A stretch of DNA of 64,000 nucleotides from Leifsonia aquatica (GTDB lineage Bacteria; Actinomycetota; Actinomycetes; Actinomycetales; Microbacteriaceae): assembly GCF_014190775.1 (NCBI RefSeq), contig NZ_JACHVP010000002.1:62001-126000 (forward strand). The letters are read 5' to 3'. Below are positions 1-64,000 of the stretch, piece after piece. Position numbers and translations under genes: made by a program. The notes under the pieces were generated by a model. The model saw only the letters and a program-made list of their open reading frames with translations. It was not told where the DNA came from and ran no database searches. The number at the start of each line of letters is the position of its first letter. The stretch's first letter is position 1.

Positions 1-700
1 AGCGGGTCAGGAGGCCGAACGCCCCTCCCAGCAGGACCCCGACCACGACGGCGGACAGGGTGGCGGGCACCGCCCCGAAGAAGGCGTCGAAGAAGTCGGT
101 GAAGTCCTTCTCGAGCTGACTCTCGTCGCCGGCGGCCTCCCCTCCCGTGTCGACGATGCGGAGGAGGGTGGGGAGCGCCACGGCGATGGCCAGCGACATC
201 CCGAACACCGGGGAGACGAGGCCGTCGTTCCAGCCGCTCTCGACGTTGAGGATGCGGCGCACACGAGCCGGGATGCGCTTCGAGCGGAGCAGGGCGGTCG
301 CCGGCGCGAAGTCCGTCGGCATCACGATGCAGGCGATCACGATCAGCACGAAGACGCCCGTCTGCGGCAGCAGCCAGATGCCGGTGACGACCACCAGCGC
401 GAGGGAGAGCGGCAGGGCGATGAGCACGAGGCGGGCGAGCGAGCGACCCTCCCCGCCGAAGAGCCCGCCGCGCACCTCGCACGCGTCGACGAAGAGCAGC
501 ACGGCCAGGATGAGCTCGACGACGTGCTGGGCCACGTCGCTGTCGATCGCGTCGGTGAAGGCGGAGACGTTCGGGAGCACGACCAGGGCGCCGAGCACGG
601 CGAGACCCGCCGGGCCGGCGATGCCGACGCGGTCGAACCGGTGCGCCACGAGCGACCAGAGGGCGACCGCGGCGAACCCCAGGAGGATGATGATCGGCAT
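1..700 (-). CDS. Cation/proton antiporter (CPA1, NhaP-like), truncated by the window edge
   Basis: The reading frame opens at ATG 700 behind a GGGGAG ribosome site and stays open to base 1, so the C-terminus lies outside the window; 233 residues are visible. Several hydrophobic segments are seen (for example residues 1-19, 28-43, 60-73, 91-111 and 114-127). A PTD stretch at 128-130 and ESGWND at 154-159 occupy the places of the DP and ESLLND motifs of CPA1 exchangers, which swap cytoplasmic H+ for Na+ or K+ across the membrane. The PTDF variant of the usual TDPV motif is atypical. The gene stands alone, divergent from the beta-glucoside operon. Family is fairly secure; ion specificity is not. 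Confidence 0.8.
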   Translation of the reverse strand, partial: MPIIILLGFAAVALWSLVAHRFDRVGIAGPAGLAVLGALVVLPNVSAFTDAIDSDVAQHVVELILAVLLFVDACEVRGGLFGGEGRSLARLVLIALPLSLALVVVTGIWLLPQTGVFVLIVIACIVMPTDFAPATALLRSKRIPARVRRILNVESGWNDGLVSPVFGMSLAIAVALPTLLRIVDTGGEAAGDESQLEKDFTDFFDAFFGAVPATLSAVVVGVLLGGAFGLLTR

Positions 701-1008
701 CCACGGACTCCCCTCGTCGTCGTCCAGTCTGCTCGGCGGACGCCCGGCCACCGGGACCGGACACGAGTCCGATCAGGTCACGATTAGGTCACGGCGTGGA
801 GGGAGGCGCCGCCGAGTCCCGCGGAATTCCGCGGTCCTGAGTTCCCCGTGTTTTCAACGATGAGAGCGCGATCACGGCTGCGCTTGACAATGCCACCTGA
901 CTCGTTCTAGATTCTCCAGCAACGCGTGAGAGCGCTCTCACGGTCGCGAACTGAGAGCGCTCTCACAGCGCCTCATCAGACCCAGCACACACCACAAGGG
1001 AGTGAACC
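701..1008. other. Intergenic control region between antiporter and beta-glucoside operon
   Basis: This 308-base gap contains no convincing gene. It holds two AGGTCACG direct repeats 11 bp apart (775-782 and 786-793), just upstream of the antiporter and possibly an activator or promoter element for it. It also holds a perfect 16-bp palindrome CCGCGGAATTCCGCGG (819-834) of unknown role, and the promoter and LacI operators of the beta-glucoside operon. Confidence 0.6.
861..965 (+). promoter_or_regulatory. Promoter with LacI-family operators for the beta-glucoside operon
   Basis: A perfect -35 TTGACA (884-889) and a -10 like TAGATT (908-913, 18-bp spacer) precede two identical perfect 14-bp palindromes TGAGAGCGCTCTCA at 927-940 and 952-965, 25 bp apart. 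A third, degenerate copy (861-874) lies upstream of the -35. The sites have the CG-centred symmetry of LacI-family operators and resemble the CelR site TGGGAGCGCTCCCA of Thermobifida. The two strong sites lie just downstream of the expected start point, so a bound repressor would block initiation or early elongation. The likely repressor is the LacI protein at 5931-6953. Confidence 0.8.
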
Positions 1009-2334
1009 GTGAAGCTTTCACGACGCACCAAGGTCGCGGCCGCCATTGCCGGCGCCGCGTCCTTCGCCCTCCTCGCCGCCGGCTGCTCATCCAGCGGCAG
1101 CGACGGCGGGAGCAGCTCTGACCCCATCACGCTGACCGTCACGACGTTCGGCACGATGGGCTTCGACAAGCTCTACTCGCAGTACGAGAAGGAGCACCCG
1201 AACATCAAGATCAAGGCGACCAACATCGACACCGGTGACAACGCCCTGACCGACTGGCAGACCAAGGAGGCGGCCGGCAGCGGCCTCCCCGACGTCCAGG
1301 CCGTCGAGGAGGGCTGGCTCTCCAAGGTCATGCAGGTCTCCGACCAGTTCAACGACCTCAAGGACTACGGCGCCGACAAGATCAAGGACCGCTGGGTCGA
1401 CTGGAAGCTGAAGCAGGCCACCGACAAGGACGGCCGCATCATCGGCTACGGCACCGACATCGGACCGGAGGGCCTCTGCTACAACAGCAAGCTCTTCGCC
1501 GCGGCGGGCCTGCCGAGCGACCGCGACTCCGTCGCCAAGCTCTTCGGCGGCGACAGCGCAACCTGGGCCGACTACTTCAAGATCGGCGAGCAGTACAAGG
1601 CCGCGACCGGCAAGGCCTTCTACGACCAGTCCGGCTTCCTCTGGAACGCCATGGTGAACCAGCAGCCCGAGGGCTACTACACCAAGGACGGCAAGCTGAA
1701 CATCGAGGACAACTCCGACCTCAAGGCGCTGTGGGGCCAGCTGGCCGACGGCGCAGCGGCCGGCCTCTCCTCCAACCAGACCCAGTGGGACTGGGGCAAG
1801 GGCAAGGCGTTCACCGACGGCTCGTTCGCCACGTTCGTCTGCCCGGGCTGGATGCTCGGCGTCGTCAAGGGCCAGGTCGAGGCGGGCGGCGGCAACGCCG
1901 ACACCGGCTGGGACTTCGCCAACGTGTTCCCGGGCGGCGCGGCCAACTGGGGCGGCTCGTTCCTGACCGTGCCGAAGCAGTCGAAGCACCCGAAGGAGGC
2001 GGCCGACCTCGCCGCCTGGCTGACCACCGCCAAGTCGCAGGTCGCCACCTTCCAGGCCGCGGGAACCTTCCCGTCGGTGACCGCAGCGCAGAGCGACCCG
2101 GGCGTGACCGGTGAGAGCGACCTGACGAAGTTCTTCGACAACGCTCCGATCGGCCAGATCCTCGGCGAGCGCGCCAAGGGCGTCGTCGCCCAGTACAAGG
2201 GCCCGGACGACTCGGTCATCCAGTCGCAGGTCTTCGGCCCGTCCGTCCAGGAGCTCGACTCCGGCAAGGCGAACGGCGACCAGGCCTGGGCCAACGCCAT
2301 GACGCTGCTGAACCAGCTGGTCGTCAACAAGTAA
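1009..2334 (+). CDS. Sugar ABC transporter substrate-binding lipoprotein (beta-glucoside)
   Basis: 441 residues, starting at GTG behind AAGGGAG. The N-terminus is a lipoprotein signal with a lipobox LLAAGC and acylated Cys26, so the mature protein should be tethered to the outer face of the membrane. Size and sequence style match family-1 oligosaccharide-binding proteins (MalE/CebE type). It captures an oligosaccharide for the two permeases that follow. The downstream cytoplasmic GH1 enzyme and CelR-like operators suggest cellobiose or another beta-glucoside as ligand, which is inference. No ATPase is encoded nearby; actinobacterial CUT1 importers usually share an MsiK-type ATPase encoded elsewhere. 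Confidence 0.88.
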   Translation: MKLSRRTKVAAAIAGAASFALLAAGCSSSGSDGGSSSDPITLTVTTFGTMGFDKLYSQYEKEHPNIKIKATNIDTGDNALTDWQTKEAAGSGLPDVQAVEEGWLSKVMQVSDQFNDLKDYGADKIKDRWVDWKLKQATDKDGRIIGYGTDIGPEGLCYNSKLFAAAGLPSDRDSVAKLFGGDSATWADYFKIGEQYKAATGKAFYDQSGFLWNAMVNQQPEGYYTKDGKLNIEDNSDLKALWGQLADGAAAGLSSNQTQWDWGKGKAFTDGSFATFVCPGWMLGVVKGQVEAGGGNADTGWDFANVFPGGAANWGGSFLTVPKQSKHPKEAADLAAWLTTAKSQVATFQAAGTFPSVTAAQSDPGVTGESDLTKFFDNAPIGQILGERAKGVVAQYKGPDDSVIQSQVFGPSVQELDSGKANGDQAWANAMTLLNQLVVNK

Positions 2335-2346
2335 GCACGACCCTCC

Positions 2347-2380
2347 CGGGCCCCCGCCGCTCGCCGGCGGCGGGGGCCCG
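2347..2380 (+). promoter_or_regulatory. Intercistronic GC hairpin after the binding-protein gene
   Basis: A perfect 13-bp stem (2347-2359 with 2368-2380, almost all G and C) closes an 8-base loop between the binding-protein stop and the first permease start. There is no U tract, so it is not a classical terminator. In sugar ABC operons such hairpins typically protect the upstream message or cause partial termination, giving more binding protein than permease. A similar hairpin occupies the same place in the rhamnoside operon. Confidence 0.65.
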
Positions 2381-2413
2381 TACCCCGCACGACCCGACCC
2401 ACCGGAGATCCGC

Positions 2414-3538
2414 ATGACAACCGTCACCCGCCCGGAGACCGCCTCCGCGGCCCGGCGCGACCGGGATGCGCGCAACGCGCTCACCTTCAAGCAGAAGCTC
2501 AACCGTTTCGACGTCAAGGCGTCGCCGTACTTCTACGTGGCGCCGTTCTTCATCCTCTTCGCCCTCGTCGGCCTGTTCCCGCTGGTGTACACGTTCGTCG
2601 TGTCGCTGAACAACTGGAACCTGCTCACCGGCCCCGGCGAGTGGGTCGGCTTCAGCAACTACCTCACCGAGCTGAAGGACCCGTTCTTCTGGAACTCGCT
2701 CTTCAACACCCTCAGCATCTTCCTGCTCTCCGCCATCCCGCAGCTGATCGGCGCCGTCTTCATCGCGGCCATCCTCGACCAGAACATCCGCGCCAAGACC
2801 TTCTGGCGGATGAGCGTCCTGCTCCCTTACGTGGTCACTCCGGTGGCCGTCACCCTGATCTTCTCGAGCGCGTTCGACGAGAAGTACGGCCTGATCAACA
2901 ACATGCTCCAGGCGATCGGCCTCGACCCCGTGATGTGGAAGACCGAGACGTTCCCGTCGCACGTCGCCATCGCGACGATGGTCAACTGGCGCTGGACCGG
3001 CTACAACGCGCTCATCCTGCTCGCCGCCATGCAGGCCGTGCCGCGCGACATCCACGAGTCGGCCTCCCTCGACGGGGCGGGCGCGTTCCGCCGCTTCTTC
3101 TCGATCACGCTGCCGAGCATCCGCCCGACCATGATCTTCGTCATCATCACGGCGACCATCGGCGGCCTCCAGATCTTCACCGAGCCGAAGCTGTTCAACC
3201 CGTCGAGCGCCGTGCCCGGCGGTCCCCAGCGGCAGTACCAGACCACCGTGCTCTACCTGTGGGACATGGCCTTCAACCGGCAGAACTTCGGCAAGGCGTC
3301 CGCGATCGCGTGGATGCTGTTCCTCCTGATCGTGCTGTTCGGCCTCCTGAACTTCCTGATCTCGCGCCGCATCGCCTCCACCGAGGCGCGGCTGCACACC
3401 AAACGGACGGCGAAGCGGCTCGCCCGCAGCCGGGCCGCCGCATCCGACACCCGCATCGACGGCGGCATCGACAGCGGCGAGTCCACCGCCGAGGGCGCCC
3501 GCGCTCTCGCCGCCGCCAGCGAGGAGAAGAACCTGTGA
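2414..3538 (+). CDS. Sugar ABC transporter permease (MalF/CebF-like)
   Basis: 374 residues with about six membrane segments. The EAA-type loop that contacts the ATPase reads ESASLDGAGAF near residues 216-226. The N-terminus has a charged cytoplasmic extension and the C-terminus a hydrophilic tail of about 60 residues that is longer than usual. ATG 2414 follows a GGAG site. It forms the membrane channel together with the next gene, whose GTG start overlaps this stop codon by four bases (GTGA). Substrate assignment rests only on operon context. Confidence 0.87.
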   Translation: MTTVTRPETASAARRDRDARNALTFKQKLNRFDVKASPYFYVAPFFILFALVGLFPLVYTFVVSLNNWNLLTGPGEWVGFSNYLTELKDPFFWNSLFNTLSIFLLSAIPQLIGAVFIAAILDQNIRAKTFWRMSVLLPYVVTPVAVTLIFSSAFDEKYGLINNMLQAIGLDPVMWKTETFPSHVAIATMVNWRWTGYNALILLAAMQAVPRDIHESASLDGAGAFRRFFSITLPSIRPTMIFVIITATIGGLQIFTEPKLFNPSSAVPGGPQRQYQTTVLYLWDMAFNRQNFGKASAIAWMLFLLIVLFGLLNFLISRRIASTEARLHTKRTAKRLARSRAAASDTRIDGGIDSGESTAEGARALAAASEEKNL

Positions 3539-4419
3539 CCACGACCGCCTCCAAGCCGCGCCCGACCACCGCGCAGCGGCCCCCGAAGCGCAAGGCTCTC
3601 GGCATCGACCGGCGCCCCGGCTTCCTCACCTACGGCATCCTGTTCGTCCTCTTCGTCGGCAGCGCGTACCCGCTCTGGTGGTCGGCGGTCGCCGGCTCCA
3701 GCGACAGCACCGTCCTGACCGCCACCTGGCCGCCGCTGCTGCCGGGCGGGCAGTTCTGGAAGAACGTGGGCGAGGTGCTCGGGACCGTGCCGTTCTGGCA
3801 GGCGCTCGGCAACTCGATCATCGTCTCCACCGTCATCACCGTCTCGGTCGTGCTGTTCTCGACGCTCGCCGGCTACGCATTCGCCAAGCTGCGCTTCCGC
3901 GGCCGCGAGGGGCTCATGGTGTTCGTCATCGCGACCCTTGCGGTCCCGACGCAGCTCGGCATCATCCCCCTCTTCATGGTGATGAAGCAGTTCGGCTGGA
4001 CCGGGACGCTCGGAGCGGTGATCGTGCCGACCCTCGTCACCGCGTTCGGCGTGTTCTTCATGCGCCAGTACCTCGTCGACGTGATCCCCGAGGAGCTGAT
4101 CGAAGCGGCCCGCGTCGACGGCGCCAGCATGATCCGCACCTTCTGGCACGTCGGGGTGCCGGCCGCGCGGCCCGCCATGGCGATCCTCGGCCTCTTCACC
4201 TTCATGACGGCCTGGACCGATTACCTCTGGCCGCTGCTCGTCGCCCCCCAGAACCCCACCCTGCAGGTCGCCCTCAGCCAGCTGCAGTCCGCGAAGTACG
4301 TCGACTACTCGATCGTGCTCGCCGGCGCGGTGCTCGCGACCATCCCCCTGCTCATCCTCTTCGTGCTCGCCGGCCGGCAGCTGGTCTCCGGCATCATGGC
4401 CGGCGCGGTGAAAGGCTAA
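3535..4419 (+). CDS. Sugar ABC transporter permease (MalG/CebG-like)
   Basis: 294 residues starting at a GTG that overlaps the previous stop (GTGA), indicating translational coupling. Six membrane segments are visible. The EAA loop EELIEAARVDGASMIRTF lies near residues 183-200 and the C-terminus ends in GIMAGAVKG, typical of MalG-type permeases. It pairs with the preceding permease to import the sugar delivered by the lipoprotein. The beta-glucosidase start lies only two bases after its stop. Confidence 0.87.
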   Translation: MTTTASKPRPTTAQRPPKRKALGIDRRPGFLTYGILFVLFVGSAYPLWWSAVAGSSDSTVLTATWPPLLPGGQFWKNVGEVLGTVPFWQALGNSIIVSTVITVSVVLFSTLAGYAFAKLRFRGREGLMVFVIATLAVPTQLGIIPLFMVMKQFGWTGTLGAVIVPTLVTAFGVFFMRQYLVDVIPEELIEAARVDGASMIRTFWHVGVPAARPAMAILGLFTFMTAWTDYLWPLLVAPQNPTLQVALSQLQSAKYVDYSIVLAGAVLATIPLLILFVLAGRQLVSGIMAGAVKG

Positions 4420-4421
4420 GA

Positions 4422-5903
4422 ATGACCGACAACCGCTGGCCCGACGGCTTCCTGTGGGGCTCCGCCACCGCCGCCGCGCAGATCGAGGGCGCCGCCCACG
4501 AGGACGGCAAGGAGGACTCCATCTGGGACGCCTTCGCCCGCGTGCCGAACGCGATCGCCGGCGGCGACACCCCCGAGCGCGCGGTGGACCACTACCACCG
4601 CATGCCGGAGGACGTCGCCCTGATGGCCTCCCTCGGCCTCCAGTCGTACCGCTTCTCGACCTCCTGGGCCCGTGTGGTGCCCGGCGGCCGCGCGGTGAAC
4701 CCGGCCGGACTCGACTTCTACAGCCGGCTGGTCGACGAGCTGCTCGGCGCGGACATCCTGCCGTGGCTGACGCTCTACCACTGGGACCTGCCGCAGGCGC
4801 TGGAGGAGAAGGGAGGCTGGGCGAACCGCGACACGGCCTACCGCTTCCGCGACTACGCCGTGGCCGTCTACGACGCGCTCGGCGACCGGGTCGACCACTG
4901 GACGACCTTCAACGAGCCGCTGTGCTCCTCCCTCATCGGCTACGCCGCGGGCGAGCACGCACCCGGCCGGCGCGAGCCCGACGCCGCCCTCGCCGCCCTG
5001 CACCACCAGCACCTGGCGCACGGCCTCGCTGCCCACGCCATCCGCGAGCGGGCGACCATCGCGTCGGCCGGCGCCGGGGGCGACTCCGGGCGGCTGGATC
5101 GCCTGCGCCTCGGCATCACGCTCAACCTCACCACGGCCGTGCCGAACGACCCGAGCGACCCCGTCGACCTCGACGCCGCCCGCCGCATCGACGGGCTCTG
5201 GAACCGGATGTACCTCGAGCCGCTGCTGCTCGGCGCCTACCCGACCGACGTGCTCGACGACCTGCGCGAGCACCGGTTCGAGGCGCTCGTGCACGACGGC
5301 GACCTGGAGACCATCGCCCAGCCGATCGACTTCCTCGGCGTGAACCACTACCACGACGACAACGTCAGCGGACATCCCCTGCCCGCCGATGCCCCGGCCG
5401 CCGTGGTGCCCACCGACAGCCCGAAGGCGTCGCCGTTCGTCGGCAGCGAGTTCGTCACCTTCCCGTCGCGGCACCTGCCGACCACGGCGATGGGCTGGGA
5501 GGTCAACCCCGACGGCCTGCGCGCCCTGCTGGTGCGCCTCACCGCCGACTACCCGACCCTCCCGCCGCTCTACATCACCGAGAATGGCGCCTCCTACGAC
5601 GATGCCACCGACCCGGACGGTCACATCCGCGACACCGAGCGCGAGGCGTACATCCTCGCCCACATCGACGCCGTGCACGCGGCGATCGACGAGGGCGCCG
5701 ACGTGCGCGGCTACTTCGTGTGGTCGCTGCTCGACAACTTCGAGTGGGCGTGGGGCTACGAGAAGCGCTTCGGCATCGTGTCGGTGGACTACGAGACGCA
5801 GGTGCGCACGGTGAAGGGGTCGGGTCACGCGTTCGCCCGGCTCATCGCGGACGCGCGCGCCGCGGAGTCGTCGGACGTCGGCGCGGCGGCGGCGCGCGCT
5901 TAG
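4422..5903 (+). CDS. Beta-glucosidase, glycoside hydrolase family 1
   Basis: 493 residues, the usual GH1 length. The acid/base glutamate lies in TFNEP (Glu165) and the nucleophile in ITENG (Glu387); the N-terminal FLWGSATAAAQIEG motif and the C-terminal WSLLDNFEW motif are also present. There is no signal peptide, so it hydrolyses imported beta-glucosides (cellobiose or aryl-glucosides) to glucose in the cytoplasm by a retaining mechanism. The ATG two bases after the permease stop fits tight operon spacing. Exact substrate is not readable from sequence. Confidence 0.92.
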   Translation: MTDNRWPDGFLWGSATAAAQIEGAAHEDGKEDSIWDAFARVPNAIAGGDTPERAVDHYHRMPEDVALMASLGLQSYRFSTSWARVVPGGRAVNPAGLDFYSRLVDELLGADILPWLTLYHWDLPQALEEKGGWANRDTAYRFRDYAVAVYDALGDRVDHWTTFNEPLCSSLIGYAAGEHAPGRREPDAALAALHHQHLAHGLAAHAIRERATIASAGAGGDSGRLDRLRLGITLNLTTAVPNDPSDPVDLDAARRIDGLWNRMYLEPLLLGAYPTDVLDDLREHRFEALVHDGDLETIAQPIDFLGVNHYHDDNVSGHPLPADAPAAVVPTDSPKASPFVGSEFVTFPSRHLPTTAMGWEVNPDGLRALLVRLTADYPTLPPLYITENGASYDDATDPDGHIRDTEREAYILAHIDAVHAAIDEGADVRGYFVWSLLDNFEWAWGYEKRFGIVSVDYETQVRTVKGSGHAFARLIADARAAESSDVGAAAARA

Positions 5904-5930
5904 CATGGACGACGGACGAGGAGGAGAGCG

Positions 5931-6953
5931 ATGACCACGGATTCGGTGGATGCCGTGGCCGTCCCGACCCTGGAGGCGGTGGCGGCACGCGCGGGAGTCT
6001 CGCGCGCCACGGTCTCGCGCGTCGTCAACGGCTCGACGAAGGTCACGCCCGAGGTCGTCGCCGCGGTGACCGCCGCCATCGCCGACCTCAACTACGTGCC
6101 GAACCGCGCTGCACGCTCGCTGGCCTCCCGCCGCACGCAGGTGATCGCGCTGGTCGTGCCGGAGTCGACGGCCAAAGTCTTCGCCGACCCGTTCTTCGCC
6201 TCCATCGTGCAGGGCGTCGCGCTGAGCCTCGCCGACACCGAGTACACGCTCAACATGGTCATCTCGTCCGAGACGAACCCCGACAAGACCCGGCGCTACC
6301 TCATGGGCGGCAATGTGGACGGCGCGCTGGTCGTGTCACATCACTCGGGCGACCACTCCTACGTCGCGCTCGGCGCCTCCCTCCCGATCGTCTTCGGCGG
6401 CCGGCCGGTCGGCGACGAGACCGGGGAGTCGTACTTCGTCGACGTGGACAACGTGTCCGGGTCGGCGGGAGCCACCGAGCACCTCATCGCGCGCGGGCGG
6501 CGGAACATCGCCCTCATCACCGGCCCGCAGGACATGCCGGCCGGCCTCGACCGGCTGACCGGCTGGCGCCGGGCGCTCGACGCGCACGGGCTGGACGCCT
6601 CCCTCGTCGAGCTCGGAGACTTCTCGCCCCTCTCGGGCAAGGAGGCCATGCGCCGGCTGCTCGCCCGCGGGGTGCCGATCGACGGGCTCTTCGCGGCGAA
6701 CGACCAGATGGCCGCCGGGGCCTACTCGGCGATCCGGGAGGCGGGCCTCCGCATCCCGGACGACATCGCCGTGGTCGGCTACGACGACGACAACTTCGGC
6801 ATCACCGCCGCGCCGCCCCTCACGACGGTGCACCAGCCGTCCATCGGCCTCGGCGAGGCGATGGCGCAGGTGCTGGTGCGGCGCATCGCCGGCGAACCTG
6901 CCGAGCGCGTGACGCTGCTGCCGACCGAGCTGGTCGTCCGCGAGTCGACCTGA
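5931..6953 (+). CDS. LacI-family transcriptional regulator of the beta-glucoside operon
   Basis: 340 residues. The N-terminal helix-turn-helix (about residues 13-35, containing GVSRATVSRVVNG) is followed by the LacI hinge and a periplasmic-binding-protein-like effector domain. The start is fixed by a strong GGAGGAGAG site. As the last gene of the operon it most likely represses the promoter at 861-965 and is released by an imported or hydrolysed sugar. The palindromes there match LacI-family architecture, but the pairing is inferred from proximity. Confidence 0.88.
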   Translation: MTTDSVDAVAVPTLEAVAARAGVSRATVSRVVNGSTKVTPEVVAAVTAAIADLNYVPNRAARSLASRRTQVIALVVPESTAKVFADPFFASIVQGVALSLADTEYTLNMVISSETNPDKTRRYLMGGNVDGALVVSHHSGDHSYVALGASLPIVFGGRPVGDETGESYFVDVDNVSGSAGATEHLIARGRRNIALITGPQDMPAGLDRLTGWRRALDAHGLDASLVELGDFSPLSGKEAMRRLLARGVPIDGLFAANDQMAAGAYSAIREAGLRIPDDIAVVGYDDDNFGITAAPPLTTVHQPSIGLGEAMAQVLVRRIAGEPAERVTLLPTELVVREST

Positions 6954-6970
6954 CGCTGCTGTTGCTGCCG

Positions 6971-7029
6971 CACATTCGGCACGAATCTGGACTTAGCGCG
7001 CCGCTTTCACGACATTCGTGCCGAATGTG
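6971..7029. repeat. Intergenic inverted repeat, family R1, copy a
   Basis: Arms CACATTCGGCACGAAT (6971-6986) and its exact reverse complement (7014-7029) flank a GC-rich core containing TTAGCGCGCCGCTTTC. Each arm is itself a near-palindrome around ATTCG/CGAAT. It sits just after the LacI stop, between convergent genes. A U-less bidirectional terminator or a protein-binding repeat are both possible. Confidence 0.75.
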
Positions 7030-7104
7030 CGCGGCGGTTCGCGACGCGTGACGCCCCGCCTCGCCTCGGCACGCCACGCCACGCCGCGGGCGAGAGCGCT
7101 GAGG

Positions 7105-7157
7105 ATTCGTGACGAATGTGGAGTTAGCGCGCCGCTTTCGCGACATTCGGCACGAAT
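7105..7157. repeat. Intergenic inverted repeat, family R1, copy b
   Basis: This is a second copy about 130 bp after copy a. The arms at 7105-7119 and 7143-7157 pair with one mismatch. The core between them differs from copy a at about two positions over 25. It ends shortly before the ribokinase stop codon, so the 229-base convergent junction holds a tandem pair. Confidence 0.72.
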
Positions 7158-7182
7158 GTCGCAAGAGCGGCGGCGGCGGGGG

Positions 7183-8103
7183 TCAGCGCAGGAACGCGGT
7201 GAGCTCGGCGGGGGTCGGGTAGGAGGCCTGCGCTCCGGCGCGGGAGGCGGCGAACGCGCCGACCCCGACCGCGAAGCGGGCCGCGTCGAGCAGGGCGTCG
7301 CCGTCGGCGAGACGGAGGAGCAGCGCGCCCATGAAGGCGTCGCCGGCGCCGGTCGTGTCGACCGCATCCACCCGCACGGCGGGCACCGCGACGGGCTCGC
7401 TGTCGCCGTCGACGACTACGCAGCCATCGGCTCCCCGCGTCACGACGGCGCGGGTCACGCCGAGCGCGGCCAGGCCGTCGCGCAGAGCTCCGGGAGTCGC
7501 GTCCTCGGCCACACCGAGCAGTGCGGCGGCCTCCCCCTCATTGACGAGGAGGACATCCACCAGGGGCAGCAGCTGGCGCGCGCCGTCGTGGAACGGGGAG
7601 GGGTTCAGCACGACCGCGAGCCCGGCGGCACGAGCGCGCTCGGCGGCATCCACCACCACCGCCTCCGGCACCTCGAGGCAGAGTCCGAGGACGGAAGCGC
7701 CGGCGAGCACGGCGTCGTCGAGATCGGCGGGACCGAGCGTCCCGTTGGCGCCCGGCGAGACCACGATCGTGTTCTCGCCGTGCGCGTCGACGGTGATGAG
7801 CGCGGTGCCGGTCGCCACACCGTCGCGCACGGCGACCGACGAGACGTCGACCCCGGAGGCGGCGACGGCCGAGCGGAGGAGCTCGCCGTGCGCATCCGCG
7901 CCGACCGCACCGACCATGCTCACCGCACCGCCGAGCCGTCCGGCGGCGACGGCCTGGTTCGCGCCCTTGCCGCCGGCGCCCGTCGAGAGGTCGCCTCCCG
8001 AGACGGTCTCGCCCGGCTTCGGGAAAGCGGCGGTCTGCACGACGAGGTCGGCGTTCAGCGAGCCGACGACGACGATCCGGCCGCGGTCCGGGGTGCTGCT
8101 CAT
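7183..8103 (-). CDS. rbsK: Ribokinase (PfkB family)
   Basis: 306 residues. The sugar-binding GGKGANQ motif lies at 44-50 and the ATP/anion-hole motif DTTGAGDAF at 249-257, with Asp255 as catalytic base. It phosphorylates D-ribose to ribose-5-phosphate in the cytoplasm. Its ATG overlaps the transporter stop by four bases, making it the last gene of the nucleoside operon. There it would trap ribose released by the nucleoside hydrolase and feed it to the pentose phosphate pathway. Other PfkB sugars are possible, but context favours ribose. Confidence 0.85.
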   Translation of the reverse strand: MSSTPDRGRIVVVGSLNADLVVQTAAFPKPGETVSGGDLSTGAGGKGANQAVAAGRLGGAVSMVGAVGADAHGELLRSAVAASGVDVSSVAVRDGVATGTALITVDAHGENTIVVSPGANGTLGPADLDDAVLAGASVLGLCLEVPEAVVVDAAERARAAGLAVVLNPSPFHDGARQLLPLVDVLLVNEGEAAALLGVAEDATPGALRDGLAALGVTRAVVTRGADGCVVVDGDSEPVAVPAVRVDAVDTTGAGDAFMGALLLRLADGDALLDAARFAVGVGAFAASRAGAQASYPTPAELTAFLR

Positions 8104-9542
8104 CGGGAGGCCGCCGTGGCCGTGACCTCGGCCGAGTCCGGCCGGGGGATCAGGAACGACACCGCGAGGGCGACGGCGGTGATGGCGGCTCCGAGCATCA
8201 TTCCGGCAGAGTATCCGGTCGTGGAGTCCGGCGCCGCCGATGTCGCGACCTGCAGGGCGGGCAGCAGGGCGAAGCTCAGCCCGGCGCCGAGGTTGAACGC
8301 GCCCGCGTTGAGCCCGGGGAGGAAGCCGGGGTTCTCGGCCGGCGACAGCACGATCCCGAGGCCGTTGAGCATGATGTTGCCGATGCCGGCGTAGCCGATC
8401 CCGATCACGACGGTGGTCGCGATCAGCACGGGCAGCGAGTGCACGCCGACGAACGCCATCACGACGGTCGCGACGATGGTGCCCGAGAGGCCGATGCGCA
8501 GGATGCGGCGGTAGCCGAGCACGGGCGCGAGCCGGCCGGCCAGCGGGCCGACGATCCAGCCGACCAGGGCGTACGGGGTGAGGAAGGCCAGCGAGGCCAG
8601 GTCGGGCGCCATCCCGAAGCCCGCGTCCGCGTTCTGCGCGAGGGAGGTCACCAGGCCGTTCACGACCGCGAAGACGCCGGTCATCGTGAGCAGGGTGGTC
8701 GCGAGGAGCGCCCAGGTCGAGCGGCGGCGCAGCAGCGGGGTCGGGACGAGCGGCTGCGCGACCCGGTTCTCCACCCGCCAGAAGATCACGAAGGAGACGA
8801 CCGCGACGGCCAGGGACAGCCCGACGAGCACCCAGTTCGCGGAGGCGAGACGACCCGCCTCGTTGAGGCCGGTGAGCAGCGCACCGATCGAGACGACCAG
8901 CGGGAGCACGCCCCACCAGTCCATCCGCACGCCTTCAGAGGGCCGGGACTCGGCACCCCAGACGACCACCATCACGAGCGCGACGACGGTGACGACCGCG
9001 ATCGCCCAGAAGACGGAGCGGAAGCCGAAGGTCGTGGCGAGCCAGCCGCCGGCGATCGCGTCGATGCCCGCGATGCCGCCGTTGACCGCGGTGAGGAGGC
9101 CCATCGCCGCGCCGTACTTGCGCGGGTCGGAAATCTCGGCTCGCAGCATGAGCAGGCAGATCGGGACGACCGGGCCGGTGACGCCCTGGATGAGGCGGCC
9201 GGCGAACAGCATCCCCACGTTCAGCGCGAGCGCGGCGACGACGCTGCCGATCAGCATGACCGCGAGCATCGCGAGCAGCACCCGCTTGCGGCCGACGATG
9301 TCGCTCAGCCGCGGGAGGAACAGCGAGAACAGGGCCGCGATGGTGAAGAAGAGGGTCTGCGAGAGGCCGATGGTGGCCTCGTCGGTGTTGAGCTCGTGCG
9401 ACATGGTGACGAGCACGGGGCTCAGCATGCTGGCGTTGAGCTGGAAGGCCACGCAGGCGGCGAGCAGCGCCGCGGTCAGAGCGGCGATGCGGACGGGGCG
9501 CCCGGTGGGCGAGGAGACGGGGGTGGGGGCCGTGATGCTCAC
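8100..9542 (-). CDS. MFS transporter, probably nucleoside (or ribose) uptake
   Basis: 480 residues with 12 or more predicted membrane segments and the MFS loop motif RLSDIVGRKR after segment two. It starts at a GTG overlapping the nucleoside hydrolase stop (GTGA) and overlaps the ribokinase start. By sequence it resembles the DHA2/EmrB type, often drug exporters. Its position between a nucleoside hydrolase and a ribokinase suggests nucleoside import or efflux of the released base. Direction and substrate are inference. Confidence 0.75.
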   Translation of the reverse strand: MSITAPTPVSSPTGRPVRIAALTAALLAACVAFQLNASMLSPVLVTMSHELNTDEATIGLSQTLFFTIAALFSLFLPRLSDIVGRKRVLLAMLAVMLIGSVVAALALNVGMLFAGRLIQGVTGPVVPICLLMLRAEISDPRKYGAAMGLLTAVNGGIAGIDAIAGGWLATTFGFRSVFWAIAVVTVVALVMVVVWGAESRPSEGVRMDWWGVLPLVVSIGALLTGLNEAGRLASANWVLVGLSLAVAVVSFVIFWRVENRVAQPLVPTPLLRRRSTWALLATTLLTMTGVFAVVNGLVTSLAQNADAGFGMAPDLASLAFLTPYALVGWIVGPLAGRLAPVLGYRRILRIGLSGTIVATVVMAFVGVHSLPVLIATTVVIGIGYAGIGNIMLNGLGIVLSPAENPGFLPGLNAGAFNLGAGLSFALLPALQVATSAAPDSTTGYSAGMMLGAAITAVALAVSFLIPRPDSAEVTATAASR

Positions 9543-10531
9543 GCGGTGGCTCCCGCGGTCTCGGCCCCAGCGTCGGCCTCGGTCCCGGCGTCCGACGGGT
9601 CGCCGATGCGCTCGAGGGCGTCGACCACGAGGTCCCAGAAGCCGGTGTGGTCGAGCTCCATCGCGGCCCAGGTCGGGCAGTCGGCGGGGGCGGACGAGCG
9701 GAGGTCGGCAACGGTCATCCCCGTGGTCAGGCGTCCCTGCGTCTCGATGGCGATCGGCATCTGCACGGCGCGCACGACGGTCGGGTCGATCACGTAGGCG
9801 ACGGCGACGGGGTCGTGGACGGGCGGGCTGTCGAAGCCCTGCACGTCGGCGTAGGTGCGGCCGAAGAACTCGAGCAGCTCGCCGACGAATCGCGCCGGCG
9901 CGGTGCCGATCCCGGCGATGCGCGCGGCGACCTCCGGGGTCGCGAGCGCCTGGTGCGTGACGTCGAGGCCGCACATGACGACCTTCCAGCCCGCGCTGAA
10001 GACGATGTCGGCGGCCTCCGGGTCGATGACGATGTTGAACTCGGCCACCGGGCTCCAGTTGCCGACGTGCACGCCACCGCCCATGAGCACGACCTGCTTG
10101 ACGCGCTCGACGAGGCGCGGCTCCTGCCGCACGGCGAGCGCGATGTTGGTGAGCGCACCGGTGGGGACGAGCGTGACCGTGCCGGGCTCGTGCGCCATGA
10201 CCGTGTCGATGATGAGCTGGACCGCGTGGCGTCCGTCGAGCTCGAACGACGGCTCGGGGAGCTCGGGGCCGTCGAGACCGGACTCGCCGTGGATGCTGGG
10301 GGCGACCTCCACGGGCCGCGTGAGCGGACGGTCGGCTCCGGCGGCGAACGGCACGCCGGCGATCCCGGCGACGCGCGCCACGGCGAGCGCGTTGCGGGTC
10401 ACCTTCTCGAGGGTCTGGTTGCCTGCCACGGTGGTGACCGCGAGCAGGTCGATGTCGGGATTGCCGTGGGCGAGCATGAGCGCGATCGCGTCGTCATGCC
10501 CCGGGTCGCAGTCCAGGATGATCTTCTCCAT
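9539..10531 (-). CDS. Inosine/uridine-preferring nucleoside hydrolase
   Basis: 330 residues. The hallmark calcium and ribose binding cluster DCDPGHDD lies at 7-14. Further family motifs include VTLVPTGALTNIA and VLMGGGVHVGNWSPVAEFNI. The enzyme splits ribonucleosides into free base and ribose in the cytoplasm. It is the first gene of a three-gene operon with a transporter and ribokinase, divergent from a LacI regulator. The C-terminus is an Ala/Glu/Thr-rich tail of about 20 residues beyond the usual core. Purine versus pyrimidine preference cannot be read. Confidence 0.9.
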   Translation of the reverse strand: MEKIILDCDPGHDDAIALMLAHGNPDIDLLAVTTVAGNQTLEKVTRNALAVARVAGIAGVPFAAGADRPLTRPVEVAPSIHGESGLDGPELPEPSFELDGRHAVQLIIDTVMAHEPGTVTLVPTGALTNIALAVRQEPRLVERVKQVVLMGGGVHVGNWSPVAEFNIVIDPEAADIVFSAGWKVVMCGLDVTHQALATPEVAARIAGIGTAPARFVGELLEFFGRTYADVQGFDSPPVHDPVAVAYVIDPTVVRAVQMPIAIETQGRLTTGMTVADLRSSAPADCPTWAAMELDHTGFWDLVVDALERIGDPSDAGTEADAGAETAGATA

Positions 10532-10557
10532 GGGGAGCCTTCCGCTTCGTCGGGGAC

Positions 10558-10594
10558 GTCAAACGCTTGACACTGTAAGCGTAAAGCGCTTGAC
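10558..10594. promoter_or_regulatory. Pair of LacI-type operators in the divergent nucleoside-operon promoter
   Basis: Two near-palindromes, GTCAAACGCTTGAC (10558-10571) and GTAAAGCGCTTGAC (10581-10594), lie 23 bp apart between the nucleoside hydrolase and the LacI gene at 10634. Each has CG-centred LacI symmetry with one mismatched pair. They differ clearly from the TGAGAGCG operators of the beta-glucoside operon. They are therefore likely the dedicated sites of the adjacent LacI regulator, controlling both directions. Confidence 0.75.
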
Positions 10595-10633
10595 GCCGCA
10601 AACCGGCGGATGCCCACCGATACGATCGAGACC

Positions 10634-11656
10634 ATGTCCACGCTCCCTCCCGCGCCCCGCCGGGTGACCGCCGCCATGGTCGCCGAGCGGGCGGGGACGA
10701 GCATCGCGACCGTCTCCCTGGTCGTCAACGGCAAGGCCCGCGGGCGCATCTCGGACGAGAACGCCGCGCGCGTGCTCGCCGCCGTCGCCGAGCTCGGGTA
10801 CGTGGTCGACGGCGCCGCGAGCGCGCTGGCCCGCGGGACGAGCGACATCGTCGTGCTGCTGGCCCCCGACCTCCCGAACCCGTTCTTCGGTCGCGTGATC
10901 AAGGGGGTGCAGGAGGAGCTCGGCTCGCGCTACCAGCTGCTGCTGTCGGCCGCCGCGAGCGGTGCGCAGCCGAACGCCACGGATGTGCGGCGCCTCTCGT
11001 CCCTCCGCCCCGCCGGGCTGCTCGTCTCGGCGCCCGGCCCCGACTTCCTCGACGACCTGCCCACCGGCACCCCGCTCGTGCTGCTGGACGCCCCCGGGCT
11101 CGAGGCGCGCGCCGCCGTCGTCAACTACGACCTGGCTCCCGGGGTGGAGGAGCTCGCGCGTCACCTCGCCGAGCGCGGCCACCGCGTCATCGGCTACCTG
11201 GACGGCGCGACGCCCGCCGCGACCTACCTGCTGCGGCGCGAGCTGCTGCGCGAGGCGGCCGCCCGGCACGGGATGACGCTGCTGGCCGATCCCGACGTCC
11301 GCAGCGGGCCGGACCTCGCCGAGGCCGCCGCTGCGACGCTCGCGGCGCTGCCCGCGTGGCGCGAGGCGGGGGCGACCGCCATCGTCGCCGCGGCGGACAC
11401 GCTGGCCCACGGCGTGCTCGCCGCCTGCGCGGAGGCCGGGCTGCGGGTTCCGGAGGACGTCGCGGTCGCCGGCTTCGACGACCTCCCCGCGTCGGCGGTC
11501 ACCGCACCGAGTCTCACGAGCGTGGCGCTGCCCGGCGACGCGCTGGGCCGCGCGGCGGCGCACCGGCTGCTCGCGCTGATCGCGCCCGACGAGGCGGCTC
11601 CGGAGGAGGCTCCCGGCCCCCTCGCCGCGACGCTCACGGTCCGCGCCTCGACCTGA
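10634..11656 (+). CDS. LacI-family regulator of the nucleoside operon
   Basis: 340 residues from ATG 10634. This start is chosen because a -10-like TACGAT (10621-10626) ends seven bases before it, the leaderless pattern seen at other genes here; an in-frame ATG at 10610 would add eight residues. The helix-turn-helix reads AERAGTSIATVSLVVNG, followed by a ligand-binding domain. It is divergent from the hydrolase-transporter-ribokinase operon and presumably represses it through the paired operators, responding to a nucleoside or ribose. Confidence 0.86.
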   Translation: MSTLPPAPRRVTAAMVAERAGTSIATVSLVVNGKARGRISDENAARVLAAVAELGYVVDGAASALARGTSDIVVLLAPDLPNPFFGRVIKGVQEELGSRYQLLLSAAASGAQPNATDVRRLSSLRPAGLLVSAPGPDFLDDLPTGTPLVLLDAPGLEARAAVVNYDLAPGVEELARHLAERGHRVIGYLDGATPAATYLLRRELLREAAARHGMTLLADPDVRSGPDLAEAAAATLAALPAWREAGATAIVAAADTLAHGVLAACAEAGLRVPEDVAVAGFDDLPASAVTAPSLTSVALPGDALGRAAAHRLLALIAPDEAAPEEAPGPLAATLTVRAST

Positions 11657-11667
11657 CGCGCGCGCCC

Positions 11668-11726
11668 GACATTCGTGCCGAATGTGGGGAATGGCGCCGC
11701 TATTCGCGACATTCGGCACGAATGTC
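11668..11726. repeat. Intergenic inverted repeat, family R1, copy c
   Basis: GACATTCGTGCCGAATGT (11668-11685) is matched by its exact reverse complement at 11709-11726 around a GCGCCGCTATTCGCG core. Arms and core are related to the two copies near 7 kb. It again fills a convergent junction after a LacI stop, ending ten bases before the PAP2 stop. Confidence 0.75.
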
Positions 11727-11735
11727 GCGGCGGCG

Positions 11736-12560
11736 CTACGGCAGCGCGCGGTAGACGCGGTTGCCGAGCACGGCGAGCGTCAAGCCGGAGGCGACGATCG
11801 CGGCGACCCCGCCGGCGTAGGCGATGAAGAGGTGCGACGACCCGTCCAGCGACGAGAAGTACGTGACCAGCAGCGACACCAGCGCGCCGATCGCGCAGAC
11901 GGCCGCGATCCACAGCAGCGGCCACAGCTTCGTGCGCACCGGAGGGTCTGCGGGACGCAGCCGCAGCTGGCTCAGCACGAGACCGGCGATGCACGCCCAG
12001 AACGCCACGACCAGCATCCCGGCGATGACGTCGCTCGGCCGGTGCCACTGCTCGACGAGGGTGGAGGCTCCCGCCGCGATCGTGAAGACGGCCCCGACCA
12101 CCGCGGCGAGCGGCCGGTAGCGGGGCGACGCGACGAGGAAGACGACCAGCGCCGCCGAGGCCGCGACGGCCGTGTGACCGGAGGGCAGCGAGTTGGACAG
12201 CCCCGCATCCACTCCTTTCTCCGGCCGGGACAGGATGGAGTACTTGAGCACCTGCGTGCTCACGTTCGCGCCGATCGCCGCGCCGACCGCCACCGCGAAC
12301 ACCAGCCAGTTGCGGCGCACGAGCACCACGACCACGGCGATCACAGCACCGATGAAGACGGCGGCGACGGGGAGGGCGTTGAGGAAGGTGTGGGCGAAGT
12401 CGATCAGGTCGCCCTTCCACGCGTCGGCCCCGGCGAAGGCGCGCTCGTCGATCACCTGGCCGACATAGCTGCGCACGAACAGCAGATAGACGCCCGTGAA
12501 GGCGAGCGCGGTCCCGATCGCGCCCCACAGGAAGGGCAGGGCTCGCAGGACCGGTCGCAT
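11736..12560 (-). CDS. PAP2-family membrane phosphatase
   Basis: 274 residues with about six membrane segments. The three-part PAP2 active site is visible as KYSILSRP, SLPSGHTA and EQWHRPSD, carrying the catalytic histidines. The spacing in the first motif is one shorter than the classic form, and the Arg of the third motif is replaced by Thr. Such proteins dephosphorylate lipid phosphates such as phosphatidic acid or undecaprenyl pyrophosphate at the outer membrane face. The ATG at 12560 (or 12566, two codons earlier) follows GGAAAGG. The natural substrate is unknown. Confidence 0.82.
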   Translation of the reverse strand: MRPVLRALPFLWGAIGTALAFTGVYLLFVRSYVGQVIDERAFAGADAWKGDLIDFAHTFLNALPVAAVFIGAVIAVVVVLVRRNWLVFAVAVGAAIGANVSTQVLKYSILSRPEKGVDAGLSNSLPSGHTAVAASAALVVFLVASPRYRPLAAVVGAVFTIAAGASTLVEQWHRPSDVIAGMLVVAFWACIAGLVLSQLRLRPADPPVRTKLWPLLWIAAVCAIGALVSLLVTYFSSLDGSSHLFIAYAGGVAAIVASGLTLAVLGNRVYRALP

Positions 12561-12650
12561 AGTCATCAACCTTTCCACACGCGCCTCGGAAATCTCCGGA
12601 CGGAGGCCGGGAAGGCGCCGGTCGGGAGCGCGCGCCGCTAGCCTGGTCCC

Positions 12651-13421
12651 GTGCGCAACGTCTCGATCGACGCGCTGGACCACCTGCCCGTCGATGTGCT
12701 CCCCGTGGGCACCGAGTATCCGCCCGATCATCTGCTCGCGCGGCACCGGCACCGGCGCGCGCAGCTGCTCTACGGCGCCAGCGGTGTGATGCAGGTCGTC
12801 ACCGACGACGGATCCTGGACGGTCCCGACCGACCGCGCCGTGCTTATCCCGCCGGGCGTCGGCCACGAGGTGCTCATGCGCGGGGTGACGACGTGGAGCC
12901 TCTACATCGAGCCCGACGCCGTGCCCTGGTGGCCGGCCGTCTGCACGGTGGTGGAGGTCGGCCCCCTGCTGCGGGAGGTGCTCCGCGCCGCCAACGAGCT
13001 GGAGGCCGACTACGACACGGCGGGACGCGACGGGACGCTCGTGCGGCTGGCGCTCGACGAACTGCAGCGGGTCTCCCCCGCGCCCTTCGCCATCACCCTC
13101 CCGCGGGAGGAGCCCTTCCGGTCGCTCTGCCGCGACTACCTCGCCGCGCCGGATGCCGGCGTGACGAACGCGGTGTGGGCACGCCGGGTCGCGATGAGCG
13201 ATCGCAGCTTCGACCGCCACTTCCGGGCGGCGACCGGCACGGGCCCGGCGACCTGGCGCTCCCGCGCCCGGCTGCTCGCGAGCCTCCCGCTGCTGCAGTC
13301 GCGGAGCGTGACGAGCGTCGCGGGGCAGCTCGGCTACGCGTCTCCGGCGGCGTTCACCGCCGCGTTCACGCGGGCGTTCGGCGCTCCCCCGTCGCGGTTC
13401 GGCGCCGCGGTGATTGGCTGA
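12651..13421 (+). CDS. AraC-family transcriptional regulator
   Basis: 256 residues from GTG. A -10-like TAGCCT ends six bases upstream, suggesting a leaderless mRNA. The N-terminal cupin-like half (ARHRHRRAQLLYG, then VPTDRAVLIPPGVGHE) is a small-molecule or sensor domain. The C-terminal half carries two helix-turn-helices (WARRVAMSDRSFDRHF and VAGQLGYASPAAFTAAFTRA). It precedes a TauE-type exporter by about 60 bases, which may be its target. No effector can be inferred. Confidence 0.85.
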   Translation: MRNVSIDALDHLPVDVLPVGTEYPPDHLLARHRHRRAQLLYGASGVMQVVTDDGSWTVPTDRAVLIPPGVGHEVLMRGVTTWSLYIEPDAVPWWPAVCTVVEVGPLLREVLRAANELEADYDTAGRDGTLVRLALDELQRVSPAPFAITLPREEPFRSLCRDYLAAPDAGVTNAVWARRVAMSDRSFDRHFRAATGTGPATWRSRARLLASLPLLQSRSVTSVAGQLGYASPAAFTAAFTRAFGAPPSRFGAAVIG

Positions 13422-13484
13422 CTCTCAATCGCATCGGGCGCAACTACGATTGCTCGCCAGCATCGTCCGGGATGGGATGGACGG

Positions 13485-14294
13485 GTGTCCTTCCTCATCC
13501 TCGCTCTCATCGGCCTCCTCGTCGGCGTCACCACCGTGCTCTTCGGCTTCGGCGGCGGCTTCGTCACCGTTCCCGTCATCGTCATCGCCGACCTGTCCCT
13601 CGGCGCGGACGCGGTGCGCGTGGCGACCGCGACCTCCGCCCTCGTCATGCTCGTCAACGCCGTCGTCGCGACGGTCTCGACGCGACGGGAGGTCCTGCGC
13701 CGGCTGTCAGGACGCGGGGCGCTGTTCGCCCTGCTCGCCGCGGGCGGGGCCGTCGGTGCGGCGCTCGCCCGCGTAGCCCCGGACGCGATCATCCGCTGGG
13801 GCTTCGTGCTCTACATCGGCGCGACGATCGTCGACCTGATCGTGCGCCCGGGGTTCCTGCGGCCGGCACCGGCGATCGAGAGCCACGGCGCAAGCACGAG
13901 CGCCACTGCAGCCGCCGGCCTCCCGACGTGGCTCGGGCTCCCGATCGGCTCGGTCGCCGCCTTCCTCGGGGTCGGCGGGAGCGTGATGACCGTGCCGCTC
14001 ATGCGCCGCGCGGGCGCGCCGATGCCGATCGCCACCTCCCTCGCCAATCCGCTCACGCTCGCGATCGTCGCGCCCGCGCTGGCGGTGTCCCTGCTCCTGC
14101 GCGGTGCGGTGCCCCCGACCCCCGGGCTCGTCGGGTCGGTGGACGTGCTCGCCGCGGTCGCCCTGCTGCTCGGCTCGATCCCGGTGGTCGTGCTCCTGCG
14201 CCGCCGCCCGCCGCGCATCCCGGACGGCGTGCACGCGTGGTCCTATGTCGCGCTGCTGGCCGCTGCCGGGATCACGGTCGCCGCGACGGGATGA
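13485..14294 (+). CDS. TauE/SafE-type anion exporter (sulfite exporter family)
   Basis: 269 residues, starting at GTG, with about eight membrane segments in two homologous halves. The repeat signature is seen as FGFGGGFVTVPV in the first half and FLGVGGSVMTVPL in the second. Family members move sulfite, sulfoacetate or related organic anions across the membrane. The gene ends two bases before the convergent methyltransferase stop. Substrate is unassigned. Confidence 0.83.
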   Translation: MSFLILALIGLLVGVTTVLFGFGGGFVTVPVIVIADLSLGADAVRVATATSALVMLVNAVVATVSTRREVLRRLSGRGALFALLAAGGAVGAALARVAPDAIIRWGFVLYIGATIVDLIVRPGFLRPAPAIESHGASTSATAAAGLPTWLGLPIGSVAAFLGVGGSVMTVPLMRRAGAPMPIATSLANPLTLAIVAPALAVSLLLRGAVPPTPGLVGSVDVLAAVALLLGSIPVVVLLRRRPPRIPDGVHAWSYVALLAAAGITVAATG

Positions 14295-14296
14295 CG

Positions 14297-15196
14297 TCAG
14301 TCGACGAAGCGGACGTCGCGCTCGTCCCGAGCGAACCGCTCGCGCATGACTGCGACCGCCTCCCGGTTGCTGTCGACGAGCAGGAAGCGCCGGCCGAGCG
14401 CCGCAGCGACCGCGCCCGTCGTGCCGCTGCCGGCGAAGAAGTCGAGCACCCAGTCGCCCTCACGGCTCGACGCCTGCACGATGCGGCGCAGCACGCCCTC
14501 CGGCTTCTGGGTCGGGTAGCCGGTCTTCTCGCGGCCGGTCGGCGAGACGATGGTGTGCCACCAGACGTCAGTCGGCAGCTTGCCGAGCTCCGCCTTCTCG
14601 GGCGTCACCAGACCCGGCGCCATGTAGGGCTCGCGGTCGACGGCCGAGGAGTCGAAGAAGTACGCGGACGGGTTCTTGACGTACACGAGGATGGTGTCGT
14701 GCTTCGCCGGCCAGCGCGTCTTGGACTTGGCGCCGTAGTCGTACGCCCAGACGATCTCGTTGAGGAAGCTCTCCCGGCCGAACAGCGCGTCGAGCAGCAC
14801 CTTGGCGTAGTGCGACTCGCGGTAGTCGAGGTGGAGGTACAGCGTGCCGTCGTCGGCGAGCACCCGCCAGGCCTCGATGAGCCGCGGCTCGAGGAACTCC
14901 CAGTAGTCCTCGAACCGGTCGTCGTAGCTCAGGAGGTCGCCCTTGATACGCTCGTAGCTGCGGCCCTTGAAGCCGATCACGCTGCCGCCGGCGCCGGGCT
15001 CGGACCGCTTCGACGTCATCGCCTGCCGCGCCTGCGACCGCCCGGTGTTGAAGGGCGGGTCGAGGTAGATCAGCCGGAACGACTCGTCCGGCAGCGCGGC
15101 GACCACGTCGAGGTTGTCGGCGTGCACGACGGTGCTCGGTGCGGCGGGATGCCACAGGGGCGCCGCATCGTCGGCGGCGGGGACGGTCTCGAGCAT
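14297..15196 (-). CDS. Orphan beta-class DNA methyltransferase (N6-adenine or N4-cytosine)
   Basis: 299 residues. The catalytic motif IV DPPFNTG (about residues 50-56) precedes the S-adenosylmethionine motif DFFAGSGTTG near the C-terminus (about 256-265), the order that defines the beta class to which CcrM belongs. The target-recognition region lies between. The ATG at 15196 is six bases after a -10-like GAGAAT on the same strand, so the mRNA may be leaderless. No restriction enzyme or specificity subunit is nearby, so it is an orphan enzyme, perhaps regulatory. Recognition sequence unknown. Confidence 0.87.
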   Translation of the reverse strand: MLETVPAADDAAPLWHPAAPSTVVHADNLDVVAALPDESFRLIYLDPPFNTGRSQARQAMTSKRSEPGAGGSVIGFKGRSYERIKGDLLSYDDRFEDYWEFLEPRLIEAWRVLADDGTLYLHLDYRESHYAKVLLDALFGRESFLNEIVWAYDYGAKSKTRWPAKHDTILVYVKNPSAYFFDSSAVDREPYMAPGLVTPEKAELGKLPTDVWWHTIVSPTGREKTGYPTQKPEGVLRRIVQASSREGDWVLDFFAGSGTTGAVAAALGRRFLLVDSNREAVAVMRERFARDERDVRFVD

Positions 15197-15244
15197 GGGT
15201 CCATTCTCGCAGCGCCCCGGGGCGACCGGAGTAGCGTGGCCCCC

Positions 15245-15529
15245 ATGAGCCTCACGGTGCAGAACGAGCCCGACGCGTCCCGGTACGCGCTCTACAAGGA
15301 CGGCGAGCGCATCGGCGTCGCCGAGTACGACCTCCGGGACGACGCGATCGTCTTCACCCACACCGAGGTCGACCCGGAGAAGCGCGAGAAGGGGATGGCG
15401 TCGACGCTCGTGCAGACGGCGCTCGACGACGTGCGCGACAACTCCGAGCGACGCGTGATCGCCTCCTGCCCCTACGTGCGGAGCTGGATCAGCGAGCACC
15501 CCGAGTACGACGCCCTGCAACGGCGGTAG
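15245..15529 (+). CDS. Small GNAT-type N-acetyltransferase (YjdJ/YidJ-like)
   Basis: 94 residues. The compact fold with EVDPEKREKGMASTLVQTALDDVR resembles the short GNAT proteins (Gcn5-related, N-acetyltransf-14 group) that have a minimal acetyl-CoA site. ATG 15245 lies seven bases after TAGCGT, again a leaderless arrangement. It is divergent from the methyltransferase, with only 48 bases between start codons. Its last 41 bases overlap the end of the convergent small membrane protein gene. Substrate unknown. Confidence 0.75.
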   Translation: MSLTVQNEPDASRYALYKDGERIGVAEYDLRDDAIVFTHTEVDPEKREKGMASTLVQTALDDVRDNSERRVIASCPYVRSWISEHPEYDALQRR

Positions 15530-15860
15530 CCCGGCCGTCGTCGTCGACCGCGCGGCCCTCGGCCCGCTGGCCGTTGCCCTGGGAGCCGACGTCGATCGTG
15601 ATCTTGCCGCCCTCCCAGACGCCCTTCTCCCCGTCGCCGGGAAGCGGGGCGGGCGCCGGCAGGAACGACTGGCGGTCGAGCTCCTGCTGGGCCTCGTGAC
15701 GGGTGGGCGCGAAGATCTCGTCGAACGATCCGCCGATGGCGCCGCTCATCGTCCCCGAGCCGCGCTGCGCCTTGTTGGAGAGGTCGATCCAGCCGAGCTT
15801 CACCGCCACGACGATCACCGCGACGAGCGCCACGACGACGCCGACGACCCACCAATTCAC
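15489..15860 (-). CDS. Small membrane protein at the end of the heme-uptake operon
   Basis: 123 residues. One N-terminal membrane helix (about residues 3-25) is followed by a polar cytoplasmic or external region rich in Gly, Glu and Arg, with DEIFAPTRHEAQQELDRQS in the middle. I recognise no domain. The GTG start overlaps the HmuV stop (GTGA), so it is translationally coupled to the heme transporter and probably co-expressed under iron limitation. Its 3' end overlaps the convergent acetyltransferase gene by 41 bases. A role in heme transport or iron stress is inferred from position only. Confidence 0.65.
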   Translation of the reverse strand: MNWWVVGVVVALVAVIVVAVKLGWIDLSNKAQRGSGTMSGAIGGSFDEIFAPTRHEAQQELDRQSFLPAPAPLPGDGEKGVWEGGKITIDVGSQGNGQRAEGRAVDDDGRATAVAGRRTRGAR

Positions 15861-16696
15861 CCCTCGATGGTACCGGAGGGTCGCCGCACACCCTGTGGAC
15901 GCACAGGAAGCACCAAGGGTGCGCCGCTCTCCGGGTGCAGGATGACGTCGACCGGATACGCGTACACGTCGGCCAGCCGGTCGGCCGTGAGGACCTCCTC
16001 CGGCGTCCCCTCGGCGACCACTCGACCGTCGCTCAGGAGGACGACCCGGTCGGCGTAGGCGGCCGCGAGATTGAGGTCGTGCAGCACGGCAAGAACGGCG
16101 CAACCGGCGCGCGCCAGCTCGGCCGCGAGGGTGAGCACCTGCTCCTGGTGGCCGAGGTCGAGCGCGTCGGTCGGCTCGTCGAGCAGGACGATCGGGCAGC
16201 GCTGCGCGAGCACCCGCGCCAGCGAGACGCGGGCGAGCTCGCCGCCCGAGAGCGTGGTGACATCGCGGTCGGCGAGGTGGGCGGTGGAGGTGCGCTCGAG
16301 CGCGTCCGCGATGATCGCGGCGTCGTCGTCGCTCTGCGGCGTGCGCGCCCAGGGCATGCGGCCCATCGCGACGACCTCGCGCACCGGGTAGGAGAACGAG
16401 ACGCCCTTCTGCTGCAGGAGCACGGCGCGCAGCCTCCCGAGCTCCCCGACCTTCACGGTGCGGGCATCCCGCCCGTCGATCAGGGCGGTGCCCGACTCGG
16501 GTGCGGTGTCCCCGGCGAGCACGCCGAGCGCGGTGGACTTGCCGGCACCGTTCGGCCCGATGAGCGCGACCAACTCGCCGGCGCGGACCGCGAGGTCGAC
16601 GCCGTCGAGGATGCGGCGGCCGGCGATCGTCACGCCGACGCCGCGCAGCTCGGCTCCCGCGGTGGTGGCGACGGCGGTCCCGGTGACGGCGCTCAT
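15857..16696 (-). CDS. hmuV: Heme ABC transporter ATPase
   Basis: 279 residues. Walker A GPNGAGKST, signature LSGGELARVSLARVLA, Walker B CPIVLLDEP and the switch histidine in VLHDLNLAA are all intact. It drives import of heme (or ferric siderophore) through the permease encoded just upstream. Its ATG overlaps the HmuU stop by four bases. The HtaA protein at the head of the operon supports heme as substrate. Confidence 0.9.
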   Translation of the reverse strand: MSAVTGTAVATTAGAELRGVGVTIAGRRILDGVDLAVRAGELVALIGPNGAGKSTALGVLAGDTAPESGTALIDGRDARTVKVGELGRLRAVLLQQKGVSFSYPVREVVAMGRMPWARTPQSDDDAAIIADALERTSTAHLADRDVTTLSGGELARVSLARVLAQRCPIVLLDEPTDALDLGHQEQVLTLAAELARAGCAVLAVLHDLNLAAAYADRVVLLSDGRVVAEGTPEEVLTADRLADVYAYPVDVILHPESGAPLVLPVRPQGVRRPSGTIEG

Positions 16697-17802
16697 GCGC
16701 TCTCCCCCGCCGCGACGGTGCGCCGCAGCAGCACGAAGAAGACGGGACCGCCGACGAGCGCCGTGAACATCCCGATCGGGAGGTCGGCGAACGGGATGGC
16801 CGTGCGGGCCACGACGTCGGCGACCGAGATCAGCAGTGCGCCGCCGAGAGCGCTCGCGGGGAGCAGGGCGCCGTGGCCGGGCCCGATCAGCAGGCGCAGC
16901 AGGTGCGGCACGATCAGGCCGACGAACGCGATGATCCCGGCGAACGACACGGCCACCGCGGTCAGCAGGGCGACAAGGAGGATGGAGACCAGCCGCACGC
17001 GCTCGACCGGCACCCCGAGGTGGCGGGCGCTGCGGTCGCCGAGCGCCAGCGCATCCAGCCGCCGCGACATCAGGCACGCGCAGAGCACACCGACGATCAG
17101 CAGCGGGAGGGTCACCCCGACCGCGGACCAGGTCGCGCCGTTGAGGGAGCCCAGCTGCCAGAACATGATCTGCTCGCGGCTGGCGGTGTCGGCGAGGAAG
17201 ACGAAGAGGGCGATCACCGCGTTGGCGATCGCGTTCACGGCGATGCCGGTGAGCACGAGCATGAGCACGCGGGTGCGGCCGCGCGCGCGGGCGAGCACGT
17301 ACACGAGCACGGTGGTGATCACACCGGAGATGAACGCCGCGGCCGGGACCGTGGCGGCGCCGAAGGTCTGCAGGCCGAAGACGATCGCGGCGCAGGCCCC
17401 GACCGCGGCGCCCGCCGAGACGCCGACGACCGCGGGCTCGGCGAGCGGGTTGGCGAACACGCCCTGCATCAGCGCGCCCGCGACGCCGAGCGCGGCGCCC
17501 ACGATCAGGCCGAGCACGATGCGCGGGAAGCGGACGTTCCAGAGCGCTCCGTCGGCATAGGCGTCGGCGGGCGCGGTGGGCGCGAGTCCCAGCCGGCGCG
17601 CGAACGAGGCGAAGATCTCGGCCGGCGACAGCGAGAACTGCCCGAGTGCGGACGAGGTCAGCACGACGGCCAGAAGCAGCACGATCATCGAGCCGATGAC
17701 GAGCGCGCGCCTCCCTCGCGCCCGGGTCACCGCAGCGACGGCGACCCGGTCGGCGCGGGAGGCGCGACCCGCCCGTTCGGTGCGGGTGGCCTGCGCGGTC
17801 AT
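16693..17802 (-). CDS. hmuU: Heme ABC transporter permease (FecCD family)
   Basis: 369 residues with about nine or ten membrane segments and typical FecCD signatures: RFPRIVLGLIVGAALGVAG, NPLAEPAVVGVSAGAAVGA, IAFVGLIVPHLLRL and LPIGMFTALVGGPVFF. It forms the dimeric channel for heme. The ATG overlaps the HmuT stop (ATGA) and the stop overlaps the HmuV start, so HmuT, HmuU and HmuV are coupled. The 35-residue N-terminal extension rich in Arg and Ala is unusual but harmless. Confidence 0.9.
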   Translation of the reverse strand: MTAQATRTERAGRASRADRVAVAAVTRARGRRALVIGSMIVLLLAVVLTSSALGQFSLSPAEIFASFARRLGLAPTAPADAYADGALWNVRFPRIVLGLIVGAALGVAGALMQGVFANPLAEPAVVGVSAGAAVGACAAIVFGLQTFGAATVPAAAFISGVITTVLVYVLARARGRTRVLMLVLTGIAVNAIANAVIALFVFLADTASREQIMFWQLGSLNGATWSAVGVTLPLLIVGVLCACLMSRRLDALALGDRSARHLGVPVERVRLVSILLVALLTAVAVSFAGIIAFVGLIVPHLLRLLIGPGHGALLPASALGGALLISVADVVARTAIPFADLPIGMFTALVGGPVFFVLLRRTVAAGESA

Positions 17803-18953
17803 CCCGTCGCCCCGGGCCGGTACAGCGCGTCGGCGAGCGAGCGCAGCACAGCGGGAGTGGTCGGGCCGAAGGAGAGGATCTGCCCGTCGGACATGTCGAC
17901 GATGCGGCGGTGCTGGCCCGCGAGCGTGTCCGCGACACCGGGCCGCTTCAGGAGGCCGTCGACGCCGCCCGTGGACTCCAGCCCGTCGGTCATCATCAGG
18001 AAGACGTCGGGGTTGGTCGCCAGCAGTGCCTCGCTGTTCGCGGGTTTCGCGCCGGTGATGCCCGCCGCGGTCGCCACGTCCACGGCTCCGACGCCGGAGA
18101 TCAGATCGTCGGCGCCCATCCCCTTGCCGAAGAGGAAGAACACGCCGGCCGTGCCACGCACGTAGAGGAACGCGACGCGCAGCTTGTCGGCGTCGGATTC
18201 CGGGGCGAGCTTCGCGATGTCGGCCTTCGCCGTCACGAGCTCCTCGTCGGTGCGCTTCACCAGCTTGTCGCCGACGGCGTCGAGGCCGACCGCGTGCGCG
18301 ACCGCCTTCGTCTGCGCGCCGATGGTGGCGATGCTGCGCTTGGGGTCGAAGAACACGACGGGCACGCCGGAGGCGCGGAGCTGGTCCTGCACCTCGCGCG
18401 GGCCGAGGGTCGTGTCGGTGAGCACGAGCGTCGGGCGCAGGGCGAGGATCGCCTCGCCGTTCAGCTCGTGGCCGTTCTGGGTGACCAGCGGGAGGTCCTT
18501 CATCACGTCGAGCGTGTTGGAGGAGCCGCGGCCGACCAGTTTGTCGCCGAGACCGAGCCCGACGACCGTCTCGGCGAGGGTGCCGTAGATGTCGAGGGCC
18601 AGGATGCGGCTGGTGTCGGTGACGGTCACGGAGGTGCCGGACGCGTCGGTGACGGTGACCGGCAGCGACGGCTTCGGTTTCTTCTCGACCGGCTCGATCT
18701 CGGCGATGGAGGCGGCGGTCGACGGACCGGTGATGGTGCGCGGATCGGGCAGCGCCTTCCCCGTGGCGGTCGCAGAAGCCGAAGGGCTCGCGGTCGTCGG
18801 TTTGGCGGCGGGCGCGCCGGCCGCGCACCCCGTCAGGACCGCCACGAGGGCGGCGACGGCGACGGCGCGGGCGGCGCGCATCCGGGTGGTGCGGGAACGC
18901 CCATGGGCGGCGCCGGAAGCGCCGCCCATGGTCTTCGTGCCTGTCGAGGTCAC
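17799..18953 (-). CDS. hmuT: Heme-binding lipoprotein of the ABC importer
   Basis: 384 residues from a GTG overlapping the upstream stop (GTGA). An internal Met25 begins a classical lipoprotein signal with lipobox VLTGC (Cys43), so translation may effectively begin there. The mature protein has the class-III binding-protein fold of BtuF/HmuT, with two lobes joined by one helix. A Thr/Ser/Pro linker (residues about 50-90) spaces it from the membrane. It receives heme from the HtaA-domain surface protein and hands it to HmuU. Heme ligands cannot be assigned with certainty from sequence alone. Confidence 0.88.
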   Translation of the reverse strand: MTSTGTKTMGGASGAAHGRSRTTRMRAARAVAVAALVAVLTGCAAGAPAAKPTTASPSASATATGKALPDPRTITGPSTAASIAEIEPVEKKPKPSLPVTVTDASGTSVTVTDTSRILALDIYGTLAETVVGLGLGDKLVGRGSSNTLDVMKDLPLVTQNGHELNGEAILALRPTLVLTDTTLGPREVQDQLRASGVPVVFFDPKRSIATIGAQTKAVAHAVGLDAVGDKLVKRTDEELVTAKADIAKLAPESDADKLRVAFLYVRGTAGVFFLFGKGMGADDLISGVGAVDVATAAGITGAKPANSEALLATNPDVFLMMTDGLESTGGVDGLLKRPGVADTLAGQHRRIVDMSDGQILSFGPTTPAVLRSLADALYRPGATG

Positions 18954-21900
18954 ACGGCCTCCACGTCCGCGCGCGCGGCCCGGCGGCGCACGACCGCCAC
19001 CGCGGCGATGCCCGCGAGGATCAGCAGGCCGCCGAACAGCGGAGCCGAACCCGATCCGGTGCTGCCTGTCGAGGCCAGGCCCGAGGTCGTGGTGCTGTCG
19101 CACGCCACCTCGGCGCCGAGCGGGAACCGGAACGAGATCGGGTCGAGCGCCTCTCCGGCGTCGTAGAACCCGGCGAAGGCCTTCGCGCCGTCCGCGGTCA
19201 GCGCGGTGGCCGCGCCGTCCACCGAGAACGTCGAGCCGGATGCCGTCCCGCCGCCGAGCGCGATCGTCGCGAAGGAGACGCCCGAGTAGTCGCTCGGCTT
19301 GCCCGCCATGTCGGTGGAGTGCACGTCGGCGATGAGCGTCGCCTGGGTCGGGCTGGTGACGCGGATCGCGAGGTTCGAGAGCACCAGGTTCAGCACCCCG
19401 TCGTGTCCCGTGAACGAGACCGAGCCGGAGTACCGCACGAGACCGCGGGTCTCATCCGGGTTGAAGGTGCCCTTGCCGCCGCTCCAGCCGTACTGGCCGC
19501 CGGCGTAGGTGACGCCGGCGAGGGTCCACGAGCCGTTCGCGATGCCGCCGCTGATGTAGTTGCGGAAGCTGGTCTTCACTCCCCAGTTCAGCGACGCGTC
19601 GCTCACGGCGCGGGCCACGCAGGTCGGCTGCGCCGCGGCGACGGGGGCCGGGGCCTCCGGGGTCACGACGGCGGCCGGGGCGATGACGACGTTCACCTGC
19701 GGCGAGACGGTCGGGGTGAACAGGCTCGGGTCGTCCGGCGTGAAGCTGGCCGAGAAGGCGTGCGTGCCGGAGGTCAGGCCGGGTACGCGAGCGCTCACCG
19801 AGGACGAGCTCGCAGCGAGGGCGGCGAAGGCCGTCACGCCGGCGACGGGAGCGGACACATCCGGGACCAGCCGAAGGCCGCTGGCGACGACCTTGCCGTT
19901 GTCCAGGATGCTGATCGTGCCATCGGCCGCCGGCGTGACGCGCACGGTGACGTCGACCGGGTCACCGGCGTTGCCGGTGCTGCCCGAGGTGGTCAGGGTG
20001 ATCGTCGGCGTGATGGCGGTGCCGGCCGCGGCGTAGGTCACGGGAGTGATGGTGTTCTGCGACGTGTCCGCGATGCCCTGACCGTGCGCCTTCGAGGTGT
20101 AGAGCGCATAGGCCGGGATGGCCGTGCTCGCGGCGGGCACCGTGATGGCGACGGAGAAGGTCCCGTCGGCGTTCAGCGGGGCGGTACGGGTCGTCCCCGT
20201 GGGTACCGACGGGTTGCCGACGGCGATCCAGACGGTCTCGCTCGGGATGAGCTTGGCCGAGTCCGCGTAGAAGCCGCCGAGGCCTGCCGGGCCCAGGCCC
20301 AGGTAGATGCCGGGTGCCGTCGTGGAGAAGCCGCTTCCCGTGACGGTGATGGTGCCGCCGCCGGCCGGGACCTGCGGGACGTTCACGGTCGGGACACCCG
20401 CCGGGTTCACGGTGACGGTCACCGCCGCCGACCTCGACGGCTCAGCGAGGGTCGCGTCGGTCGGCGTGAAGGTCGCGGTGATGGCGTGGGAGCCGATCGA
20501 CAGTGCGCTCGTGCTCAGCGACGCGACGGTGCCCGACACCGTCGCGGTGCCGAGGGAGGCGGTCCCATCGAAGAACTCGACCGATCCCGCCGTCGGGGGC
20601 GCCACGGTGGCCGTGAGAGTGACGGACGTTCCCACGGTGAGGCTGGAGGCGCTGCTCGTGACCGCCACCGCCGTCAGAGCCGGCGCCGCGAAGGTGATGG
20701 GCGTGTACGTGTCCTGGCTGCGGTCGGCCGAGCCGTGCGCGGCGAATGTGTAGACGCCGCACTCGACGGCGGCGCAGTCGACCGTCGCGCCGTTCGAGCT
20801 GAACACGCGCTTGAGCCCCGAGAGGCCGATCGTGAACGAGCCGTCGGCGTTGATCTTCGCGCCGTAGGTGCCGGCCGTGGTCGCCCACTTGACGCCCTGG
20901 TAGTACTTCGCGTTCGTGGACCAGTCCGCGTTGTCCTTGGCCGACTTCGGTCCGACGCCGATGTAGAAGCCGGGGCCGGTGGTGGCGAATCCGGTGCCGT
21001 TGACGGTCACGGAGCCGGCCGCCGGGTCGAGCCCGCTGGTGGGGCTGAGGACGACGGCGGGGGTGGCGACAGCGGTGACGGTCACCGTGGTGGCCGGAGC
21101 GGTCGACGGTGCCGCGACGGTCGCATCCGTCGGCGTGAAGACCGCGGTGATCTGGTGCGGTCCGACCGCGAGGGCGCTCGTGTCGAGGGTGGCGGTCGTG
21201 CCGCTGCTGATCGAGGAGGTGCCGAGGGAGGTGGTGCCGTCGAAGAACTCGACGGAGCCCACGGCGGCCGGCGACACAGTGGCCGTCAGCGTGACGGATG
21301 TCCCGGTGACGACGGAGGAGGCGGAGCTCGAGACCGAGAGCGACGTCGCCGTCGGAGCGGCGAACGCGATCGGCGTGTAGGTGTCCTGGCTGCGGTCGGC
21401 GGAGCCGTGCGCGGCGAAGGTGTAGACGCCGCACTCGACGGCGGCGCAGTCGACGCTGGTGCCGTTGGAGGTGAAGACGCGCTTGAGCTTGGTGAGCGCG
21501 ATCGAGATCGAGCCGTCGGCGTTGATCTTCGCGCCGTAGGTTCCGGCCGTCGTGGCCCACTTGACGCCCTGGTAGTAGGCGGCGCTCACGAACCAGTCGG
21601 CGTTGTCCTTGGCCGACTTCGGGCCTACGCCGACGTAGAAGCCGGTGCCGGTCGTCGAGAAGCCGGTCCCGTTCACCGTCACCGTGCCCGCGGCGGGGTC
21701 GACGTCGGTGGAGGGGCTGACGGTGACGGAGGGTCCGGTCGGCTGCGGCGTGGCGTTCACCGTGACAGTTGTCGCCGAGGAGGTCGAGCCGGTGTGCGTC
21801 GCGGTGTCCGCCGGAGCGAAGACGGCGGTGATGCTGTGCGATCCGACCGTCAGCGCGCTGGTCGTCAGCGAGGCGGTGCCGTCGGCGACGGGCTTGGTGC

Positions 21901-22558
21901 CGAGTTCGGTCGAGCCCTCGGAGAAGGTGATCGTGCCGTCGGCGGCGGGGCTGACGGTCGCGGTCAGCGTGACGGCGGCGCCCTCCTCGACGCTCGAGGC
22001 ATCGCTGGTGAGCGTCACCGAGGTCGTCGTGGGCTCGGGAGCCGCGTAGGTGAGGGCCGTGATCGTGTTCTGCGACGGGTCGGCGAAGCCCTGCCCGTGC
22101 GCCTTCGACGTGTAGATCGCGTACGCGGGCGTCTCGGCGGTGGCGGCCGGGACGGTTAGCTTCACCGTGAAGGTGCCGTCCTCCGCCATCGGCTCCTGCC
22201 GCGCGGTGCCGGTGGGGACCTGCTCGTTGCCGGGAGCGATCCAGACCGTCTCGGTCGGCAGCAGGCTGGAGGCGCCCTGGTAGAAGCCGCCCAGTCCGGC
22301 CGGGCCGACGGCGAGGTAGATGCCGGGGGCGGTCGCAGCGAAGCCGCTGCCCGTCACGGTGATCGTGCCGCCGGCGGCGGGCACCTCCGGAGCGGAGACG
22401 GCGGGGCCGGCGGCCATCGCCGGCGCGGCGCCGATGGCGCTCAGGCCGGCGGCCGCAAGCAGGGTCGCGAGGGCGGCGGCGAGGACCCGGCGCGCACGGC
22501 GCGGACCGTGCGGCCTCTCGCGATCGAGGGCTGGCGAAGCAGTTCGGGACGCTGTCAT
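18950..22558 (-). CDS. Giant cell-wall-anchored HtaA-domain heme receptor
   Basis: 1202 residues from ATG 22558, chosen for its AGGAG site; an ATG at 22582 would add eight. The order is: signal peptide 1-50; domain A1 51-173; Ig-like 178-269; domain B1 277-400; Ig-like 404-497; B2 501-624; Ig-like 628-717; A2 722-844; Ig-like 850-960; HtaA domain about 980-1150 (SLNWGVKTSFRNYI start); LASTG at 1161-1165; membrane helix 1172-1190; basic tail. HtaA domains bind heme in corynebacteria. LASTG fits the LAxTG signal of class E sortases, so the protein is probably wall-linked. A and B domains resemble neocarzinostatin-like beta modules found beside HtaA; the B copies have a close Cys pair (371/376, 595/600). 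Confidence 0.85.
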   Translation of the reverse strand: MTASRTASPALDRERPHGPRRARRVLAAALATLLAAAGLSAIGAAPAMAAGPAVSAPEVPAAGGTITVTGSGFAATAPGIYLAVGPAGLGGFYQGASSLLPTETVWIAPGNEQVPTGTARQEPMAEDGTFTVKLTVPAATAETPAYAIYTSKAHGQGFADPSQNTITALTYAAPEPTTTSVTLTSDASSVEEGAAVTLTATVSPAADGTITFSEGSTELGTKPVADGTASLTTSALTVGSHSITAVFAPADTATHTGSTSSATTVTVNATPQPTGPSVTVSPSTDVDPAAGTVTVNGTGFSTTGTGFYVGVGPKSAKDNADWFVSAAYYQGVKWATTAGTYGAKINADGSISIALTKLKRVFTSNGTSVDCAAVECGVYTFAAHGSADRSQDTYTPIAFAAPTATSLSVSSSASSVVTGTSVTLTATVSPAAVGSVEFFDGTTSLGTSSISSGTTATLDTSALAVGPHQITAVFTPTDATVAAPSTAPATTVTVTAVATPAVVLSPTSGLDPAAGSVTVNGTGFATTGPGFYIGVGPKSAKDNADWSTNAKYYQGVKWATTAGTYGAKINADGSFTIGLSGLKRVFSSNGATVDCAAVECGVYTFAAHGSADRSQDTYTPITFAAPALTAVAVTSSASSLTVGTSVTLTATVAPPTAGSVEFFDGTASLGTATVSGTVASLSTSALSIGSHAITATFTPTDATLAEPSRSAAVTVTVNPAGVPTVNVPQVPAGGGTITVTGSGFSTTAPGIYLGLGPAGLGGFYADSAKLIPSETVWIAVGNPSVPTGTTRTAPLNADGTFSVAITVPAASTAIPAYALYTSKAHGQGIADTSQNTITPVTYAAAGTAITPTITLTTSGSTGNAGDPVDVTVRVTPAADGTISILDNGKVVASGLRLVPDVSAPVAGVTAFAALAASSSSVSARVPGLTSGTHAFSASFTPDDPSLFTPTVSPQVNVVIAPAAVVTPEAPAPVAAAQPTCVARAVSDASLNWGVKTSFRNYISGGIANGSWTLAGVTYAGGQYGWSGGKGTFNPDETRGLVRYSGSVSFTGHDGVLNLVLSNLAIRVTSPTQATLIADVHSTDMAGKPSDYSGVSFATIALGGGTASGSTFSVDGAATALTADGAKAFAGFYDAGEALDPISFRFPLGAEVACDSTTTSGLASTGSTGSGSAPLFGGLLILAGIAAVAVVRRRAARADVEAV
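20687..21730. repeat. Two near-identical 372-bp direct repeats inside the HtaA protein gene
   Basis: Bases 20687-21058 and 21359-21730 encode domains B2 and B1, which agree at most residues, including long identical stretches around the AKDNADW and TFAAHGSADRSQDTYTP blocks. The intervening Ig-like modules are less alike. The copies are 672 bp apart in phase, so recombination would remove or add exactly one B-plus-Ig unit in frame. Confidence 0.75.
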
Positions 22559-22615
22559 GGCACTCCTGGCAGCGGTCGGCACGGGCCGATCCGCAGCGAT
22601 CTGTGAGGGTGAGGT

Positions 22616-22654
22616 TTAGGTAAGGCTCAGCTAACTAAGCCATGCCTAACCTAA
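22616..22654 (-). promoter_or_regulatory. Two tandem DtxR/IdeR-type iron boxes upstream of the heme operon
   Basis: TTAGGTAAGGCTCAGCTAA (22616-22634) matches the corynebacterial/mycobacterial iron box TTAGGTTAGGCTAACCTAA at 16 of 19 positions. An adjacent TAAGCCATGCCTAACCTAA (22636-22654) matches 13 of 19. They lie 58 to 97 bases before the HtaA-protein start, where an iron-loaded DtxR repressor would block transcription. The operon should therefore be induced by iron starvation. Confidence 0.85.
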
Positions 22655-22690
22655 CAGAACCCTCAGGCGCGAATGCAAGTGGCCCACACG

Positions 22691-22725
22691 AAAAAACCCG
22701 TATGCCGGTGAGGGCATACGGGTTT
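22691..22725 (-). terminator. Rho-independent terminator of the lipoate ligase gene
   Basis: On the minus strand a perfect 13-bp stem (22713-22725 with 22694-22706) with a six-base loop is followed by a run of T residues (complement of the A run at 22691-22696). It lies 20 bases after the lipoate ligase stop and shields the iron-regulated promoter downstream from read-through. Confidence 0.9.
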
Positions 22726-22744
22726 CTCTCAGGTCGCGGGAGGC

Positions 22745-23794
22745 TCACGGCACGCGGTAGAGCCACTCGTCCGTGCCGAACTTCTCCTCGACCAGGCGCT
22801 CGGCCTCCGCGTACTCCTCGTCGGTGAGGTCGCCCTCCGTCGCGCCGTACAGGCTCGTGAAGGTCTGCTTCATCCGGTCGATGATCTCGGCCCGGCTCAG
22901 GCCGGTCTGGCTGCGCAGCGGGTCGACGCGCTTGGCCGCGCTGGTGATGCCCTTGTCGCTGATCTTCTCGCGGCCGATGCGGAGCACCTCCGTCATCTTC
23001 TGGCCGTCCATGTCGTAGCTCATGGTCACGTGGTGCAGCACTGCGCCCGAGCCGAGACGCTTCTGCGCGGCGCCGCCGATCTTGCCCGACGGGCTCGTGA
23101 TGTCGTTGAGCGGCTGGTAGACGGCGTCGATGCCGAGCGACTTCAGGGCCACGATCGCCCACTCGTCGAGGAAGGCGTAGCTGTCGGCGAAGCTCATCCC
23201 CTGCACCAGGTCGGCCGGCGCGTAGATCGAGTAGGTGACGACCGAGCCGGCCTCCATGAACATCGCGCCGCCTCCCGTGATGCGGCGCACGACCTGGATG
23301 CCGTACTTCTCGGCGTTCTCGGGATCGACCTCGTTCTTCACCGACTGGAAGCTGCCGATGACGACGGCGGGCTGGTCCCACTCCCAGATGCGCAGCGTCG
23401 GGCCGCGGCGGCCATCGCCGACCTCGTTCGTGAGCACCTCGTCGAGCGCCAGGTGCATCAGGGGCGAGACGGCCTTGGCGTGCACGATCTCCCACGGGTA
23501 GTCGCGCCAGCTCGTCGCCTTGGCGAGCGCGCGGCGGATCGCCACCGCGACCGCGTCCGGCGAGAAGCCGAGAAGGCTGGCGCCCTCGGGCAGCGCATCC
23601 TTGACGGTCGCGGCGATCGTCTTGGCGTCGGACTCGGCGGGGAGGCCGTTCACCGCGGCGTCGATGGCCTCCAGGGCCGTGTCGGGCTCGAGGAAGAAGT
23701 CGCCGGCGAGCCGGAATCCGCTGATCCGCCCGTCCACGACCTCCAGGTCGACCACCACGAGCTTGCCGCCGGGAACCTTGTACTCACCATGCAT
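22745..23794 (-). CDS. Lipoate-protein ligase with the accessory domain at the N-terminus
   Basis: 349 residues. The catalytic core (about 85-345) shows the ligase motifs RRITGGGAMF and GKIGGAAQKR, with the conserved lysine. It activates lipoate with ATP and attaches it to 2-oxoacid dehydrogenase E2 and GcvH subunits. Residues 1-75 (GEYKVPGGKLVVVDLEV, then RLAGDFF) look like the small accessory domain that is C-terminal in E. coli LplA and a separate LplB in Thermoplasma, so the order is permuted. ATG 23794 follows TAGGCT by six bases, suggesting a leaderless mRNA. It could prefer octanoate, acting like LipM. Confidence 0.82.
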   Translation of the reverse strand: MHGEYKVPGGKLVVVDLEVVDGRISGFRLAGDFFLEPDTALEAIDAAVNGLPAESDAKTIAATVKDALPEGASLLGFSPDAVAVAIRRALAKATSWRDYPWEIVHAKAVSPLMHLALDEVLTNEVGDGRRGPTLRIWEWDQPAVVIGSFQSVKNEVDPENAEKYGIQVVRRITGGGAMFMEAGSVVTYSIYAPADLVQGMSFADSYAFLDEWAIVALKSLGIDAVYQPLNDITSPSGKIGGAAQKRLGSGAVLHHVTMSYDMDGQKMTEVLRIGREKISDKGITSAAKRVDPLRSQTGLSRAEIIDRMKQTFTSLYGATEGDLTDEEYAEAERLVEEKFGTDEWLYRVP

Positions 23795-23894
23795 GCCCCC
23801 AGCCTAAGTCCGCCGGGGCCGCCCTCGTCGAGTGGTCGAAAAGTCTGCCGTCTCGGCGAATCGGCGTGCAGTTCTCGCCGCCTCGGCGACGCCG

Positions 23895-24746
23895 TCAGGC
23901 GCGGGCGGGGAAGCGGTCGCCGAGCCAGGCGGTCAGGTCGGCGATGACCTCGGCGCGGTTCGTCTCGTTGAAGACCTCGTGGCGGGCGCCCGGGTAGACG
24001 ATCGTGGTGACGTCCGTGAGTCCCGAGCGGTCGCGGTAGGCGCGCTCCAGCTTGCGCGCGGACGCCTCCCCGCCGAGCGGGTCGTCCGCGCCCACCTGGA
24101 TCAGCAGCGGGAGGTCGCGGGCGAGGTGCCGCGCGGGCCGCCCGAGCAGCCGCGCCGCGTCCGCCATCCCGAAGAGCTTCTGCAGCGGCGTCAGGGTCGT
24201 GAGCGGGTCGTCGACGAACTCCTGCGCCACCGTCGGGTCGCGGCTCAGCCATTCCGCGCCGGTGGTGCCGAGGTGGGCGTGCCGCTTGTTGAGGTCGCCG
24301 CTGTTCATCGAGCCGACCATCCGATACGCGGTGCCGGTGAGCACGGCGGCGTCGTAGTCGTCGCTGTGCCGGTTCAGGATGATCTGCCCGATCAGCGAGC
24401 CCCAGCTGTGCCCGAGGTACACCAGCGGCAGGTCCGGGTTCTCCCCGCGGATCAGGCCGCTGAACTGCCGCACGTCGCGGATCGCCGCGCGCAGGCCGCC
24501 CGGCCCGAGCCGGCCGATCTGCGAGGCGTCGCCGCCCCACTGCTCCATGCCGGTGCGCCCGTGCCCGCGGTGGTCGTCGGCGTAGACCGCGTATCCGAGG
24601 CTCGCGAGGTGGTCCGCGAGCGGGCGGTAGCGGGCCGCGTGCTCACCCACCCCGTGCGCGATCTGCACCGCGGCGCGGGCCGGGCCCTGGGCCGGGTACA
24701 CGTCGTAGTGGATCCGGATGCCGTCGTCGTCGGTGAAGGTCGCCAC
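23895..24746 (-). CDS. Alpha/beta hydrolase, monoacylglycerol lipase-like
   Basis: 283 residues from GTG, six bases after a GAGAAT hexamer. The oxyanion motif HGVGEH (31-36) and nucleophile elbow GHSWGS (Ser114) are those of the hydrolase-4 / serine aminopeptidase S33 group. The catalytic Asp (ADDPLGG) and His (GARHEVFNE) follow in the C-terminal third. There is no signal peptide, so it acts in the cytoplasm on an ester such as a monoacylglycerol. It stands alone, 100 bases upstream of lipoate ligase. Confidence 0.85.
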   Translation of the reverse strand: MATFTDDDGIRIHYDVYPAQGPARAAVQIAHGVGEHAARYRPLADHLASLGYAVYADDHRGHGRTGMEQWGGDASQIGRLGPGGLRAAIRDVRQFSGLIRGENPDLPLVYLGHSWGSLIGQIILNRHSDDYDAAVLTGTAYRMVGSMNSGDLNKRHAHLGTTGAEWLSRDPTVAQEFVDDPLTTLTPLQKLFGMADAARLLGRPARHLARDLPLLIQVGADDPLGGEASARKLERAYRDRSGLTDVTTIVYPGARHEVFNETNRAEVIADLTAWLGDRFPARA

Positions 24747-24792
24747 GCGCCCATTCTCCTGTACGCGCAGATCGGACGGGATTTGTTTAGCA

Positions 24793-24810
24793 AGCCTAAA
24801 TTGCTAGGCT
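24793..24810. promoter_or_regulatory. MarR-type operator before the MarR/MFS pair
   Basis: AGCCTAAATTGCTAGGCT is an inverted repeat with 6-bp perfect arms and a 6-bp spacer, ending eight bases before the MarR start codon. It probably overlaps the promoter and serves autoregulation. It also faintly resembles an iron box, but the match is poorer than at 22616. Confidence 0.6.
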
Positions 24811-24818
24811 AAGTATTC

Positions 24819-25253
24819 ATGGCATCCTCTCGTCTCTCGACGCACGACCTCAGCAGCGCGCTGCGGATCTCCGTCGCACGTCTCTCGCGCCGTCTGCGCG
24901 CGGAGAAGGAGGACGACGAGCTGAGCGACTCCCAGACCTCGACGCTCGCCTTCCTGGTGCGCGAGGGCTCCGGGACGATCGGCCGGCTCAGCGAGCACGA
25001 GCGCGTCACCCCGCCGTCGATGAACCGGATCGTCAACCACCTCGAGCAGGCGGGCTACGTCGAGCGCACCTCCGACGCGGAGGACGGCCGCAAGGTCGTC
25101 GTCGTGCCGACCGACGCCGGTCGCGCACTCATCGCCGAGACGCGCCGCCGTCGCGACGCCTGGCTGCACCTGCGGCTGCGCGAGCTCTCCCCCGAGCAAC
25201 GCGCCGTGCTGGCCGAGGCCGCCGCCATCATGCGAGAGGTCGCCGACTCGTGA
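24819..25253 (+). CDS. MarR-family transcriptional regulator
   Basis: 144 residues, the normal MarR size. The winged-helix core covers about residues 40-110 (GTIGRLSEHERVTPPSMNRIVNHLEQAGYV then a basic wing RTSDAEDGRKVVVV). Its stop overlaps the GTG start of the following MFS gene by four bases. It presumably represses the pair and is released by a toxic small molecule. Confidence 0.88.
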   Translation: MASSRLSTHDLSSALRISVARLSRRLRAEKEDDELSDSQTSTLAFLVREGSGTIGRLSEHERVTPPSMNRIVNHLEQAGYVERTSDAEDGRKVVVVPTDAGRALIAETRRRRDAWLHLRLRELSPEQRAVLAEAAAIMREVADS

Positions 25254-26557
25254 GCGCGATGTTCCGTTCGCTCGCCGGCGTCAACTACCGCATCTGGGCC
25301 GGCGGGGCCCTGGTCTCCAATGTCGGCACGTGGATGCAGCGCACCGCGCAGGACTGGATCGTCCTGACCCAGCTGACCCACAACAACGCCGCAGCCGTCG
25401 GTTTCGTCATGGCCCTGCAGTTCGGGCCGCAGCTGCTCCTCCTGCCGGTGACGGGATGGGCGGCCGACCACCTCGACCGCCGCAAGCTGCTCATGGCGAC
25501 GCAGGGGGCGATGGGCGTCCTGGGTCTGGGGCTCGGCCTCCTGACCGTCACCGGTGTCGTGCAGCTCTGGCACGTGTACGTGTTTGCCCTGCTGCTCGGC
25601 GTGGTGGCGGCGTTCGACGCCCCAGCGCGGCAGACCTTCGTCTCCGAGCTCGTGGCGGGCCCTAACCTCTCCAACGCGGTCGCCCTCAATTCGGCCTCGT
25701 TCAACGCGGCGCGACTCCTCGGTCCGGCGGTCGCCGGCCTCCTGACCGCCGCCGTCGGCGCCGGCTGGGTCTTCCTCATCAACGCCGGGACGTTCGCCGC
25801 GGTCCTGATCTCCCTGATGACGCTGCGGCGCGAGCAGCTCTACCGCACCGAGCGGGCGAAGCGGACGCGCGGCGGACTCGTCGAGGGCTTCCGGTACGTC
25901 CGCAGGCGTCCCGACATCATGGTCATCCTCATCATGGTGTTCCTCATCGGCACCTTCGGCCTCAACTTCCCCATCTTCATCTCCACCATGTCGGTGACGG
26001 TGTTCCACCAGGGCGCAGGCGAGTACGGCATCCTGTCGTCCGTCATGGCGATCGGCTCGGTGGTCGGGGCCCTGCTCTCGGCCCGGCGGGAACGTCCGCG
26101 GGTCGCGCTGCTGTTCGCCGGCGCCGCGCTGTTCGGCGCGGGGTGCACCATCGCCGCCGTGATGCCGACCTACTGGCTGTTCGCGATCGCCCTCATCCTG
26201 ATCGGCGTCTCGTCGCAGACCCTGATGACCACCGCGAACGGCACCGTGCAGATGACGACAGACCCGATGCTGCGCGGCCGGGTCATGGCCATCTACATGG
26301 CGATCTTCATGGGCGGCACCCCGGTCGGTGCGCCGATCGTCGGCTGGGTGGCCGACACCTTCGGGCCGCGCTGGGCGATGGGGGTCGGCGGGGCGAGCGG
26401 GTTCGCGGCCGCCCTGGTCGGCGTCTTCTACCTCGTGAAGTACCGCGGCCTCCGCGTGCGGTTCACCGGGATGCGCCCGCACGTCACCGTGAACGCGCGC
26501 GAAGAGCTGCGCGAGGAGCTCGCCGACACCGAGGCCACCGCCACCCGCACCTCCTGA
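25250..26557 (+). CDS. MFS efflux transporter (EntS-like)
   Basis: 435 residues starting at a GTG that overlaps the MarR stop. Twelve membrane segments are visible, with the MFS loop WAADHLDRRKLL after segment two. The N-terminus NYRIWAGGALVSNVGTWMQ is typical of the EntS/MFS-3 group, which exports siderophores, drugs or related compounds. Coupling to MarR suggests inducible drug or metabolite efflux. The substrate is unknown. Confidence 0.83.
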   Translation: MSAMFRSLAGVNYRIWAGGALVSNVGTWMQRTAQDWIVLTQLTHNNAAAVGFVMALQFGPQLLLLPVTGWAADHLDRRKLLMATQGAMGVLGLGLGLLTVTGVVQLWHVYVFALLLGVVAAFDAPARQTFVSELVAGPNLSNAVALNSASFNAARLLGPAVAGLLTAAVGAGWVFLINAGTFAAVLISLMTLRREQLYRTERAKRTRGGLVEGFRYVRRRPDIMVILIMVFLIGTFGLNFPIFISTMSVTVFHQGAGEYGILSSVMAIGSVVGALLSARRERPRVALLFAGAALFGAGCTIAAVMPTYWLFAIALILIGVSSQTLMTTANGTVQMTTDPMLRGRVMAIYMAIFMGGTPVGAPIVGWVADTFGPRWAMGVGGASGFAAALVGVFYLVKYRGLRVRFTGMRPHVTVNAREELREELADTEATATRTS

Positions 26558-26566
26558 AACGCCGAA

Positions 26567-26616
26567 GTTCACGAAGTGGCGCCCATTCGCGCCGGAATGA
26601 GCGCCACGTCGTGAAC
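26567..26616. repeat. Intergenic inverted repeat, family R2, copy a
   Basis: GTTCACGAAGTGGCGC (26567-26582) pairs with GCGCCACGTCGTGAAC (26601-26616) with one mismatch. An inner CATTC/GAATG pair extends the hairpin. It fills the 75-base convergent junction between the MFS gene and the rhamnoside permease. Confidence 0.75.
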
Positions 26617-26632
26617 CTCGACGACCGGAAAG

Positions 26633-27532
26633 TCACCCCTTGACCGAGCCGGCGGCCAGGCCCTTCATGACGCGCTGGTTCAGGAAGAGGTACAGCAGCA
26701 GGGTGCCGAAGATGCTGACGCAGATCGCCGCGAACAGCGGACCGTACTGGACCGCGCCGTACTGGCCCGTGAAGTTCAGCAGGCCGACCTGGATGGTGCG
26801 CAGGTTCTCGCTGTTCGTGAAGGTCAGCGCGATGAGCAGGTCGTTCCAGAGGAAGAAGAACTGCACGAGCGCCACGGTGAAGATCGCGTTGCGCACGACG
26901 GGCACCCCGATCGACCAGAACTGCCGGATCACACCGGCCCCGTCCAGGGTCGCGGCCTCGAACATCTCACGCGGGACCGCACGGAAGTAGGTGGCCACCA
27001 TGAACACGGTCAGCGGCAGTCCCGACGCCACGTAGGTGATGATCAGCGGCCAGAGGGTCCCGGTCAGCTGGAGGTTGAAGTAGATGGAGAACAGCGGCAG
27101 CAGCACCATCTGCCCCGGCACCATGATGCCGGCGAGGAAGAGGAGGAGTACCGTCCCCCGTCCCTTCCACACCAGGACCTCGAGCGCGAACGCGGCCGCG
27201 ACGCCCAGCAGCAGCATGATGAACAGCGCCGGGAAAACGGTCAGCACGCTGTTGAGGATGTACTGGCCGAGGTTTCCTGTCGTGAACGCGCTGACGTAGT
27301 TCGAGACGTCCCAATTGGCGGGCAGCGTCCAGAACGGGTCGTTGAGGAACTCGTTCTGGGTTTTGAACGACCCGAGCAGAATCCACACCAGGGGATAGAT
27401 CTCGACGATGAGGAGCAGTCCGATGAGGATGTTCATCGGCAGGCGGCGCAGGAAGCGCCCGGGCGTTCCGCGCTCCTGGGCGGGGCGCTTGAAACTGACG
27501 TCGTGGTCGAGTTCGTCGGTGACGGCGGTCAT
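26633..27532 (-). CDS. Rhamnoside ABC transporter permease (MalG-like)
   Basis: 299 residues with six membrane segments. The EAA loop PREMFEAATLDGAGVIRQF is in the second half and the C-terminus ends RVMKGLAAGSVKG, typical of CUT1 inner-membrane permeases. It is the third gene of the importer operon, four bases after the partner permease. Import of rhamnose-containing oligosaccharides is inferred from the divergent alpha-rhamnosidases and shared operators. Confidence 0.86.
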   Translation of the reverse strand: MTAVTDELDHDVSFKRPAQERGTPGRFLRRLPMNILIGLLLIVEIYPLVWILLGSFKTQNEFLNDPFWTLPANWDVSNYVSAFTTGNLGQYILNSVLTVFPALFIMLLLGVAAAFALEVLVWKGRGTVLLLFLAGIMVPGQMVLLPLFSIYFNLQLTGTLWPLIITYVASGLPLTVFMVATYFRAVPREMFEAATLDGAGVIRQFWSIGVPVVRNAIFTVALVQFFFLWNDLLIALTFTNSENLRTIQVGLLNFTGQYGAVQYGPLFAAICVSIFGTLLLYLFLNQRVMKGLAAGSVKG

Positions 27533-27536
27533 GGGG

Positions 27537-28421
27537 TCAACCCTTCGTCAGGTCGCGTCGGGAGCCGCGGAAGATGAAGACGGTCACGATCAGGCAGAGG
27601 ATGGTCAGCATCAACGCGATGGTCGAGCCGTACCCGTAATCGCCGTAGGTGAACGAAGTCTGGAACATGTAGAGAGTCAACGGCGTGGTGGCGTTGCCCG
27701 GCCCTCCATTCGTCAACGCGACGACGGAGTCGAAGACTTTCAGCGTGCCGTTGATGGAGAAGATGATCGAGGAGAGCAGCACCGGCGCCGACAGGGGCAG
27801 CACGATGTTCCGCACGAGTGACCAGCGGCCGGCTCCGTCGAGCCGGGCCGACTCGATGATCTCGTCGGGGATGTCGACCACGCCGGCGAACAGCAGCACC
27901 GCGTAGAAGCCCATCGACCGCCAGATGTCCATGATGATGAGCACCCAGAACGCACTGTCGGCGTGGCCCAGGAAGTCGGTGCCCGTACCGCCGAACGCCT
28001 GGAGGAGCGCGTTGGCCGGTCCGGGCTGCGGGGTGAGCTGGAACATCCGCTGGAAGAGCAGTGAGACCGCGACCGTCGGCAGGACGACCGGGAAGAAGAC
28101 GACCGTCCGCACGAATCCGGACGCGCGCTTGAGGAAGAACACGTAGAGCAGCGCGAGCAGGTAGCCGACGGCGACCTGGCCGATCGTGACGATCAGCGCG
28201 TACTTGAGGGTGAACCCGAGGGCGTTCCACGCGTTCGGGTCGGTGAAGAAGGTCTGGAAGTTCTTCAGGCCGGCGAACGTGAAGCCCTGGATGAGGCCGC
28301 CCGAGAAGAACGTGTACCCGAACGACCAGAAGATCGGGATGAGGGTGATCGCCGTGTAGAAGAGCAGCGCGGGGCCGACCAGCAGGAGGATCGTGCGTTT
28401 GCTCGCGAGCGCAGAGTTCAT
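27537..28421 (-). CDS. Rhamnoside ABC transporter permease (MalF-like)
   Basis: 294 residues with six membrane segments and an EAA loop IPDEIIESARLDGAGRWSLV. The first helix follows a short basic N-terminus (ALASKRTILLL). It pairs with the following permease to form the translocation pore. A GC hairpin separates it from the binding-protein gene upstream, which probably lowers its expression relative to the binding protein. Confidence 0.86.
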   Translation of the reverse strand: MNSALASKRTILLLVGPALLFYTAITLIPIFWSFGYTFFSGGLIQGFTFAGLKNFQTFFTDPNAWNALGFTLKYALIVTIGQVAVGYLLALLYVFFLKRASGFVRTVVFFPVVLPTVAVSLLFQRMFQLTPQPGPANALLQAFGGTGTDFLGHADSAFWVLIIMDIWRSMGFYAVLLFAGVVDIPDEIIESARLDGAGRWSLVRNIVLPLSAPVLLSSIIFSINGTLKVFDSVVALTNGGPGNATTPLTLYMFQTSFTYGDYGYGSTIALMLTILCLIVTVFIFRGSRRDLTKG

Positions 28422-28444
28422 GGTGCGGTTGCTTTCTCGTAGGA

Positions 28445-28478
28445 CGGGATGCGGCGGACGGGGTTCCGCCGCATCCCG
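28445..28478 (-). promoter_or_regulatory. Intercistronic hairpin after the rhamnoside-binding protein gene
   Basis: A perfect 14-bp stem (28445-28458 with 28465-28478) and six-base loop lie between the binding-protein stop and the first permease. No U tract follows. It occupies the same position as the hairpin at 2347-2380 and probably sets the binding protein to permease ratio. Confidence 0.65.
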
Positions 28479-28487
28479 CCGAGCGGG

Positions 28488-29792
28488 CTACTGGCCGAGA
28501 GCGGTCTGGACCTGCTGCATGAAGTCGGCGCCGGAGAGCGAGCCGTTGCCGAGCGATCCGCCATTGGTCTGGCTGGCGGTGGTGGCCTTGGAGCTGAAGA
28601 GCGCCTCGAACCAGAGCACGGCCGACTTCGAGTTGTTCACCGTGTCCTGAACGCCCTTGGTGAGCGCCGAGACGTCCGAGTGGTCCTTGCTGAGCTTGAA
28701 GCCCGAGACGACGCCCGACTTCGAGAGCACCTCGTCGCCGTAGCCCTGCGCGATGCACTTGAGCCACGCGGCAGAGCCGTCGTTATAGGCCGCCTTGCTC
28801 ATCATGAGCGGCTGGCCGACGTTCGCGGGGGTCTGGTCGACGCTGCCCTTACCGCCGGAGACGGCCGGGAACGGCATGAACCCGATGTTGTCGGCGCCGA
28901 TCTGGTTCTGGGTCTTGTCGTTGAAGGCGGACACGATCCAGGAGCCCATGTAGAACATCGCGGCCTTGCCCGTCAGGAACTGGTTGGTCGCACCGTTGTA
29001 GTCGGTGGAGGCGACCCCGGCTCCGAACGCTCCGGCCTTGCCGAGCTTCGAGACCTCGTCGGCGGCCTTCACGTAGTCCGCGTCGGTCAGCTTGGCCTTG
29101 CCGTCGGCGACGGCCTGCATCGCGTCCGGCCCGAGGTCGCGGAAGATGTAGGCGCCGACCAGGCGGGTGATCGGCCAGCCGTCCTTGCCGTCGCCGGCGA
29201 AGGGCTGGATGCCCTTGGCGAGGAGCTTGTCGCTCGCGGCGGTCAGCTCGTCCCAGGTGCCGGGGACGTCGATCCCGTTGTCCGTGAAGATCGTCTTGTT
29301 GTACCAGATGCCCTCGATGTTGAGCTCGTTGGGCAGGGCGTAGCTGTCCTTCTGGCCGTAGAGCTTCTGCATGGTGGAGGAGGCGATCGGGAGGATCGCG
29401 TCGTCCAGCCCGTCCTTCTTCAGCTCGGCCGAGATGTCGACCAGCTTGCCGCCGGAGATGAACTGCTTGGCGAGGTCGGGCGTGCCGGGGCTGACGAACA
29501 GGCTCGGGAGGGCGTTCTGGCCTGCGAGCAGCTGGAGCTTCTGATCGTGCTGGGTCTGGTCGTCGGCGTCCGACTTGATCGGCGCCGCCTTCTGCGCCGC
29601 CTCGCAGGTGCCGGTGCTCAGCGCCTTGAGGGTGTCGTTCGGCGTGGTGTTGCTGGTGAGGCCGAGGGTGGTGAAGTCGCCGCCCTTGCTGGCTCCTCCC
29701 CCGCTCGAGCAGGCGGTCAGAGCGAGGGCTCCGGCCGCGAGGACGGCGCCGATGACGGCGATCCGCCGGTGGCGTCGGGTTGCTGTGATCAC
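28488..29792 (-). CDS. Rhamnoside ABC transporter binding lipoprotein
   Basis: 434 residues from GTG behind a perfect AAGGAGG site. A lipoprotein signal with lipobox LTAC (Cys25) is followed by a Ser/Gly linker and a family-1 sugar-binding fold. It collects the substrate at the membrane surface for the two permeases. It is divergent from the alpha-rhamnosidase gene, and both carry the same operator sequence, so rhamno-oligosaccharides or a free rhamnoside are likely ligands. No ATPase is encoded in the cluster. Confidence 0.87.
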   Translation of the reverse strand: MITATRRHRRIAVIGAVLAAGALALTACSSGGGASKGGDFTTLGLTSNTTPNDTLKALSTGTCEAAQKAAPIKSDADDQTQHDQKLQLLAGQNALPSLFVSPGTPDLAKQFISGGKLVDISAELKKDGLDDAILPIASSTMQKLYGQKDSYALPNELNIEGIWYNKTIFTDNGIDVPGTWDELTAASDKLLAKGIQPFAGDGKDGWPITRLVGAYIFRDLGPDAMQAVADGKAKLTDADYVKAADEVSKLGKAGAFGAGVASTDYNGATNQFLTGKAAMFYMGSWIVSAFNDKTQNQIGADNIGFMPFPAVSGGKGSVDQTPANVGQPLMMSKAAYNDGSAAWLKCIAQGYGDEVLSKSGVVSGFKLSKDHSDVSALTKGVQDTVNNSKSAVLWFEALFSSKATTASQTNGGSLGNGSLSGADFMQQVQTALGQ

Positions 29793-29835
29793 TTTTCCTC
29801 CTTGAAAAGGGTCGCGTCCGGAGTCGCGAACGTGA

Positions 29836-29950
29836 TTAGAACGTTTCAACGGGTATGAAAGCACAAGCTTCCGCGCAGTGTCAACAGCTCGGACCCTCGG
29901 TGTATCCGAATCGTGACCCCGACTGGCGCTTTTGTCTTGAAACGTTCTAA
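29836..29950. promoter_or_regulatory. Divergent rhamnoside promoters with two matching LacI operators
   Basis: TTGAAACGTTCTAA occurs on the minus strand at 29849-29836 and on the plus strand at 29937-29950, so the operators face outward. On the minus side a perfect -35 TTGACA (29884-29879) and a weak -10 TTTCAT place the operator at the start point. On the plus side a TTGTCT -10-like element overlaps the operator's first base. A related TTGAATCGTTTCAG lies at the rhamnose operon promoter (36731). This marks a regulon controlled by one or both LacI proteins at 34-36 kb. Confidence 0.8.
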
Positions 29951-29983
29951 GGTGGCCGGAAACCACCACTCGAGGAGGAGTAC

Positions 29984-32593
29984 ATGACCGTCGTCGTCGA
30001 ACGGCCGCGCTTCGAACGCCGCGCCGCGAGCCCCGCGCGCACCCTGGGGATCGGCGTCGCCGCCCCCCGCCTGAGCTGGCGATCGTCCTCCCCCGATCCG
30101 TCCTGGACACAGGCGGCCTACGAGGTGGAGGTCTCCCGCCGCGGCCTCGTCGAGGTGTTCGCGGTCGAGTCCCGCGAGTCGGTCTTCGAGCCGTGGCCCG
30201 GTGCCCCGCTGACCTCACGCGAGGAGGCGGAGGTCCGCGTCCGCGTCCGCGCCGGCGACGACTCCCCGTGGTCGGAGTGGTCCGCCCCCGCCCGGGTCGA
30301 CGCCGGGGTGCTCGACGCCGGCGAGTGGATCGCGCAGGCGGTCGGACCCGGGCCTCAGCCCGCCGACCGCGATGGGCGCCCTGCCCTCCTGCGCCGCGAG
30401 TTCGAAGTGCCCGCGGGGATCACCCGCGCCGTCCTGCGCGCCACCGCGCTCGGCCTGTTCGAGGCCGAGATCAACGGGCGACGCGTGGGTGACGACACGC
30501 TCGCCCCGGGATGGACGGCGTACGAGCACCGCCTCCGGGTCATGTCCTACGACGTGACCGACCTCATCCAGCCCGGCCCCAACACCATCGGCGCCTGGCT
30601 CGCCGACGGCTGGTACCGGGGCCGCATCGGATTCGACGGCGGCGTGCGCGAGCTGTACGGCGACCAGACCGCCTTCTTCGCCGAGCTCGAGCTCACCGGC
30701 CCGGATGGCGGGACGACCGTGGTCGCCACGGACGGCTCGTGGGTCACCCACCCCTCGCCCATCCTCCGTTCCGGGCTCTACGACGGCGAGCGCTTCGACG
30801 CCGCGGAGCGCCTGCCCGGCTGGTCGCGGCCCGGCTTCGACGCCACCGCGTGGTCGCCTGTGACGGTGACCACGCTCGACCCCGCGCTCCTCGTCGCCCC
30901 CGATGGTCCGCCCGTCCGGTGCACGGGCGAGCGGACCCCCGTCTCGATCACGCCGCTCGACGGCGGCCGCCTGCTGCTCGACTTCGGCCAGAACCTGGCC
31001 GGCCGGCTGCGGCTTCGCGCCGCGCATTCCACGGCCGGCGAGACGATCACGCTGCGGCACGCGGAAGTGCTGCAAGGCGGCGAGCTCTATACGCGGCCCT
31101 TGCGTGAAGCCGCGGCGATCGACGAGTACGTCGCCGACGGCGGACCGATCGACTGGGAGCCGCGCTTCACCATCCACGGCTTCCGGTACGCCGAGGTGGC
31201 CGGCTGGACGGGCGACCCGCGCGACCTGGAGGTCGTCGCCCGCGTGCACCACTCGGACATGACCCGCACGGGGACGTTCGAGACGTCCGACCCCCTGGTC
31301 AACCGCCTCCACGAGAACGTGCTCTGGAGCATGCGCAGTAATTTCGTCGACATCCCGACCGACTGCCCGCAGCGGGACGAGCGGCTCGGCTGGACCGGCG
31401 ACATCCAGGTCTTCACACCGACCGCCGCCGGCCTCTACGACGTCTCCGGCTTCCTCGCGTCGTGGCTCAAGGACGTCGCCGCCGAGCAACTGCCCGACGG
31501 CACCGTCCCCTGGTACGTCCCGGTCGTGCCGGGCGGACCGTACTGGACGCCCATCCGGCCGGGTGCGGTCTGGGGCGACGCCGCTGTGCTCACCCCCTGG
31601 GACCTGTTCCAGCACTACGGCGACCGGCGCGTGCTCGCCGACCAGTACGACAGCGCCCGGGCGTGGGTCGATCTGATCGAACGCGAGGCCGGCGCGTCGC
31701 GCCTGTGGGAGTCGGGACAGCAGCTCGGCGACTGGCTCGACCCAACGGCGCCGCCGGAGGATCCGACGGTCGCGCAGACGGACAAGTACCTGGTGTCGAC
31801 CGCGTACTTCGAGCACTCGGCGCGCATCCTCGGGCGCATCGCCGCGGAGCTCGGGAACGACGCGGACGCCGTCCGCTATTCGGGCCTGGCGGACGAGGTC
31901 CGCGTCGCATTCCGCGCGAAGCATATGCTTGCGGGAGGCGCCCTCGCCAACCACGCGCAGACCGCCTACGCACTCGCCATCTCGTTCGGACTGTTCGACG
32001 CCGACGAGCTGCCTGCCGCGGGCGAGCGGCTACGCGACCTCGTCGCAGAGAACGGCTACCGGATCGGCACCGGGTTCGCCGGAACCCCTCTCATCGCCGG
32101 AGCGCTCAGCACCGCAGGCCAGACCGACGCGGCCTACCGCCTCCTCCTGGAGCGCGAGTGCCCGTCCTGGCTCTACACGGTGCTCTCCGGCGGAACAACG
32201 ATCTGGGAGCGCTGGGACAGCCAGCTGCCCGACGGCACGGTGAACCCGGGTGAGATGACCTCGTTCAACCACTACGCGCTCGGATCCGTCGCCGCGTGGA
32301 TGCACGACACCGTCGCGGGCGTCTCCGCGCTGGAACCGGGCTTCCGCCGGTTCCGCGTCGCGCCGCAGCCGGGCGGCGGCCTGACCTGGGCGCGGCGCAC
32401 GCTCGAGACCCCGTACGGCCCGGTCACCTCGTCGTGGACTATCGCGGACGGTGTGTTCGACCTGGTGGTGGACGTGCCGACCGGGACCACGGCCGAGATC
32501 GTCCTCCCGAGCGGCGCAGCGACGACCGCGGCTCCCGGGCGCCACCGCTTCGCCGAGCCGGCCACGGCCGGAGAACCGGTGACGGTGCCGTGA
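29984..32593 (+). CDS. Alpha-L-rhamnosidase, GH78
   Basis: 869 residues in the canonical Bac_rhamnosid order: an N-terminal domain (about 1-120), a jelly-roll module with HRLRVMSYDVTDLI and GPNTIGAWLADGWYRG (about 140-300), a concanavalin-like module, the (alpha/alpha)6 catalytic barrel (about 400-760) and a C-terminal beta-sandwich. The acid motif region RDERLGWTGDIQ and ERWDSQ in the barrel are those of GH78 inverting enzymes. No signal peptide is present, so it cleaves imported rhamnosides in the cytoplasm. It overlaps the next gene by four bases. Confidence 0.9.
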   Translation: MTVVVERPRFERRAASPARTLGIGVAAPRLSWRSSSPDPSWTQAAYEVEVSRRGLVEVFAVESRESVFEPWPGAPLTSREEAEVRVRVRAGDDSPWSEWSAPARVDAGVLDAGEWIAQAVGPGPQPADRDGRPALLRREFEVPAGITRAVLRATALGLFEAEINGRRVGDDTLAPGWTAYEHRLRVMSYDVTDLIQPGPNTIGAWLADGWYRGRIGFDGGVRELYGDQTAFFAELELTGPDGGTTVVATDGSWVTHPSPILRSGLYDGERFDAAERLPGWSRPGFDATAWSPVTVTTLDPALLVAPDGPPVRCTGERTPVSITPLDGGRLLLDFGQNLAGRLRLRAAHSTAGETITLRHAEVLQGGELYTRPLREAAAIDEYVADGGPIDWEPRFTIHGFRYAEVAGWTGDPRDLEVVARVHHSDMTRTGTFETSDPLVNRLHENVLWSMRSNFVDIPTDCPQRDERLGWTGDIQVFTPTAAGLYDVSGFLASWLKDVAAEQLPDGTVPWYVPVVPGGPYWTPIRPGAVWGDAAVLTPWDLFQHYGDRRVLADQYDSARAWVDLIEREAGASRLWESGQQLGDWLDPTAPPEDPTVAQTDKYLVSTAYFEHSARILGRIAAELGNDADAVRYSGLADEVRVAFRAKHMLAGGALANHAQTAYALAISFGLFDADELPAAGERLRDLVAENGYRIGTGFAGTPLIAGALSTAGQTDAAYRLLLERECPSWLYTVLSGGTTIWERWDSQLPDGTVNPGEMTSFNHYALGSVAAWMHDTVAGVSALEPGFRRFRVAPQPGGGLTWARRTLETPYGPVTSSWTIADGVFDLVVDVPTGTTAEIVLPSGAATTAAPGRHRFAEPATAGEPVTVP

Positions 32594-34389
32594 CCTGGTA
32601 CTACCCACCCCACCAGCGCGAGCTCGGGATGCTGCACACCCTCGTGCGCGAAGGTTTCGCCGCCAACAGGCACGTCGACTACGCGCTGAACTTCGCGGGC
32701 ACGGCTCGTGTCGCGGAGTTCCGGGTCGACGACGGCGAGACCCTGCTGGTGGAGACGGAGGAGGGCGAGCCTCCCGCGCTGCACCTCGCGCATCCCGCGG
32801 CGTCGGTCGTGACGCGCGCGCCTGGCGAGACCGAGTGGATCGCGGCCGTCCCGATCGAGGGGGACGCGGACGCACCGCCCCACCGCGTCCTCGAGCCGCG
32901 CGTCCCTGTCGCGCTCGCATCGCGTGACGGACTCTGGGAGGCGGAGGGGCCGCTGCTCGGTCGTCCCGTCTTCCGGAGCGCCGCCCGTCCGACCGTGGCG
33001 TCGGGCGAGTCGCGCGAGGAGGCGCTGGCCGATCCCGCGACGGCCGAGACCCGGCACGACGTCGTCGCGCTCCCGGACGGCAGCTGGACGACGGTGCACG
33101 AGCTCGGTTTCCGCTTCCTCCGGATCGACTCCCCCGCCGGGGACGTGGCAGAAGTGACGGTCGACGCGTCCCGCCGCCCTGCGCCGCGCCGCGGGGCGTT
33201 CGCGTGCTCGGACGACACCCTCACGCGCATCTGGCAGGTGAGCGCCGACACTCTCCACGCGTGCATGCACGGGCTGATGATCGACGGCGTGAAGCGCGAC
33301 CGGATGCCCTGGATCGGGGACCAGGCGCTCAACACGCTCTCGAACGCCTACGCCTTCGGCGACCGACGGATCGTGACCGACGGGCTCACCGCGCTCGGCC
33401 GCCCGCGCCACGGCTACGTGAACGGCATCGCCGACTACTCCCTCTGGTGGCTGATCGGCACGGGGTTCCTCACCCGCACCTTCGACGCCGCCGGGTACCT
33501 CGCAGCCGAAGCCGACCACATCCACGGCTTCACCGAACGACTCGCCGCGCAGACGGGCGCCGACGGACTGTTCCGCCCGATTCCCACCGACGACGACTTC
33601 CACGCGCTGGTGTTCATCGACTGGGGCGTGGAGACCGACCCTGACCGCGACTCCACGGCCCTGCAGATCCTGTGGCTCTGGGCGCTGCGGACCGCGGCCT
33701 CCGGCCTCCACTCGACGGCGCACCCCGGTGCCGCGCGCTGGGACGCTCTCGCCGATCACGTGCTCGCGACCCTCCGAGCGGCCGCGTGGGATGACGCCAC
33801 CGCCTCCTGGCGTGAGTACGTCGACGGGGCCTCCGCCCCCTCCCCGTACCCCAACCTGCTCGCCGTGCTCGCCGGGCTGAACGGAGCGCACGATCGAGGA
33901 GTGCGCGACCTCCTGCTCGGCACCGAGCGCGCGGGGACACCCTTCATGACCGGGTTCCTGCTCCGTGCCCTCATCGAGGTCGGCGAGCCCGAGGCGGCCG
34001 TCCACCGCATCCACGATCTCTGGGGCGGGATGCTCGACGCCGGCGCCCGCAGCTTCTGGGAGGAGTTCGGCGACGACGGCTCGCCCTACGCCATGTACGA
34101 GCGACCCTTCGGCAAGAGCCTCTGCCACGCGTGGTCGTCGGGACCGGCCGCCCTGCTGCCGGACGCGGTGCTCGGGCTGCGCCCGCTCGCCGACGGGTGG
34201 TCGCGCTTCACGGTCGCGCCACGTCTGGGCTCATTGGAGTGGGCCGAGGCGAGAGTCCCCGCACCGCCGGGCGACATCATCGCCACCGCCCGCGACGGCG
34301 TCGTGACGGTGGAGGTGCCGGCGGGCGCGACCCTGGTGACCGACGCCGGGGAGCATCCCGGACCCGCGTCGGTGCGCTGGACCGCCTAG
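32590..34389 (+). CDS. Second alpha-L-rhamnosidase-like six-hairpin glycosidase
   Basis: 599 residues from a GTG overlapping the previous stop (GTGA). It lacks the large N-terminal beta modules of the preceding enzyme and starts with a short beta domain. The (alpha/alpha)6 barrel covers about residues 200-520, with MIDGVKRDRMPWIGDQ standing where GH78 has its RDE motif, and a C-terminal beta-sandwich follows. The DRMPWIGD motif and SFWEEFGDD suggest an active but divergent member, perhaps with a different linkage preference. Whether it is strictly GH78 or a neighbouring family is uncertain. Confidence 0.78.
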   Translation: MTWYYPPHQRELGMLHTLVREGFAANRHVDYALNFAGTARVAEFRVDDGETLLVETEEGEPPALHLAHPAASVVTRAPGETEWIAAVPIEGDADAPPHRVLEPRVPVALASRDGLWEAEGPLLGRPVFRSAARPTVASGESREEALADPATAETRHDVVALPDGSWTTVHELGFRFLRIDSPAGDVAEVTVDASRRPAPRRGAFACSDDTLTRIWQVSADTLHACMHGLMIDGVKRDRMPWIGDQALNTLSNAYAFGDRRIVTDGLTALGRPRHGYVNGIADYSLWWLIGTGFLTRTFDAAGYLAAEADHIHGFTERLAAQTGADGLFRPIPTDDDFHALVFIDWGVETDPDRDSTALQILWLWALRTAASGLHSTAHPGAARWDALADHVLATLRAAAWDDATASWREYVDGASAPSPYPNLLAVLAGLNGAHDRGVRDLLLGTERAGTPFMTGFLLRALIEVGEPEAAVHRIHDLWGGMLDAGARSFWEEFGDDGSPYAMYERPFGKSLCHAWSSGPAALLPDAVLGLRPLADGWSRFTVAPRLGSLEWAEARVPAPPGDIIATARDGVVTVEVPAGATLVTDAGEHPGPASVRWTA

Positions 34390-34399
34390 CATGATCGAC

Positions 34400-35479
34400 A
34401 TGACGCGGACACCCTCCGCCCGGGCCGAGAACTCGGGCCCACCGAATATGCACCACGTGGCCGAGCTGGCCGGTGTGTCGGTGGCGACGGTCTCCAACGT
34501 GCTCAACCACCCTGAGAAGGTCGCGGAATCGACGCGCACCAAGGTCGAGGACGCCATCGACCAGCTCGGCTTCACCCTCAACCAGACCGCCCGCGCCCTG
34601 CGCTCCGGCGAAGCGCACACCATCGGGCTGGTCGTCATCGACCTGACGAACTCGCTCTTCGTCGACGTCGCCCGCGGCGCGCAGAGCCGCGCCCAGTCGA
34701 ACGCCTTCAGCCTCCAGCTGGCGAGCGCCAACAACGATCTCGGGATGCAGGACGACCACCTGCAGTTCTTCGACAGCGCCCGCGCCTCGGGCATCATACT
34801 CGCCCCGATGCAGGAGTCGGACGAGCAGATCCGGCGCGTGCGCCGGCACGGTCGCCCTGTCGTCGTGGTCAACTTCGACTCCCGCCTCACCGATTCCTGC
34901 CGCGTCCTCATCGACAACGAGCGCGCGGGCTACGTCGCCGCCAAGCACCTCATCGAGCAAGGCCGCACCCGCATCGCGTTCGTCGCCGCCCGCGACGACT
35001 ACCAGCCCGTCCGCGACCGGCGGACGGGCGCTCGAGCGGCGGTCGCCGAGGCCGGCGGCGCGGTCGAGCTCGTCGAGGTGCAGACCAGCGACCTCGATCC
35101 CACCGGCGGCACGGAGGCCGGCAAGCGCCTGGCCGCCATGCCGGCGGAGTCGCGGCCGGACGCCGTCCTCGCCGTGACCGACCTGCTCGCGATGTCCATC
35201 ATCAACGAGCTCACGAACGACGGCATCCGCGTGCCCGAGGACGTCGCGGTCATGGGCTGCGACCACAACTCGGCGGCGTGGGGCGGGGCCATCCCGCTGA
35301 CCTCCGTCGCCATGCAGGGTGAGGAGATGGGCCGCGCCGCCGTCGACCTGCTGCTGGCCGAGCTGCGCGACGGTCACGAGGATCACATCCACCGGCGGGT
35401 CCTGCTGCAGCCGCATCTCGTGGTGCGGGAGTCGACGGTCGGCCGGGAGCGCGTCGCCGCGGCGGCCGCCACCGCCTGA
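34400..35479 (+). CDS. LacI-family regulator, rhamnoside regulon (first paralogue)
   Basis: 359 residues from ATG 34400, seven bases after a TAGCAT hexamer (leaderless pattern); ATG 34391 would add three residues. The helix-turn-helix HVAELAGVSVATVSNVLNHP and hinge LNQTARALRSG are very close to those of the next gene, so the two probably bind the same or similar CG-centred operators. The effector domain contains the usual VAVMGCDHN and LTSVAMQ segments. It presumably represses the rhamnoside transporter, glycosidases and catabolic operon. Confidence 0.86.
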   Translation: MTRTPSARAENSGPPNMHHVAELAGVSVATVSNVLNHPEKVAESTRTKVEDAIDQLGFTLNQTARALRSGEAHTIGLVVIDLTNSLFVDVARGAQSRAQSNAFSLQLASANNDLGMQDDHLQFFDSARASGIILAPMQESDEQIRRVRRHGRPVVVVNFDSRLTDSCRVLIDNERAGYVAAKHLIEQGRTRIAFVAARDDYQPVRDRRTGARAAVAEAGGAVELVEVQTSDLDPTGGTEAGKRLAAMPAESRPDAVLAVTDLLAMSIINELTNDGIRVPEDVAVMGCDHNSAAWGGAIPLTSVAMQGEEMGRAAVDLLLAELRDGHEDHIHRRVLLQPHLVVRESTVGRERVAAAAATA

Positions 35480-35555
35480 CCCACGGAACGCCGCTCCCGG
35501 AGCCGGGGACGATACGATTGCTGATCGATCCGGGGACGAGGGGGAAGGAGCACCG

Positions 35556-36617
35556 ATGGCCGCAGCCAAGCGCCCGAGCGTGAAGGACGTCGCCGCGCTG
35601 GCCGGTGTCGCCGTCGGCACCGTCTCCAACGTGCTCAACCGCCCCGACATCGTCGCCGAGCCCACCCGCCGCGCCGTCGAGGACGCGATCGCGACCCTCG
35701 GCTTCACCCGCAACGAGTCGGCGCGGCAGTTGCGCGCCGGCGCGAGCCGAAGCATCGCGATGGTCGTCATGGACGTCGCCAACCCCTTCTTCACCGACCT
35801 CTACGTGGGCGCCGAGAGTTTCGCCCTCGAGCGCGGCTACTCCATCCAGCTCGGCAACAGCGGCAACAGCGGGGAGCGTGAGCAGCAGCAGCTCTCGGCG
35901 TTCGAGCAGCAGCGCGTGCGCGGGGTGCTGCTCGCGCCGATCGCCGGCGCCGAGCCCGTGATCGAGCGGCTGCGGGAGCACGGCATCCCGACCGTCCTGG
36001 TCGACCGCGTCGCCTCCGATCTCGAGGCCTGCTCGGTCGCCGTGGACGACGTGGAGGGCGGCAGGCTCGCGGTCGGCCACCTGATCGCCGAGGGCCACCG
36101 CCGCATCGCGTTCGTCGGCGGTCCCGCCGATCTGCAGCAGATCCGCGACCGCGTGCAGGGCGCGCGCATCGCGATCTCGGAGGCGGAGGCCGCGGAACCC
36201 CGCATCGCTCCGATCGACCTCGAGACCGTCGCCGTCGAGCACCTCGGCGCCGTGGATGGCCGCGACGCCGCGGAGCGGATCGTCGCCCAGGCGCCGGAGG
36301 AGCGGCCCACCGCCGTCTTCGCCGCCAACGACCTCCTCGCGCTCGGCCTGCTCCAGGGCTTCGTCGCCGGCGGCCTCCGCGTGCCGGAGGACATCGCCCT
36401 CGTCGGCTACGACGACATCGACTTCGCCGCCACCGCCGCGGTGCCGCTCTCGGCCGTGCGGCAGCCGCGCCGCGAGATCGGCTACGCCGCCGGGGAGCTG
36501 CTCTTCCGCGAGATCGAGGACATGGAGTCCGGCGCCGCGCACGTGCACCAGCACGTGCGGTTCGTTCCCGAGCTGGTGGTCCGCCGCTCCTCCTCCGTCG
36601 AGGCTCCCGCCGCGTAG
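35556..36617 (+). CDS. LacI-family regulator, rhamnoside regulon (second paralogue)
   Basis: 353 residues from ATG 35556 behind GGAAGGAG. The DNA-binding head DVAALAGVAVGTVSNVLNRP is nearly the same as in the preceding gene, while the ligand domains diverge, suggesting a shared site with different inducers. A TACGAT -10-like element (35513-35518) in the 76-base gap suggests its own promoter. It lies directly before the rhamnose catabolic operon, separated by inverted repeat R2b. Confidence 0.86.
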   Translation: MAAAKRPSVKDVAALAGVAVGTVSNVLNRPDIVAEPTRRAVEDAIATLGFTRNESARQLRAGASRSIAMVVMDVANPFFTDLYVGAESFALERGYSIQLGNSGNSGEREQQQLSAFEQQRVRGVLLAPIAGAEPVIERLREHGIPTVLVDRVASDLEACSVAVDDVEGGRLAVGHLIAEGHRRIAFVGGPADLQQIRDRVQGARIAISEAEAAEPRIAPIDLETVAVEHLGAVDGRDAAERIVAQAPEERPTAVFAANDLLALGLLQGFVAGGLRVPEDIALVGYDDIDFAATAAVPLSAVRQPRREIGYAAGELLFREIEDMESGAAHVHQHVRFVPELVVRRSSSVEAPAA

Positions 36618-36638
36618 CCCTCCGCCATCACCGGCGAA

Positions 36639-36688
36639 GTTCACGACGTGGCGCCTATTGCGCCGCGCATGAGCGCCACAACGTGAAC
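36639..36688. repeat. Intergenic inverted repeat, family R2, copy b
   Basis: GTTCACGACGTGGCGC (36639-36654) pairs with GCGCCACAACGTGAAC (36673-36688) with two mismatches. Arms and flanks match copy a at 26567. Here it lies after the LacI stop but before a co-directional operon, so it may end LacI transcription before the rhamnose promoter. Confidence 0.75.
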
Positions 36689-36702
36689 CTCGGCGGATCG
36701 TC

Positions 36703-36744
36703 TTGTGCACCCGTCGCTCGCACGCTAGTCTTGAATCGTTTCAG
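36703..36744 (+). promoter_or_regulatory. Promoter and operator of the rhamnose catabolic operon
   Basis: A -35-like TTGTGC (36703-36708) and -10-like TAGTCT (36726-36731) are 17 bp apart. The operator TTGAATCGTTTCAG (36731-36744) abuts the -10 and covers the expected start point. It matches the TTGAAACGTTCTAA sites at the divergent rhamnoside promoters, so the same repressor should act here. Confidence 0.75.
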
Positions 36745-36784
36745 AGCGGACCCGGTCCGCGCCGACCACGACGAAGGAGTCCCC

Positions 36785-37111
36785 GTGTCCGCTTCCCGCC
36801 GCGTCTGCTTCACCATGCGGTTGAAGCCCGACCGGGTCGACGACTACCTGGCCGCGCACACCACCGTCTGGCCCGACATGCTCGACGCGCTGCGCGAGAC
36901 CGGCTGGCACGACTACTCCCTGTTCGTCGACGCCGCGAACGGCCTCGTCGTCGGCTACCTCGAGACCGACGACTTCGACGCCGCGGTCGCCGGGATGAAC
37001 GCCCGGGAGGTCAACGACCGCTGGCAGGCGACGATGGCCGAGTTCTTCGCCGAGGAGACCGCGCCCGACAGCACCATGAACCGGCTGACCGAGTACTTCC
37101 ACCTCGACTGA
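36785..37111 (+). CDS. rhaM: L-rhamnose mutarotase
   Basis: 108 residues from GTG 36785, fixed by AAGGAG seven to twelve bases upstream. The sequence fits the RhaM/YiiL family of about 104 residues: RVCFTMRLKPDRVDDYLAAH at the start, HDYSLF in the middle and the C-terminal RLTEYFHLD. It interconverts alpha and beta anomers of L-rhamnose so that the isomerase gets its preferred form. It heads the catabolic operon directly behind the operator. Confidence 0.9.
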   Translation: MSASRRVCFTMRLKPDRVDDYLAAHTTVWPDMLDALRETGWHDYSLFVDAANGLVVGYLETDDFDAAVAGMNAREVNDRWQATMAEFFAEETAPDSTMNRLTEYFHLD

Positions 37112-37159
37112 GGCGACCGCCTCCCCCGACATCGATCCGACCGACAGAAAGCGATATCC

Positions 37160-38323
37160 ATGACACTCACCGATGACATCCGCTCGCAGCTGGCGCTGCA
37201 GGCGATCGAGCTGCCGAGCTGGGCGTTCGGCAACTCGGGCACCCGCTTCAAGGTGTTCAGCACGGCCGGCACCGCCCGCGATCCGTTCGAGAAGGTCTCC
37301 GACGCCGCGCAGGTGCACAAGCACACCGGTCTCGCCCCGTCGGTCGCGCTCCACATCCCGTGGGACAAGGTCGACTCGTACGCCGACCTGCGCAAGCACG
37401 CCCAGGACAGCGGCGTCGAGCTCGGCACCGTCAACTCCAACACCTTCCAGGACGACGACTACAAGTTCGGCTCGGTGACCCACCACGACGACCGGATCCG
37501 CCAGAAGGCGATCGACCACCACTTCGAGTGCATCGACGTGATGAACGAGACCGGGTCGCGCGACCTCAAGATCTGGCTGGCCGACGGCACCAACTACCCC
37601 GGCCAGGACTCGCTGCGCGCCCGCCAGGACCGTCTGGCGGACAGCCTCCAGAAGATCTACGAGCGCATCGGCGACGACCAGCGCCTCGTGCTCGAGTACA
37701 AGTTCTTCGAGCCGGCTTTCTACCACACGGACGTTCCGGACTGGGGCACCAGCTTCGCCCAGACCTCCGCCCTCGGCGACCGCGCGCTCGTCTGCCTCGA
37801 CACCGGCCACCACGCGCCCGGCACGAACATCGAGTTCATCGTCATGCAGCTGCTGCGCCTCGGCAAGCTCGGCTCGTTCGACTTCAACAGCCGCTTCTAC
37901 GCCGACGACGACCTGATCGTGGGCGCGGCCGACCCGTTCCAGCTGTTCCGCATCGTGTTCGAGGTCATCCAGGGCGGCGGCTACGCCAACCCCGACGTCG
38001 CCTTCATGCTCGACCAGTGCCACAACCTCGAGGCGAAGATCCCGGGCCAGATCCGCTCGGTGCTCAACGTGCAGGAGGCCACCGCCAAGGCCCTCCTCGT
38101 CGACACCGAGGCCCTCGCCGCCGCGCAGCGCGCGAACGACGTGCTCGCCGCCAACACGGTGTTCATGGACGCCTTCAACACCGACGTGCGCGCCGACCTC
38201 GCCGCCTGGCGCGAGACCCGCGGCCTCCCGGCCGACCCGATGGCCGCCTACAAGGCGTCGGGCTACCAGGAGAAGATCGAGGCCGACCGCGTCGGCGGCA
38301 CCCAGGCGAGCTGGGGAGCGTAA
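37160..38323 (+). CDS. rhaI: L-rhamnose isomerase
   Basis: 387 residues, close to the RhaI (Pseudomonas-type) TIM-barrel isomerases rather than the longer RhaA. Metal-ligand regions LEYKFFEPAFYHTD, CLDTGHHAPGTN and SFDFNSRFYADDDL carry the Glu, His and Asp ligands. It converts L-rhamnose to L-rhamnulose in the cytoplasm, the first committed step. It follows the mutarotase and precedes an esterase and the aldolase in the same operon. Confidence 0.9.
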   Translation: MTLTDDIRSQLALQAIELPSWAFGNSGTRFKVFSTAGTARDPFEKVSDAAQVHKHTGLAPSVALHIPWDKVDSYADLRKHAQDSGVELGTVNSNTFQDDDYKFGSVTHHDDRIRQKAIDHHFECIDVMNETGSRDLKIWLADGTNYPGQDSLRARQDRLADSLQKIYERIGDDQRLVLEYKFFEPAFYHTDVPDWGTSFAQTSALGDRALVCLDTGHHAPGTNIEFIVMQLLRLGKLGSFDFNSRFYADDDLIVGAADPFQLFRIVFEVIQGGGYANPDVAFMLDQCHNLEAKIPGQIRSVLNVQEATAKALLVDTEALAAAQRANDVLAANTVFMDAFNTDVRADLAAWRETRGLPADPMAAYKASGYQEKIEADRVGGTQASWGA

Positions 38324-38328
38324 CCTCC

Positions 38329-39195
38329 GTGACCGACACCACCGACACCACCGACACCACCGACACCGGCAGCAACACCGGGATCACCATCCGGGATGCC
38401 GCGGCCGACGGACCGCACGGGTCCATTCCGATCCGGGTATATGCACCGTCCGCGGGCGGAGTGCACCCGGGCTTCGTGTGGAACCACGGCGGCGGCTTCG
38501 TCGGCGGCGACCTCGACATGCCCGAGGCGGACTGGGTCTCCCGGTCCGTCGCGGAGCGGGGTTTCGTGGTGGTGTCGGTCTTCTACCGCCTCGCCGTGGA
38601 CGGCGTGCACTTCCCGGTGCCGTCGGACGACGTCGTCGCCGCCTTCCGCTGGGTCGCAGCCCACGCGGCCGAGCTGGGGATCGACCCGGACCGGCTCGCG
38701 ATCGGCGGCGCCTCGGCGGGCGGCGATCTCACGGCCGGGGCGCTCCTGCGGCTGCGGGACGAGGGCGGCCCGCTGCCCGCTCGCGCCCTGCTCGCCTACC
38801 CGATCGTGCATCCCGAGCTGCCGCCCTTCACGGACGAACTCGCCGCCGCGGTCGAACGCCATTCCCCCGATGACCCGCCCTTCGAGCCGGGCGCCGTCCG
38901 CGAGATGAACCTGAACTTCGCGGGCGACGAGGCCACCATGGCCGACCCGTACGCGTTCCCCGGCCTGGCCGACCCGACGGGCCTCCCGCCGGTGTTCCTC
39001 CTCAACTCGGAGGTGGACACGCTGCGTGCGTCGGGCGAGGCGTTCGCCGCCTCTCTCGCCGCGCACGGCGTCACCGTGCTCTCGCTCTTCGAGCCGGGCG
39101 CCCAGCACGGCCACCTCAACCGCCCCGCCGAAGCGGCCGCGCGCCGCAGCATCGAGCGCATCGTCACGTGGCTGTCCACGCCGGCGCTCCCCTGA
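38329..39195 (+). CDS. Alpha/beta hydrolase (HSL-type esterase) in the rhamnose operon
   Basis: 288 residues from GTG 38329, five bases after the isomerase stop. The oxyanion motif NHGGGFVGG and nucleophile elbow GGASAGGD mark the hormone-sensitive-lipase family of small esterases. The catalytic Asp (SEVDTLRASG) and His (GAQHGHLNR) follow. No signal peptide is present. Its position between isomerase and aldolase suggests it removes acyl groups from imported rhamnosides, which is inference. The first twelve codons after the start are four exact copies of ACCGACACC. Confidence 0.83.
   Translation: MTDTTDTTDTTDTGSNTGITIRDAAADGPHGSIPIRVYAPSAGGVHPGFVWNHGGGFVGGDLDMPEADWVSRSVAERGFVVVSVFYRLAVDGVHFPVPSDDVVAAFRWVAAHAAELGIDPDRLAIGGASAGGDLTAGALLRLRDEGGPLPARALLAYPIVHPELPPFTDELAAAVERHSPDDPPFEPGAVREMNLNFAGDEATMADPYAFPGLADPTGLPPVFLLNSEVDTLRASGEAFAASLAAHGVTVLSLFEPGAQHGHLNRPAEAAARRSIERIVTWLSTPALP
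38332..38367 (+). repeat. Four tandem copies of ACCGACACC at the esterase N-terminus
   Basis: Four perfect 9-bp units directly follow the GTG start and encode a Thr-Asp-Thr repeat. Gain or loss of a unit would change protein length by three residues without a frameshift. Confidence 0.85.
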
Positions 39196-39236
39196 ATCCC
39201 TGACCACCGCCCCTCCTCGCTAAGGAATCACGCATC

Positions 39237-41273
39237 ATGACGAACGAGACCGTCGCTGCCCTCATCGGCCGCTCGAACCGCCTCGGCGCCGACCCGAAGA
39301 ACACGAACTACGCCGGCGGCAACACCTCCGCCAAGGGCGTCGAGACCGACCCCGTGACCGGTGAGCCGGTCGAGCTGCTCTGGGTGAAGGGCTCGGGAGG
39401 CGACCTCGGCACCTTGAAGGAGTCCGGCCTGGCCGTCCTGCGGCTCGACCGCCTGCGTGCCCTGCAGGACGTCTACCCGGGCCTCGACCGCGAGGACGAG
39501 ATGGTCGCCGCCTTCGACTACACCCTGCACGGCAAGGGCGGTGCGGCGCCGTCGATCGACACCGCCATGCACGGGCTCGTGGATGCGGCCCACGTCGACC
39601 ACCTCCACCCCGACTCCGGCATCGCGATCGCGACCGCGGCCGACGGCGAGGAGCTGACGAAGACGATCTTCGGCGGCAAGGTCGTGTGGGTGCCGTGGCG
39701 CCGCCCGGGCTTCCAGCTCGGTCTCGACATCGCCGCCATCAAGGCGGCGAACCCGGAGGCCATCGGCACCGTGCTCGGTGGCCACGGCATCACCGCCTGG
39801 GGCGACACCAGCGAGGAGGCCGAGGCCAACTCGCTCTGGATCATCCAGACCGCCGCCGACTACATCGCCGCCCACGGCCGTCCGCAGCCGTTCGGAACCG
39901 CCCTGGACGGTTACGCCGCCCTGCCGGAGGAGGAGCGCCGCGCCAAGGCCGCCGCACTCGCCCCGCACCTGCGCGCCATCGCCTCCACCGACCGCGTGCA
40001 GGTCGGGCACTTCACCGACTCCGACGTCGTCCTCGACTTCCTCGCCGCGAGCGAGCACCCGCGGCTGGCGGCGCTGGGCACCTCCTGCCCCGACCACTTC
40101 CTCCGCACGAAGGTGAAGCCACTGGTCCTCGACCTCCCCGCCACCGCGTCCGTCGAGGAGTCGCTCGCGCGTCTCGAGGAGCTGCACGAGCAGTACCGCG
40201 CCGACTACCAGGCCTACTACGACCGGCACGCCACCCTCGAGTCCCCTGCGATCCGCGGCGCCGACCCGGCGATCGTGCTCATCCCGGGCGTCGGGATGTT
40301 CTCCTACGGCAAGGACAAGCAGACCGCCCGCGTCGCCGGCGAGTTCTACGTCAACGCCATCAACGTGATGCGCGGAGCCGAGGCCCTCTCGACCTACGCG
40401 CCCATCGACGAGTCGGAGAAGTTCCGCATCGAGTACTGGGCGCTGGAGGAGGCCAAGCTCGCCCGCCTCCCGAAGCCCAAGCCGCTCGCCGGCCGCATCG
40501 CGCTCGTCACCGGCGCCGCCTCCGGCATCGGCAAGGCCATCGCCACCCGCCTCGCCGGTGAGGGCGCGTGCGTCGTCATCGCCGACCTCGACCTCGAGAA
40601 GGCGCAGGCCGCCGCCGCCGAGATCGGCAGCACCGATGTCGCCATCGGCGTGGTCGCGAACGTCACCGACGAGGACGCGGTCCAGGCCTCCATCGACGCC
40701 GCTCTGCTCGCCTTCGGCGGTCTCGACCTCGTCGTCAACAACGCCGGGCTCTCCATCTCGAAGCCTCTGCTGGAGACCACGACCGCCGACTGGGACCTCC
40801 AGCACAACGTCATGGCCAAGGGCTCGTTCCTGGTCTCGCGCGCCGCGGCGAAGGTGCTCATCGACCAGAAGCTCGGCGGCGACATCGTCTACATCTCGTC
40901 GAAGAACTCGATCTTCGCCGGGCCGAACAACATCGCGTACTCGGCGACGAAGGCCGACCAGGCCCACCAGGTGCGCCTGCTGGCCGCCGAGCTCGGCGAC
41001 CACGGCATCCGCGTCAACGGCATCAACCCCGACGGTGTCGTGCGCGGCTCCGGCATCTTCGCCGGCGGCTGGGGCGCCAAGCGCGCCGCGGTCTACGGCG
41101 TTCCCGAGGAGGAGCTGGGCAAGTACTACGCGCAGCGCACCCTGCTCAAGCGCGAGGTGCTCCCGGAGCACGTCGCCAACGCGGTCTTCGTGCTCTGCAG
41201 CAGCGACCTCGACCACACGACCGGCCTCCACATCCCCGTGGACGCCGGCGTCGCCGCGGCCTTCCTGCGATGA
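39237..41273 (+). CDS. rhaE: Bifunctional L-rhamnulose-1-phosphate aldolase / L-lactaldehyde dehydrogenase
   Basis: 678 residues with two domains. Residues 1 to about 410 form a class II aldolase (fuculose-aldolase fold) with the metal-binding HLHPDS region. Residues about 420-678 are a short-chain dehydrogenase with the NAD motif GAASGIG (427-433), NNAG, and catalytic Ser then YSATK. The aldolase splits rhamnulose-1-phosphate into dihydroxyacetone phosphate and L-lactaldehyde, and the dehydrogenase half oxidises the lactaldehyde. This fusion is the RhaEW type known from Bacillus and several actinobacteria. Its stop overlaps the kinase start. Confidence 0.9.
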   Translation: MTNETVAALIGRSNRLGADPKNTNYAGGNTSAKGVETDPVTGEPVELLWVKGSGGDLGTLKESGLAVLRLDRLRALQDVYPGLDREDEMVAAFDYTLHGKGGAAPSIDTAMHGLVDAAHVDHLHPDSGIAIATAADGEELTKTIFGGKVVWVPWRRPGFQLGLDIAAIKAANPEAIGTVLGGHGITAWGDTSEEAEANSLWIIQTAADYIAAHGRPQPFGTALDGYAALPEEERRAKAAALAPHLRAIASTDRVQVGHFTDSDVVLDFLAASEHPRLAALGTSCPDHFLRTKVKPLVLDLPATASVEESLARLEELHEQYRADYQAYYDRHATLESPAIRGADPAIVLIPGVGMFSYGKDKQTARVAGEFYVNAINVMRGAEALSTYAPIDESEKFRIEYWALEEAKLARLPKPKPLAGRIALVTGAASGIGKAIATRLAGEGACVVIADLDLEKAQAAAAEIGSTDVAIGVVANVTDEDAVQASIDAALLAFGGLDLVVNNAGLSISKPLLETTTADWDLQHNVMAKGSFLVSRAAAKVLIDQKLGGDIVYISSKNSIFAGPNNIAYSATKADQAHQVRLLAAELGDHGIRVNGINPDGVVRGSGIFAGGWGAKRAAVYGVPEEELGKYYAQRTLLKREVLPEHVANAVFVLCSSDLDHTTGLHIPVDAGVAAAFLR

Positions 41274-42757
41274 GCGCGGGTGCGATGAGCACGGGTGCGG
41301 TGAGCGGGGCGTCGCGCACGGGAGCCGTCGCTGCCGTCGACCTCGGGGCGACCAGCGGGCGCGTCATGCACGCGCGCGTCGGCGCCGACACCCTGGAGCT
41401 GACGGAGGCGGCCCGCTTCCTCAACACTCCCGTGCGGCTGTGGGAGGGCGACCGCCCGGCACTGCACTGGAACCTCGCGGGCTTGTTCAGCAGCATCCTG
41501 GACGGGCTCGGCTCGGTCGCCCGCACCGAGCCCGGGCTCGCGAGCATCGCCGTGGACTCCTGGGCCGTCGACTACGGCCTGCTGCGCGGCGGGAGGCTGC
41601 TGGGCGAGCCGTACCACTACCGCGACGAGCGCGCGGCGCGCGGCGTGGAGCTCGTGCACGCCGCCGTCGCGCCCGACGAGCTGTACCGGGAGGGCGGCCT
41701 GCAGTTCCTGCCGTTCAACTCGCTGTACCAGTTGGCGTACGACCGGTCGGCCGGCAACCTGGACGGCGCGGACCGCTTCCTCCTCGTGCCCGACCTCGTG
41801 ACCTACTGGCTCACCGGGCAGGAGCACGCGGAGCGCACCAATGCCTCGACCACCGGCCTGCTGACCGCGGACGGGCAGTGGAACGACGCCCTCATCGCGC
41901 GGCTCGGCCTGCCGCGCGGCCTGTTCGCGCCGCTCGTCGACGCCGGGACCGCGGTCGGCCCCCTCCTGTCGTCGCTCTCCGCCGACCTCCCGTTCGCCGG
42001 CGCCGGCCCCACCGTCACGACCGTCGGCTCGCACGACACCGCCTCGGCCGTCGTCGCCGTGCCGATGGACGCCACCCGTGCCGCCTACATCTCGTGCGGC
42101 ACCTGGGGGCTCGTCGGCGTCGAGCTGGAGCATCGCGTCGTCAGCGACGAGGGCCGCGCGGCGAACTTCACCAACGAAGGCGGGGTGGATGGACGCATCC
42201 GCTACCTCCACAACGTCATGGGGCTGTGGCTGCTCAGCGAGTCGCTGCGCGAGTGGCAGCGCCGCGGCCTGCACGTCACCCTGGAGTCGCTGCTCGCCGA
42301 AGCCGCCGAGCTGCCCCGCCCGACAGACCTCTTCGACGCCGACGACCCGCGGTTCATGGCGCCTGGCGACCTCCCCACCCGCATCGCCGACTGGTTCGCC
42401 GAGCACGGCCTGCGCGCGCCCGCGAGCCCGGCCGGCATGGTCCGCGTGATCATCGAGAGCCTCGCCGACGCCTTCGCCCGCTCGGTGCAGCGCGCCTCGG
42501 AGCTCTCCGGCGTCCCGGTCGAGACCATCCACATCGTCGGCGGCGGGGCGCGCAACGCCCTGCTCTGCCAGGCCACCGCCGACCGCGCGGGCGTGCCCGT
42601 GCTCGCCGGCCCGGTGGAGGCGACGGCCCTGGGCAACGCCCTCATCCAGGGACGCGCCGCGGGTCTGCTCAGCGGCGACCTGGAGACGCTGCGCGCACTG
42701 GTCGCGCGGCACTACGCGCCGGTGCGGTACGAGCCGGCCCTGCGCTCCGCGAGGTGA
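41270..42757 (+). CDS. rhaB: L-rhamnulokinase
   Basis: 495 residues, FGGY sugar-kinase family. The phosphate-1 loop DLGATSGRV is near residue 21 and the adenosine motif IVGGGARNALLCQATAD lies in the second half. It phosphorylates L-rhamnulose to the 1-phosphate. The ATG at 41270 overlaps the aldolase stop (ATGA). A second ATG five codons later sits in a low-complexity Ser/Gly/Ala/Thr stretch and could also be used. It closes the catabolic operon. Confidence 0.9.
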   Translation: MSAGAMSTGAVSGASRTGAVAAVDLGATSGRVMHARVGADTLELTEAARFLNTPVRLWEGDRPALHWNLAGLFSSILDGLGSVARTEPGLASIAVDSWAVDYGLLRGGRLLGEPYHYRDERAARGVELVHAAVAPDELYREGGLQFLPFNSLYQLAYDRSAGNLDGADRFLLVPDLVTYWLTGQEHAERTNASTTGLLTADGQWNDALIARLGLPRGLFAPLVDAGTAVGPLLSSLSADLPFAGAGPTVTTVGSHDTASAVVAVPMDATRAAYISCGTWGLVGVELEHRVVSDEGRAANFTNEGGVDGRIRYLHNVMGLWLLSESLREWQRRGLHVTLESLLAEAAELPRPTDLFDADDPRFMAPGDLPTRIADWFAEHGLRAPASPAGMVRVIIESLADAFARSVQRASELSGVPVETIHIVGGGARNALLCQATADRAGVPVLAGPVEATALGNALIQGRAAGLLSGDLETLRALVARHYAPVRYEPALRSAR

Positions 42758-42788
42758 CCCCGCCCTCCCCATCCCCCAAGATGGACGG

Positions 42789-43436
42789 GTGACCCTCGAC
42801 GATCTCGTCCGCCGTGCCCTCGCCCTCGCCCCGGAGGGCGCACGGGTGGTCCTCGGGATCGCCGGCAGCCCGGGGTCGGGCAAGACGACGCTCGCCCGCG
42901 CGATCACCGAGCGGGTGAACGGGCTGGCGGGCGACGGGGTCGCCGTGCACGTGCCGATGGACGGGTTCCACCTGGCCAACGCCTCTCTCGACGCGCTCGG
43001 CCGGCGGGATCGCAAGGGGGCGATCGACACCTTCGACGCGTGGGGGTACCTCGGGCTGCTCCAGCGCCTGCTCGCCGAGCGGGACCACGCGGTGTTCGCC
43101 CCTGCGTTCGAACGGTCGGTGGATGAGCCGGTCGCCGGATCCATCGCCGTCGGCCCCGAGACGCGACTGGTGGTCACAGAGGGCAACTACCTGCTGGTCG
43201 ACGCGGAGCCGTGGTCGGGCATCCCGTCGCTCCTCGCCGAGAGCTGGTTCGTGGCGACGCCCGCGGCCGAGCGCGAGGCCCGGCTGGTCGACCGGCACAC
43301 CCGGCACGGCCGCACACCGGAGGCCGCCCTGGCCTGGGCGCGCGACGTCGACGGAGCCAACGCGGCGGTCATCGAGCCGACCCGCAATCGGGCCACCCTC
43401 GTCGTGGACGGAAGGCTCCCAGGCATAGGCGCTTAG
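42789..43436 (+). CDS. P-loop small-molecule kinase (uridine kinase / pantothenate kinase-like)
   Basis: 215 residues from GTG. The Walker A loop GIAGSPGSGKTT lies near residues 23-34, followed by VPMDGFHLANASL and FERSVDEP. These match the small kinases of the YggC/FrcK group related to uridine kinase and PanK. It phosphorylates an unknown sugar or nucleoside. It may be read from the rhamnose operon 31 bases upstream or from its own weak leaderless promoter. Confidence 0.78.
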   Translation: MTLDDLVRRALALAPEGARVVLGIAGSPGSGKTTLARAITERVNGLAGDGVAVHVPMDGFHLANASLDALGRRDRKGAIDTFDAWGYLGLLQRLLAERDHAVFAPAFERSVDEPVAGSIAVGPETRLVVTEGNYLLVDAEPWSGIPSLLAESWFVATPAAEREARLVDRHTRHGRTPEAALAWARDVDGANAAVIEPTRNRATLVVDGRLPGIGA

Positions 43437-43445
43437 GCTGAAGGC

Positions 43446-43694
43446 ATGACCGACACGTTCGACAAGGTGACCATGTTCGGCGCGGACTGGTGCCGCGACT
43501 GCATCCGCTCCAAGGCGCTGCTCGAGCGCCTGGGCACCGACTACGAGTACATCGACCTCGTGGAGCGGCCCGAGGAGGCCGACCGCGCCAAGGCGATCAG
43601 CGGCCGCACCAACATCCCCGTCGTGGTCTTCCCCGACGGCCGCCACTTCACCGAGCCGTCCGACCAGGAGCTCGAAGCGGCACTGGCGCAGTAG
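43446..43694 (+). CDS. Glutaredoxin-like protein (mycoredoxin type)
   Basis: 82 residues. The active site WCRDC near residues 16-20 has two cysteines and the NIPVVVFPDG cis-proline segment follows. Actinobacterial proteins of this type reduce mycothiol mixed disulfides. ATG 43446 is six bases after TAGGCT, fitting a leaderless transcript. The convergent TetR gene ends 24 bases later, across the palindrome GGCTGCGCAGCC. Confidence 0.85.
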   Translation: MTDTFDKVTMFGADWCRDCIRSKALLERLGTDYEYIDLVERPEEADRAKAISGRTNIPVVVFPDGRHFTEPSDQELEAALAQ

Positions 43695-43697
43695 CGC

Positions 43698-43709
43698 CCG
43701 GGCTGCGCA
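43698..43709. repeat. Short palindrome at the glutaredoxin / TetR convergent junction
   Basis: GGCTGCGCAGCC is a perfect 12-bp palindrome in the middle of the 24-base gap between two convergent stop codons. It may form a small bidirectional terminator hairpin, although there is no U tract. Confidence 0.45.
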
Positions 43710-43718
43710 GCCGACGCC

Positions 43719-44285
43719 TCAGTCGAGAGCGGCGAGTGCGCGCAGCCGCCCCATCACACCACGCACGCGCTCGGCCAGCGTGCCGGGCGCGTCGTCGCCG
43801 ATCCATGCCGCGAACGCGACCTTGAACGCCGCGACCGCCGTCTCCGCCGCGATCGACGCCTCCGGCTCCGCCACTCCGCGTGCGCGCAGCGCGTCCGCGA
43901 CGGCCTCCCCGAGCTGGGCGAGCTTCAGCAGCTCCCGCTCTTGCAGGCTCGCGTTCGCGGCGATCGCCGCCGCGCGCCGCCGCGCGTACTCGCGCCGCTC
44001 CTCCAGCATCGCCGTACCGTCGGCGAGCGCCTCCCCCGCCGCGTCCAGGGCTGGGAGGGACGGATCGGTCGCAGCCAGCACTGCCAGCACGTCGTGCTCC
44101 ATCTGGCCGGTCGCGTCGAACAGCACTTCGCGCTTGTCGGTGAAGTAGCGGAAGAACGTGCGCTCCGTCACGCCCGCGCGCTCCGCGATGTCGGCGACGG
44201 TCGTCTGCTCGAAGCCGGGGTCGAGGTAGAGCTCGAGCGCGGCGAGGCGCATGCGCCCCTGCGCGTCCGGCTCCCAGCGTCCCAT
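43719..44285 (-). CDS. TetR-family transcriptional regulator
   Basis: 188 residues from ATG 44285, six bases after TAGACT; a GTG two codons upstream is possible. The N-terminal helix-turn-helix reads TVADIAERAGVTERTFFRYFTDKREVLF, the standard TetR head. The C-terminal helices form an unknown ligand pocket. It is divergent from an NAD-dependent sugar-epimerase-like gene, with a strong palindrome between them, so it probably represses that gene and itself. Confidence 0.88.
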   Translation of the reverse strand: MGRWEPDAQGRMRLAALELYLDPGFEQTTVADIAERAGVTERTFFRYFTDKREVLFDATGQMEHDVLAVLAATDPSLPALDAAGEALADGTAMLEERREYARRRAAAIAANASLQERELLKLAQLGEAVADALRARGVAEPEASIAAETAVAAFKVAFAAWIGDDAPGTLAERVRGVMGRLRALAALD

Positions 44286-44310
44286 GCTCACAGTCTAGTG
44301 ATGACAGCGG

Positions 44311-44348
44311 CTGACATCAGTGCTATCGTCGATGTCAGTCACTGACAT
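44311..44348. promoter_or_regulatory. TetR operator between the TetR and SDR genes
   Basis: ATGTCAGTCACTGACAT (44332-44348) is a perfect 17-bp palindrome about a central C. An overlapping pair CTGACATC (44311-44318) and GATGTCAG (44331-44338) repeats the same half-site 12 bp away. Three TGTCAG-type half-sites in the 84-base divergent region suggest cooperative TetR binding. Confidence 0.75.
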
Positions 44349-44369
44349 GACCTGGAAAGGGATGATCCC

Positions 44370-45269
44370 ATGCGCGTTTTCGTCACCGGAGCCTCCGGCT
44401 GGATCGGCTCGGCCGCCGTACCCGAACTCCTCGCCGCCGGACACGAGGTCGTCGGCCTCGCCCGCTCCGACGCCTCCGCCGCCGCTCTCCGCGACGCCGG
44501 CGTGGAGGTGCGGACCGGCAGCCTCGACGACCTCGAGAGCCTCCGCGCCGGCGCCGCCGAGGCCGACGGCGTCATCCATCTCGCCTTCAAGCACGACTTC
44601 TCGGACTTCGAGGGCGCCGGCCGCACCGAGCGCTCGGCCGTCGAGACGATGCTCGACGCGCTGGCCGGCACGGACAAGCCGTTCCTCTTCGCCTCCGGCA
44701 TCGCCATGCTCGCGCCCGGCCGCGTCGCGACGGAGGAGGACGCCGCCCACTCGTCCGACCCCGCGTCGCCGCGTGGAGGCGCGGAGGGCTTCGCGCTCGG
44801 CTCGGCCGATCGCGGCATCCGCCCGGTCGCGCTGCGCTTCGCCCCGACCGTGCACGGTGTCGGCGACCACGGCTTCAGCGCCGTCCTCGCCGGGATCGCC
44901 CGCGAGAAGGGCGTGGCCGGTTATGTCGGCGACGGCGCCCACCGCTGGCCCGCCGTGCACCACTCCGACGCCGGCCGCCTCATCGCCCGCGCGCTCGACG
45001 CAGCTCCGGAGGGCGGCGGTATCGTCCACGCCGTCGCCGAGGAAGGCATCCCGACGCGCGAGATCGCCGAGGCGCTGGGCCGCGCGATCGGCGTGCCCGC
45101 GGCCTCCATCGCCCCGGAGGACGCGGCCGCGCACTTCGGCTGGATCGGCGCCTTCTTCGGCGTCGACATCCCCGCCTCCAGCGCCCTCACCCGCGAGCGC
45201 TACGGCTGGACCCCCACCGGCCCGACCCTCTTCGAGGACATCGCGGCGGGCGCCTACCCGGGCCACTGA
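44370..45269 (+). CDS. NAD(P)-dependent epimerase/dehydratase-like oxidoreductase (extended SDR)
   Basis: 299 residues. The nucleotide-binding motif VTGASGWIGSA lies at 5-15 and the sequence has the extended SDR layout of the NAD-epimerase family (DGVIHLAFKHDF, then FLFASGIAML). The classic YxxxK active-site pair is not obvious, as in many proteins of this subgroup. It is controlled by the divergent TetR. The substrate is unknown. Confidence 0.8.
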   Translation: MRVFVTGASGWIGSAAVPELLAAGHEVVGLARSDASAAALRDAGVEVRTGSLDDLESLRAGAAEADGVIHLAFKHDFSDFEGAGRTERSAVETMLDALAGTDKPFLFASGIAMLAPGRVATEEDAAHSSDPASPRGGAEGFALGSADRGIRPVALRFAPTVHGVGDHGFSAVLAGIAREKGVAGYVGDGAHRWPAVHHSDAGRLIARALDAAPEGGGIVHAVAEEGIPTREIAEALGRAIGVPAASIAPEDAAAHFGWIGAFFGVDIPASSALTRERYGWTPTGPTLFEDIAAGAYPGH

Positions 45270-45296
45270 CCCGGCCGCATCCACCCGCCCGGGCGC

Positions 45297-45387
45297 GGGC
45301 AACGGAGGACATCCGGAGCGGTCTCCCGCCCGTCTCCTCCGTTGCCCGTCACGGCCCGGCGTGGCGCGCGGAAGTTCCTCCGTTGCC
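45297..45387. repeat. Intergenic inverted repeat, family R3
   Basis: GGGCAACGGAGGA (45297-45309) pairs exactly with TCCTCCGTTGCCC (45335-45347), and a further copy of the second arm follows at 45375-45387. It fills the convergent junction between the SDR and the metallo-hydrolase genes. Confidence 0.7.
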
Positions 45388-45395
45388 GACGGCCC

Positions 45396-46025
45396 TCAGA
45401 CCAGCCGATCCGGCGACCCATGCCCCGGGCACACCAGCCGGGGCCGGGAGGCGGTGATCGCCGTCAGCGTCGCCTCCGCGGCATCGCGGTCGCTGATGAG
45501 GAATCCCGGAAAGTGGACGAGCTTCCCCTGCGAGATCCGAGCCGCGTCTCCGATGAACGAGACCCCGCGCCAGCGCACCAGGTGATGCCCGGGCGTGTGT
45601 CCGGGAGCAGGCACGACCAGGACACCCGGCGCGATCTCGATCTCGGCATGGCCGGGCAGCTCGTGCAGACCGGCAGGAACTTCCGGACGGCCCAGCCAGC
45701 CCAGTCGCTGCATCGCCCGCCGAGTGGAAGTGGGAGGCTGCTGCTCGCCCCACAGGATGCGCGCGTCAGGCGCACCGATCCACACCCGCGCGCCCGTCGC
45801 CCGCTGCACGGCGGCCGCGGCGCCGGCGTGATCGGGGTCGTAGTGGGTGAGCACGACATCGGTCACCGGAGCGAGGCGCGCGCCGGCGAGCTCCGCGACC
45901 AGTGCCTTCGCACCGGACGCCAGCCCGGTGTCGACGAGCACCGAACGGCCGTCCTCCTCGATGAGGTAGGCGTTCCCGGCTCTCGCACTCTCGATCCGGT
46001 ACAGGCCGTCGATCAGCAGCTTCAT
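45396..46025 (-). CDS. MBL-fold metallo-hydrolase
   Basis: 209 residues from ATG 46025, seven bases after TAGCAT. The metal motif reads THYDPDHAG, so the usual second histidine of HxHxDH is Asp; later metal ligands are seen in GHTPGHH and CPGHGSPD. This is a glyoxalase-II-like hydrolase fold with a variant first metal site, and it may be lactonase- or thioesterase-like. It stands alone. Activity cannot be predicted confidently. Confidence 0.8.
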   Translation of the reverse strand: MKLLIDGLYRIESARAGNAYLIEEDGRSVLVDTGLASGAKALVAELAGARLAPVTDVVLTHYDPDHAGAAAAVQRATGARVWIGAPDARILWGEQQPPTSTRRAMQRLGWLGRPEVPAGLHELPGHAEIEIAPGVLVVPAPGHTPGHHLVRWRGVSFIGDAARISQGKLVHFPGFLISDRDAAEATLTAITASRPRLVCPGHGSPDRLV

Positions 46026-46127
46026 ACGGTGGATGCTATCCCTGCGCCCGGATTGATGACCCTGATCGCACAATCCCATCCGAACCTCCTGTTGGACTTC
46101 CGTCCCACTCGGGCGGATGCTGACGAC

Positions 46128-47099
46128 ATGGAGTACACCCAGCTCGGCCGGTCCGGCCTGAAAGTATCCCGCCTCGTCCTCGGAACGATGAACTTCGGCC
46201 CGCAGACGTCGTCGGACGACGCACACACGATCATGGATGCCGCCCACGAGGCGGGCATCAACTACTTCGACACCGCCAACGTCTACGGGCAGCACGTGGG
46301 CAAGGGAGCCACCGAGTCGATCATCGGCGACTGGTTCGCCCTGGGCGGAGGCCGCCGCGAGCGCACGGTGCTCGCCACGAAGCTCTACGGCGAGATGGGC
46401 GACTGGCCCAACGAAGGCCGGCTGTCGGCGCTCAACATCCGCCGCGCGCTCGATGCCAGCCTGAAGCGGCTGCAGACCGACCACATCGACATCTACCAGT
46501 TCCACCACGTCGACAGGGACACCCCGTGGGACGAGATCTGGCAGGCGATCGAGACCGCGATCGCGCAGGGCAAGATCCTGTACGCCGGCTCGAGCAACTT
46601 CGCCGGCTGGCACCTCGCGACCGCTCAGGCGGAGGCCCGCAAGCGCAACCTGCTCGGGCTCGTCAGCGAGCAGTCGATCTACAACCTCCTCACCCGGCAG
46701 GTGGAGCTGGAGGTGCTGCCCGCCGCGCAGGCGAACGGCATCGGCGTGATCGCCTGGTCGCCGCTGCAGGGCGGCCTGCTCGGCGGAGTCCTGCGCAAGC
46801 AGAACGAGGGCAAGCGGCGCCTGGAGGGACGCGCCGCCGACACGCTCGCGAAGCACCGCGACGCGATCGAGGCGTACGAGGCCTTCGCCGAGGAGCTCGG
46901 CCACGAGCCGGGTGACATCGCGCTCGCGTGGCTGCTGAGCCGGCCGGGAGTGACCGGCCCGATCATCGGACCGCGCACGCTCGACCAGCTGAACGCGGGA
47001 CTGCGCGCCCTGCACGTCGAGCTGGACGACGCAGCCCTGGGCCGCCTCGACGAGATCTTCCCGGGCCACAAGACCGCGCCCGAGGACTACGCCTGGTGA
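46128..47099 (+). CDS. Aldo/keto reductase (YhdN/voltage-gated K+ beta-subunit-like)
   Basis: 323 residues, a TIM-barrel AKR. The catalytic tetrad is readable as Asp and Tyr in NYFDTANVYGQH, Lys in LATKLYG and His in YQFHHVD. The NADPH-binding end includes SEQSIYNLL and PIIGPRT. It reduces aldehydes or ketones in the cytoplasm. A second AKR follows 40 bases later, perhaps in the same transcript. Substrate unknown. Confidence 0.87.
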   Translation: MEYTQLGRSGLKVSRLVLGTMNFGPQTSSDDAHTIMDAAHEAGINYFDTANVYGQHVGKGATESIIGDWFALGGGRRERTVLATKLYGEMGDWPNEGRLSALNIRRALDASLKRLQTDHIDIYQFHHVDRDTPWDEIWQAIETAIAQGKILYAGSSNFAGWHLATAQAEARKRNLLGLVSEQSIYNLLTRQVELEVLPAAQANGIGVIAWSPLQGGLLGGVLRKQNEGKRRLEGRAADTLAKHRDAIEAYEAFAEELGHEPGDIALAWLLSRPGVTGPIIGPRTLDQLNAGLRALHVELDDAALGRLDEIFPGHKTAPEDYAW

Positions 47100-47139
47100 C
47101 CCACGGGCCCACGACGACGACCACGCAGGGAGGAACAGA

Positions 47140-48000
47140 GTGAAGACACGCAGGATCGCCGACGTCGAGGTGAGCGCGATCGGCCTGGGCGGCATGCCCA
47201 TGTCGATCGAGGGCCGCCCGGACCGCGAACGCTCGATCAACACCGTCCACGCCGCATTGGATGCCGGCGTCACCTTCATCGACACCGCCGACGCGTACCA
47301 CCTGCACGCCGACGAGGTCGGGCACAACGAGGAGCTCATCGCCGAGGCGCTGCGCTCGTGGAGCGGCGACGCCTCCACCGTGCTCGTCGCGACGAAGGGC
47401 GGCCACCTCCGCCCGGGCGACGGCCGCTGGACGCTGAACGGCCGCCCCGAGTACATCAAGGAGGCCGCGAAGGCCTCCCTGGCGCGCCTCGGCGGCGACG
47501 CCATCGGGCTCTACCAGTTCCACCGACCCGACCCGGAGGTGCCGTACGCGGACTCCGTCGGAGCCGTGCGCGACCTGCTCGACGAGGGCGTCATCCGCCT
47601 CGCCGGCATCTCGAACGCGAACCCCGAGCAGATCCGCCTCGCGCAGGACATCCTGGGCGGACGGCTCGCGTCCTTGCAGAACCAGTTCTCGCCGGCGTTC
47701 CGGTCGAGCGCGCCGGAGCTGGAGCTGACCGGCGAGCTCGGCATCGCGTTCCTCCCGTGGAGCCCGCTCGGCGGCATCACCAACGCCGCCGACCTCGGCT
47801 CCCGGTTCGAGCCGTTCAAGGATGTGGCGGAGGCCCGCGGGATCAGCCCGCAGGTCGTCGCGCTCGCCTGGCACCTCGCGCAGGGGCCGCACGTCATCCC
47901 GATCCCGGGCTCCTCGCGCCCCGAGACGATCCGCGACTCCGTCACGGCCGCCGACGTCGAGCTCACCCCCGACGAGCTCGCGCGTCTCAACGCCGCCTGA
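47140..48000 (+). CDS. Aldo/keto reductase (second, shorter)
   Basis: 286 residues from GTG behind AGGGAGGAA. Tetrad residues are visible in FIDTADAYH (Asp, Tyr), VATKGGH (Lys) and LYQFHRPDP (His). PGSSRPETIRD is the typical AKR cofactor segment. It is distinct from the preceding AKR rather than a recent duplicate. Substrate unknown. Confidence 0.87.
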   Translation: MKTRRIADVEVSAIGLGGMPMSIEGRPDRERSINTVHAALDAGVTFIDTADAYHLHADEVGHNEELIAEALRSWSGDASTVLVATKGGHLRPGDGRWTLNGRPEYIKEAAKASLARLGGDAIGLYQFHRPDPEVPYADSVGAVRDLLDEGVIRLAGISNANPEQIRLAQDILGGRLASLQNQFSPAFRSSAPELELTGELGIAFLPWSPLGGITNAADLGSRFEPFKDVAEARGISPQVVALAWHLAQGPHVIPIPGSSRPETIRDSVTAADVELTPDELARLNAA

Positions 48001-48011
48001 CCCGGCTCCCC

Positions 48012-48079
48012 AACCGCCGAGTACGCGAATTCTCTGCGTACTCGGCGGTTTCGGCCGTACTTTCTGCGTACTCGGCGGG
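48012..48079. repeat. Intergenic inverted repeat, family R4
   Basis: AACCGCCGAGTACGC (48012-48026) pairs exactly with GCGTACTCGGCGGTT (48036-48050). The second arm recurs as GCGTACTCGGCGG near 48066-48078. It fills the 96-base convergent junction between the second AKR and the hexosaminidase. The arm-arm-extra-arm layout is the same as in R3. Confidence 0.75.
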
Positions 48080-48096
48080 TGGAGGGCGGCGGGGGC

Positions 48097-49767
48097 TCAG
48101 GAGGCGATGGTCGCGGTGAGCGCGGCGACCTCGGCGGCGCGGTCGGCGCGATCGCGCGGGGCGCCCGGGATGCCCGGACGCTGCTGCCATGGCAGCGGTC
48201 CGTCCGCGTGGCGGTACTCGACCCCGACCGCGTCGAGCCGCGCGAGGTGCGCCTCGAGCCGCGGCACGAACGCCTCCCACGACCGCTCGCCCGCCTCGTC
48301 GGCGGTCCACAACGCCTCGGCGAGCGCGGCCAGTCGCGGGAACGCGAAGTAGTCCAGCCCGCGCGGCTGGTCGATGTACTCGGTCCACAGGTTCGCCTGG
48401 GCACCCAGCACGTGGGCGCGCTGCTCGGCCGTGAGCTCGGCGGGCACCGGGTCCAGTTCGTACACGTCGCGCACGGTCGTGACCGTGACCAGCGGGATGG
48501 GCTCCTCCATCGACTCCGACTGGCGGTAGTTGAAGTAGAGGACGCGGTCCGGGCAGAACACGACGTCGTGACCCTGCCGCGCGGCCGCGACGGCACCGGT
48601 CTCACCGCGCCAGCTCGCGACGGTCGCACCCGGGGCGAGGCCGCCCTCCAGGATCTCGTCCCAGCCGTACGATCGGCGGCCGCGGGCGGTGAGGTGCTCG
48701 TCGATGCGGCGGACGAACCAGCTCTGCCCCTCCTCCTCGGTCGCGGCGCCGATCTCGCGCAGCCGCTCCTGCGTGCGCGGGTCGGCGCGCCACTGGTCCT
48801 TGCGGCACTCGTCCCCGCCGATGCCGATGTACGCGGAGGGGAAGACCTCGATGACCTCGTCGAGCACGTTGCGGAAGAACTCGACCGTCGACTCTTCGAG
48901 GTTCAGGACGTTGCGGCTGATCCCGTACCGCGTCCACACCTCGCGCGGTTCGTCCCCGCCCGCGACGCCGAGCTCGGGATACGCGGCGATCGCGGCCTGC
49001 ACGTGCCCGGGCGACTCGATCTCGGGGATCACGGTGATGCCGCGCGCGGCGGCGTACGCCACGATCTCGCGGAGGTCGTCCTGCGTGTAGAACCCGCCGT
49101 GCGGGCGGCCGTCGGTCGGCGCGTCCGGCCCGAATCCGACCTGCGACTCCCGCCGCCACGCCCCGATCCCGGTGAGGCGCGGGTAGCGGCGGATCTCCAT
49201 CCGCCAGCCCTGGTCGTCGGTCAGGTGCAGGTGGAGCACGTTCATCCGGTGCATCGCGAGCAGGTCGACGAAGCGGAGGATGTCGTGCTTCGGCAGGAAG
49301 TGCCGGGCCACGTCGAGCATCAGCCCGCGCCAGCGGAACGCCGGACTGTCGTCGACGCGGCACGCCGGAGCCGCCCAGCGCACGCCGTCGAGGGCGCCGC
49401 GCCGGTGCACGGCGGGCGGGAGGAGCTGCAGAAACGCCTGCGCTCCGTGCGCGAGAGCCGCGGCCGATCCGCCTCGGATGCGCACGCCGTCCGGCTCCAC
49501 CGTGAGCCGGTACTCCTCGTCGGCGAGGGAGGGATCGGCGGCGAGGGTGATCGCGCCGGCGCCCCCGCCGCCCATCGAAGCGCTCGCGAGCGGCAACCCG
49601 GTCGCCGCCGCGAGCTGGGCCCGCAGCCACGCGGCGATCGGAGCTCCCGTCGTGTCGGCGACGACCGTCGTCCCGGCGTCGAGCACGAACTCGCCCGGCA
49701 GCTCCTCCACCCGCCGCGGGCGCGGCAGCAGGCGGTCGGCGATCGCGCCGGTCATCGCGTCACTCAT
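48097..49767 (-). CDS. Beta-N-acetylhexosaminidase, GH20
   Basis: 556 residues. The N-terminal alpha/beta domain (GH20b, about 1-140) precedes the TIM barrel with the GGDE motif (IGIGGDECRKDQW), the Asp-Glu pair used in substrate-assisted catalysis. It removes terminal GlcNAc or GalNAc from oligosaccharides. There is no signal peptide, so it acts on material imported by the ABC system of this operon. The ATG overlaps the RpiR stop by four bases. It is the last gene of the amino-sugar operon. Confidence 0.88.
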   Translation of the reverse strand: MSDAMTGAIADRLLPRPRRVEELPGEFVLDAGTTVVADTTGAPIAAWLRAQLAAATGLPLASASMGGGGAGAITLAADPSLADEEYRLTVEPDGVRIRGGSAAALAHGAQAFLQLLPPAVHRRGALDGVRWAAPACRVDDSPAFRWRGLMLDVARHFLPKHDILRFVDLLAMHRMNVLHLHLTDDQGWRMEIRRYPRLTGIGAWRRESQVGFGPDAPTDGRPHGGFYTQDDLREIVAYAAARGITVIPEIESPGHVQAAIAAYPELGVAGGDEPREVWTRYGISRNVLNLEESTVEFFRNVLDEVIEVFPSAYIGIGGDECRKDQWRADPRTQERLREIGAATEEEGQSWFVRRIDEHLTARGRRSYGWDEILEGGLAPGATVASWRGETGAVAAARQGHDVVFCPDRVLYFNYRQSESMEEPIPLVTVTTVRDVYELDPVPAELTAEQRAHVLGAQANLWTEYIDQPRGLDYFAFPRLAALAEALWTADEAGERSWEAFVPRLEAHLARLDAVGVEYRHADGPLPWQQRPGIPGAPRDRADRAAEVAALTATIAS

Positions 49768-50660
49768 CGCTCAGAGCGCTCGGAGCGCTCGGGCCGCACG
49801 GGACGCTGGCTGCGCACCGCCTCGTACGTCAGCCGCAGGGACTCGGTCATCTGGTCGTACATCTGCTGGGCCACCCGCACGAAGAGGAAGTCGACGAGCG
49901 CGAGCTGCGCGATGCGGCTCGACATCGCGCCCGAGCGGTAGAGGCTCTCGCGTGCCTGGGTCGTGAGCACATGGTCGCTGACGCGGCCGATGCTGGACTC
50001 CGGGAAGTTCGTGATGGAGACCGTGGTCGCCCCGGCCGCGTGCGCGACCGAGAGCGCGTGGGTGGTCTCGAGCGTCTCGCCGGAGTGGGAGAACCCGATG
50101 GCCACATTGCCCGGCTTCTGCAGTGCGGCCGACGCGAGGGCGAGGTGGGAGTCGACGGAGCAGAAGGCGGTCAGCCCGATGCGGGAGAGCTTCTGCTGGA
50201 GGTCCTGCGCGGTGAGACTGCTCGACCCCACGCCGTAGAGGTCGATGCGGCCCGCACCGACGATGGCGGCGACCACGCGGTCGAGGGCGTCGAGGTCGAG
50301 CTCGCGGGCGGTCTGCTCGATCGCCAGCGCGTCCTGGTAGGCGATCTTGGCGACGACCTCCTGCACGCTGTCGGCCGGGTCCACCTCGCTCTCGGTGAGC
50401 TCGAACCGCTCGCGCGCGGCCTGCTCGCGGCTGGTCGCGGCGGCGATGGCGAGCCGGAACTCGCGGTACCCGCTGAAGCCGATGCTCTGGCAGAACCGGG
50501 CGATCGTCGCCTGCGACGAGTCGCACACGGCGGCGAGCTCGGAGATCGTCAGATCCACGACGCGCTCGGGATGGTCGATCACCACCTGGGCGATGCGCGC
50601 CTCCGTGGCGCTGAGCCGCGGCACCGCCTGGCGCACCGCGGAGAGGACGTCAGCCGACAT
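49764..50660 (-). CDS. RpiR-family regulator with SIS domain (MurR-like)
   Basis: 298 residues. The N-terminal helix-turn-helix DLTISELAAVCDSSQATIARFCQSIGFSG is followed by a SIS sugar-phosphate-binding domain (about 125-260, with GVGSSSLTAQDLQQKLSR and SHSGETLET). The start overlaps the end of murQ by 11 bases. By analogy with MurR it should sense MurNAc-6-phosphate or GlcNAc-6-phosphate and control the operon, perhaps through the paired sites at 57533-57578. Confidence 0.87.
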   Translation of the reverse strand: MSADVLSAVRQAVPRLSATEARIAQVVIDHPERVVDLTISELAAVCDSSQATIARFCQSIGFSGYREFRLAIAAATSREQAARERFELTESEVDPADSVQEVVAKIAYQDALAIEQTARELDLDALDRVVAAIVGAGRIDLYGVGSSSLTAQDLQQKLSRIGLTAFCSVDSHLALASAALQKPGNVAIGFSHSGETLETTHALSVAHAAGATTVSITNFPESSIGRVSDHVLTTQARESLYRSGAMSSRIAQLALVDFLFVRVAQQMYDQMTESLRLTYEAVRSQRPVRPERSERSER

Positions 50661-51612
50661 GTGTCCGCGTGCCCTCGGCGGCGTCGACGGCCGCGAGTGC
50701 GTCGCGCAGTCGTCCGCCGTGCTCGGCGAGGAGCCGCACGGCGGCGTCCGCATCGAGGGTCGTCTCGCTCATCAGGATCGCCGCCTTAATCCAGCCACCG
50801 GTCGCGTCGAGCGCTTCCGCGGCCTGCTGCGCGTCGGTGCCCGTCGCCAGCATAACGGTCCGCTCGGACCGGGCCCGCAGCTTGGCGTTGGTGGCCCGGA
50901 GGTCGACCATGAGGTTGCCGTAGACCTTGCCGAGCCGCACCATCGAGATGGTGCTGATCATGTTGAGCACGAGCTTCTGCGCGGTGCCGGCCTTGAGCCG
51001 GGTGGAGCCGGTGAGGATCTCGGGGCCGACGACGACCTCGATGCCGACCTCGGCCTCCCGACCCAGTGGGGAGTCCGCGTTGCAGGAGAGCCCGACCGTG
51101 AACGCGCCCGCGCGGCGGGCCTGGTCGATCGCACCGAGCACGAAGGGCGTGCGGCCGGACGCCGAGATGCCGACGAGCGCGTCGAGCGGGCCGATGGTGA
51201 TCGAGCGGACGGCGGCGCGGCCGGCCTCCTCGTCGTCCTCCGCGTTCTCGACGGCCGTGTGCAGCGCCTCCGGGCCGCCGGCCATGAGACCGACGACGAG
51301 CTCGGGAGGGGCGCCGAACGTGGGCGGGATCTCGCTGGCGTCGAGCACGCCCATGCGTCCGGCCGTCCCGGCTCCGGCGTAGATCAGGCGGCCGCCGCGG
51401 CGCATCCGCTCGGAGACGCCGGTCACGGCGGCGACGATGCTCGCGCTCTCGCGGGCGACGGCGGCGGGCACCTCGGTGTTGGCGACGTTCATCGCGGCCA
51501 CCAGCTCCTCGATCGACATGATGTCGAGGTCGCGGGTGGTCTCGCTCACCGCCTCGGTCGCGAGCGTACCGAGCGTCTCGCGGAGGTCGGCGAGGGGATG
51601 CGGCTCAGCCAC
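50650..51612 (-). CDS. murQ: N-acetylmuramic acid 6-phosphate etherase
   Basis: 320 residues from GTG 51612, chosen for its AAAGGA site; an in-frame GTG at 51642 overlapping the AnmK stop would add ten. Signature stretches GGRLIYAGAGTAGRMGVLDASE, GISASGRTPFV and TGSTRLKAGTAQKLVLNM are those of MurQ, a SIS-fold enzyme. It cleaves the lactyl ether of MurNAc-6-phosphate to give GlcNAc-6-phosphate and D-lactate. It follows AnmK, which supplies its substrate. Confidence 0.92.
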   Translation of the reverse strand: MAEPHPLADLRETLGTLATEAVSETTRDLDIMSIEELVAAMNVANTEVPAAVARESASIVAAVTGVSERMRRGGRLIYAGAGTAGRMGVLDASEIPPTFGAPPELVVGLMAGGPEALHTAVENAEDDEEAGRAAVRSITIGPLDALVGISASGRTPFVLGAIDQARRAGAFTVGLSCNADSPLGREAEVGIEVVVGPEILTGSTRLKAGTAQKLVLNMISTISMVRLGKVYGNLMVDLRATNAKLRARSERTVMLATGTDAQQAAEALDATGGWIKAAILMSETTLDADAAVRLLAEHGGRLRDALAAVDAAEGTRTHVG

Positions 51613-51638
51613 GGAAGATCCTTTCATCGGTGCGTCGG

Positions 51639-52859
51639 TCACCGCGCCACCGCCAGGGCGGGGTCGGCGGCCAGTGTCAGCCCGGCGACGCCGCGCAGGC
51701 GGCGGCCGGGGACGGAGTCGGGGGCGAGGGTCAGTCGCCCGAGGACGCGCGCGCGTCCGGCCGGAGTGCCCGGCAGGTCGGCGGGCACACCGTGCCAGCT
51801 GAGGTAGCCGACGAACGCGAAGAGCAGCGACTCCTTGTGGTCGGCGTCGATGCCGAGCGCGTCGCTGCTGGTCACGTCCACGCCGTGCAGCCCGAGCACC
51901 GCGCTGAGGGCGCGCATGAGGGCGGGGTTGCGCGTGCCGCCTCCCGAGACGATCGCGCGCGACGGGATGTGCGACGACGATGACCGCACCGCGTCGGCGA
52001 CCGTGCGGGCGGTGAGGGAGGTCAGGGTCGCGACGAGGTCGGCGAGCTCGGGCTCGACGCCGGCTCGCGCGGCCGCGGCATCCACGACGGCGAGATCGAA
52101 CGTCTCGCGACCGGTGCTCTTGGGCGTCGGCGCCGAGAAGTAGGGATGCGCGAGCAGCTCGCCCAGCATCCGCTCGTCCACGCGGCCGGTGGCGGCGAGC
52201 AGGCCATCGGTGTCCTGTCCCTGGCGACCGTCGGTCGCGCGGGCGACCGCGGCGTCGATGAGGGCGTTCGCCGGTCCGCTGTCGAACGCGACGAGGCCCC
52301 CGTCCGGCTCGACGATCTGCACGTTGGCGATGCCGCCGAGGTTGACCGTCGCGACGGGACGGCCGCTGCGCGCGGCCTCTCCCGCGAGCCAGGCGCGGTC
52401 GAAGAGCCCCATGAGCGGAGCACCCTCGCCGCCTGCTGCGATGTCGGCCGACCGCACGTCGGAGAGCACCGGGACGCCGAGGCGCTCGGCGATCCACGCC
52501 GGCTGGCCGACCTGGAGGGTGCCGCGGGCGTGGCCGTCCTCGACCCAGTGGTGGAGGGTCTGGCCGTGCGAGACCGCCAGCTCGACGCCGCCGGCCTCCT
52601 CGGCCGCGCCGGCCGCAGCCTCCGCGAACTCCTGACCGGCGAGGGTGTCCATCCGCACGAATTCGGCGGGAGTCAGACTCTGCCCTTCGACCGCCGCGAG
52701 CAGGAGGGCGCGGGTCGCCTCCGACCACGCCACCGTGCGGGCGACGACGGAGGTGAGCCGGACGACGGGACGGTCGCTCGCGTCGAGCGGGTCGATGTCG
52801 ACCACGGCGACGTCGATCCCGTCGACGCTGGTCCCGGACTGCAGGGAGAGGATCCTCAC
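51639..52859 (-). CDS. anmK: 1,6-anhydro-N-acetylmuramic acid kinase
   Basis: 406 residues from a GTG overlapping the NagZ stop (GTGA). The ATP loop LSLQSGTSVDGIDVA at the N-terminus, SHGQTLHH, VNLGGIANV and the C-terminal VSGGGTRNPALM match AnmK. It hydrolyses the 1,6-anhydro bond and phosphorylates the sugar to MurNAc-6-phosphate. It shows that the imported material includes anhydro-muropeptide sugars. Confidence 0.92.
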   Translation of the reverse strand: MRILSLQSGTSVDGIDVAVVDIDPLDASDRPVVRLTSVVARTVAWSEATRALLLAAVEGQSLTPAEFVRMDTLAGQEFAEAAAGAAEEAGGVELAVSHGQTLHHWVEDGHARGTLQVGQPAWIAERLGVPVLSDVRSADIAAGGEGAPLMGLFDRAWLAGEAARSGRPVATVNLGGIANVQIVEPDGGLVAFDSGPANALIDAAVARATDGRQGQDTDGLLAATGRVDERMLGELLAHPYFSAPTPKSTGRETFDLAVVDAAAARAGVEPELADLVATLTSLTARTVADAVRSSSSHIPSRAIVSGGGTRNPALMRALSAVLGLHGVDVTSSDALGIDADHKESLLFAFVGYLSWHGVPADLPGTPAGRARVLGRLTLAPDSVPGRRLRGVAGLTLAADPALAVAR

Positions 52860-54370
52860 GCCGCGACCCCCTCGAACGCCTCGGAGACGACCTGCGCCGT
52901 CACCCGGCTGGACCCGTACGTGTCGAGGCCGGGGAGCGCGAGCTCGTCCGGCGCGGGGAGTCCTGTGTTCACGATGACCGCGGACGGGCGAGCGGCGGCG
53001 AGGATCCCGAGCGCACGGCGCTGCGGCGATCCGGGCTGCACGGCATCGACCAGGGCGACCACCGCGCTGCTCTCCGGGATGCCGCCGAGGGCATCGCACA
53101 TCGCGGCGACGACGTCGCGTCCTCCGAACGGGCCGACGACGACGCGCGTGGCGCCGAGGGCGACGCTGAAAGGCTCGGCGGTGGAGGCGACGGCGCCGCT
53201 GGCACGGTCGCGCAAGTCGAGCACGACGCGGTCGCCCGCCGCGACGGAGACGGTGCCGCGGACCACGATCGCCTCGCGCACGACCTGCCGCGCGTCGAAC
53301 GCACCGACCTCGCCGGTGGAGGCGCCGCCCGCGCGAGATGCCGCGGCCGTCCAGTCGGAGAGGCCGGCGACCGAGTGCGAGGCGCGTTCGAGCGCCGGGA
53401 TCGGGAGGGTGCCGTCGTCCACCGCGGCCAGCAGCGCGTCGCGCACCTCCGCGTAGTCGTCGAGGTCGCTCGTCGCGCCGTGCTTCGGGCCGAGATCGGA
53501 CGGGTTGCCGATGCACAGGAGGTCCGCGCCGGCGAGGATCGCCCGGACCGCGCCAGGGCCCGCCCCGAACTCGGAGCGGATGGCGGCCATGTCGAGCGCG
53601 TCCGTGATGATCGTGCCCGCGAATCCGCGCTCGCGCAGCATCCCGAGCACCCGCGGGTCGAGCGTGGCGGGGAGGTCGCCGAAGGCATCCACGACGACGT
53701 GCGACGTCATGACGGCGGCGACGCCCGCATCGATCGCGGCCTGGAACGGCGGGAGGTGCTCCGCCTCCACCTCGACGCCGGGGAGCGTGACGTGCGGCAG
53801 TCCGAGATGCGAGTCGACGGCGGTGTCGCCGTGACCAGGGAAGTGTTTGACGCAGGCGGCGACGCCTCCGGCCTGGATGCCGGACACCATCGCGGCGACG
53901 TGCCGGCCGACCAGGTCGGCGGTCGCACCGAACGCGCGGGTGCCGATCACCGGGTTGCGCGGGTTCGTGTTGACGTCGGCGACCGGAGCCAGGGCGACGT
54001 TCGCGCCCGATGCGCGCAGGCGGCGCGCGAGCTCGACGCCGGCGGCGCGGGTGACCGCGGTGTCATCGACGCGACCCAACTGGGACGCGCTCGGCAGCGT
54101 GGAGCCGAGGGCGGCCTCCAGTCGCGTGACCGGTCCGCCCTCCTCGTCGACGCCCAGGAGGGCGCCGGGGCGCGCCTCCCGCAGCCGGGCGGAGAGCGCG
54201 GGCAGCTGCTCCGCATCCGACGGGTCGATGTTCTGACCGAAGTACACGACGCCGGCGAGCCCCTCGTCGAGGGCGTGCAGCAGCCAGTCCGGGGCCGTCC
54301 GCCCCAGGAAACCGGGCCAGAGCACGCTCGCGACCAGCGAGCGAACGGCCGGATCGGTGCTCGCGCTCAT
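52856..54370 (-). CDS. nagZ: Beta-N-acetylglucosaminidase, GH3 (NagZ-like)
   Basis: 504 residues. The NagZ hallmark KHFPGHGDTAVDSH carries the catalytic His, and the nucleophile Asp lies in TIITDALDM. A C-terminal domain of about 170 residues follows the barrel, longer than in E. coli NagZ. No signal peptide is seen, so it acts in the cytoplasm and splits GlcNAc from anhydroMurNAc or from chito-oligosaccharides. It lies between the permeases and AnmK. Confidence 0.88.
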   Translation of the reverse strand: MSASTDPAVRSLVASVLWPGFLGRTAPDWLLHALDEGLAGVVYFGQNIDPSDAEQLPALSARLREARPGALLGVDEEGGPVTRLEAALGSTLPSASQLGRVDDTAVTRAAGVELARRLRASGANVALAPVADVNTNPRNPVIGTRAFGATADLVGRHVAAMVSGIQAGGVAACVKHFPGHGDTAVDSHLGLPHVTLPGVEVEAEHLPPFQAAIDAGVAAVMTSHVVVDAFGDLPATLDPRVLGMLRERGFAGTIITDALDMAAIRSEFGAGPGAVRAILAGADLLCIGNPSDLGPKHGATSDLDDYAEVRDALLAAVDDGTLPIPALERASHSVAGLSDWTAAASRAGGASTGEVGAFDARQVVREAIVVRGTVSVAAGDRVVLDLRDRASGAVASTAEPFSVALGATRVVVGPFGGRDVVAAMCDALGGIPESSAVVALVDAVQPGSPQRRALGILAAARPSAVIVNTGLPAPDELALPGLDTYGSSRVTAQVVSEAFEGVAA

Positions 54371-54380
54371 CCCGCTCCCC

Positions 54381-55208
54381 CTAGCCCTTGACGGCGCCGG
54401 CGACCAGGCCGCTCGACAGGCGGCGCTGCACCAGCACGAAGAACATCATGACCGGGATCGTGATGATGGTCGAGGCCGCCATCACGTAGCCCCACTCGTT
54501 GGTGTGCTCGCCGAAGAACTGCTTCAGACCGATCGCGACCGTGTAGTTGTCGCTCGCGCCGCCCAGCAGGGTCATCGCGAAGATGAACTCGTTCCACGCC
54601 GTGATGAAGGCGAAGACGCTCGTCGCGACCAGGCCCGGCATCACCAGCGGGAACAGCACAGAGCGGAACATCCGCCACCAGCTGGCGCCGTCGAGGTAGG
54701 CGGCCTCCTCCAGCTCCACCGGCACCGCCGCCACGAAACCGCGCAGCATCCAGATGCCGAAGGGCAGGGACAGCGCGACGTACACGACGATCAGGCCCAG
54801 CAGCTGGTTCAGGAGGCCGAGGTCGCGCACCTGAACGAACAGCGGGATGACGAGGGCCTCCAGGGGCACCATCTGCACCGACAGGATCATGAACAGCATC
54901 GCCGTGCGGAACTTGAAGTTGAACCGCGCCACCGCGACCGACGCCAGCAGGGCGAGGACCGCCGAGATCACCACGACCGCGACCGCGACGATCAGCGAGT
55001 TGCGGAGGAAGACGTCGAACCCGCCCTTGGTGAGCACGTACGCGAAGTTGTCGAGCGTGAACTCCTGCGGGATGAGCGACTGACCACCGCTCGACGCGCG
55101 CTTGTCGAACGCGCTGGACAGCATCCAGTAGACGGGGAAGAGCGTGAAGACGAGCAGCAGGGCGACGAGGACGCCCTTGCCGATCTTGCCGCCGATCGAG
55201 CGCTTCAC
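54381..55208 (-). CDS. Amino-sugar ABC transporter permease (MalG-like)
   Basis: 275 residues from a GTG overlapping the partner permease stop (GTGA). Six membrane segments, the EAA loop VPVELEEAAYLDGASWWRMF and the C-terminal SSGLVAGAVKG are typical. Together with the next gene upstream it imports the sugar bound by the lipoprotein. The cytoplasmic NagZ, AnmK and MurQ enzymes suggest a GlcNAc-anhydroMurNAc disaccharide or monosaccharide. Confidence 0.86.
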   Translation of the reverse strand: MKRSIGGKIGKGVLVALLLVFTLFPVYWMLSSAFDKRASSGGQSLIPQEFTLDNFAYVLTKGGFDVFLRNSLIVAVAVVVISAVLALLASVAVARFNFKFRTAMLFMILSVQMVPLEALVIPLFVQVRDLGLLNQLLGLIVVYVALSLPFGIWMLRGFVAAVPVELEEAAYLDGASWWRMFRSVLFPLVMPGLVATSVFAFITAWNEFIFAMTLLGGASDNYTVAIGLKQFFGEHTNEWGYVMAASTIITIPVMMFFVLVQRRLSSGLVAGAVKG

Positions 55209-56182
55209 AGCTTGTCCTCCTTGAGCATCGTGCGGACGTAGACGACCGTGATCGCGAGCAGCACCAGCGTGAGCAGGACGGCGATCGCGGAACCGAAGCC
55301 GTACCGGTTCTGACCGAACGACTCCACGTACGACCACACGCCGAGGTTGAGCACCTGGCGGTTGGACCCCGAGCCTCCCGGCATCAGATAGACCTGCGCG
55401 AACACTTTGAAGTCCCAGATCGTGGAGAGGATGATCACCACGGCGAAGACCTGCTTCAGCGACGGCACGATGATCGAGAAGAAGCGGCGCACCGCTCCCG
55501 CGCCGTCCATCGCCGCCGCCTCCAGCATCTCCTTCGAGACGCCGAGCAGACCGGCCAGAACCGTGATCGCCACGAACGGGAACCCGTGGTGGATGATGTT
55601 GAGGAGCACGATCCCGTAGAACGTGAACGGGTTGGTGAACCAGTTGAACGACTCGTGCATCAGCCCGAGGTTCTTGAGCACCTGGTTGACGATGCCGTTG
55701 TCCGCGTCGAAGATCCAGACCCAGACATAGGTGCCGGTCACCGCGGGCATCGCCCAGGCGACCATGATCGCGCTGCCGACGATGGTCCGCCAGGTCGGGC
55801 CGAGGCTCGCCATCAGCAGCGCGACGAGCGTGCCGAGGGCGACCGTGCCGGCGACCGACAGGATGGCGAAGATCACGGTGTTGGGGAGCGCGACCGTCCA
55901 CAGCGTGGCATTGCCGAAGATCTCGGTGTAGTTGTCGAAGCCGATGAAGTTCGTCTTGCCGCTGACGATCTCGCGCAGACCGTAGTCCTGCAGCGAGATG
56001 ATGACCACGCGGATCAGGGGCCACAGCAGCAGCCCGGCGAGCACGACCAGCGCGGGGGCGAGCAGCAGCCACGGCCGGCTCACGGCGATGAACGAGCGCT
56101 TGCGCTTCGGGGCGGGGGCGCCGGGGCGCCGGCCGCGCGCAGTGCGCACGGCCGGCGTCTCGGGACGAACGTCGATGGCCAT
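55205..56182 (-). CDS. Amino-sugar ABC transporter permease (MalF-like)
   Basis: 325 residues. A basic N-terminus (RTARGRRPGAPAPKRKRS) precedes six membrane segments. The EAA loop VSKEMLEAAAMDGAGAVRRF is in the second half. The start lies four bases after the binding-protein stop. Unlike the other two sugar importers here, no hairpin separates the binding protein from this permease. Confidence 0.86.
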   Translation of the reverse strand: MAIDVRPETPAVRTARGRRPGAPAPKRKRSFIAVSRPWLLLAPALVVLAGLLLWPLIRVVIISLQDYGLREIVSGKTNFIGFDNYTEIFGNATLWTVALPNTVIFAILSVAGTVALGTLVALLMASLGPTWRTIVGSAIMVAWAMPAVTGTYVWVWIFDADNGIVNQVLKNLGLMHESFNWFTNPFTFYGIVLLNIIHHGFPFVAITVLAGLLGVSKEMLEAAAMDGAGAVRRFFSIIVPSLKQVFAVVIILSTIWDFKVFAQVYLMPGGSGSNRQVLNLGVWSYVESFGQNRYGFGSAIAVLLTLVLLAITVVYVRTMLKEDKL

Positions 56183-56186
56183 CGGG

Positions 56187-57476
56187 CTACTTGTCGTTCA
56201 GCAGCTGGGTCATCTCCTTGGCCGCGTCGGTCGTCGCCTGGTCGACCGTCTTCTGCCCGGAGAGGATGGACTGGATCATCGCGTTGGTCGTCTGCTTGGC
56301 CTGCACCGCGCCGAACTGCGGGGTGACCGGCACGGACGCGCCGCCGTCGACCATCTGCGTGGCGAACGGCTTGACCAGCGGGTCGTCCGACTCCATCGCC
56401 TTCTTGACCAGCGAGTTCAGACCGGAGAAGTAGCCGGTCTGCGACGCCCACTCCTCGGCGTACTTGCCCGTGGTCATCATCTCGACGAACTTCCAGGCCA
56501 GGTCCTTGTTCTTGGCCGTGTTGAACACGCTCAGGTGCGAGCCACCGAGGACCGACGGGCTGATGCCGCCGTCCTTGCCCGGGATCGGGGTCGCGGCGAT
56601 CTTGCCCTCGAGGTCGGGGGCCTTCTGCACGATCGTGGCCGGGGTCCAGGAGCCCTGGATGGCCATCGCGACCTTGCCCTGGTTGAAGTTGTCGAGCACG
56701 TCGGTCTCCTTCCAGGTGGTGGCGCCGGAGGTGGAGAAGCCGTACTTGGTGGCGAGGTCGGTGTAGAACTGGATGCCCTCACGCGACTTGGCGCTGTCGA
56801 GACCCGAGGTCCAGGTGCCGCCCTTCTCGGTGGCGACCTGGCCGCCCGCGCCCCAGACCCACGGGTACACGCCGAACTCGGCGGTGCCGGGAACGGCGAA
56901 CGGGATCATGTCGGGCTTGGCGGCCTTGATCTTCTCGCCGGCGGCGACGATGTCGTCCCACGTCTTCGGAGCCTCGATGCCGAGCTCCTTGAACACGTCG
57001 GCGCGGTAGACCAGCGAGCGGACGCCGGCGTACCACGGCATGCCGTAGAGCTCGCCGTCGTAGGTGCCCGACTCCTTGAGGCCCTTCACCAGGTCATCCT
57101 CGAGTCCGGCCTTCTCGACGTAGTCGCCGATCGGGGCGAGCGCCCCGGCGTCGGCGAACTCGGCGGTCCAGGTGGTGCCGGTCTCCGCGACGTCCGGCGT
57201 CGTGTTGCCGGCGATGGAGGTCACGAACCGGTCGTGCGCGTCGGCCCACTGGACGAACTGCACGTCGAGCGTGGCTCCGGTCTCCTTCTTGAACTCGTCG
57301 CCGACCTCCTTGAAGAAGGCCGTGGAGTCGGGGTTGGTGCCCTGCATGATCCACACGCTGAGCTTCTGGCCCTTCGCGTCGACCGAGCCCCCATCGCCGC
57401 TGCCACCGCTCGAGCAGGCCGTGAGGGCCAGTGCTGCGATCGTGACGGCGGCGACGGAGAGGTAGCGCTTCTTCAT
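56187..57476 (-). CDS. Amino-sugar ABC transporter binding lipoprotein
   Basis: 429 residues from ATG 57476 behind AGGAGA; an in-frame ATG 24 codons upstream is less likely because it precedes the signal peptide. The lipobox LTAC gives Cys22, followed by a Ser/Gly linker and a family-1 sugar-binding fold. It heads the salvage operon. Specificity for MurNAc-containing or chito-oligosaccharides is inferred from the enzymes downstream. Confidence 0.86.
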   Translation of the reverse strand: MKKRYLSVAAVTIAALALTACSSGGSGDGGSVDAKGQKLSVWIMQGTNPDSTAFFKEVGDEFKKETGATLDVQFVQWADAHDRFVTSIAGNTTPDVAETGTTWTAEFADAGALAPIGDYVEKAGLEDDLVKGLKESGTYDGELYGMPWYAGVRSLVYRADVFKELGIEAPKTWDDIVAAGEKIKAAKPDMIPFAVPGTAEFGVYPWVWGAGGQVATEKGGTWTSGLDSAKSREGIQFYTDLATKYGFSTSGATTWKETDVLDNFNQGKVAMAIQGSWTPATIVQKAPDLEGKIAATPIPGKDGGISPSVLGGSHLSVFNTAKNKDLAWKFVEMMTTGKYAEEWASQTGYFSGLNSLVKKAMESDDPLVKPFATQMVDGGASVPVTPQFGAVQAKQTTNAMIQSILSGQKTVDQATTDAAKEMTQLLNDK

Positions 57477-57532
57477 GGTGCTGTCTCCTCTTCGAAACCG
57501 GGAATGTGTTGGTGGATGCCCTGCATCCGGGA

Positions 57533-57578
57533 TGAAACTATCCTTCACACTTCGACGTGTGCTTGCAAGTTATTTCCA
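57533..57578 (-). promoter_or_regulatory. Candidate RpiR sites before the amino-sugar operon
   Basis: TGAAACTATCCTTCA (57533-57547) and TGCAAGTTATTTCCA (57564-57578) are related imperfect palindromes with TGAA/TTCA-type arms. They start 31 bp apart, about three helical turns. They lie 57 to 102 bases upstream of the binding-protein start and are the best candidates for the RpiR regulator of the operon. The spacing and arms are seen; the assignment is inference. Confidence 0.5.
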
Positions 57579-57635
57579 CTCTACACATGTAAAAGGTATG
57601 TAACGGCGCCGTGACGGAGGTCTGGTGCTGCTCCG

Positions 57636-58505
57636 TCAGGCGATGCTGACCTGGCGCAGGAACGCCGCCGCTGCCGGGCTCGGCTCCTCCGACGCCGCGA
57701 CCGCCACGGTCCACTTCGGGACGTCGCCGGAGAGCGGGACGGCCCGCAGCGTGTCGGGGCGCTTGCGGGCGAAGCTCGCGGGGACGACGGCCACTCCCAG
57801 GTCGTAGCCGACCAGGTCGAGCAGCGGGTGCACGTCGTTGACCTCCATCGCGGGCCGGTAGTCCAGCCCGGCCGCTGCGAACGCGCGCCGCGTCAGGGCT
57901 TGTGCGCCCCAGCCCTCCTGGAAGCCGATCATCGTCTCGCCTCGCAGGCTTTCGATCGGGAGGCTCTCCTCACCGGAGTAGCGGTGGTCGGGGTGGCAGA
58001 GCACGAGCAGGTCTTGCGTGCTGAGCCGGCGCAGGCGCACCCCGACGGGCGTGTGGCCGGTGTCGACGACGAGGGCGACATCCACCTGCCCGTTCGCGAC
58101 CGCGTCGACCAGTTCGACCGATCCGGTCTGGCGGAGTCGCACCTCCACGCCCGGGTTGGCGGTGCGGAACGCGGCCAGTTCGGCGGGCAGGTCGACGGAG
58201 CCGAGGCACGGCTCGGCGCCGACGGTCAGTCGTCCGCGCTGCAGTCCGCGCACGGCCGCGACGGCGTCGCGTGCGGCGGCGGCGCTCGCGAGGGTGCGCA
58301 CCGAGTCGGCGAGGAGGGCTTGTCCGGCCGTCGTCAGTTCGACGCGGCGGGTGCTCCGGATGAAGAGGGAGGTGCCCAGTTCCTGTTCGAGGGAGCGAAT
58401 GGAGGCTGACAGTCCCGATTGGGAGATCTGCAGCAGCTCGGCTGCGCGGGTGAAGTGCCGCTCCTCTGCGACGGTGACGAAGTGCTCGAGCTGACGCAGT
58501 TCCAT
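57636..58505 (-). CDS. LysR-family transcriptional regulator
   Basis: 289 residues. The helix-turn-helix HFTRAAELLQISQSGLSASI lies at about 18-38 and the two-lobed substrate-binding domain follows from residue 90. ATG 58505 lies six bases after TATCCT, so the mRNA is probably leaderless, and an 8-bp-arm palindrome overlaps that -10 and the start codon. No divergent gene starts at the palindrome, so autoregulation is the clearest role. Target genes are unknown. Confidence 0.87.
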   Translation of the reverse strand: MELRQLEHFVTVAEERHFTRAAELLQISQSGLSASIRSLEQELGTSLFIRSTRRVELTTAGQALLADSVRTLASAAAARDAVAAVRGLQRGRLTVGAEPCLGSVDLPAELAAFRTANPGVEVRLRQTGSVELVDAVANGQVDVALVVDTGHTPVGVRLRRLSTQDLLVLCHPDHRYSGEESLPIESLRGETMIGFQEGWGAQALTRRAFAAAGLDYRPAMEVNDVHPLLDLVGYDLGVAVVPASFARKRPDTLRAVPLSGDVPKWTVAVAASEEPSPAAAAFLRQVSIA

Positions 58506-58526
58506 TCAGCAAGGATACTGCTGAAT
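58504..58526. promoter_or_regulatory. LysR autoregulatory palindrome at its own start codon
   Basis: ATTCAGCA (58504-58511) and TGCTGAAT (58519-58526) form a perfect inverted repeat with a 7-base spacer that includes most of the -10 TATCCT. Binding would cover promoter and start codon together. Confidence 0.7.
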
Positions 58527-58578
58527 CCGGGCCTCTCGATTTGCTCGACCGATGCCTGGGGGTGCGCGGAGGAGCCTG

Positions 58579-59067
58579 TCAGCGGCCGCAGCGCCCCGTC
58601 GGCGCGGCGGTCGCTGCGTCGGTGTGGGCGTGGCGGTGGGGGTCGACGTTGCTCAGCGTGACGGGTCCGTGGGCGGGGAGGGCGACGAGGTCGCCCGGGT
58701 GCAGGTCCGCCGGCAGGTCCATGAGGCGGGGGCCGGCGTGGACGGTGCAGAGCGGCGCCGGGGACGCCCGCCCGATGAGCCGCGCTTGGGAGGTCTCCGC
58801 GGCGATGGTGCGCAGGTCGGCGTCGAGTTCGATGTCGAGGCCGCCGCCGGGGTGTCGCGCCACGTTCGTGACGCTGGTGACGACGGCGGCTGCGTCGTCG
58901 TCCGTGTGGACGCAGGGGGTGGTGCACCAGTCGGCGAGGCGGACGAGCGAGACGCCGGCGATGACCACGTCCGTCGTCGTGGGGTGGGTGTGGGCGGGCC
59001 AGCGGGTGGCGTCGAGGGGTTCGGGGATGCTGCAGCGGAGCGTGGGGATGATGCGGGTGAGGGTCAT
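58579..59067 (-). CDS. Unknown protein
   Basis: 162 residues with no membrane helix or signal peptide. I recognise no domain. It has three or four cysteines (WCTTPCVHTDDD and APLCTVHAG) and a beta-rich, Asp- and His-rich composition ending in a His/Thr/Ala tail. ATG 59067 lies six bases after TAGACC, the leaderless pattern of other genes here, which supports it being a real gene. Its neighbours are a LysR regulator and a peptide transporter. No function is proposed. Confidence 0.55.
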   Translation of the reverse strand: MTLTRIIPTLRCSIPEPLDATRWPAHTHPTTTDVVIAGVSLVRLADWCTTPCVHTDDDAAAVVTSVTNVARHPGGGLDIELDADLRTIAAETSQARLIGRASPAPLCTVHAGPRLMDLPADLHPGDLVALPAHGPVTLSNVDPHRHAHTDAATAAPTGRCGR

Positions 59068-59164
59068 GCGTCCGGTCTACGCGGCGAGCGCCTCCCGCGG
59101 GCCGGTCCTGACGGATCCCATGCGGGAGGCGCGTCTTTCCGTGCGGATCCCTGACGGGGGCCGG

Positions 59165-60646
59165 TCAGCGCACTCCCTTCATCATGCGCAGGACCCAAGG
59201 GGTGAGCAGCACGAGGACGACACCCACGGCGACCGCCACTCCTCCGATGATGCCGAAGTAGACCCCTTCTGTTGCCGGCGTGTACAGCTTGGCGAGCTGT
59301 CCGGCCATCGCCGTCCCGAGAGCGACGGAGAGGAAGAAGAGGGCGACCATCTGCGCTTGGAACGCGTGCGGCGCGAGTTTGGTGGAGGCGGAGAGGCCGA
59401 CCGGGGAGAGCAGGAGTTCGGCGATCGTGAAGGCGAGGAGGATGCCGACGACCGCCAGGAGGGGCGTGCTGTTCTTGCCGCCTCCCGCCCAGAACAGGAA
59501 CAGCCAGAACGTGAGCCCCATGAGGATCGTCCCTGCGGCGAACTTGATCGGGGTGGACGGCTGCTTGTCTCCCCATTTCGTCCAGATCGCTGCGAAGACG
59601 CCGGAGAGGATGATGATGAAGATCGGGTTGATGGACTGCACCCACGAGACGGGGAAGTCCCAGCCGAACAGGTTCCGGTCGAGGCGTTCGTCGGAGTAGA
59701 TCGTCAGCACCGTGAACTGCTGCTGGTAGAGGGACCAGAACGCCGCACTGGTGATGAAGAGCGGAATGAACGCCAGGATCCTGCTGCGTTCCTCCTTGGT
59801 GACAAGGCGGGACGTCAGGATGACCGTGAAGTACGCGATCGCGGCCGCGATGGTGACGACGATCACGACCAGCGCGAGGTTCTGCGCCGTGATCACCCCG
59901 GTGAGCACGAGTGCGACCACGACCACCAGGGCTGCGGTGGTGATGCCGATGACGAGCGGGTACCGCTTCGCCGGGAGCGGGTTCGGCACGGCGCGCGCTT
60001 CGTCGGGGAGCCGCTTGCGGCCGATGGAGTACTGGATGAGGCCGATCGCCATTCCGAGTGCGGCGAGCGCGAACCCGTAGTGGAAGCCGAGCGTGGTCTG
60101 CAGCAGTCCGGTGAGCAGCGGTCCGAGGAAGCCGCCCAGGTTGATCCCGAGGTAGAACAGCGAGAACCCCGCGTCGCGGCGGGAGTCGTGCTCGTCGTAG
60201 AGCGTCCCGACGATGCGGGTCGCGTTGGCCTTCAGGCCGCCGCTGCCGACGGCGACGAAGATCAGGCCGACGATGACACCCGCGAACCCGGGCAGGAGTG
60301 CCAGTGCGATGTGTCCGGCCATGATGACGACCGCGCTCCAGAACAGGATGCGTTCGGAGCCGAAGAGCCGGTCGGCGAGCCACGCGCCGAGGATGGTCGA
60401 CAGGTAGACGGCTCCGCCGTACGCGCCGACGATCCCCGCCGCGGTCGCCTGGTCGAGCCCCAGGCCGCCCTTCTCGACCGAGTAGTAGAGGTAGATGAGC
60501 AGGATGCCCTGCATGCCGTAGAACGAGAACCGCTCCCACATCTCCACCCCGAAGATGTTCGCCAGGGCGCGCGGCTGGCCGAAGAAGCCGTGGCTCTCGC
60601 GGTCCTCCGGCTGCGGTGCCGGCTTCACTTCACTGGTGTCGCTCAT
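59165..60646 (-). CDS. POT-family proton-dependent oligopeptide transporter
   Basis: 493 residues with about 14 membrane segments. The proton-coupling motif ExxERFxYYG appears as EMWERFSFYG and the second POT motif as NLGGFLGPLLTGLL. It imports di- and tripeptides with protons. ATG 60646 is six bases after GAGCAT, suggesting a leaderless start. It stands alone between the unknown protein and the WXG100 cluster. Confidence 0.9.
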   Translation of the reverse strand: MSDTSEVKPAPQPEDRESHGFFGQPRALANIFGVEMWERFSFYGMQGILLIYLYYSVEKGGLGLDQATAAGIVGAYGGAVYLSTILGAWLADRLFGSERILFWSAVVIMAGHIALALLPGFAGVIVGLIFVAVGSGGLKANATRIVGTLYDEHDSRRDAGFSLFYLGINLGGFLGPLLTGLLQTTLGFHYGFALAALGMAIGLIQYSIGRKRLPDEARAVPNPLPAKRYPLVIGITTAALVVVVALVLTGVITAQNLALVVIVVTIAAAIAYFTVILTSRLVTKEERSRILAFIPLFITSAAFWSLYQQQFTVLTIYSDERLDRNLFGWDFPVSWVQSINPIFIIILSGVFAAIWTKWGDKQPSTPIKFAAGTILMGLTFWLFLFWAGGGKNSTPLLAVVGILLAFTIAELLLSPVGLSASTKLAPHAFQAQMVALFFLSVALGTAMAGQLAKLYTPATEGVYFGIIGGVAVAVGVVLVLLTPWVLRMMKGVR

Positions 60647-60689
60647 GCGCACATGCTCCCACCGTGTCGGGGCGTGCGGGAGGCCGCAC

Positions 60690-60977
60690 TCATTCGAACA
60701 TCTCCGCGACGGCCCGGTCGACTTCGCGATAGGTCGCCGCCGCCGCCTCCGCGATCGCAGCGGCCCCGGCGAGCTCCTCCACCTGCGTCCGGTGGTCCTG
60801 GTCCCAGCGCGTGTGAGCCGCGACGAACTCGTCCCTCGCGCCCCCCGACCACTTTCCCGCGACCCCCCGCGCCGCTTTCGCGAGCACCTCACGCCCCTCC
60901 GAGAGCCGCTCCCCGCGCCTCCGCAACTCCCCCGCCAGCTCCTCGAGCTTGTCCGGATCCACCCTGAACTCGGTCAT
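60690..60977 (-). CDS. WXG100-family protein (intact copy)
   Basis: 95 residues, the normal ESAT-6/WXG100 size, predicted to be a helical hairpin. The Trp-Ser-Gly turn is at 43-45 (GKWSGG), separating two amphipathic helices. Family members dimerise and are exported by type VII secretion or form N-terminal domains of its effectors. Its ATG overlaps the lipoprotein stop (ATGA). It is the last gene of the WXG/lipoprotein/hydrolase array. No ESX core gene is in the window. Confidence 0.8.
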   Translation of the reverse strand: MTEFRVDPDKLEELAGELRRRGERLSEGREVLAKAARGVAGKWSGGARDEFVAAHTRWDQDHRTQVEELAGAAAIAEAAAATYREVDRAVAEMFE

Positions 60978-61504
60978 GACGGGACCTGACCTTCGAGGTC
61001 CGGATCCGAGGGGACGCACCGGCTGTAACCCCGAAAATCTGCGTAGCCCTCACCGACCGTGAAAACTGCCCCGAATCCTTCCGGCGTGGTTCCAGTCAAG
61101 TAGGCCGGATACGAGACCACCTTGCGCGGCGGGGTGAGGGTGTCATCGGTCTCGACCTTCACCGAGTACCCGAGTCGATTCCACTCTTCCGCTACCTGCT
61201 CAGCGATCACCAGCACGGGTGCGTTCAACTCCCCGAAACGTTGGTTCACTCGCGACCAGCTGTCCATGTAGTCACTTCGGCCGCTTCGCGCGCACCCTCC
61301 CCACGAGGATTCGGCGTCGGACGACCCCCACCCCGGCCCGACGACAGCGAGAGTCTCCTCGTATAACTCTTCGACCTCAGCCTTCGCCCCATCTCGATCC
61401 ACGCTTCTTTCCCCTTCCTCAGCCGTCGAGCAGCCCGACAACACACCCATGAGGGCGGCCGTTCCAGCGACAGTCACGACGAGCCTGCGAAAACGTCTCG
61501 TCAT
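60974..61504 (-). CDS. Lipoprotein of the WXG100 array, copy 1
   Basis: 176 residues. A lipoprotein signal ends in a lipobox VLSGC (Cys25). The mature part contains KAEVEELYEETL, LTPPRKVVSYPAYLTGTTP and a C-terminal YSRCVPSDPDLEGQVPS. It is clearly a paralogue of the protein at 61707-62237, and both lie before a WXG100 gene. The function is unknown; being surface-tethered, it could bind or restrain the secreted partner. It overlaps the genes on both sides by four bases. Confidence 0.8.
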   Translation of the reverse strand: MTRRFRRLVVTVAGTAALMGVLSGCSTAEEGERSVDRDGAKAEVEELYEETLAVVGPGWGSSDAESSWGGCARSGRSDYMDSWSRVNQRFGELNAPVLVIAEQVAEEWNRLGYSVKVETDDTLTPPRKVVSYPAYLTGTTPEGFGAVFTVGEGYADFRGYSRCVPSDPDLEGQVPS

Positions 61505-61710
61505 CGTCCCCACTGCCGAAGCATTCCTTCTGCTCTCGCGCGCGATCGGTCGTCCGGTGTCCCGCCGCGCGCAAGCCAGTCCATTTCACCCGCGGCCCCG
61601 CGCGCCGCTTTCGCCAGCGCCTCGCGCCCCTCCGCGAGTCGTTCCCGTCGCCGCCACGACTCCCCCGCCAGCTCCTCGAGCTGCTCCGGATCCACTCTGA
61701 ACGCGGTCAT
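61501..61710 (-). pseudogene. Truncated WXG100 gene fused to a DUF1023-hydrolase tail
   Basis: 69 codons. The first 40 residues match the intact WXG100 at 60690-60977 (TxFRVDPxxLEELAGE, then EALAKAARGxAG). The WXG turn and second helix are then replaced by 29 residues that include GTPDDRS and end 13 residues later. The hydrolase at 62234 ends with the same GTPDDRS followed by 13 residues, and both stops overlap a lipoprotein ATG by four bases. This suggests an in-frame deletion joined WXG to a lost second hydrolase copy. It may still be translated. Confidence 0.7.
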
Positions 61711-62237
61711 GACGGGTCCTGACCTTCGAGGTCCGGATCGGAGGGGACACACCGGCTGCGTCCCCGGAAATCCGCGTAGCTTTCACCGATAGTGAACACG
61801 GCTCCGAACCCGTTCTCGGTCGTGCCTGTGAGGTAGGCCGGGAAAGAGACGACCTTGCGTGGCGGCGTGAGCGAGTCGTCCGACACGACCGTGACGGAAT
61901 ACCCCATTCGGTTCCAGCCTTCGGCTACCCGCTCCGCAATCTCCTGAGGAGAAGCATCGAGCGGTCCGAACCGTTGATTGAAGCGCGCCCAACTATCCAC
62001 CTCACGGGCGATACCGCTGCGCCCGCAGCCGCTCCATTCGGACTCTGAAGCGTTCCAGCCATCGCCCACGATTTCGAGCGTCTTCTCGTAGAGCCCCTCG
62101 ATCTCCGCCTTGGCCCTCTTATGTTGCATCTGGATTGTCTTCCCATCTATCGGGGATTGAGCGCACCCGGCCAATGCGGTGAACCCAACGACCGTGCAGA
62201 AGACGACGGTGAGGCTCTTCACGAGCACGTGACTCAT
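61707..62237 (-). CDS. Lipoprotein of the WXG100 array, copy 2
   Basis: 176 residues, the same length as copy 1. The lipobox ALAGC gives Cys25. The two proteins share ELYE/GLYE, NQRFG, LTPPRKVVS, FPAYLTGTT, GFGAVFT, YADFRG and RCVPSDPDLEGQ blocks, so they are recent paralogues. Its start overlaps the hydrolase stop and its stop overlaps the truncated WXG start, both by four bases. Confidence 0.8.
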   Translation of the reverse strand: MSHVLVKSLTVVFCTVVGFTALAGCAQSPIDGKTIQMQHKRAKAEIEGLYEKTLEIVGDGWNASESEWSGCGRSGIAREVDSWARFNQRFGPLDASPQEIAERVAEGWNRMGYSVTVVSDDSLTPPRKVVSFPAYLTGTTENGFGAVFTIGESYADFRGRSRCVPSDPDLEGQDPS

Positions 62238-64000
62238 CTCGTAAGCCCTCCGACCCGGTTACCGGTCCTCAGACCTGATCGATCGTCGGGCGTTCCCTCG
62301 TATTGCAGTTCCGCACCCTTGCCCATCGATGCCATGGCGGCGGCGTACTGCGCAGAGGTGAAGTCATTCAGGTAGCTGGGCTCCTTCTCCGAACCGAATG
62401 GTCCGTGACTCGAAACTCCTTTGAGGTCTCTGCCATTTATGGAGGTGCCTTCTGATGTGAATACTTTCGCGCCGTAGCCAGGATCAGTCGGATCGGTCCG
62501 TCCGGACACAAATTGCCCGAGTGGCGCCCACTCGTCAGCGACCGCCTGAGTTGCGTACACCTCTCCCAGCGGCACATTCAGCACCCCTGCCACCGGCGCC
62601 CCGCCGGAGACTCCAGCTGACCCGAGCATCACGACGTTTCCAGCACTGACTCCCGGGCGCGCCAGGGCGATGGCAGCGACATTCGTACCGTAGGAGTGCG
62701 CAACCACGGACAGCTGTGATGACTGCGCGCCCCAGCCTTCTATGCCCTGAAGACCCTGAAGCGTCCGGCCGAGCCGATCCGCGCCTGCTTCAGCCAATTC
62801 GTTGCGGATCACGCCAACGACATCGATCGCTCCCGGTGGGTCGTAGTCGAGCCACGCGATGACGGCGATCTTGGACGCATCCAGACCGGATGCCACAGCT
62901 TGTGCTTCGCGAAGCGCCCGTGCCGCATTGCCGTAGTTCCAGATGTCCCCCGCCGTCGTCCCCATGCCCGGCACGATCAGGCTGACGTGTTCGGCGTCGT
63001 CGATGAGGCCGGTGCTCAGCGCCACCTTGGTGTGCTCGCCCGGCTGATACGCGTAGAGCTGGTGCGGCGGGGCGCCCTCGGGGCCGCCGCCGAAAGCGCG
63101 GCGGATGGCCGTGAGTTCGGCGAGGAGCTTCTCGTCCTTCTCGATGAGGCGGTCGAAGAGCGCGCGGGCGCCGGGGGCGAGGCCATCCCTGGTCCGCCTC
63201 AGTCTCTCGAGCTCGTCTTCCAGGGCGGCGATGTCTTTCGTCAGCATCCGTTCGTTCACCTCGGAGCGGGTGCGGGCGTCGACGCCGTCGAGATTGCCGA
63301 CGACGCGCGGGATGCTGCGGGCGAGGCGGGAGCGGGTGGCGTCGTCGAGCTTCCGCCACCAGGCGGCGATGTGTCCCGGTCCGAGATCGAGAAGGCGGTC
63401 GAGCAGCTCGGGGTGCGCCGCAGCATACGCTTCGAGTTCGGAGCCGGACATGCGCCGGAGGTCGCGGAGCAACTTCTTCTCGCCGGCGTACGCCATGACC
63501 TCGGCGAGCCCCGCGGGCAGCGGAGCCGCCCCGAACACGGATCCCGTGAAGGCCCGGTCCGTGAGAGTGCGGAGCACCCGGGCGGTGTCACCGTCGCTCG
63601 CGGAGACCGCCGCGCGCGCATCCGTCAGGAGCGCTTCGGCGTTGTCCCGGATCGCCACTCCCGGATCGACGAAGACCGACAGCACCGGAAGCGCGAACGG
63701 CGCGCTCGCTGCACGTGCCTTCTCGTCGTCATGCTTGCGACGGGCGGCCGCGGTCGCCGTCTCGCCCCGCGACCACTCGGCGATCGCCCGGTCGGCGACG
63801 CGGAGTGCAGCAGCGATCTCCGCAGCGTGCGCGGAGAGTGCAGCGGCAGCCTCCCGATAGGCCGTCGCTGCCGCCGTCGTCCGGGTGAGGTGGCGCTCTC
63901 GCGCGGCGGTGAAGGCCTCCGCCGCAGCCCCTTCCCACACTTCCGGTACGGCTTTGCGATATTCCGCGGCGGCCGCGACAACTGATCGCGCCTGAACCTC
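62234..64000 (-). CDS. DUF1023-type alpha/beta hydrolase with N-terminal WXG-like domain, 5' end outside the window
   Basis: 588 residues are visible with no stop up to base 64000, so the start lies beyond the window; a GTG at 63940 is internal. The visible N-terminus is a long helical region with a VWEGAAAEAF turn at 21-30, matching a WXG domain. The C-terminal half is a DUF1023-like hydrolase with the nucleophile in VVAHSYGTN (Ser codon 62693-62695) and an oxyanion region VPGMGTTAGD. WXG-plus-hydrolase layouts are typical of type VII secretion substrates. Substrate unknown. Confidence 0.82.
   Translation of the reverse strand, partial: EVQARSVVAAAAEYRKAVPEVWEGAAAEAFTAARERHLTRTTAAATAYREAAAALSAHAAEIAAALRVADRAIAEWSRGETATAAARRKHDDEKARAASAPFALPVLSVFVDPGVAIRDNAEALLTDARAAVSASDGDTARVLRTLTDRAFTGSVFGAAPLPAGLAEVMAYAGEKKLLRDLRRMSGSELEAYAAAHPELLDRLLDLGPGHIAAWWRKLDDATRSRLARSIPRVVGNLDGVDARTRSEVNERMLTKDIAALEDELERLRRTRDGLAPGARALFDRLIEKDEKLLAELTAIRRAFGGGPEGAPPHQLYAYQPGEHTKVALSTGLIDDAEHVSLIVPGMGTTAGDIWNYGNAARALREAQAVASGLDASKIAVIAWLDYDPPGAIDVVGVIRNELAEAGADRLGRTLQGLQGIEGWGAQSSQLSVVAHSYGTNVAAIALARPGVSAGNVVMLGSAGVSGGAPVAGVLNVPLGEVYATQAVADEWAPLGQFVSGRTDPTDPGYGAKVFTSEGTSINGRDLKGVSSHGPFGSEKEPSYLNDFTSAQYAAAMASMGKGAELQYEGTPDDRSGLRTGNRVGGLTR

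Follow-up and report, generated by a model that had tools for sequence, protein, structure and literature searches.

A probable type VII effector–immunity cassette with tandem lipoprotein genes and a fused gene scrap in Leifsonia

At the end of a 64,000-nucleotide stretch of Leifsonia DNA (the window), we found a five-gene array on the minus strand, which, judged from its sequence, is probably a type VII effector–immunity cassette encoding a secreted, probably lipase-like antibacterial enzyme and tandem immunity lipoproteins. The gene order is hydrolase, lipoprotein LP1, truncated WXG gene, LP2 and full WXG100 (Table 1), and successive genes overlap by 4 bases at all four junctions (62234-62237, 61707-61710, 61501-61504, 60974-60977). 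The sequence features listed in an earlier note on this DNA (lipoproteins of equal length, gene overlaps, shared GTPDDRS endings) were all present. A promoter and terminator scan of L004 4400-8700 gave no signal above chance.

Table 1. Features of the array in the window
Feature	Coordinates	Strand	Basis
Hydrolase (Abhydrolase_8 core, T7SS_signal N-terminus), 617 aa	62234..64000, runs past window end	-	PF06259, PF21725
Lipoprotein LP1, 176 aa, immunity-like	61707..62237	-	lipobox LAGC
Scrap gene, 69 codons, WXG start + hydrolase tail	61501..61710	-	comparative alignments, same-place scrap in G011
Scrap gene, WXG start	about 61564-61710	-	
Scrap gene, hydrolase tail	about 61501-61566	-	
Lipoprotein LP2, 176 aa, immunity-like	60974..61504	-	lipobox LSGC, 59% identity to LP1
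Full WXG100 partner, 95 aa	60690..60977	-	PF06013, TIGR03930, WSG, YREVD

The upstream gene was correctly recognized as a hydrolase in the earlier note, but it is not complete in the window, as the GTG that probably starts it is found 87 bases past the window end. When the full protein was scored, it matched Abhydrolase_8 (DUF1023; PF06259) with 83.4 bits at a cut-off of 20.5 and carried an N-terminal type VII targeting domain (PF21725 T7SS_signal, 65.2 bits, cut-off 27), in which a WEG motif was found. The putative catalytic Ser, Asp and His are shared without exception by the 14 enzymes aligned. Among ten enzymes scanned, two gave Tle3 matches below the cut-off, on which the proposed lipid target is based, and one gave an LXG match, also below the cut-off. 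At least one Abhydrolase_8/DUF1023 enzyme was present in each of the 28 Leifsonia genomes searched. Solved structures related to the enzyme were not found at E <= 0.01, and a literature search for DUF1023 gave few papers, none of them, judged by titles and abstract openings, on type VII secretion. The full WXG100 protein scored above the cut-offs of PF06013 (50.6 vs 27.3 bits) and TIGR03930 (50.4 vs 44.85 bits); its motifs are a WSG turn and YREVD, which conforms to YxxxD/E.

Both lipoprotein reading frames are intact and the last part of the LP2 gene shares 89% DNA identity with LP1. Neither protein matched a Pfam or NCBIfam family over cut-off, which agrees with the earlier impression that this lipoprotein family, as surface partner of a WXG hydrolase, is undescribed. 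Pfam contains a DUF576 model, the family of TilA; LP1 and LP2 did not match it at E <= 1, nor did eight members of the LP family at E <= 10. Searches of solved structures with an LP profile returned matches at chance level only. The AlphaFold models had mean pLDDT values of 54.8 and 68.0, and the better one is a helix-strand-helix-four strands arrangement.

LP homologues were detected in 13 of the 28 Leifsonia genomes (counting the window's own). In all 21 LP-bearing genomes (13 Leifsonia and 8 in 7 other genera), LP genes, numbering 1 to 4, follow an Abhydrolase_8-type enzyme and adjoin the end of the enzyme gene that encodes the putative toxin domain. This linkage, together with the variable copy number, bears out the suggestion that the array resembles an effector with immunity or partner genes. 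When we compared the window's genome (G000), its sister species (G011) and the L. aquatica genome that supplied a reference hydrolase (G002), the lipoproteins were 50-59% identical over their full length (52-63% without signal peptide), the hydrolases 65-69% and the WXG100 proteins 64-74%; neighboring genes were 71-99% identical to G002. The lipoproteins have thus diverged further than the enzyme and the neighboring genes, but over the best-aligned 133 columns their difference from the enzyme in this respect is slight (60-68% vs 65-70%). In the LP tree, 9 of 17 inner branches are open, so that shared and separate duplications in G000 and G011 both fit.

The earlier note had asked whether the genome encodes EccC-type type VII secretion. 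We found EccC over cut-off, EccD over its Pfam score and a mycosin-like protease below cut-off; the window's enzyme sits outside this secretion locus. In G014 and G027, the enzyme–LP pair is part of a type VII secretion locus: an EssC-like ATPase is found some 4 kb away (measured match to match), accompanied by EssB (over cut-off) and YukD, and the genes run in the order small helper, enzyme, lipoproteins. The EssC-like frame is shorter in G027 (1008 codons vs 1699 in G014) and perhaps broken, and the EsaA-like protein of G014 was narrowly below cut-off (118.9 vs 122). A WXG100 gene follows the lipoproteins in 3 of the 13 LP-bearing Leifsonia, all three with EccC over the TIGR03924 cut-off and without EssB. 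In the 11-LP clade, all six LP-bearing Leifsonia have EssB but lack an EccC over this cut-off, and four of the 13 (G003, G009, G012, G006) have neither over cut-off. The association of cassette form with secretion type is confounded by relatedness. Tentatively, the enzyme–LP module may shuttle between ESX-type (EccC) and T7SSb-type (EssB) machines within one genus, with a constant lipoprotein and an exchangeable export signal. The EccC setting would combine a T7SS_signal/WXG targeting domain with a WXG100 partner, and the EssB setting another N-terminal domain with a different small helper, while hydrolase core and LP family are kept; the label LXG-like for enzymes in the EssB setting goes back to one below-cut-off match among four scanned.

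From these gene families and their arrangement, we infer the following mode of action. The hydrolase would pair, via its WXG-like domain, with the single full WXG100 protein and would leave the cell through the ESX-type system, whose genes lie elsewhere in the genome. Its alpha/beta hydrolase domain may then attack an ester in the envelope of neighboring cells, with a membrane lipid as the likeliest target. In the producer, LP1 and LP2 would be held at the outer surface of the membrane, where they could bind and block the enzyme, and non-identical copies may broaden protection against enzyme variants. Unequal recombination would add, shuffle and delete LP copies, carrying along bits of the hydrolase end and of the WXG start, and the 69-codon gene may be a by-product of such events.

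Among the closest known systems is TslA/TilA of Staphylococcus aureus. According to PMC10730906, TslA is a lipase-type enzyme exported by type VII secretion with a C-terminal helical domain, and TilA, a DUF576 protein encoded upstream, is a lipoprotein that confers immunity from the outer side of the membrane; the lipoproteins come in several non-identical copies, and there are small helical partners. The window would share the exported lipase-type enzyme, the non-identical immunity lipoproteins on the outer membrane side and the small helical partners. In contrast to TslA/TilA, its targeting domain is N-terminal, its lipoproteins lie downstream of the enzyme and they match no Pfam family over cut-off. 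In our best reading, the cassette would work like TslA/TilA with lipoproteins of another family. Tandem immunity paralogues also occur in the tspA/tsaI and esaD/esaG arrays; according to PMC9484751, esaG copies recombine and the tsaI array contains pieces from the 3' end of tspA, the toxin gene, which resembles the hydrolase remnant among our tandem genes. However, these toxins are membrane-depolarizing or nucleases, with other immunity proteins and Bacillota hosts. The gene arrangement of T7SSb LXG cassettes, as described in PMC10730906, recalls G014 and G027, where a small helper, a toxin-like gene and immunity-like genes stand beside EssB and an EssC-like gene. Unlike those cassettes, ours have an actinomycete host, their LXG match is the single one below cut-off, and the window has T7SS_signal/WXG100 targeting.

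Judged from comparative alignments, which are the strongest evidence, the short gene is a WXG start fused to a hydrolase tail, as had been proposed. Like the hydrolase, it ends in GTPDDRS plus 13 residues, and 16 of 21 bases of the motif DNA, counted on the letters, agree. Its tail resembles that of the window's own hydrolase weakly (32/66 bases, codon-shuffle p = 0.004). The G011 scrap, which lies at the matching place and is frameshifted, shares 51 of 66 bases with the tail of the G002 hydrolase and 45 of 66 with the G000 scrap (p = 5e-5 each, the floor of 20,000 shuffles). A chance match of GTPDDRS is ruled out, because every one of the 14 aligned enzymes has the tail R (exact GTPxDR in seven) and because of this sister-species scrap. 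The short copy had no Pfam or NCBIfam match and no in-frame W-x-G among its 69 residues; with the frameshift in G011, this rejects an old, independent functional WXG family. Neither of the two outcomes that the earlier note had named as refuting its reading, an old short family or absence of the motif match in orthologues, was observed. In the earlier view just the N-terminal half of WXG was kept, but somewhat more may be retained: WXG-like DNA seems to reach about base 147, beyond the motif's TGG and out of frame, as supported by one of three WXG genes compared (p = 0.001 against G011, at the floor of 1,000 shuffles; p = 0.47 against the window's full WXG; p = 0.52 against G002). Decay, which had been suggested for the partner genes in general, applies to this copy and not to the lipoproteins.

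The earlier note explained the junction by tandem duplication of a whole hydrolase–LP–WXG triplet, followed by a deletion that fused the first WXG to the tail of the second hydrolase. This route, which concerns origin only and leaves the function as proposed above, is possible but somewhat doubtful. The scrap truly derives from a hydrolase tail, and the two species have unlike junctions (in G000, WXG up to perhaps base 147 plus a tail of about 66 bases; in G011, WXG up to about base 100 plus a tail of about 105 bases), so that the ancestral junction may have contained more of both genes. In addition, G330, from another genus, still carries the end of a second hydrolase, equivalent to about 96 residues, ahead of its last LP-like gene. 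However, this is the only such remnant among 20 wide loci of 17-19 kb (the G322 locus, 3 kb only, is outside this set); each has a single hydrolase region. Two events are needed, and elsewhere in the genus short hydrolase ends already move with LP copies in two of five junctions examined (43 bases in G014, 30 bases in G015). Since no second intact hydrolase was found in the wide loci, a lost full copy is possible but not required; fusion and duplication stand, whereas the full tandem triplet is not borne out.

Because hydrolase ends of 30 and 43 bases ride with LP copies, one tandem duplication without deletion could also yield the junction. Here, a partial duplication whose unit began in the hydrolase end, spanned LP and stopped in WXG would have given the fusion directly, with erosion that later differed by species; we hold this route to be just as doubtful as the previous one. 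A single event suffices, and the WXG starts are 86% and 91% alike within one genome vs 72-81% between genomes. Against it, the scrap tail is nearer to the G002 hydrolase tail or to the other scrap than to the adjacent hydrolase (14 vs 4 sites, p = 0.03; 15 vs 2, p = 0.002; the remaining five of seven tests run gave p 0.06-0.52), and partial duplication therefore needs an adjacent hydrolase end that was replaced or has since diverged.

This affinity would be accounted for by displacement, in which a divergent hydrolase end plus LP1 was inserted ahead of a G002-like resident unit, orphaning its tail and LP2, a route we consider unlikely. It is favored by the 51/66-base likeness given above, by LP2 of G011 being 59.0% identical to the G002 lipoprotein (LP1, 49.7%) and by a switch in flank affinity: on one side, G000 and G011 share 86 sites vs 59 and 47, and on the opposite flank, G000 and G002 share 78 vs 34 and 18 (summed). 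However, the two G000 lipoproteins group together (83/88), although 3'-end gene conversion (89%) may explain this grouping, and with three taxa and no outgroup, changed descent and changed rate are inseparable.

As to function, the locus might instead encode a type VII-exported enzyme that remodels envelope lipids, with the lipoproteins as docking or activating subunits. Linkage and export signals would suit this, as they would every exported enzyme that works with a partner at the surface. A housekeeping pair, however, would not usually show patchy presence (13/28), a varying number of LP genes, orphan fragments, such divergence and chromosomal sites that differ between genomes (judged by eye), which makes this alternative rather improbable. 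Anti-phage defense was rejected, as LP1, LP2 and two enzymes had no PADLOC match.

For the proposed effector–immunity cassette, the linked and diverging family of surface lipoproteins offers a direct handle on the function of Abhydrolase_8/DUF1023 enzymes. How such arrays may expand and contract can be read from the scraps, which make up a natural series. The locus suggests that lipase-type antagonism by way of type VII secretion, with immunity from lipoproteins, may occur in actinomycetes as it does in Staphylococcus.

The array in the window runs on the minus strand in the order hydrolase, LP1, 69-codon gene, LP2 and WXG100 gene, and neighbouring genes share 4-base overlaps throughout. The full-length hydrolase comprises 617 aa with a GTG start 87 bases outside the window, and its T7SS_signal (PF21725) and Abhydrolase_8 (PF06259) domains both scored above cut-off. 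The two lipoprotein frames are intact and just one full WXG100 gene is kept, the product of which carries both WSG and YREVD. Passages of PMC10730906 describe a motif of the F/YxxxD/E type as required for T7SSa export and, for T7SSb, as required in the partner protein. The short gene between the lipoprotein genes lacks W-x-G and had no family match in Pfam or NCBIfam.

The earlier note had proposed that this short gene ends in a hydrolase tail. The evidence within the window alone is thin, and the claim was borne out by comparison with the closest relatives that have a WXG100-ended cassette. G011 has the same gene order as the window and a comparable scrap between its two lipoprotein genes, which consists of a WXG start with an early frameshift followed by 34 codons of hydrolase-like tail ending in GTPDDRYGWRTEERIRQWGR. 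G002 has only one hydrolase-LP-WXG unit, and its hydrolase has the C-terminal end SPDDRFGWRTEERIRKWGR. When the final 66 bases were compared by codon shuffling (floor 5e-5), the G011 scrap matched the G002 hydrolase at 51/66 bases and the window scrap (G000) matched the G011 scrap at 45/66 and the G002 hydrolase at 40/66, each with p = 5e-5, the floor. The window scrap also matched the G011 hydrolase (37/66, p = 1e-4) and its own hydrolase (32/66, p = 0.004). Taken together, these matches across the three genomes and their shuffle p values firmly indicate that the end of the short gene derives from a hydrolase tail. Site tests for the hydrolase closest to the scraps gave p < 0.05 in 2/7, and the scrap breakpoints are not alike in G000 and G011. 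The G011 frameshift puts the first WXG start codon into the open frame of LP2, and a WXG start-LP2 fused product is conceivable from this arrangement.

Coordinates of the window, the compared flanks and the G011 frame
Feature	Genome	Location	Length	Compared with
Window	G000	G000:C2:62001-126000		
Cassette flank	G000	window below 60690		loci L027 and L028
Cassette flank	G000	genes past 64000		loci L027 and L028
LP2 open frame with first WXG start codon	G011	L027:9473-10204	243 codons	

WXG starts are 86% and 91% identical within a genome versus 72-81% between genomes, and in the alignment of the LP1 and LP2 genes of G000 the final stretch is 89% identical versus 35% and 41% for the first two 60-base stretches. 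Together, these values point to gene conversion spanning the lipoprotein end and the WXG start. Among five LP-LP junctions examined, a hydrolase-end piece precedes the second lipoprotein gene at two (43 bases in G014, 30 bases in G015) and was found neither at the two G007 junctions nor at that of G017. G330, from a genus outside Leifsonia, has four LP-like genes (one above the profile threshold, the others weaker or seen by eye, the third partly traced), and the start of the final one is overlapped by an open frame that encodes about 96 residues of a hydrolase end, the match starting beyond the catalytic Ser. The 20 loci covered over 17-19 kb (13 from Leifsonia plus G036, G330 with its additional remnant, G102, G100, G171, G284 and G354) each showed one hydrolase region, and G322 was covered over 3 kb only. 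The array may have originated by duplication of a full triplet, by partial duplication or by displacement. On one flank of the cassette most shared sites were common to G000 and G011 and on the other to G000 and G002 (three genomes, without outgroup), a switch suggestive of recombination close to it.

The lipoprotein family was present in 13/28 Leifsonia genomes, and in 14 of 398 Microbacteriaceae genomes drawn (six Leifsonia and eight genomes from seven other genera) when just the best 8 candidates per genome were scored. An Abhydrolase_8-type enzyme lies upstream in 13/13 Leifsonia loci and in 8/8 others; its match is fragmented in G036, one lipoprotein gene, that of G284, has an internal stop, and the second lipoprotein of G027 is only a fragment. 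Visual inspection of uncurated gene calls places the 13 Leifsonia loci in about nine neighbourhoods. No Pfam, NCBIfam or PADLOC match exceeded its cut-off and PDB relatives were at chance level only. The cassette is undescribed in the accessible abstracts and passages found on type VII lipase toxins, DUF1023, WXG100, EssB and Leifsonia, which include few subscription journals.

Whether the window genome encodes EccC-type type VII secretion had been left to be checked, and it does (EccC 806 bits, above the TIGR03924 cut-off); the adjoining genes encode EccD, above the Pfam score, and a mycosin-like protease, below the NCBIfam score. EccC exceeded this cut-off in 4/28 Leifsonia genomes, with weaker matches in 28/28. 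Counting genomes irrespective of kinship, those with WXG100-ended cassettes (G000, G011, G002) had EccC above cut-off in 3/3 and EssB in 0/3, and the six genomes of an 11-LP clade (branch support 97/97) had EssB in 6/6 and EccC above cut-off in 0/6. By eye, no WXG100 gene was seen behind the lipoproteins in this clade. Neither component exceeded its cut-off in G003, G009, G012 and G006, and G016 has both and lacks the lipoprotein. About 4 kb separate the cassette from an EssC-like gene in G014 and G027, the latter frame being short (1008 codons). A T7SSb-type core, with EssB above cut-off, occurs in 14/28 genomes of the actinomycete Leifsonia (e.g. loci L098 and L099); passages of the literature link T7SSb to Bacillota.

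The putative triad of Ser (AHSYG), Asp and His is unchanged in 14/14 aligned enzymes. The enzymes of loci L035 and L038 show Pfam similarity, below cut-off, to Tle3, a T6SS phospholipase effector domain. Between G000, G011 and G002, the lipoproteins are most diverged, with 50-59% identity (52-63% without signal peptide) versus 65-69% for the enzyme, and the gap is small across the best-aligned 133 columns. The best-supported reading of these sequences is that the hydrolase would leave the cell through type VII secretion and work extracellularly against neighbouring cells, and that the producer's outward-facing lipoproteins would inhibit it at home. TslA and its immunity lipoprotein TilA of Staphylococcus aureus, as described in passages of PMC10730906, do a similar toxin-plus-lipoprotein job, but with the gene order reversed and with lipoproteins of another family, to which the sequence test did not assign ours. 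Family membership apart, we infer that the Leifsonia lipoproteins may work as TilA does.
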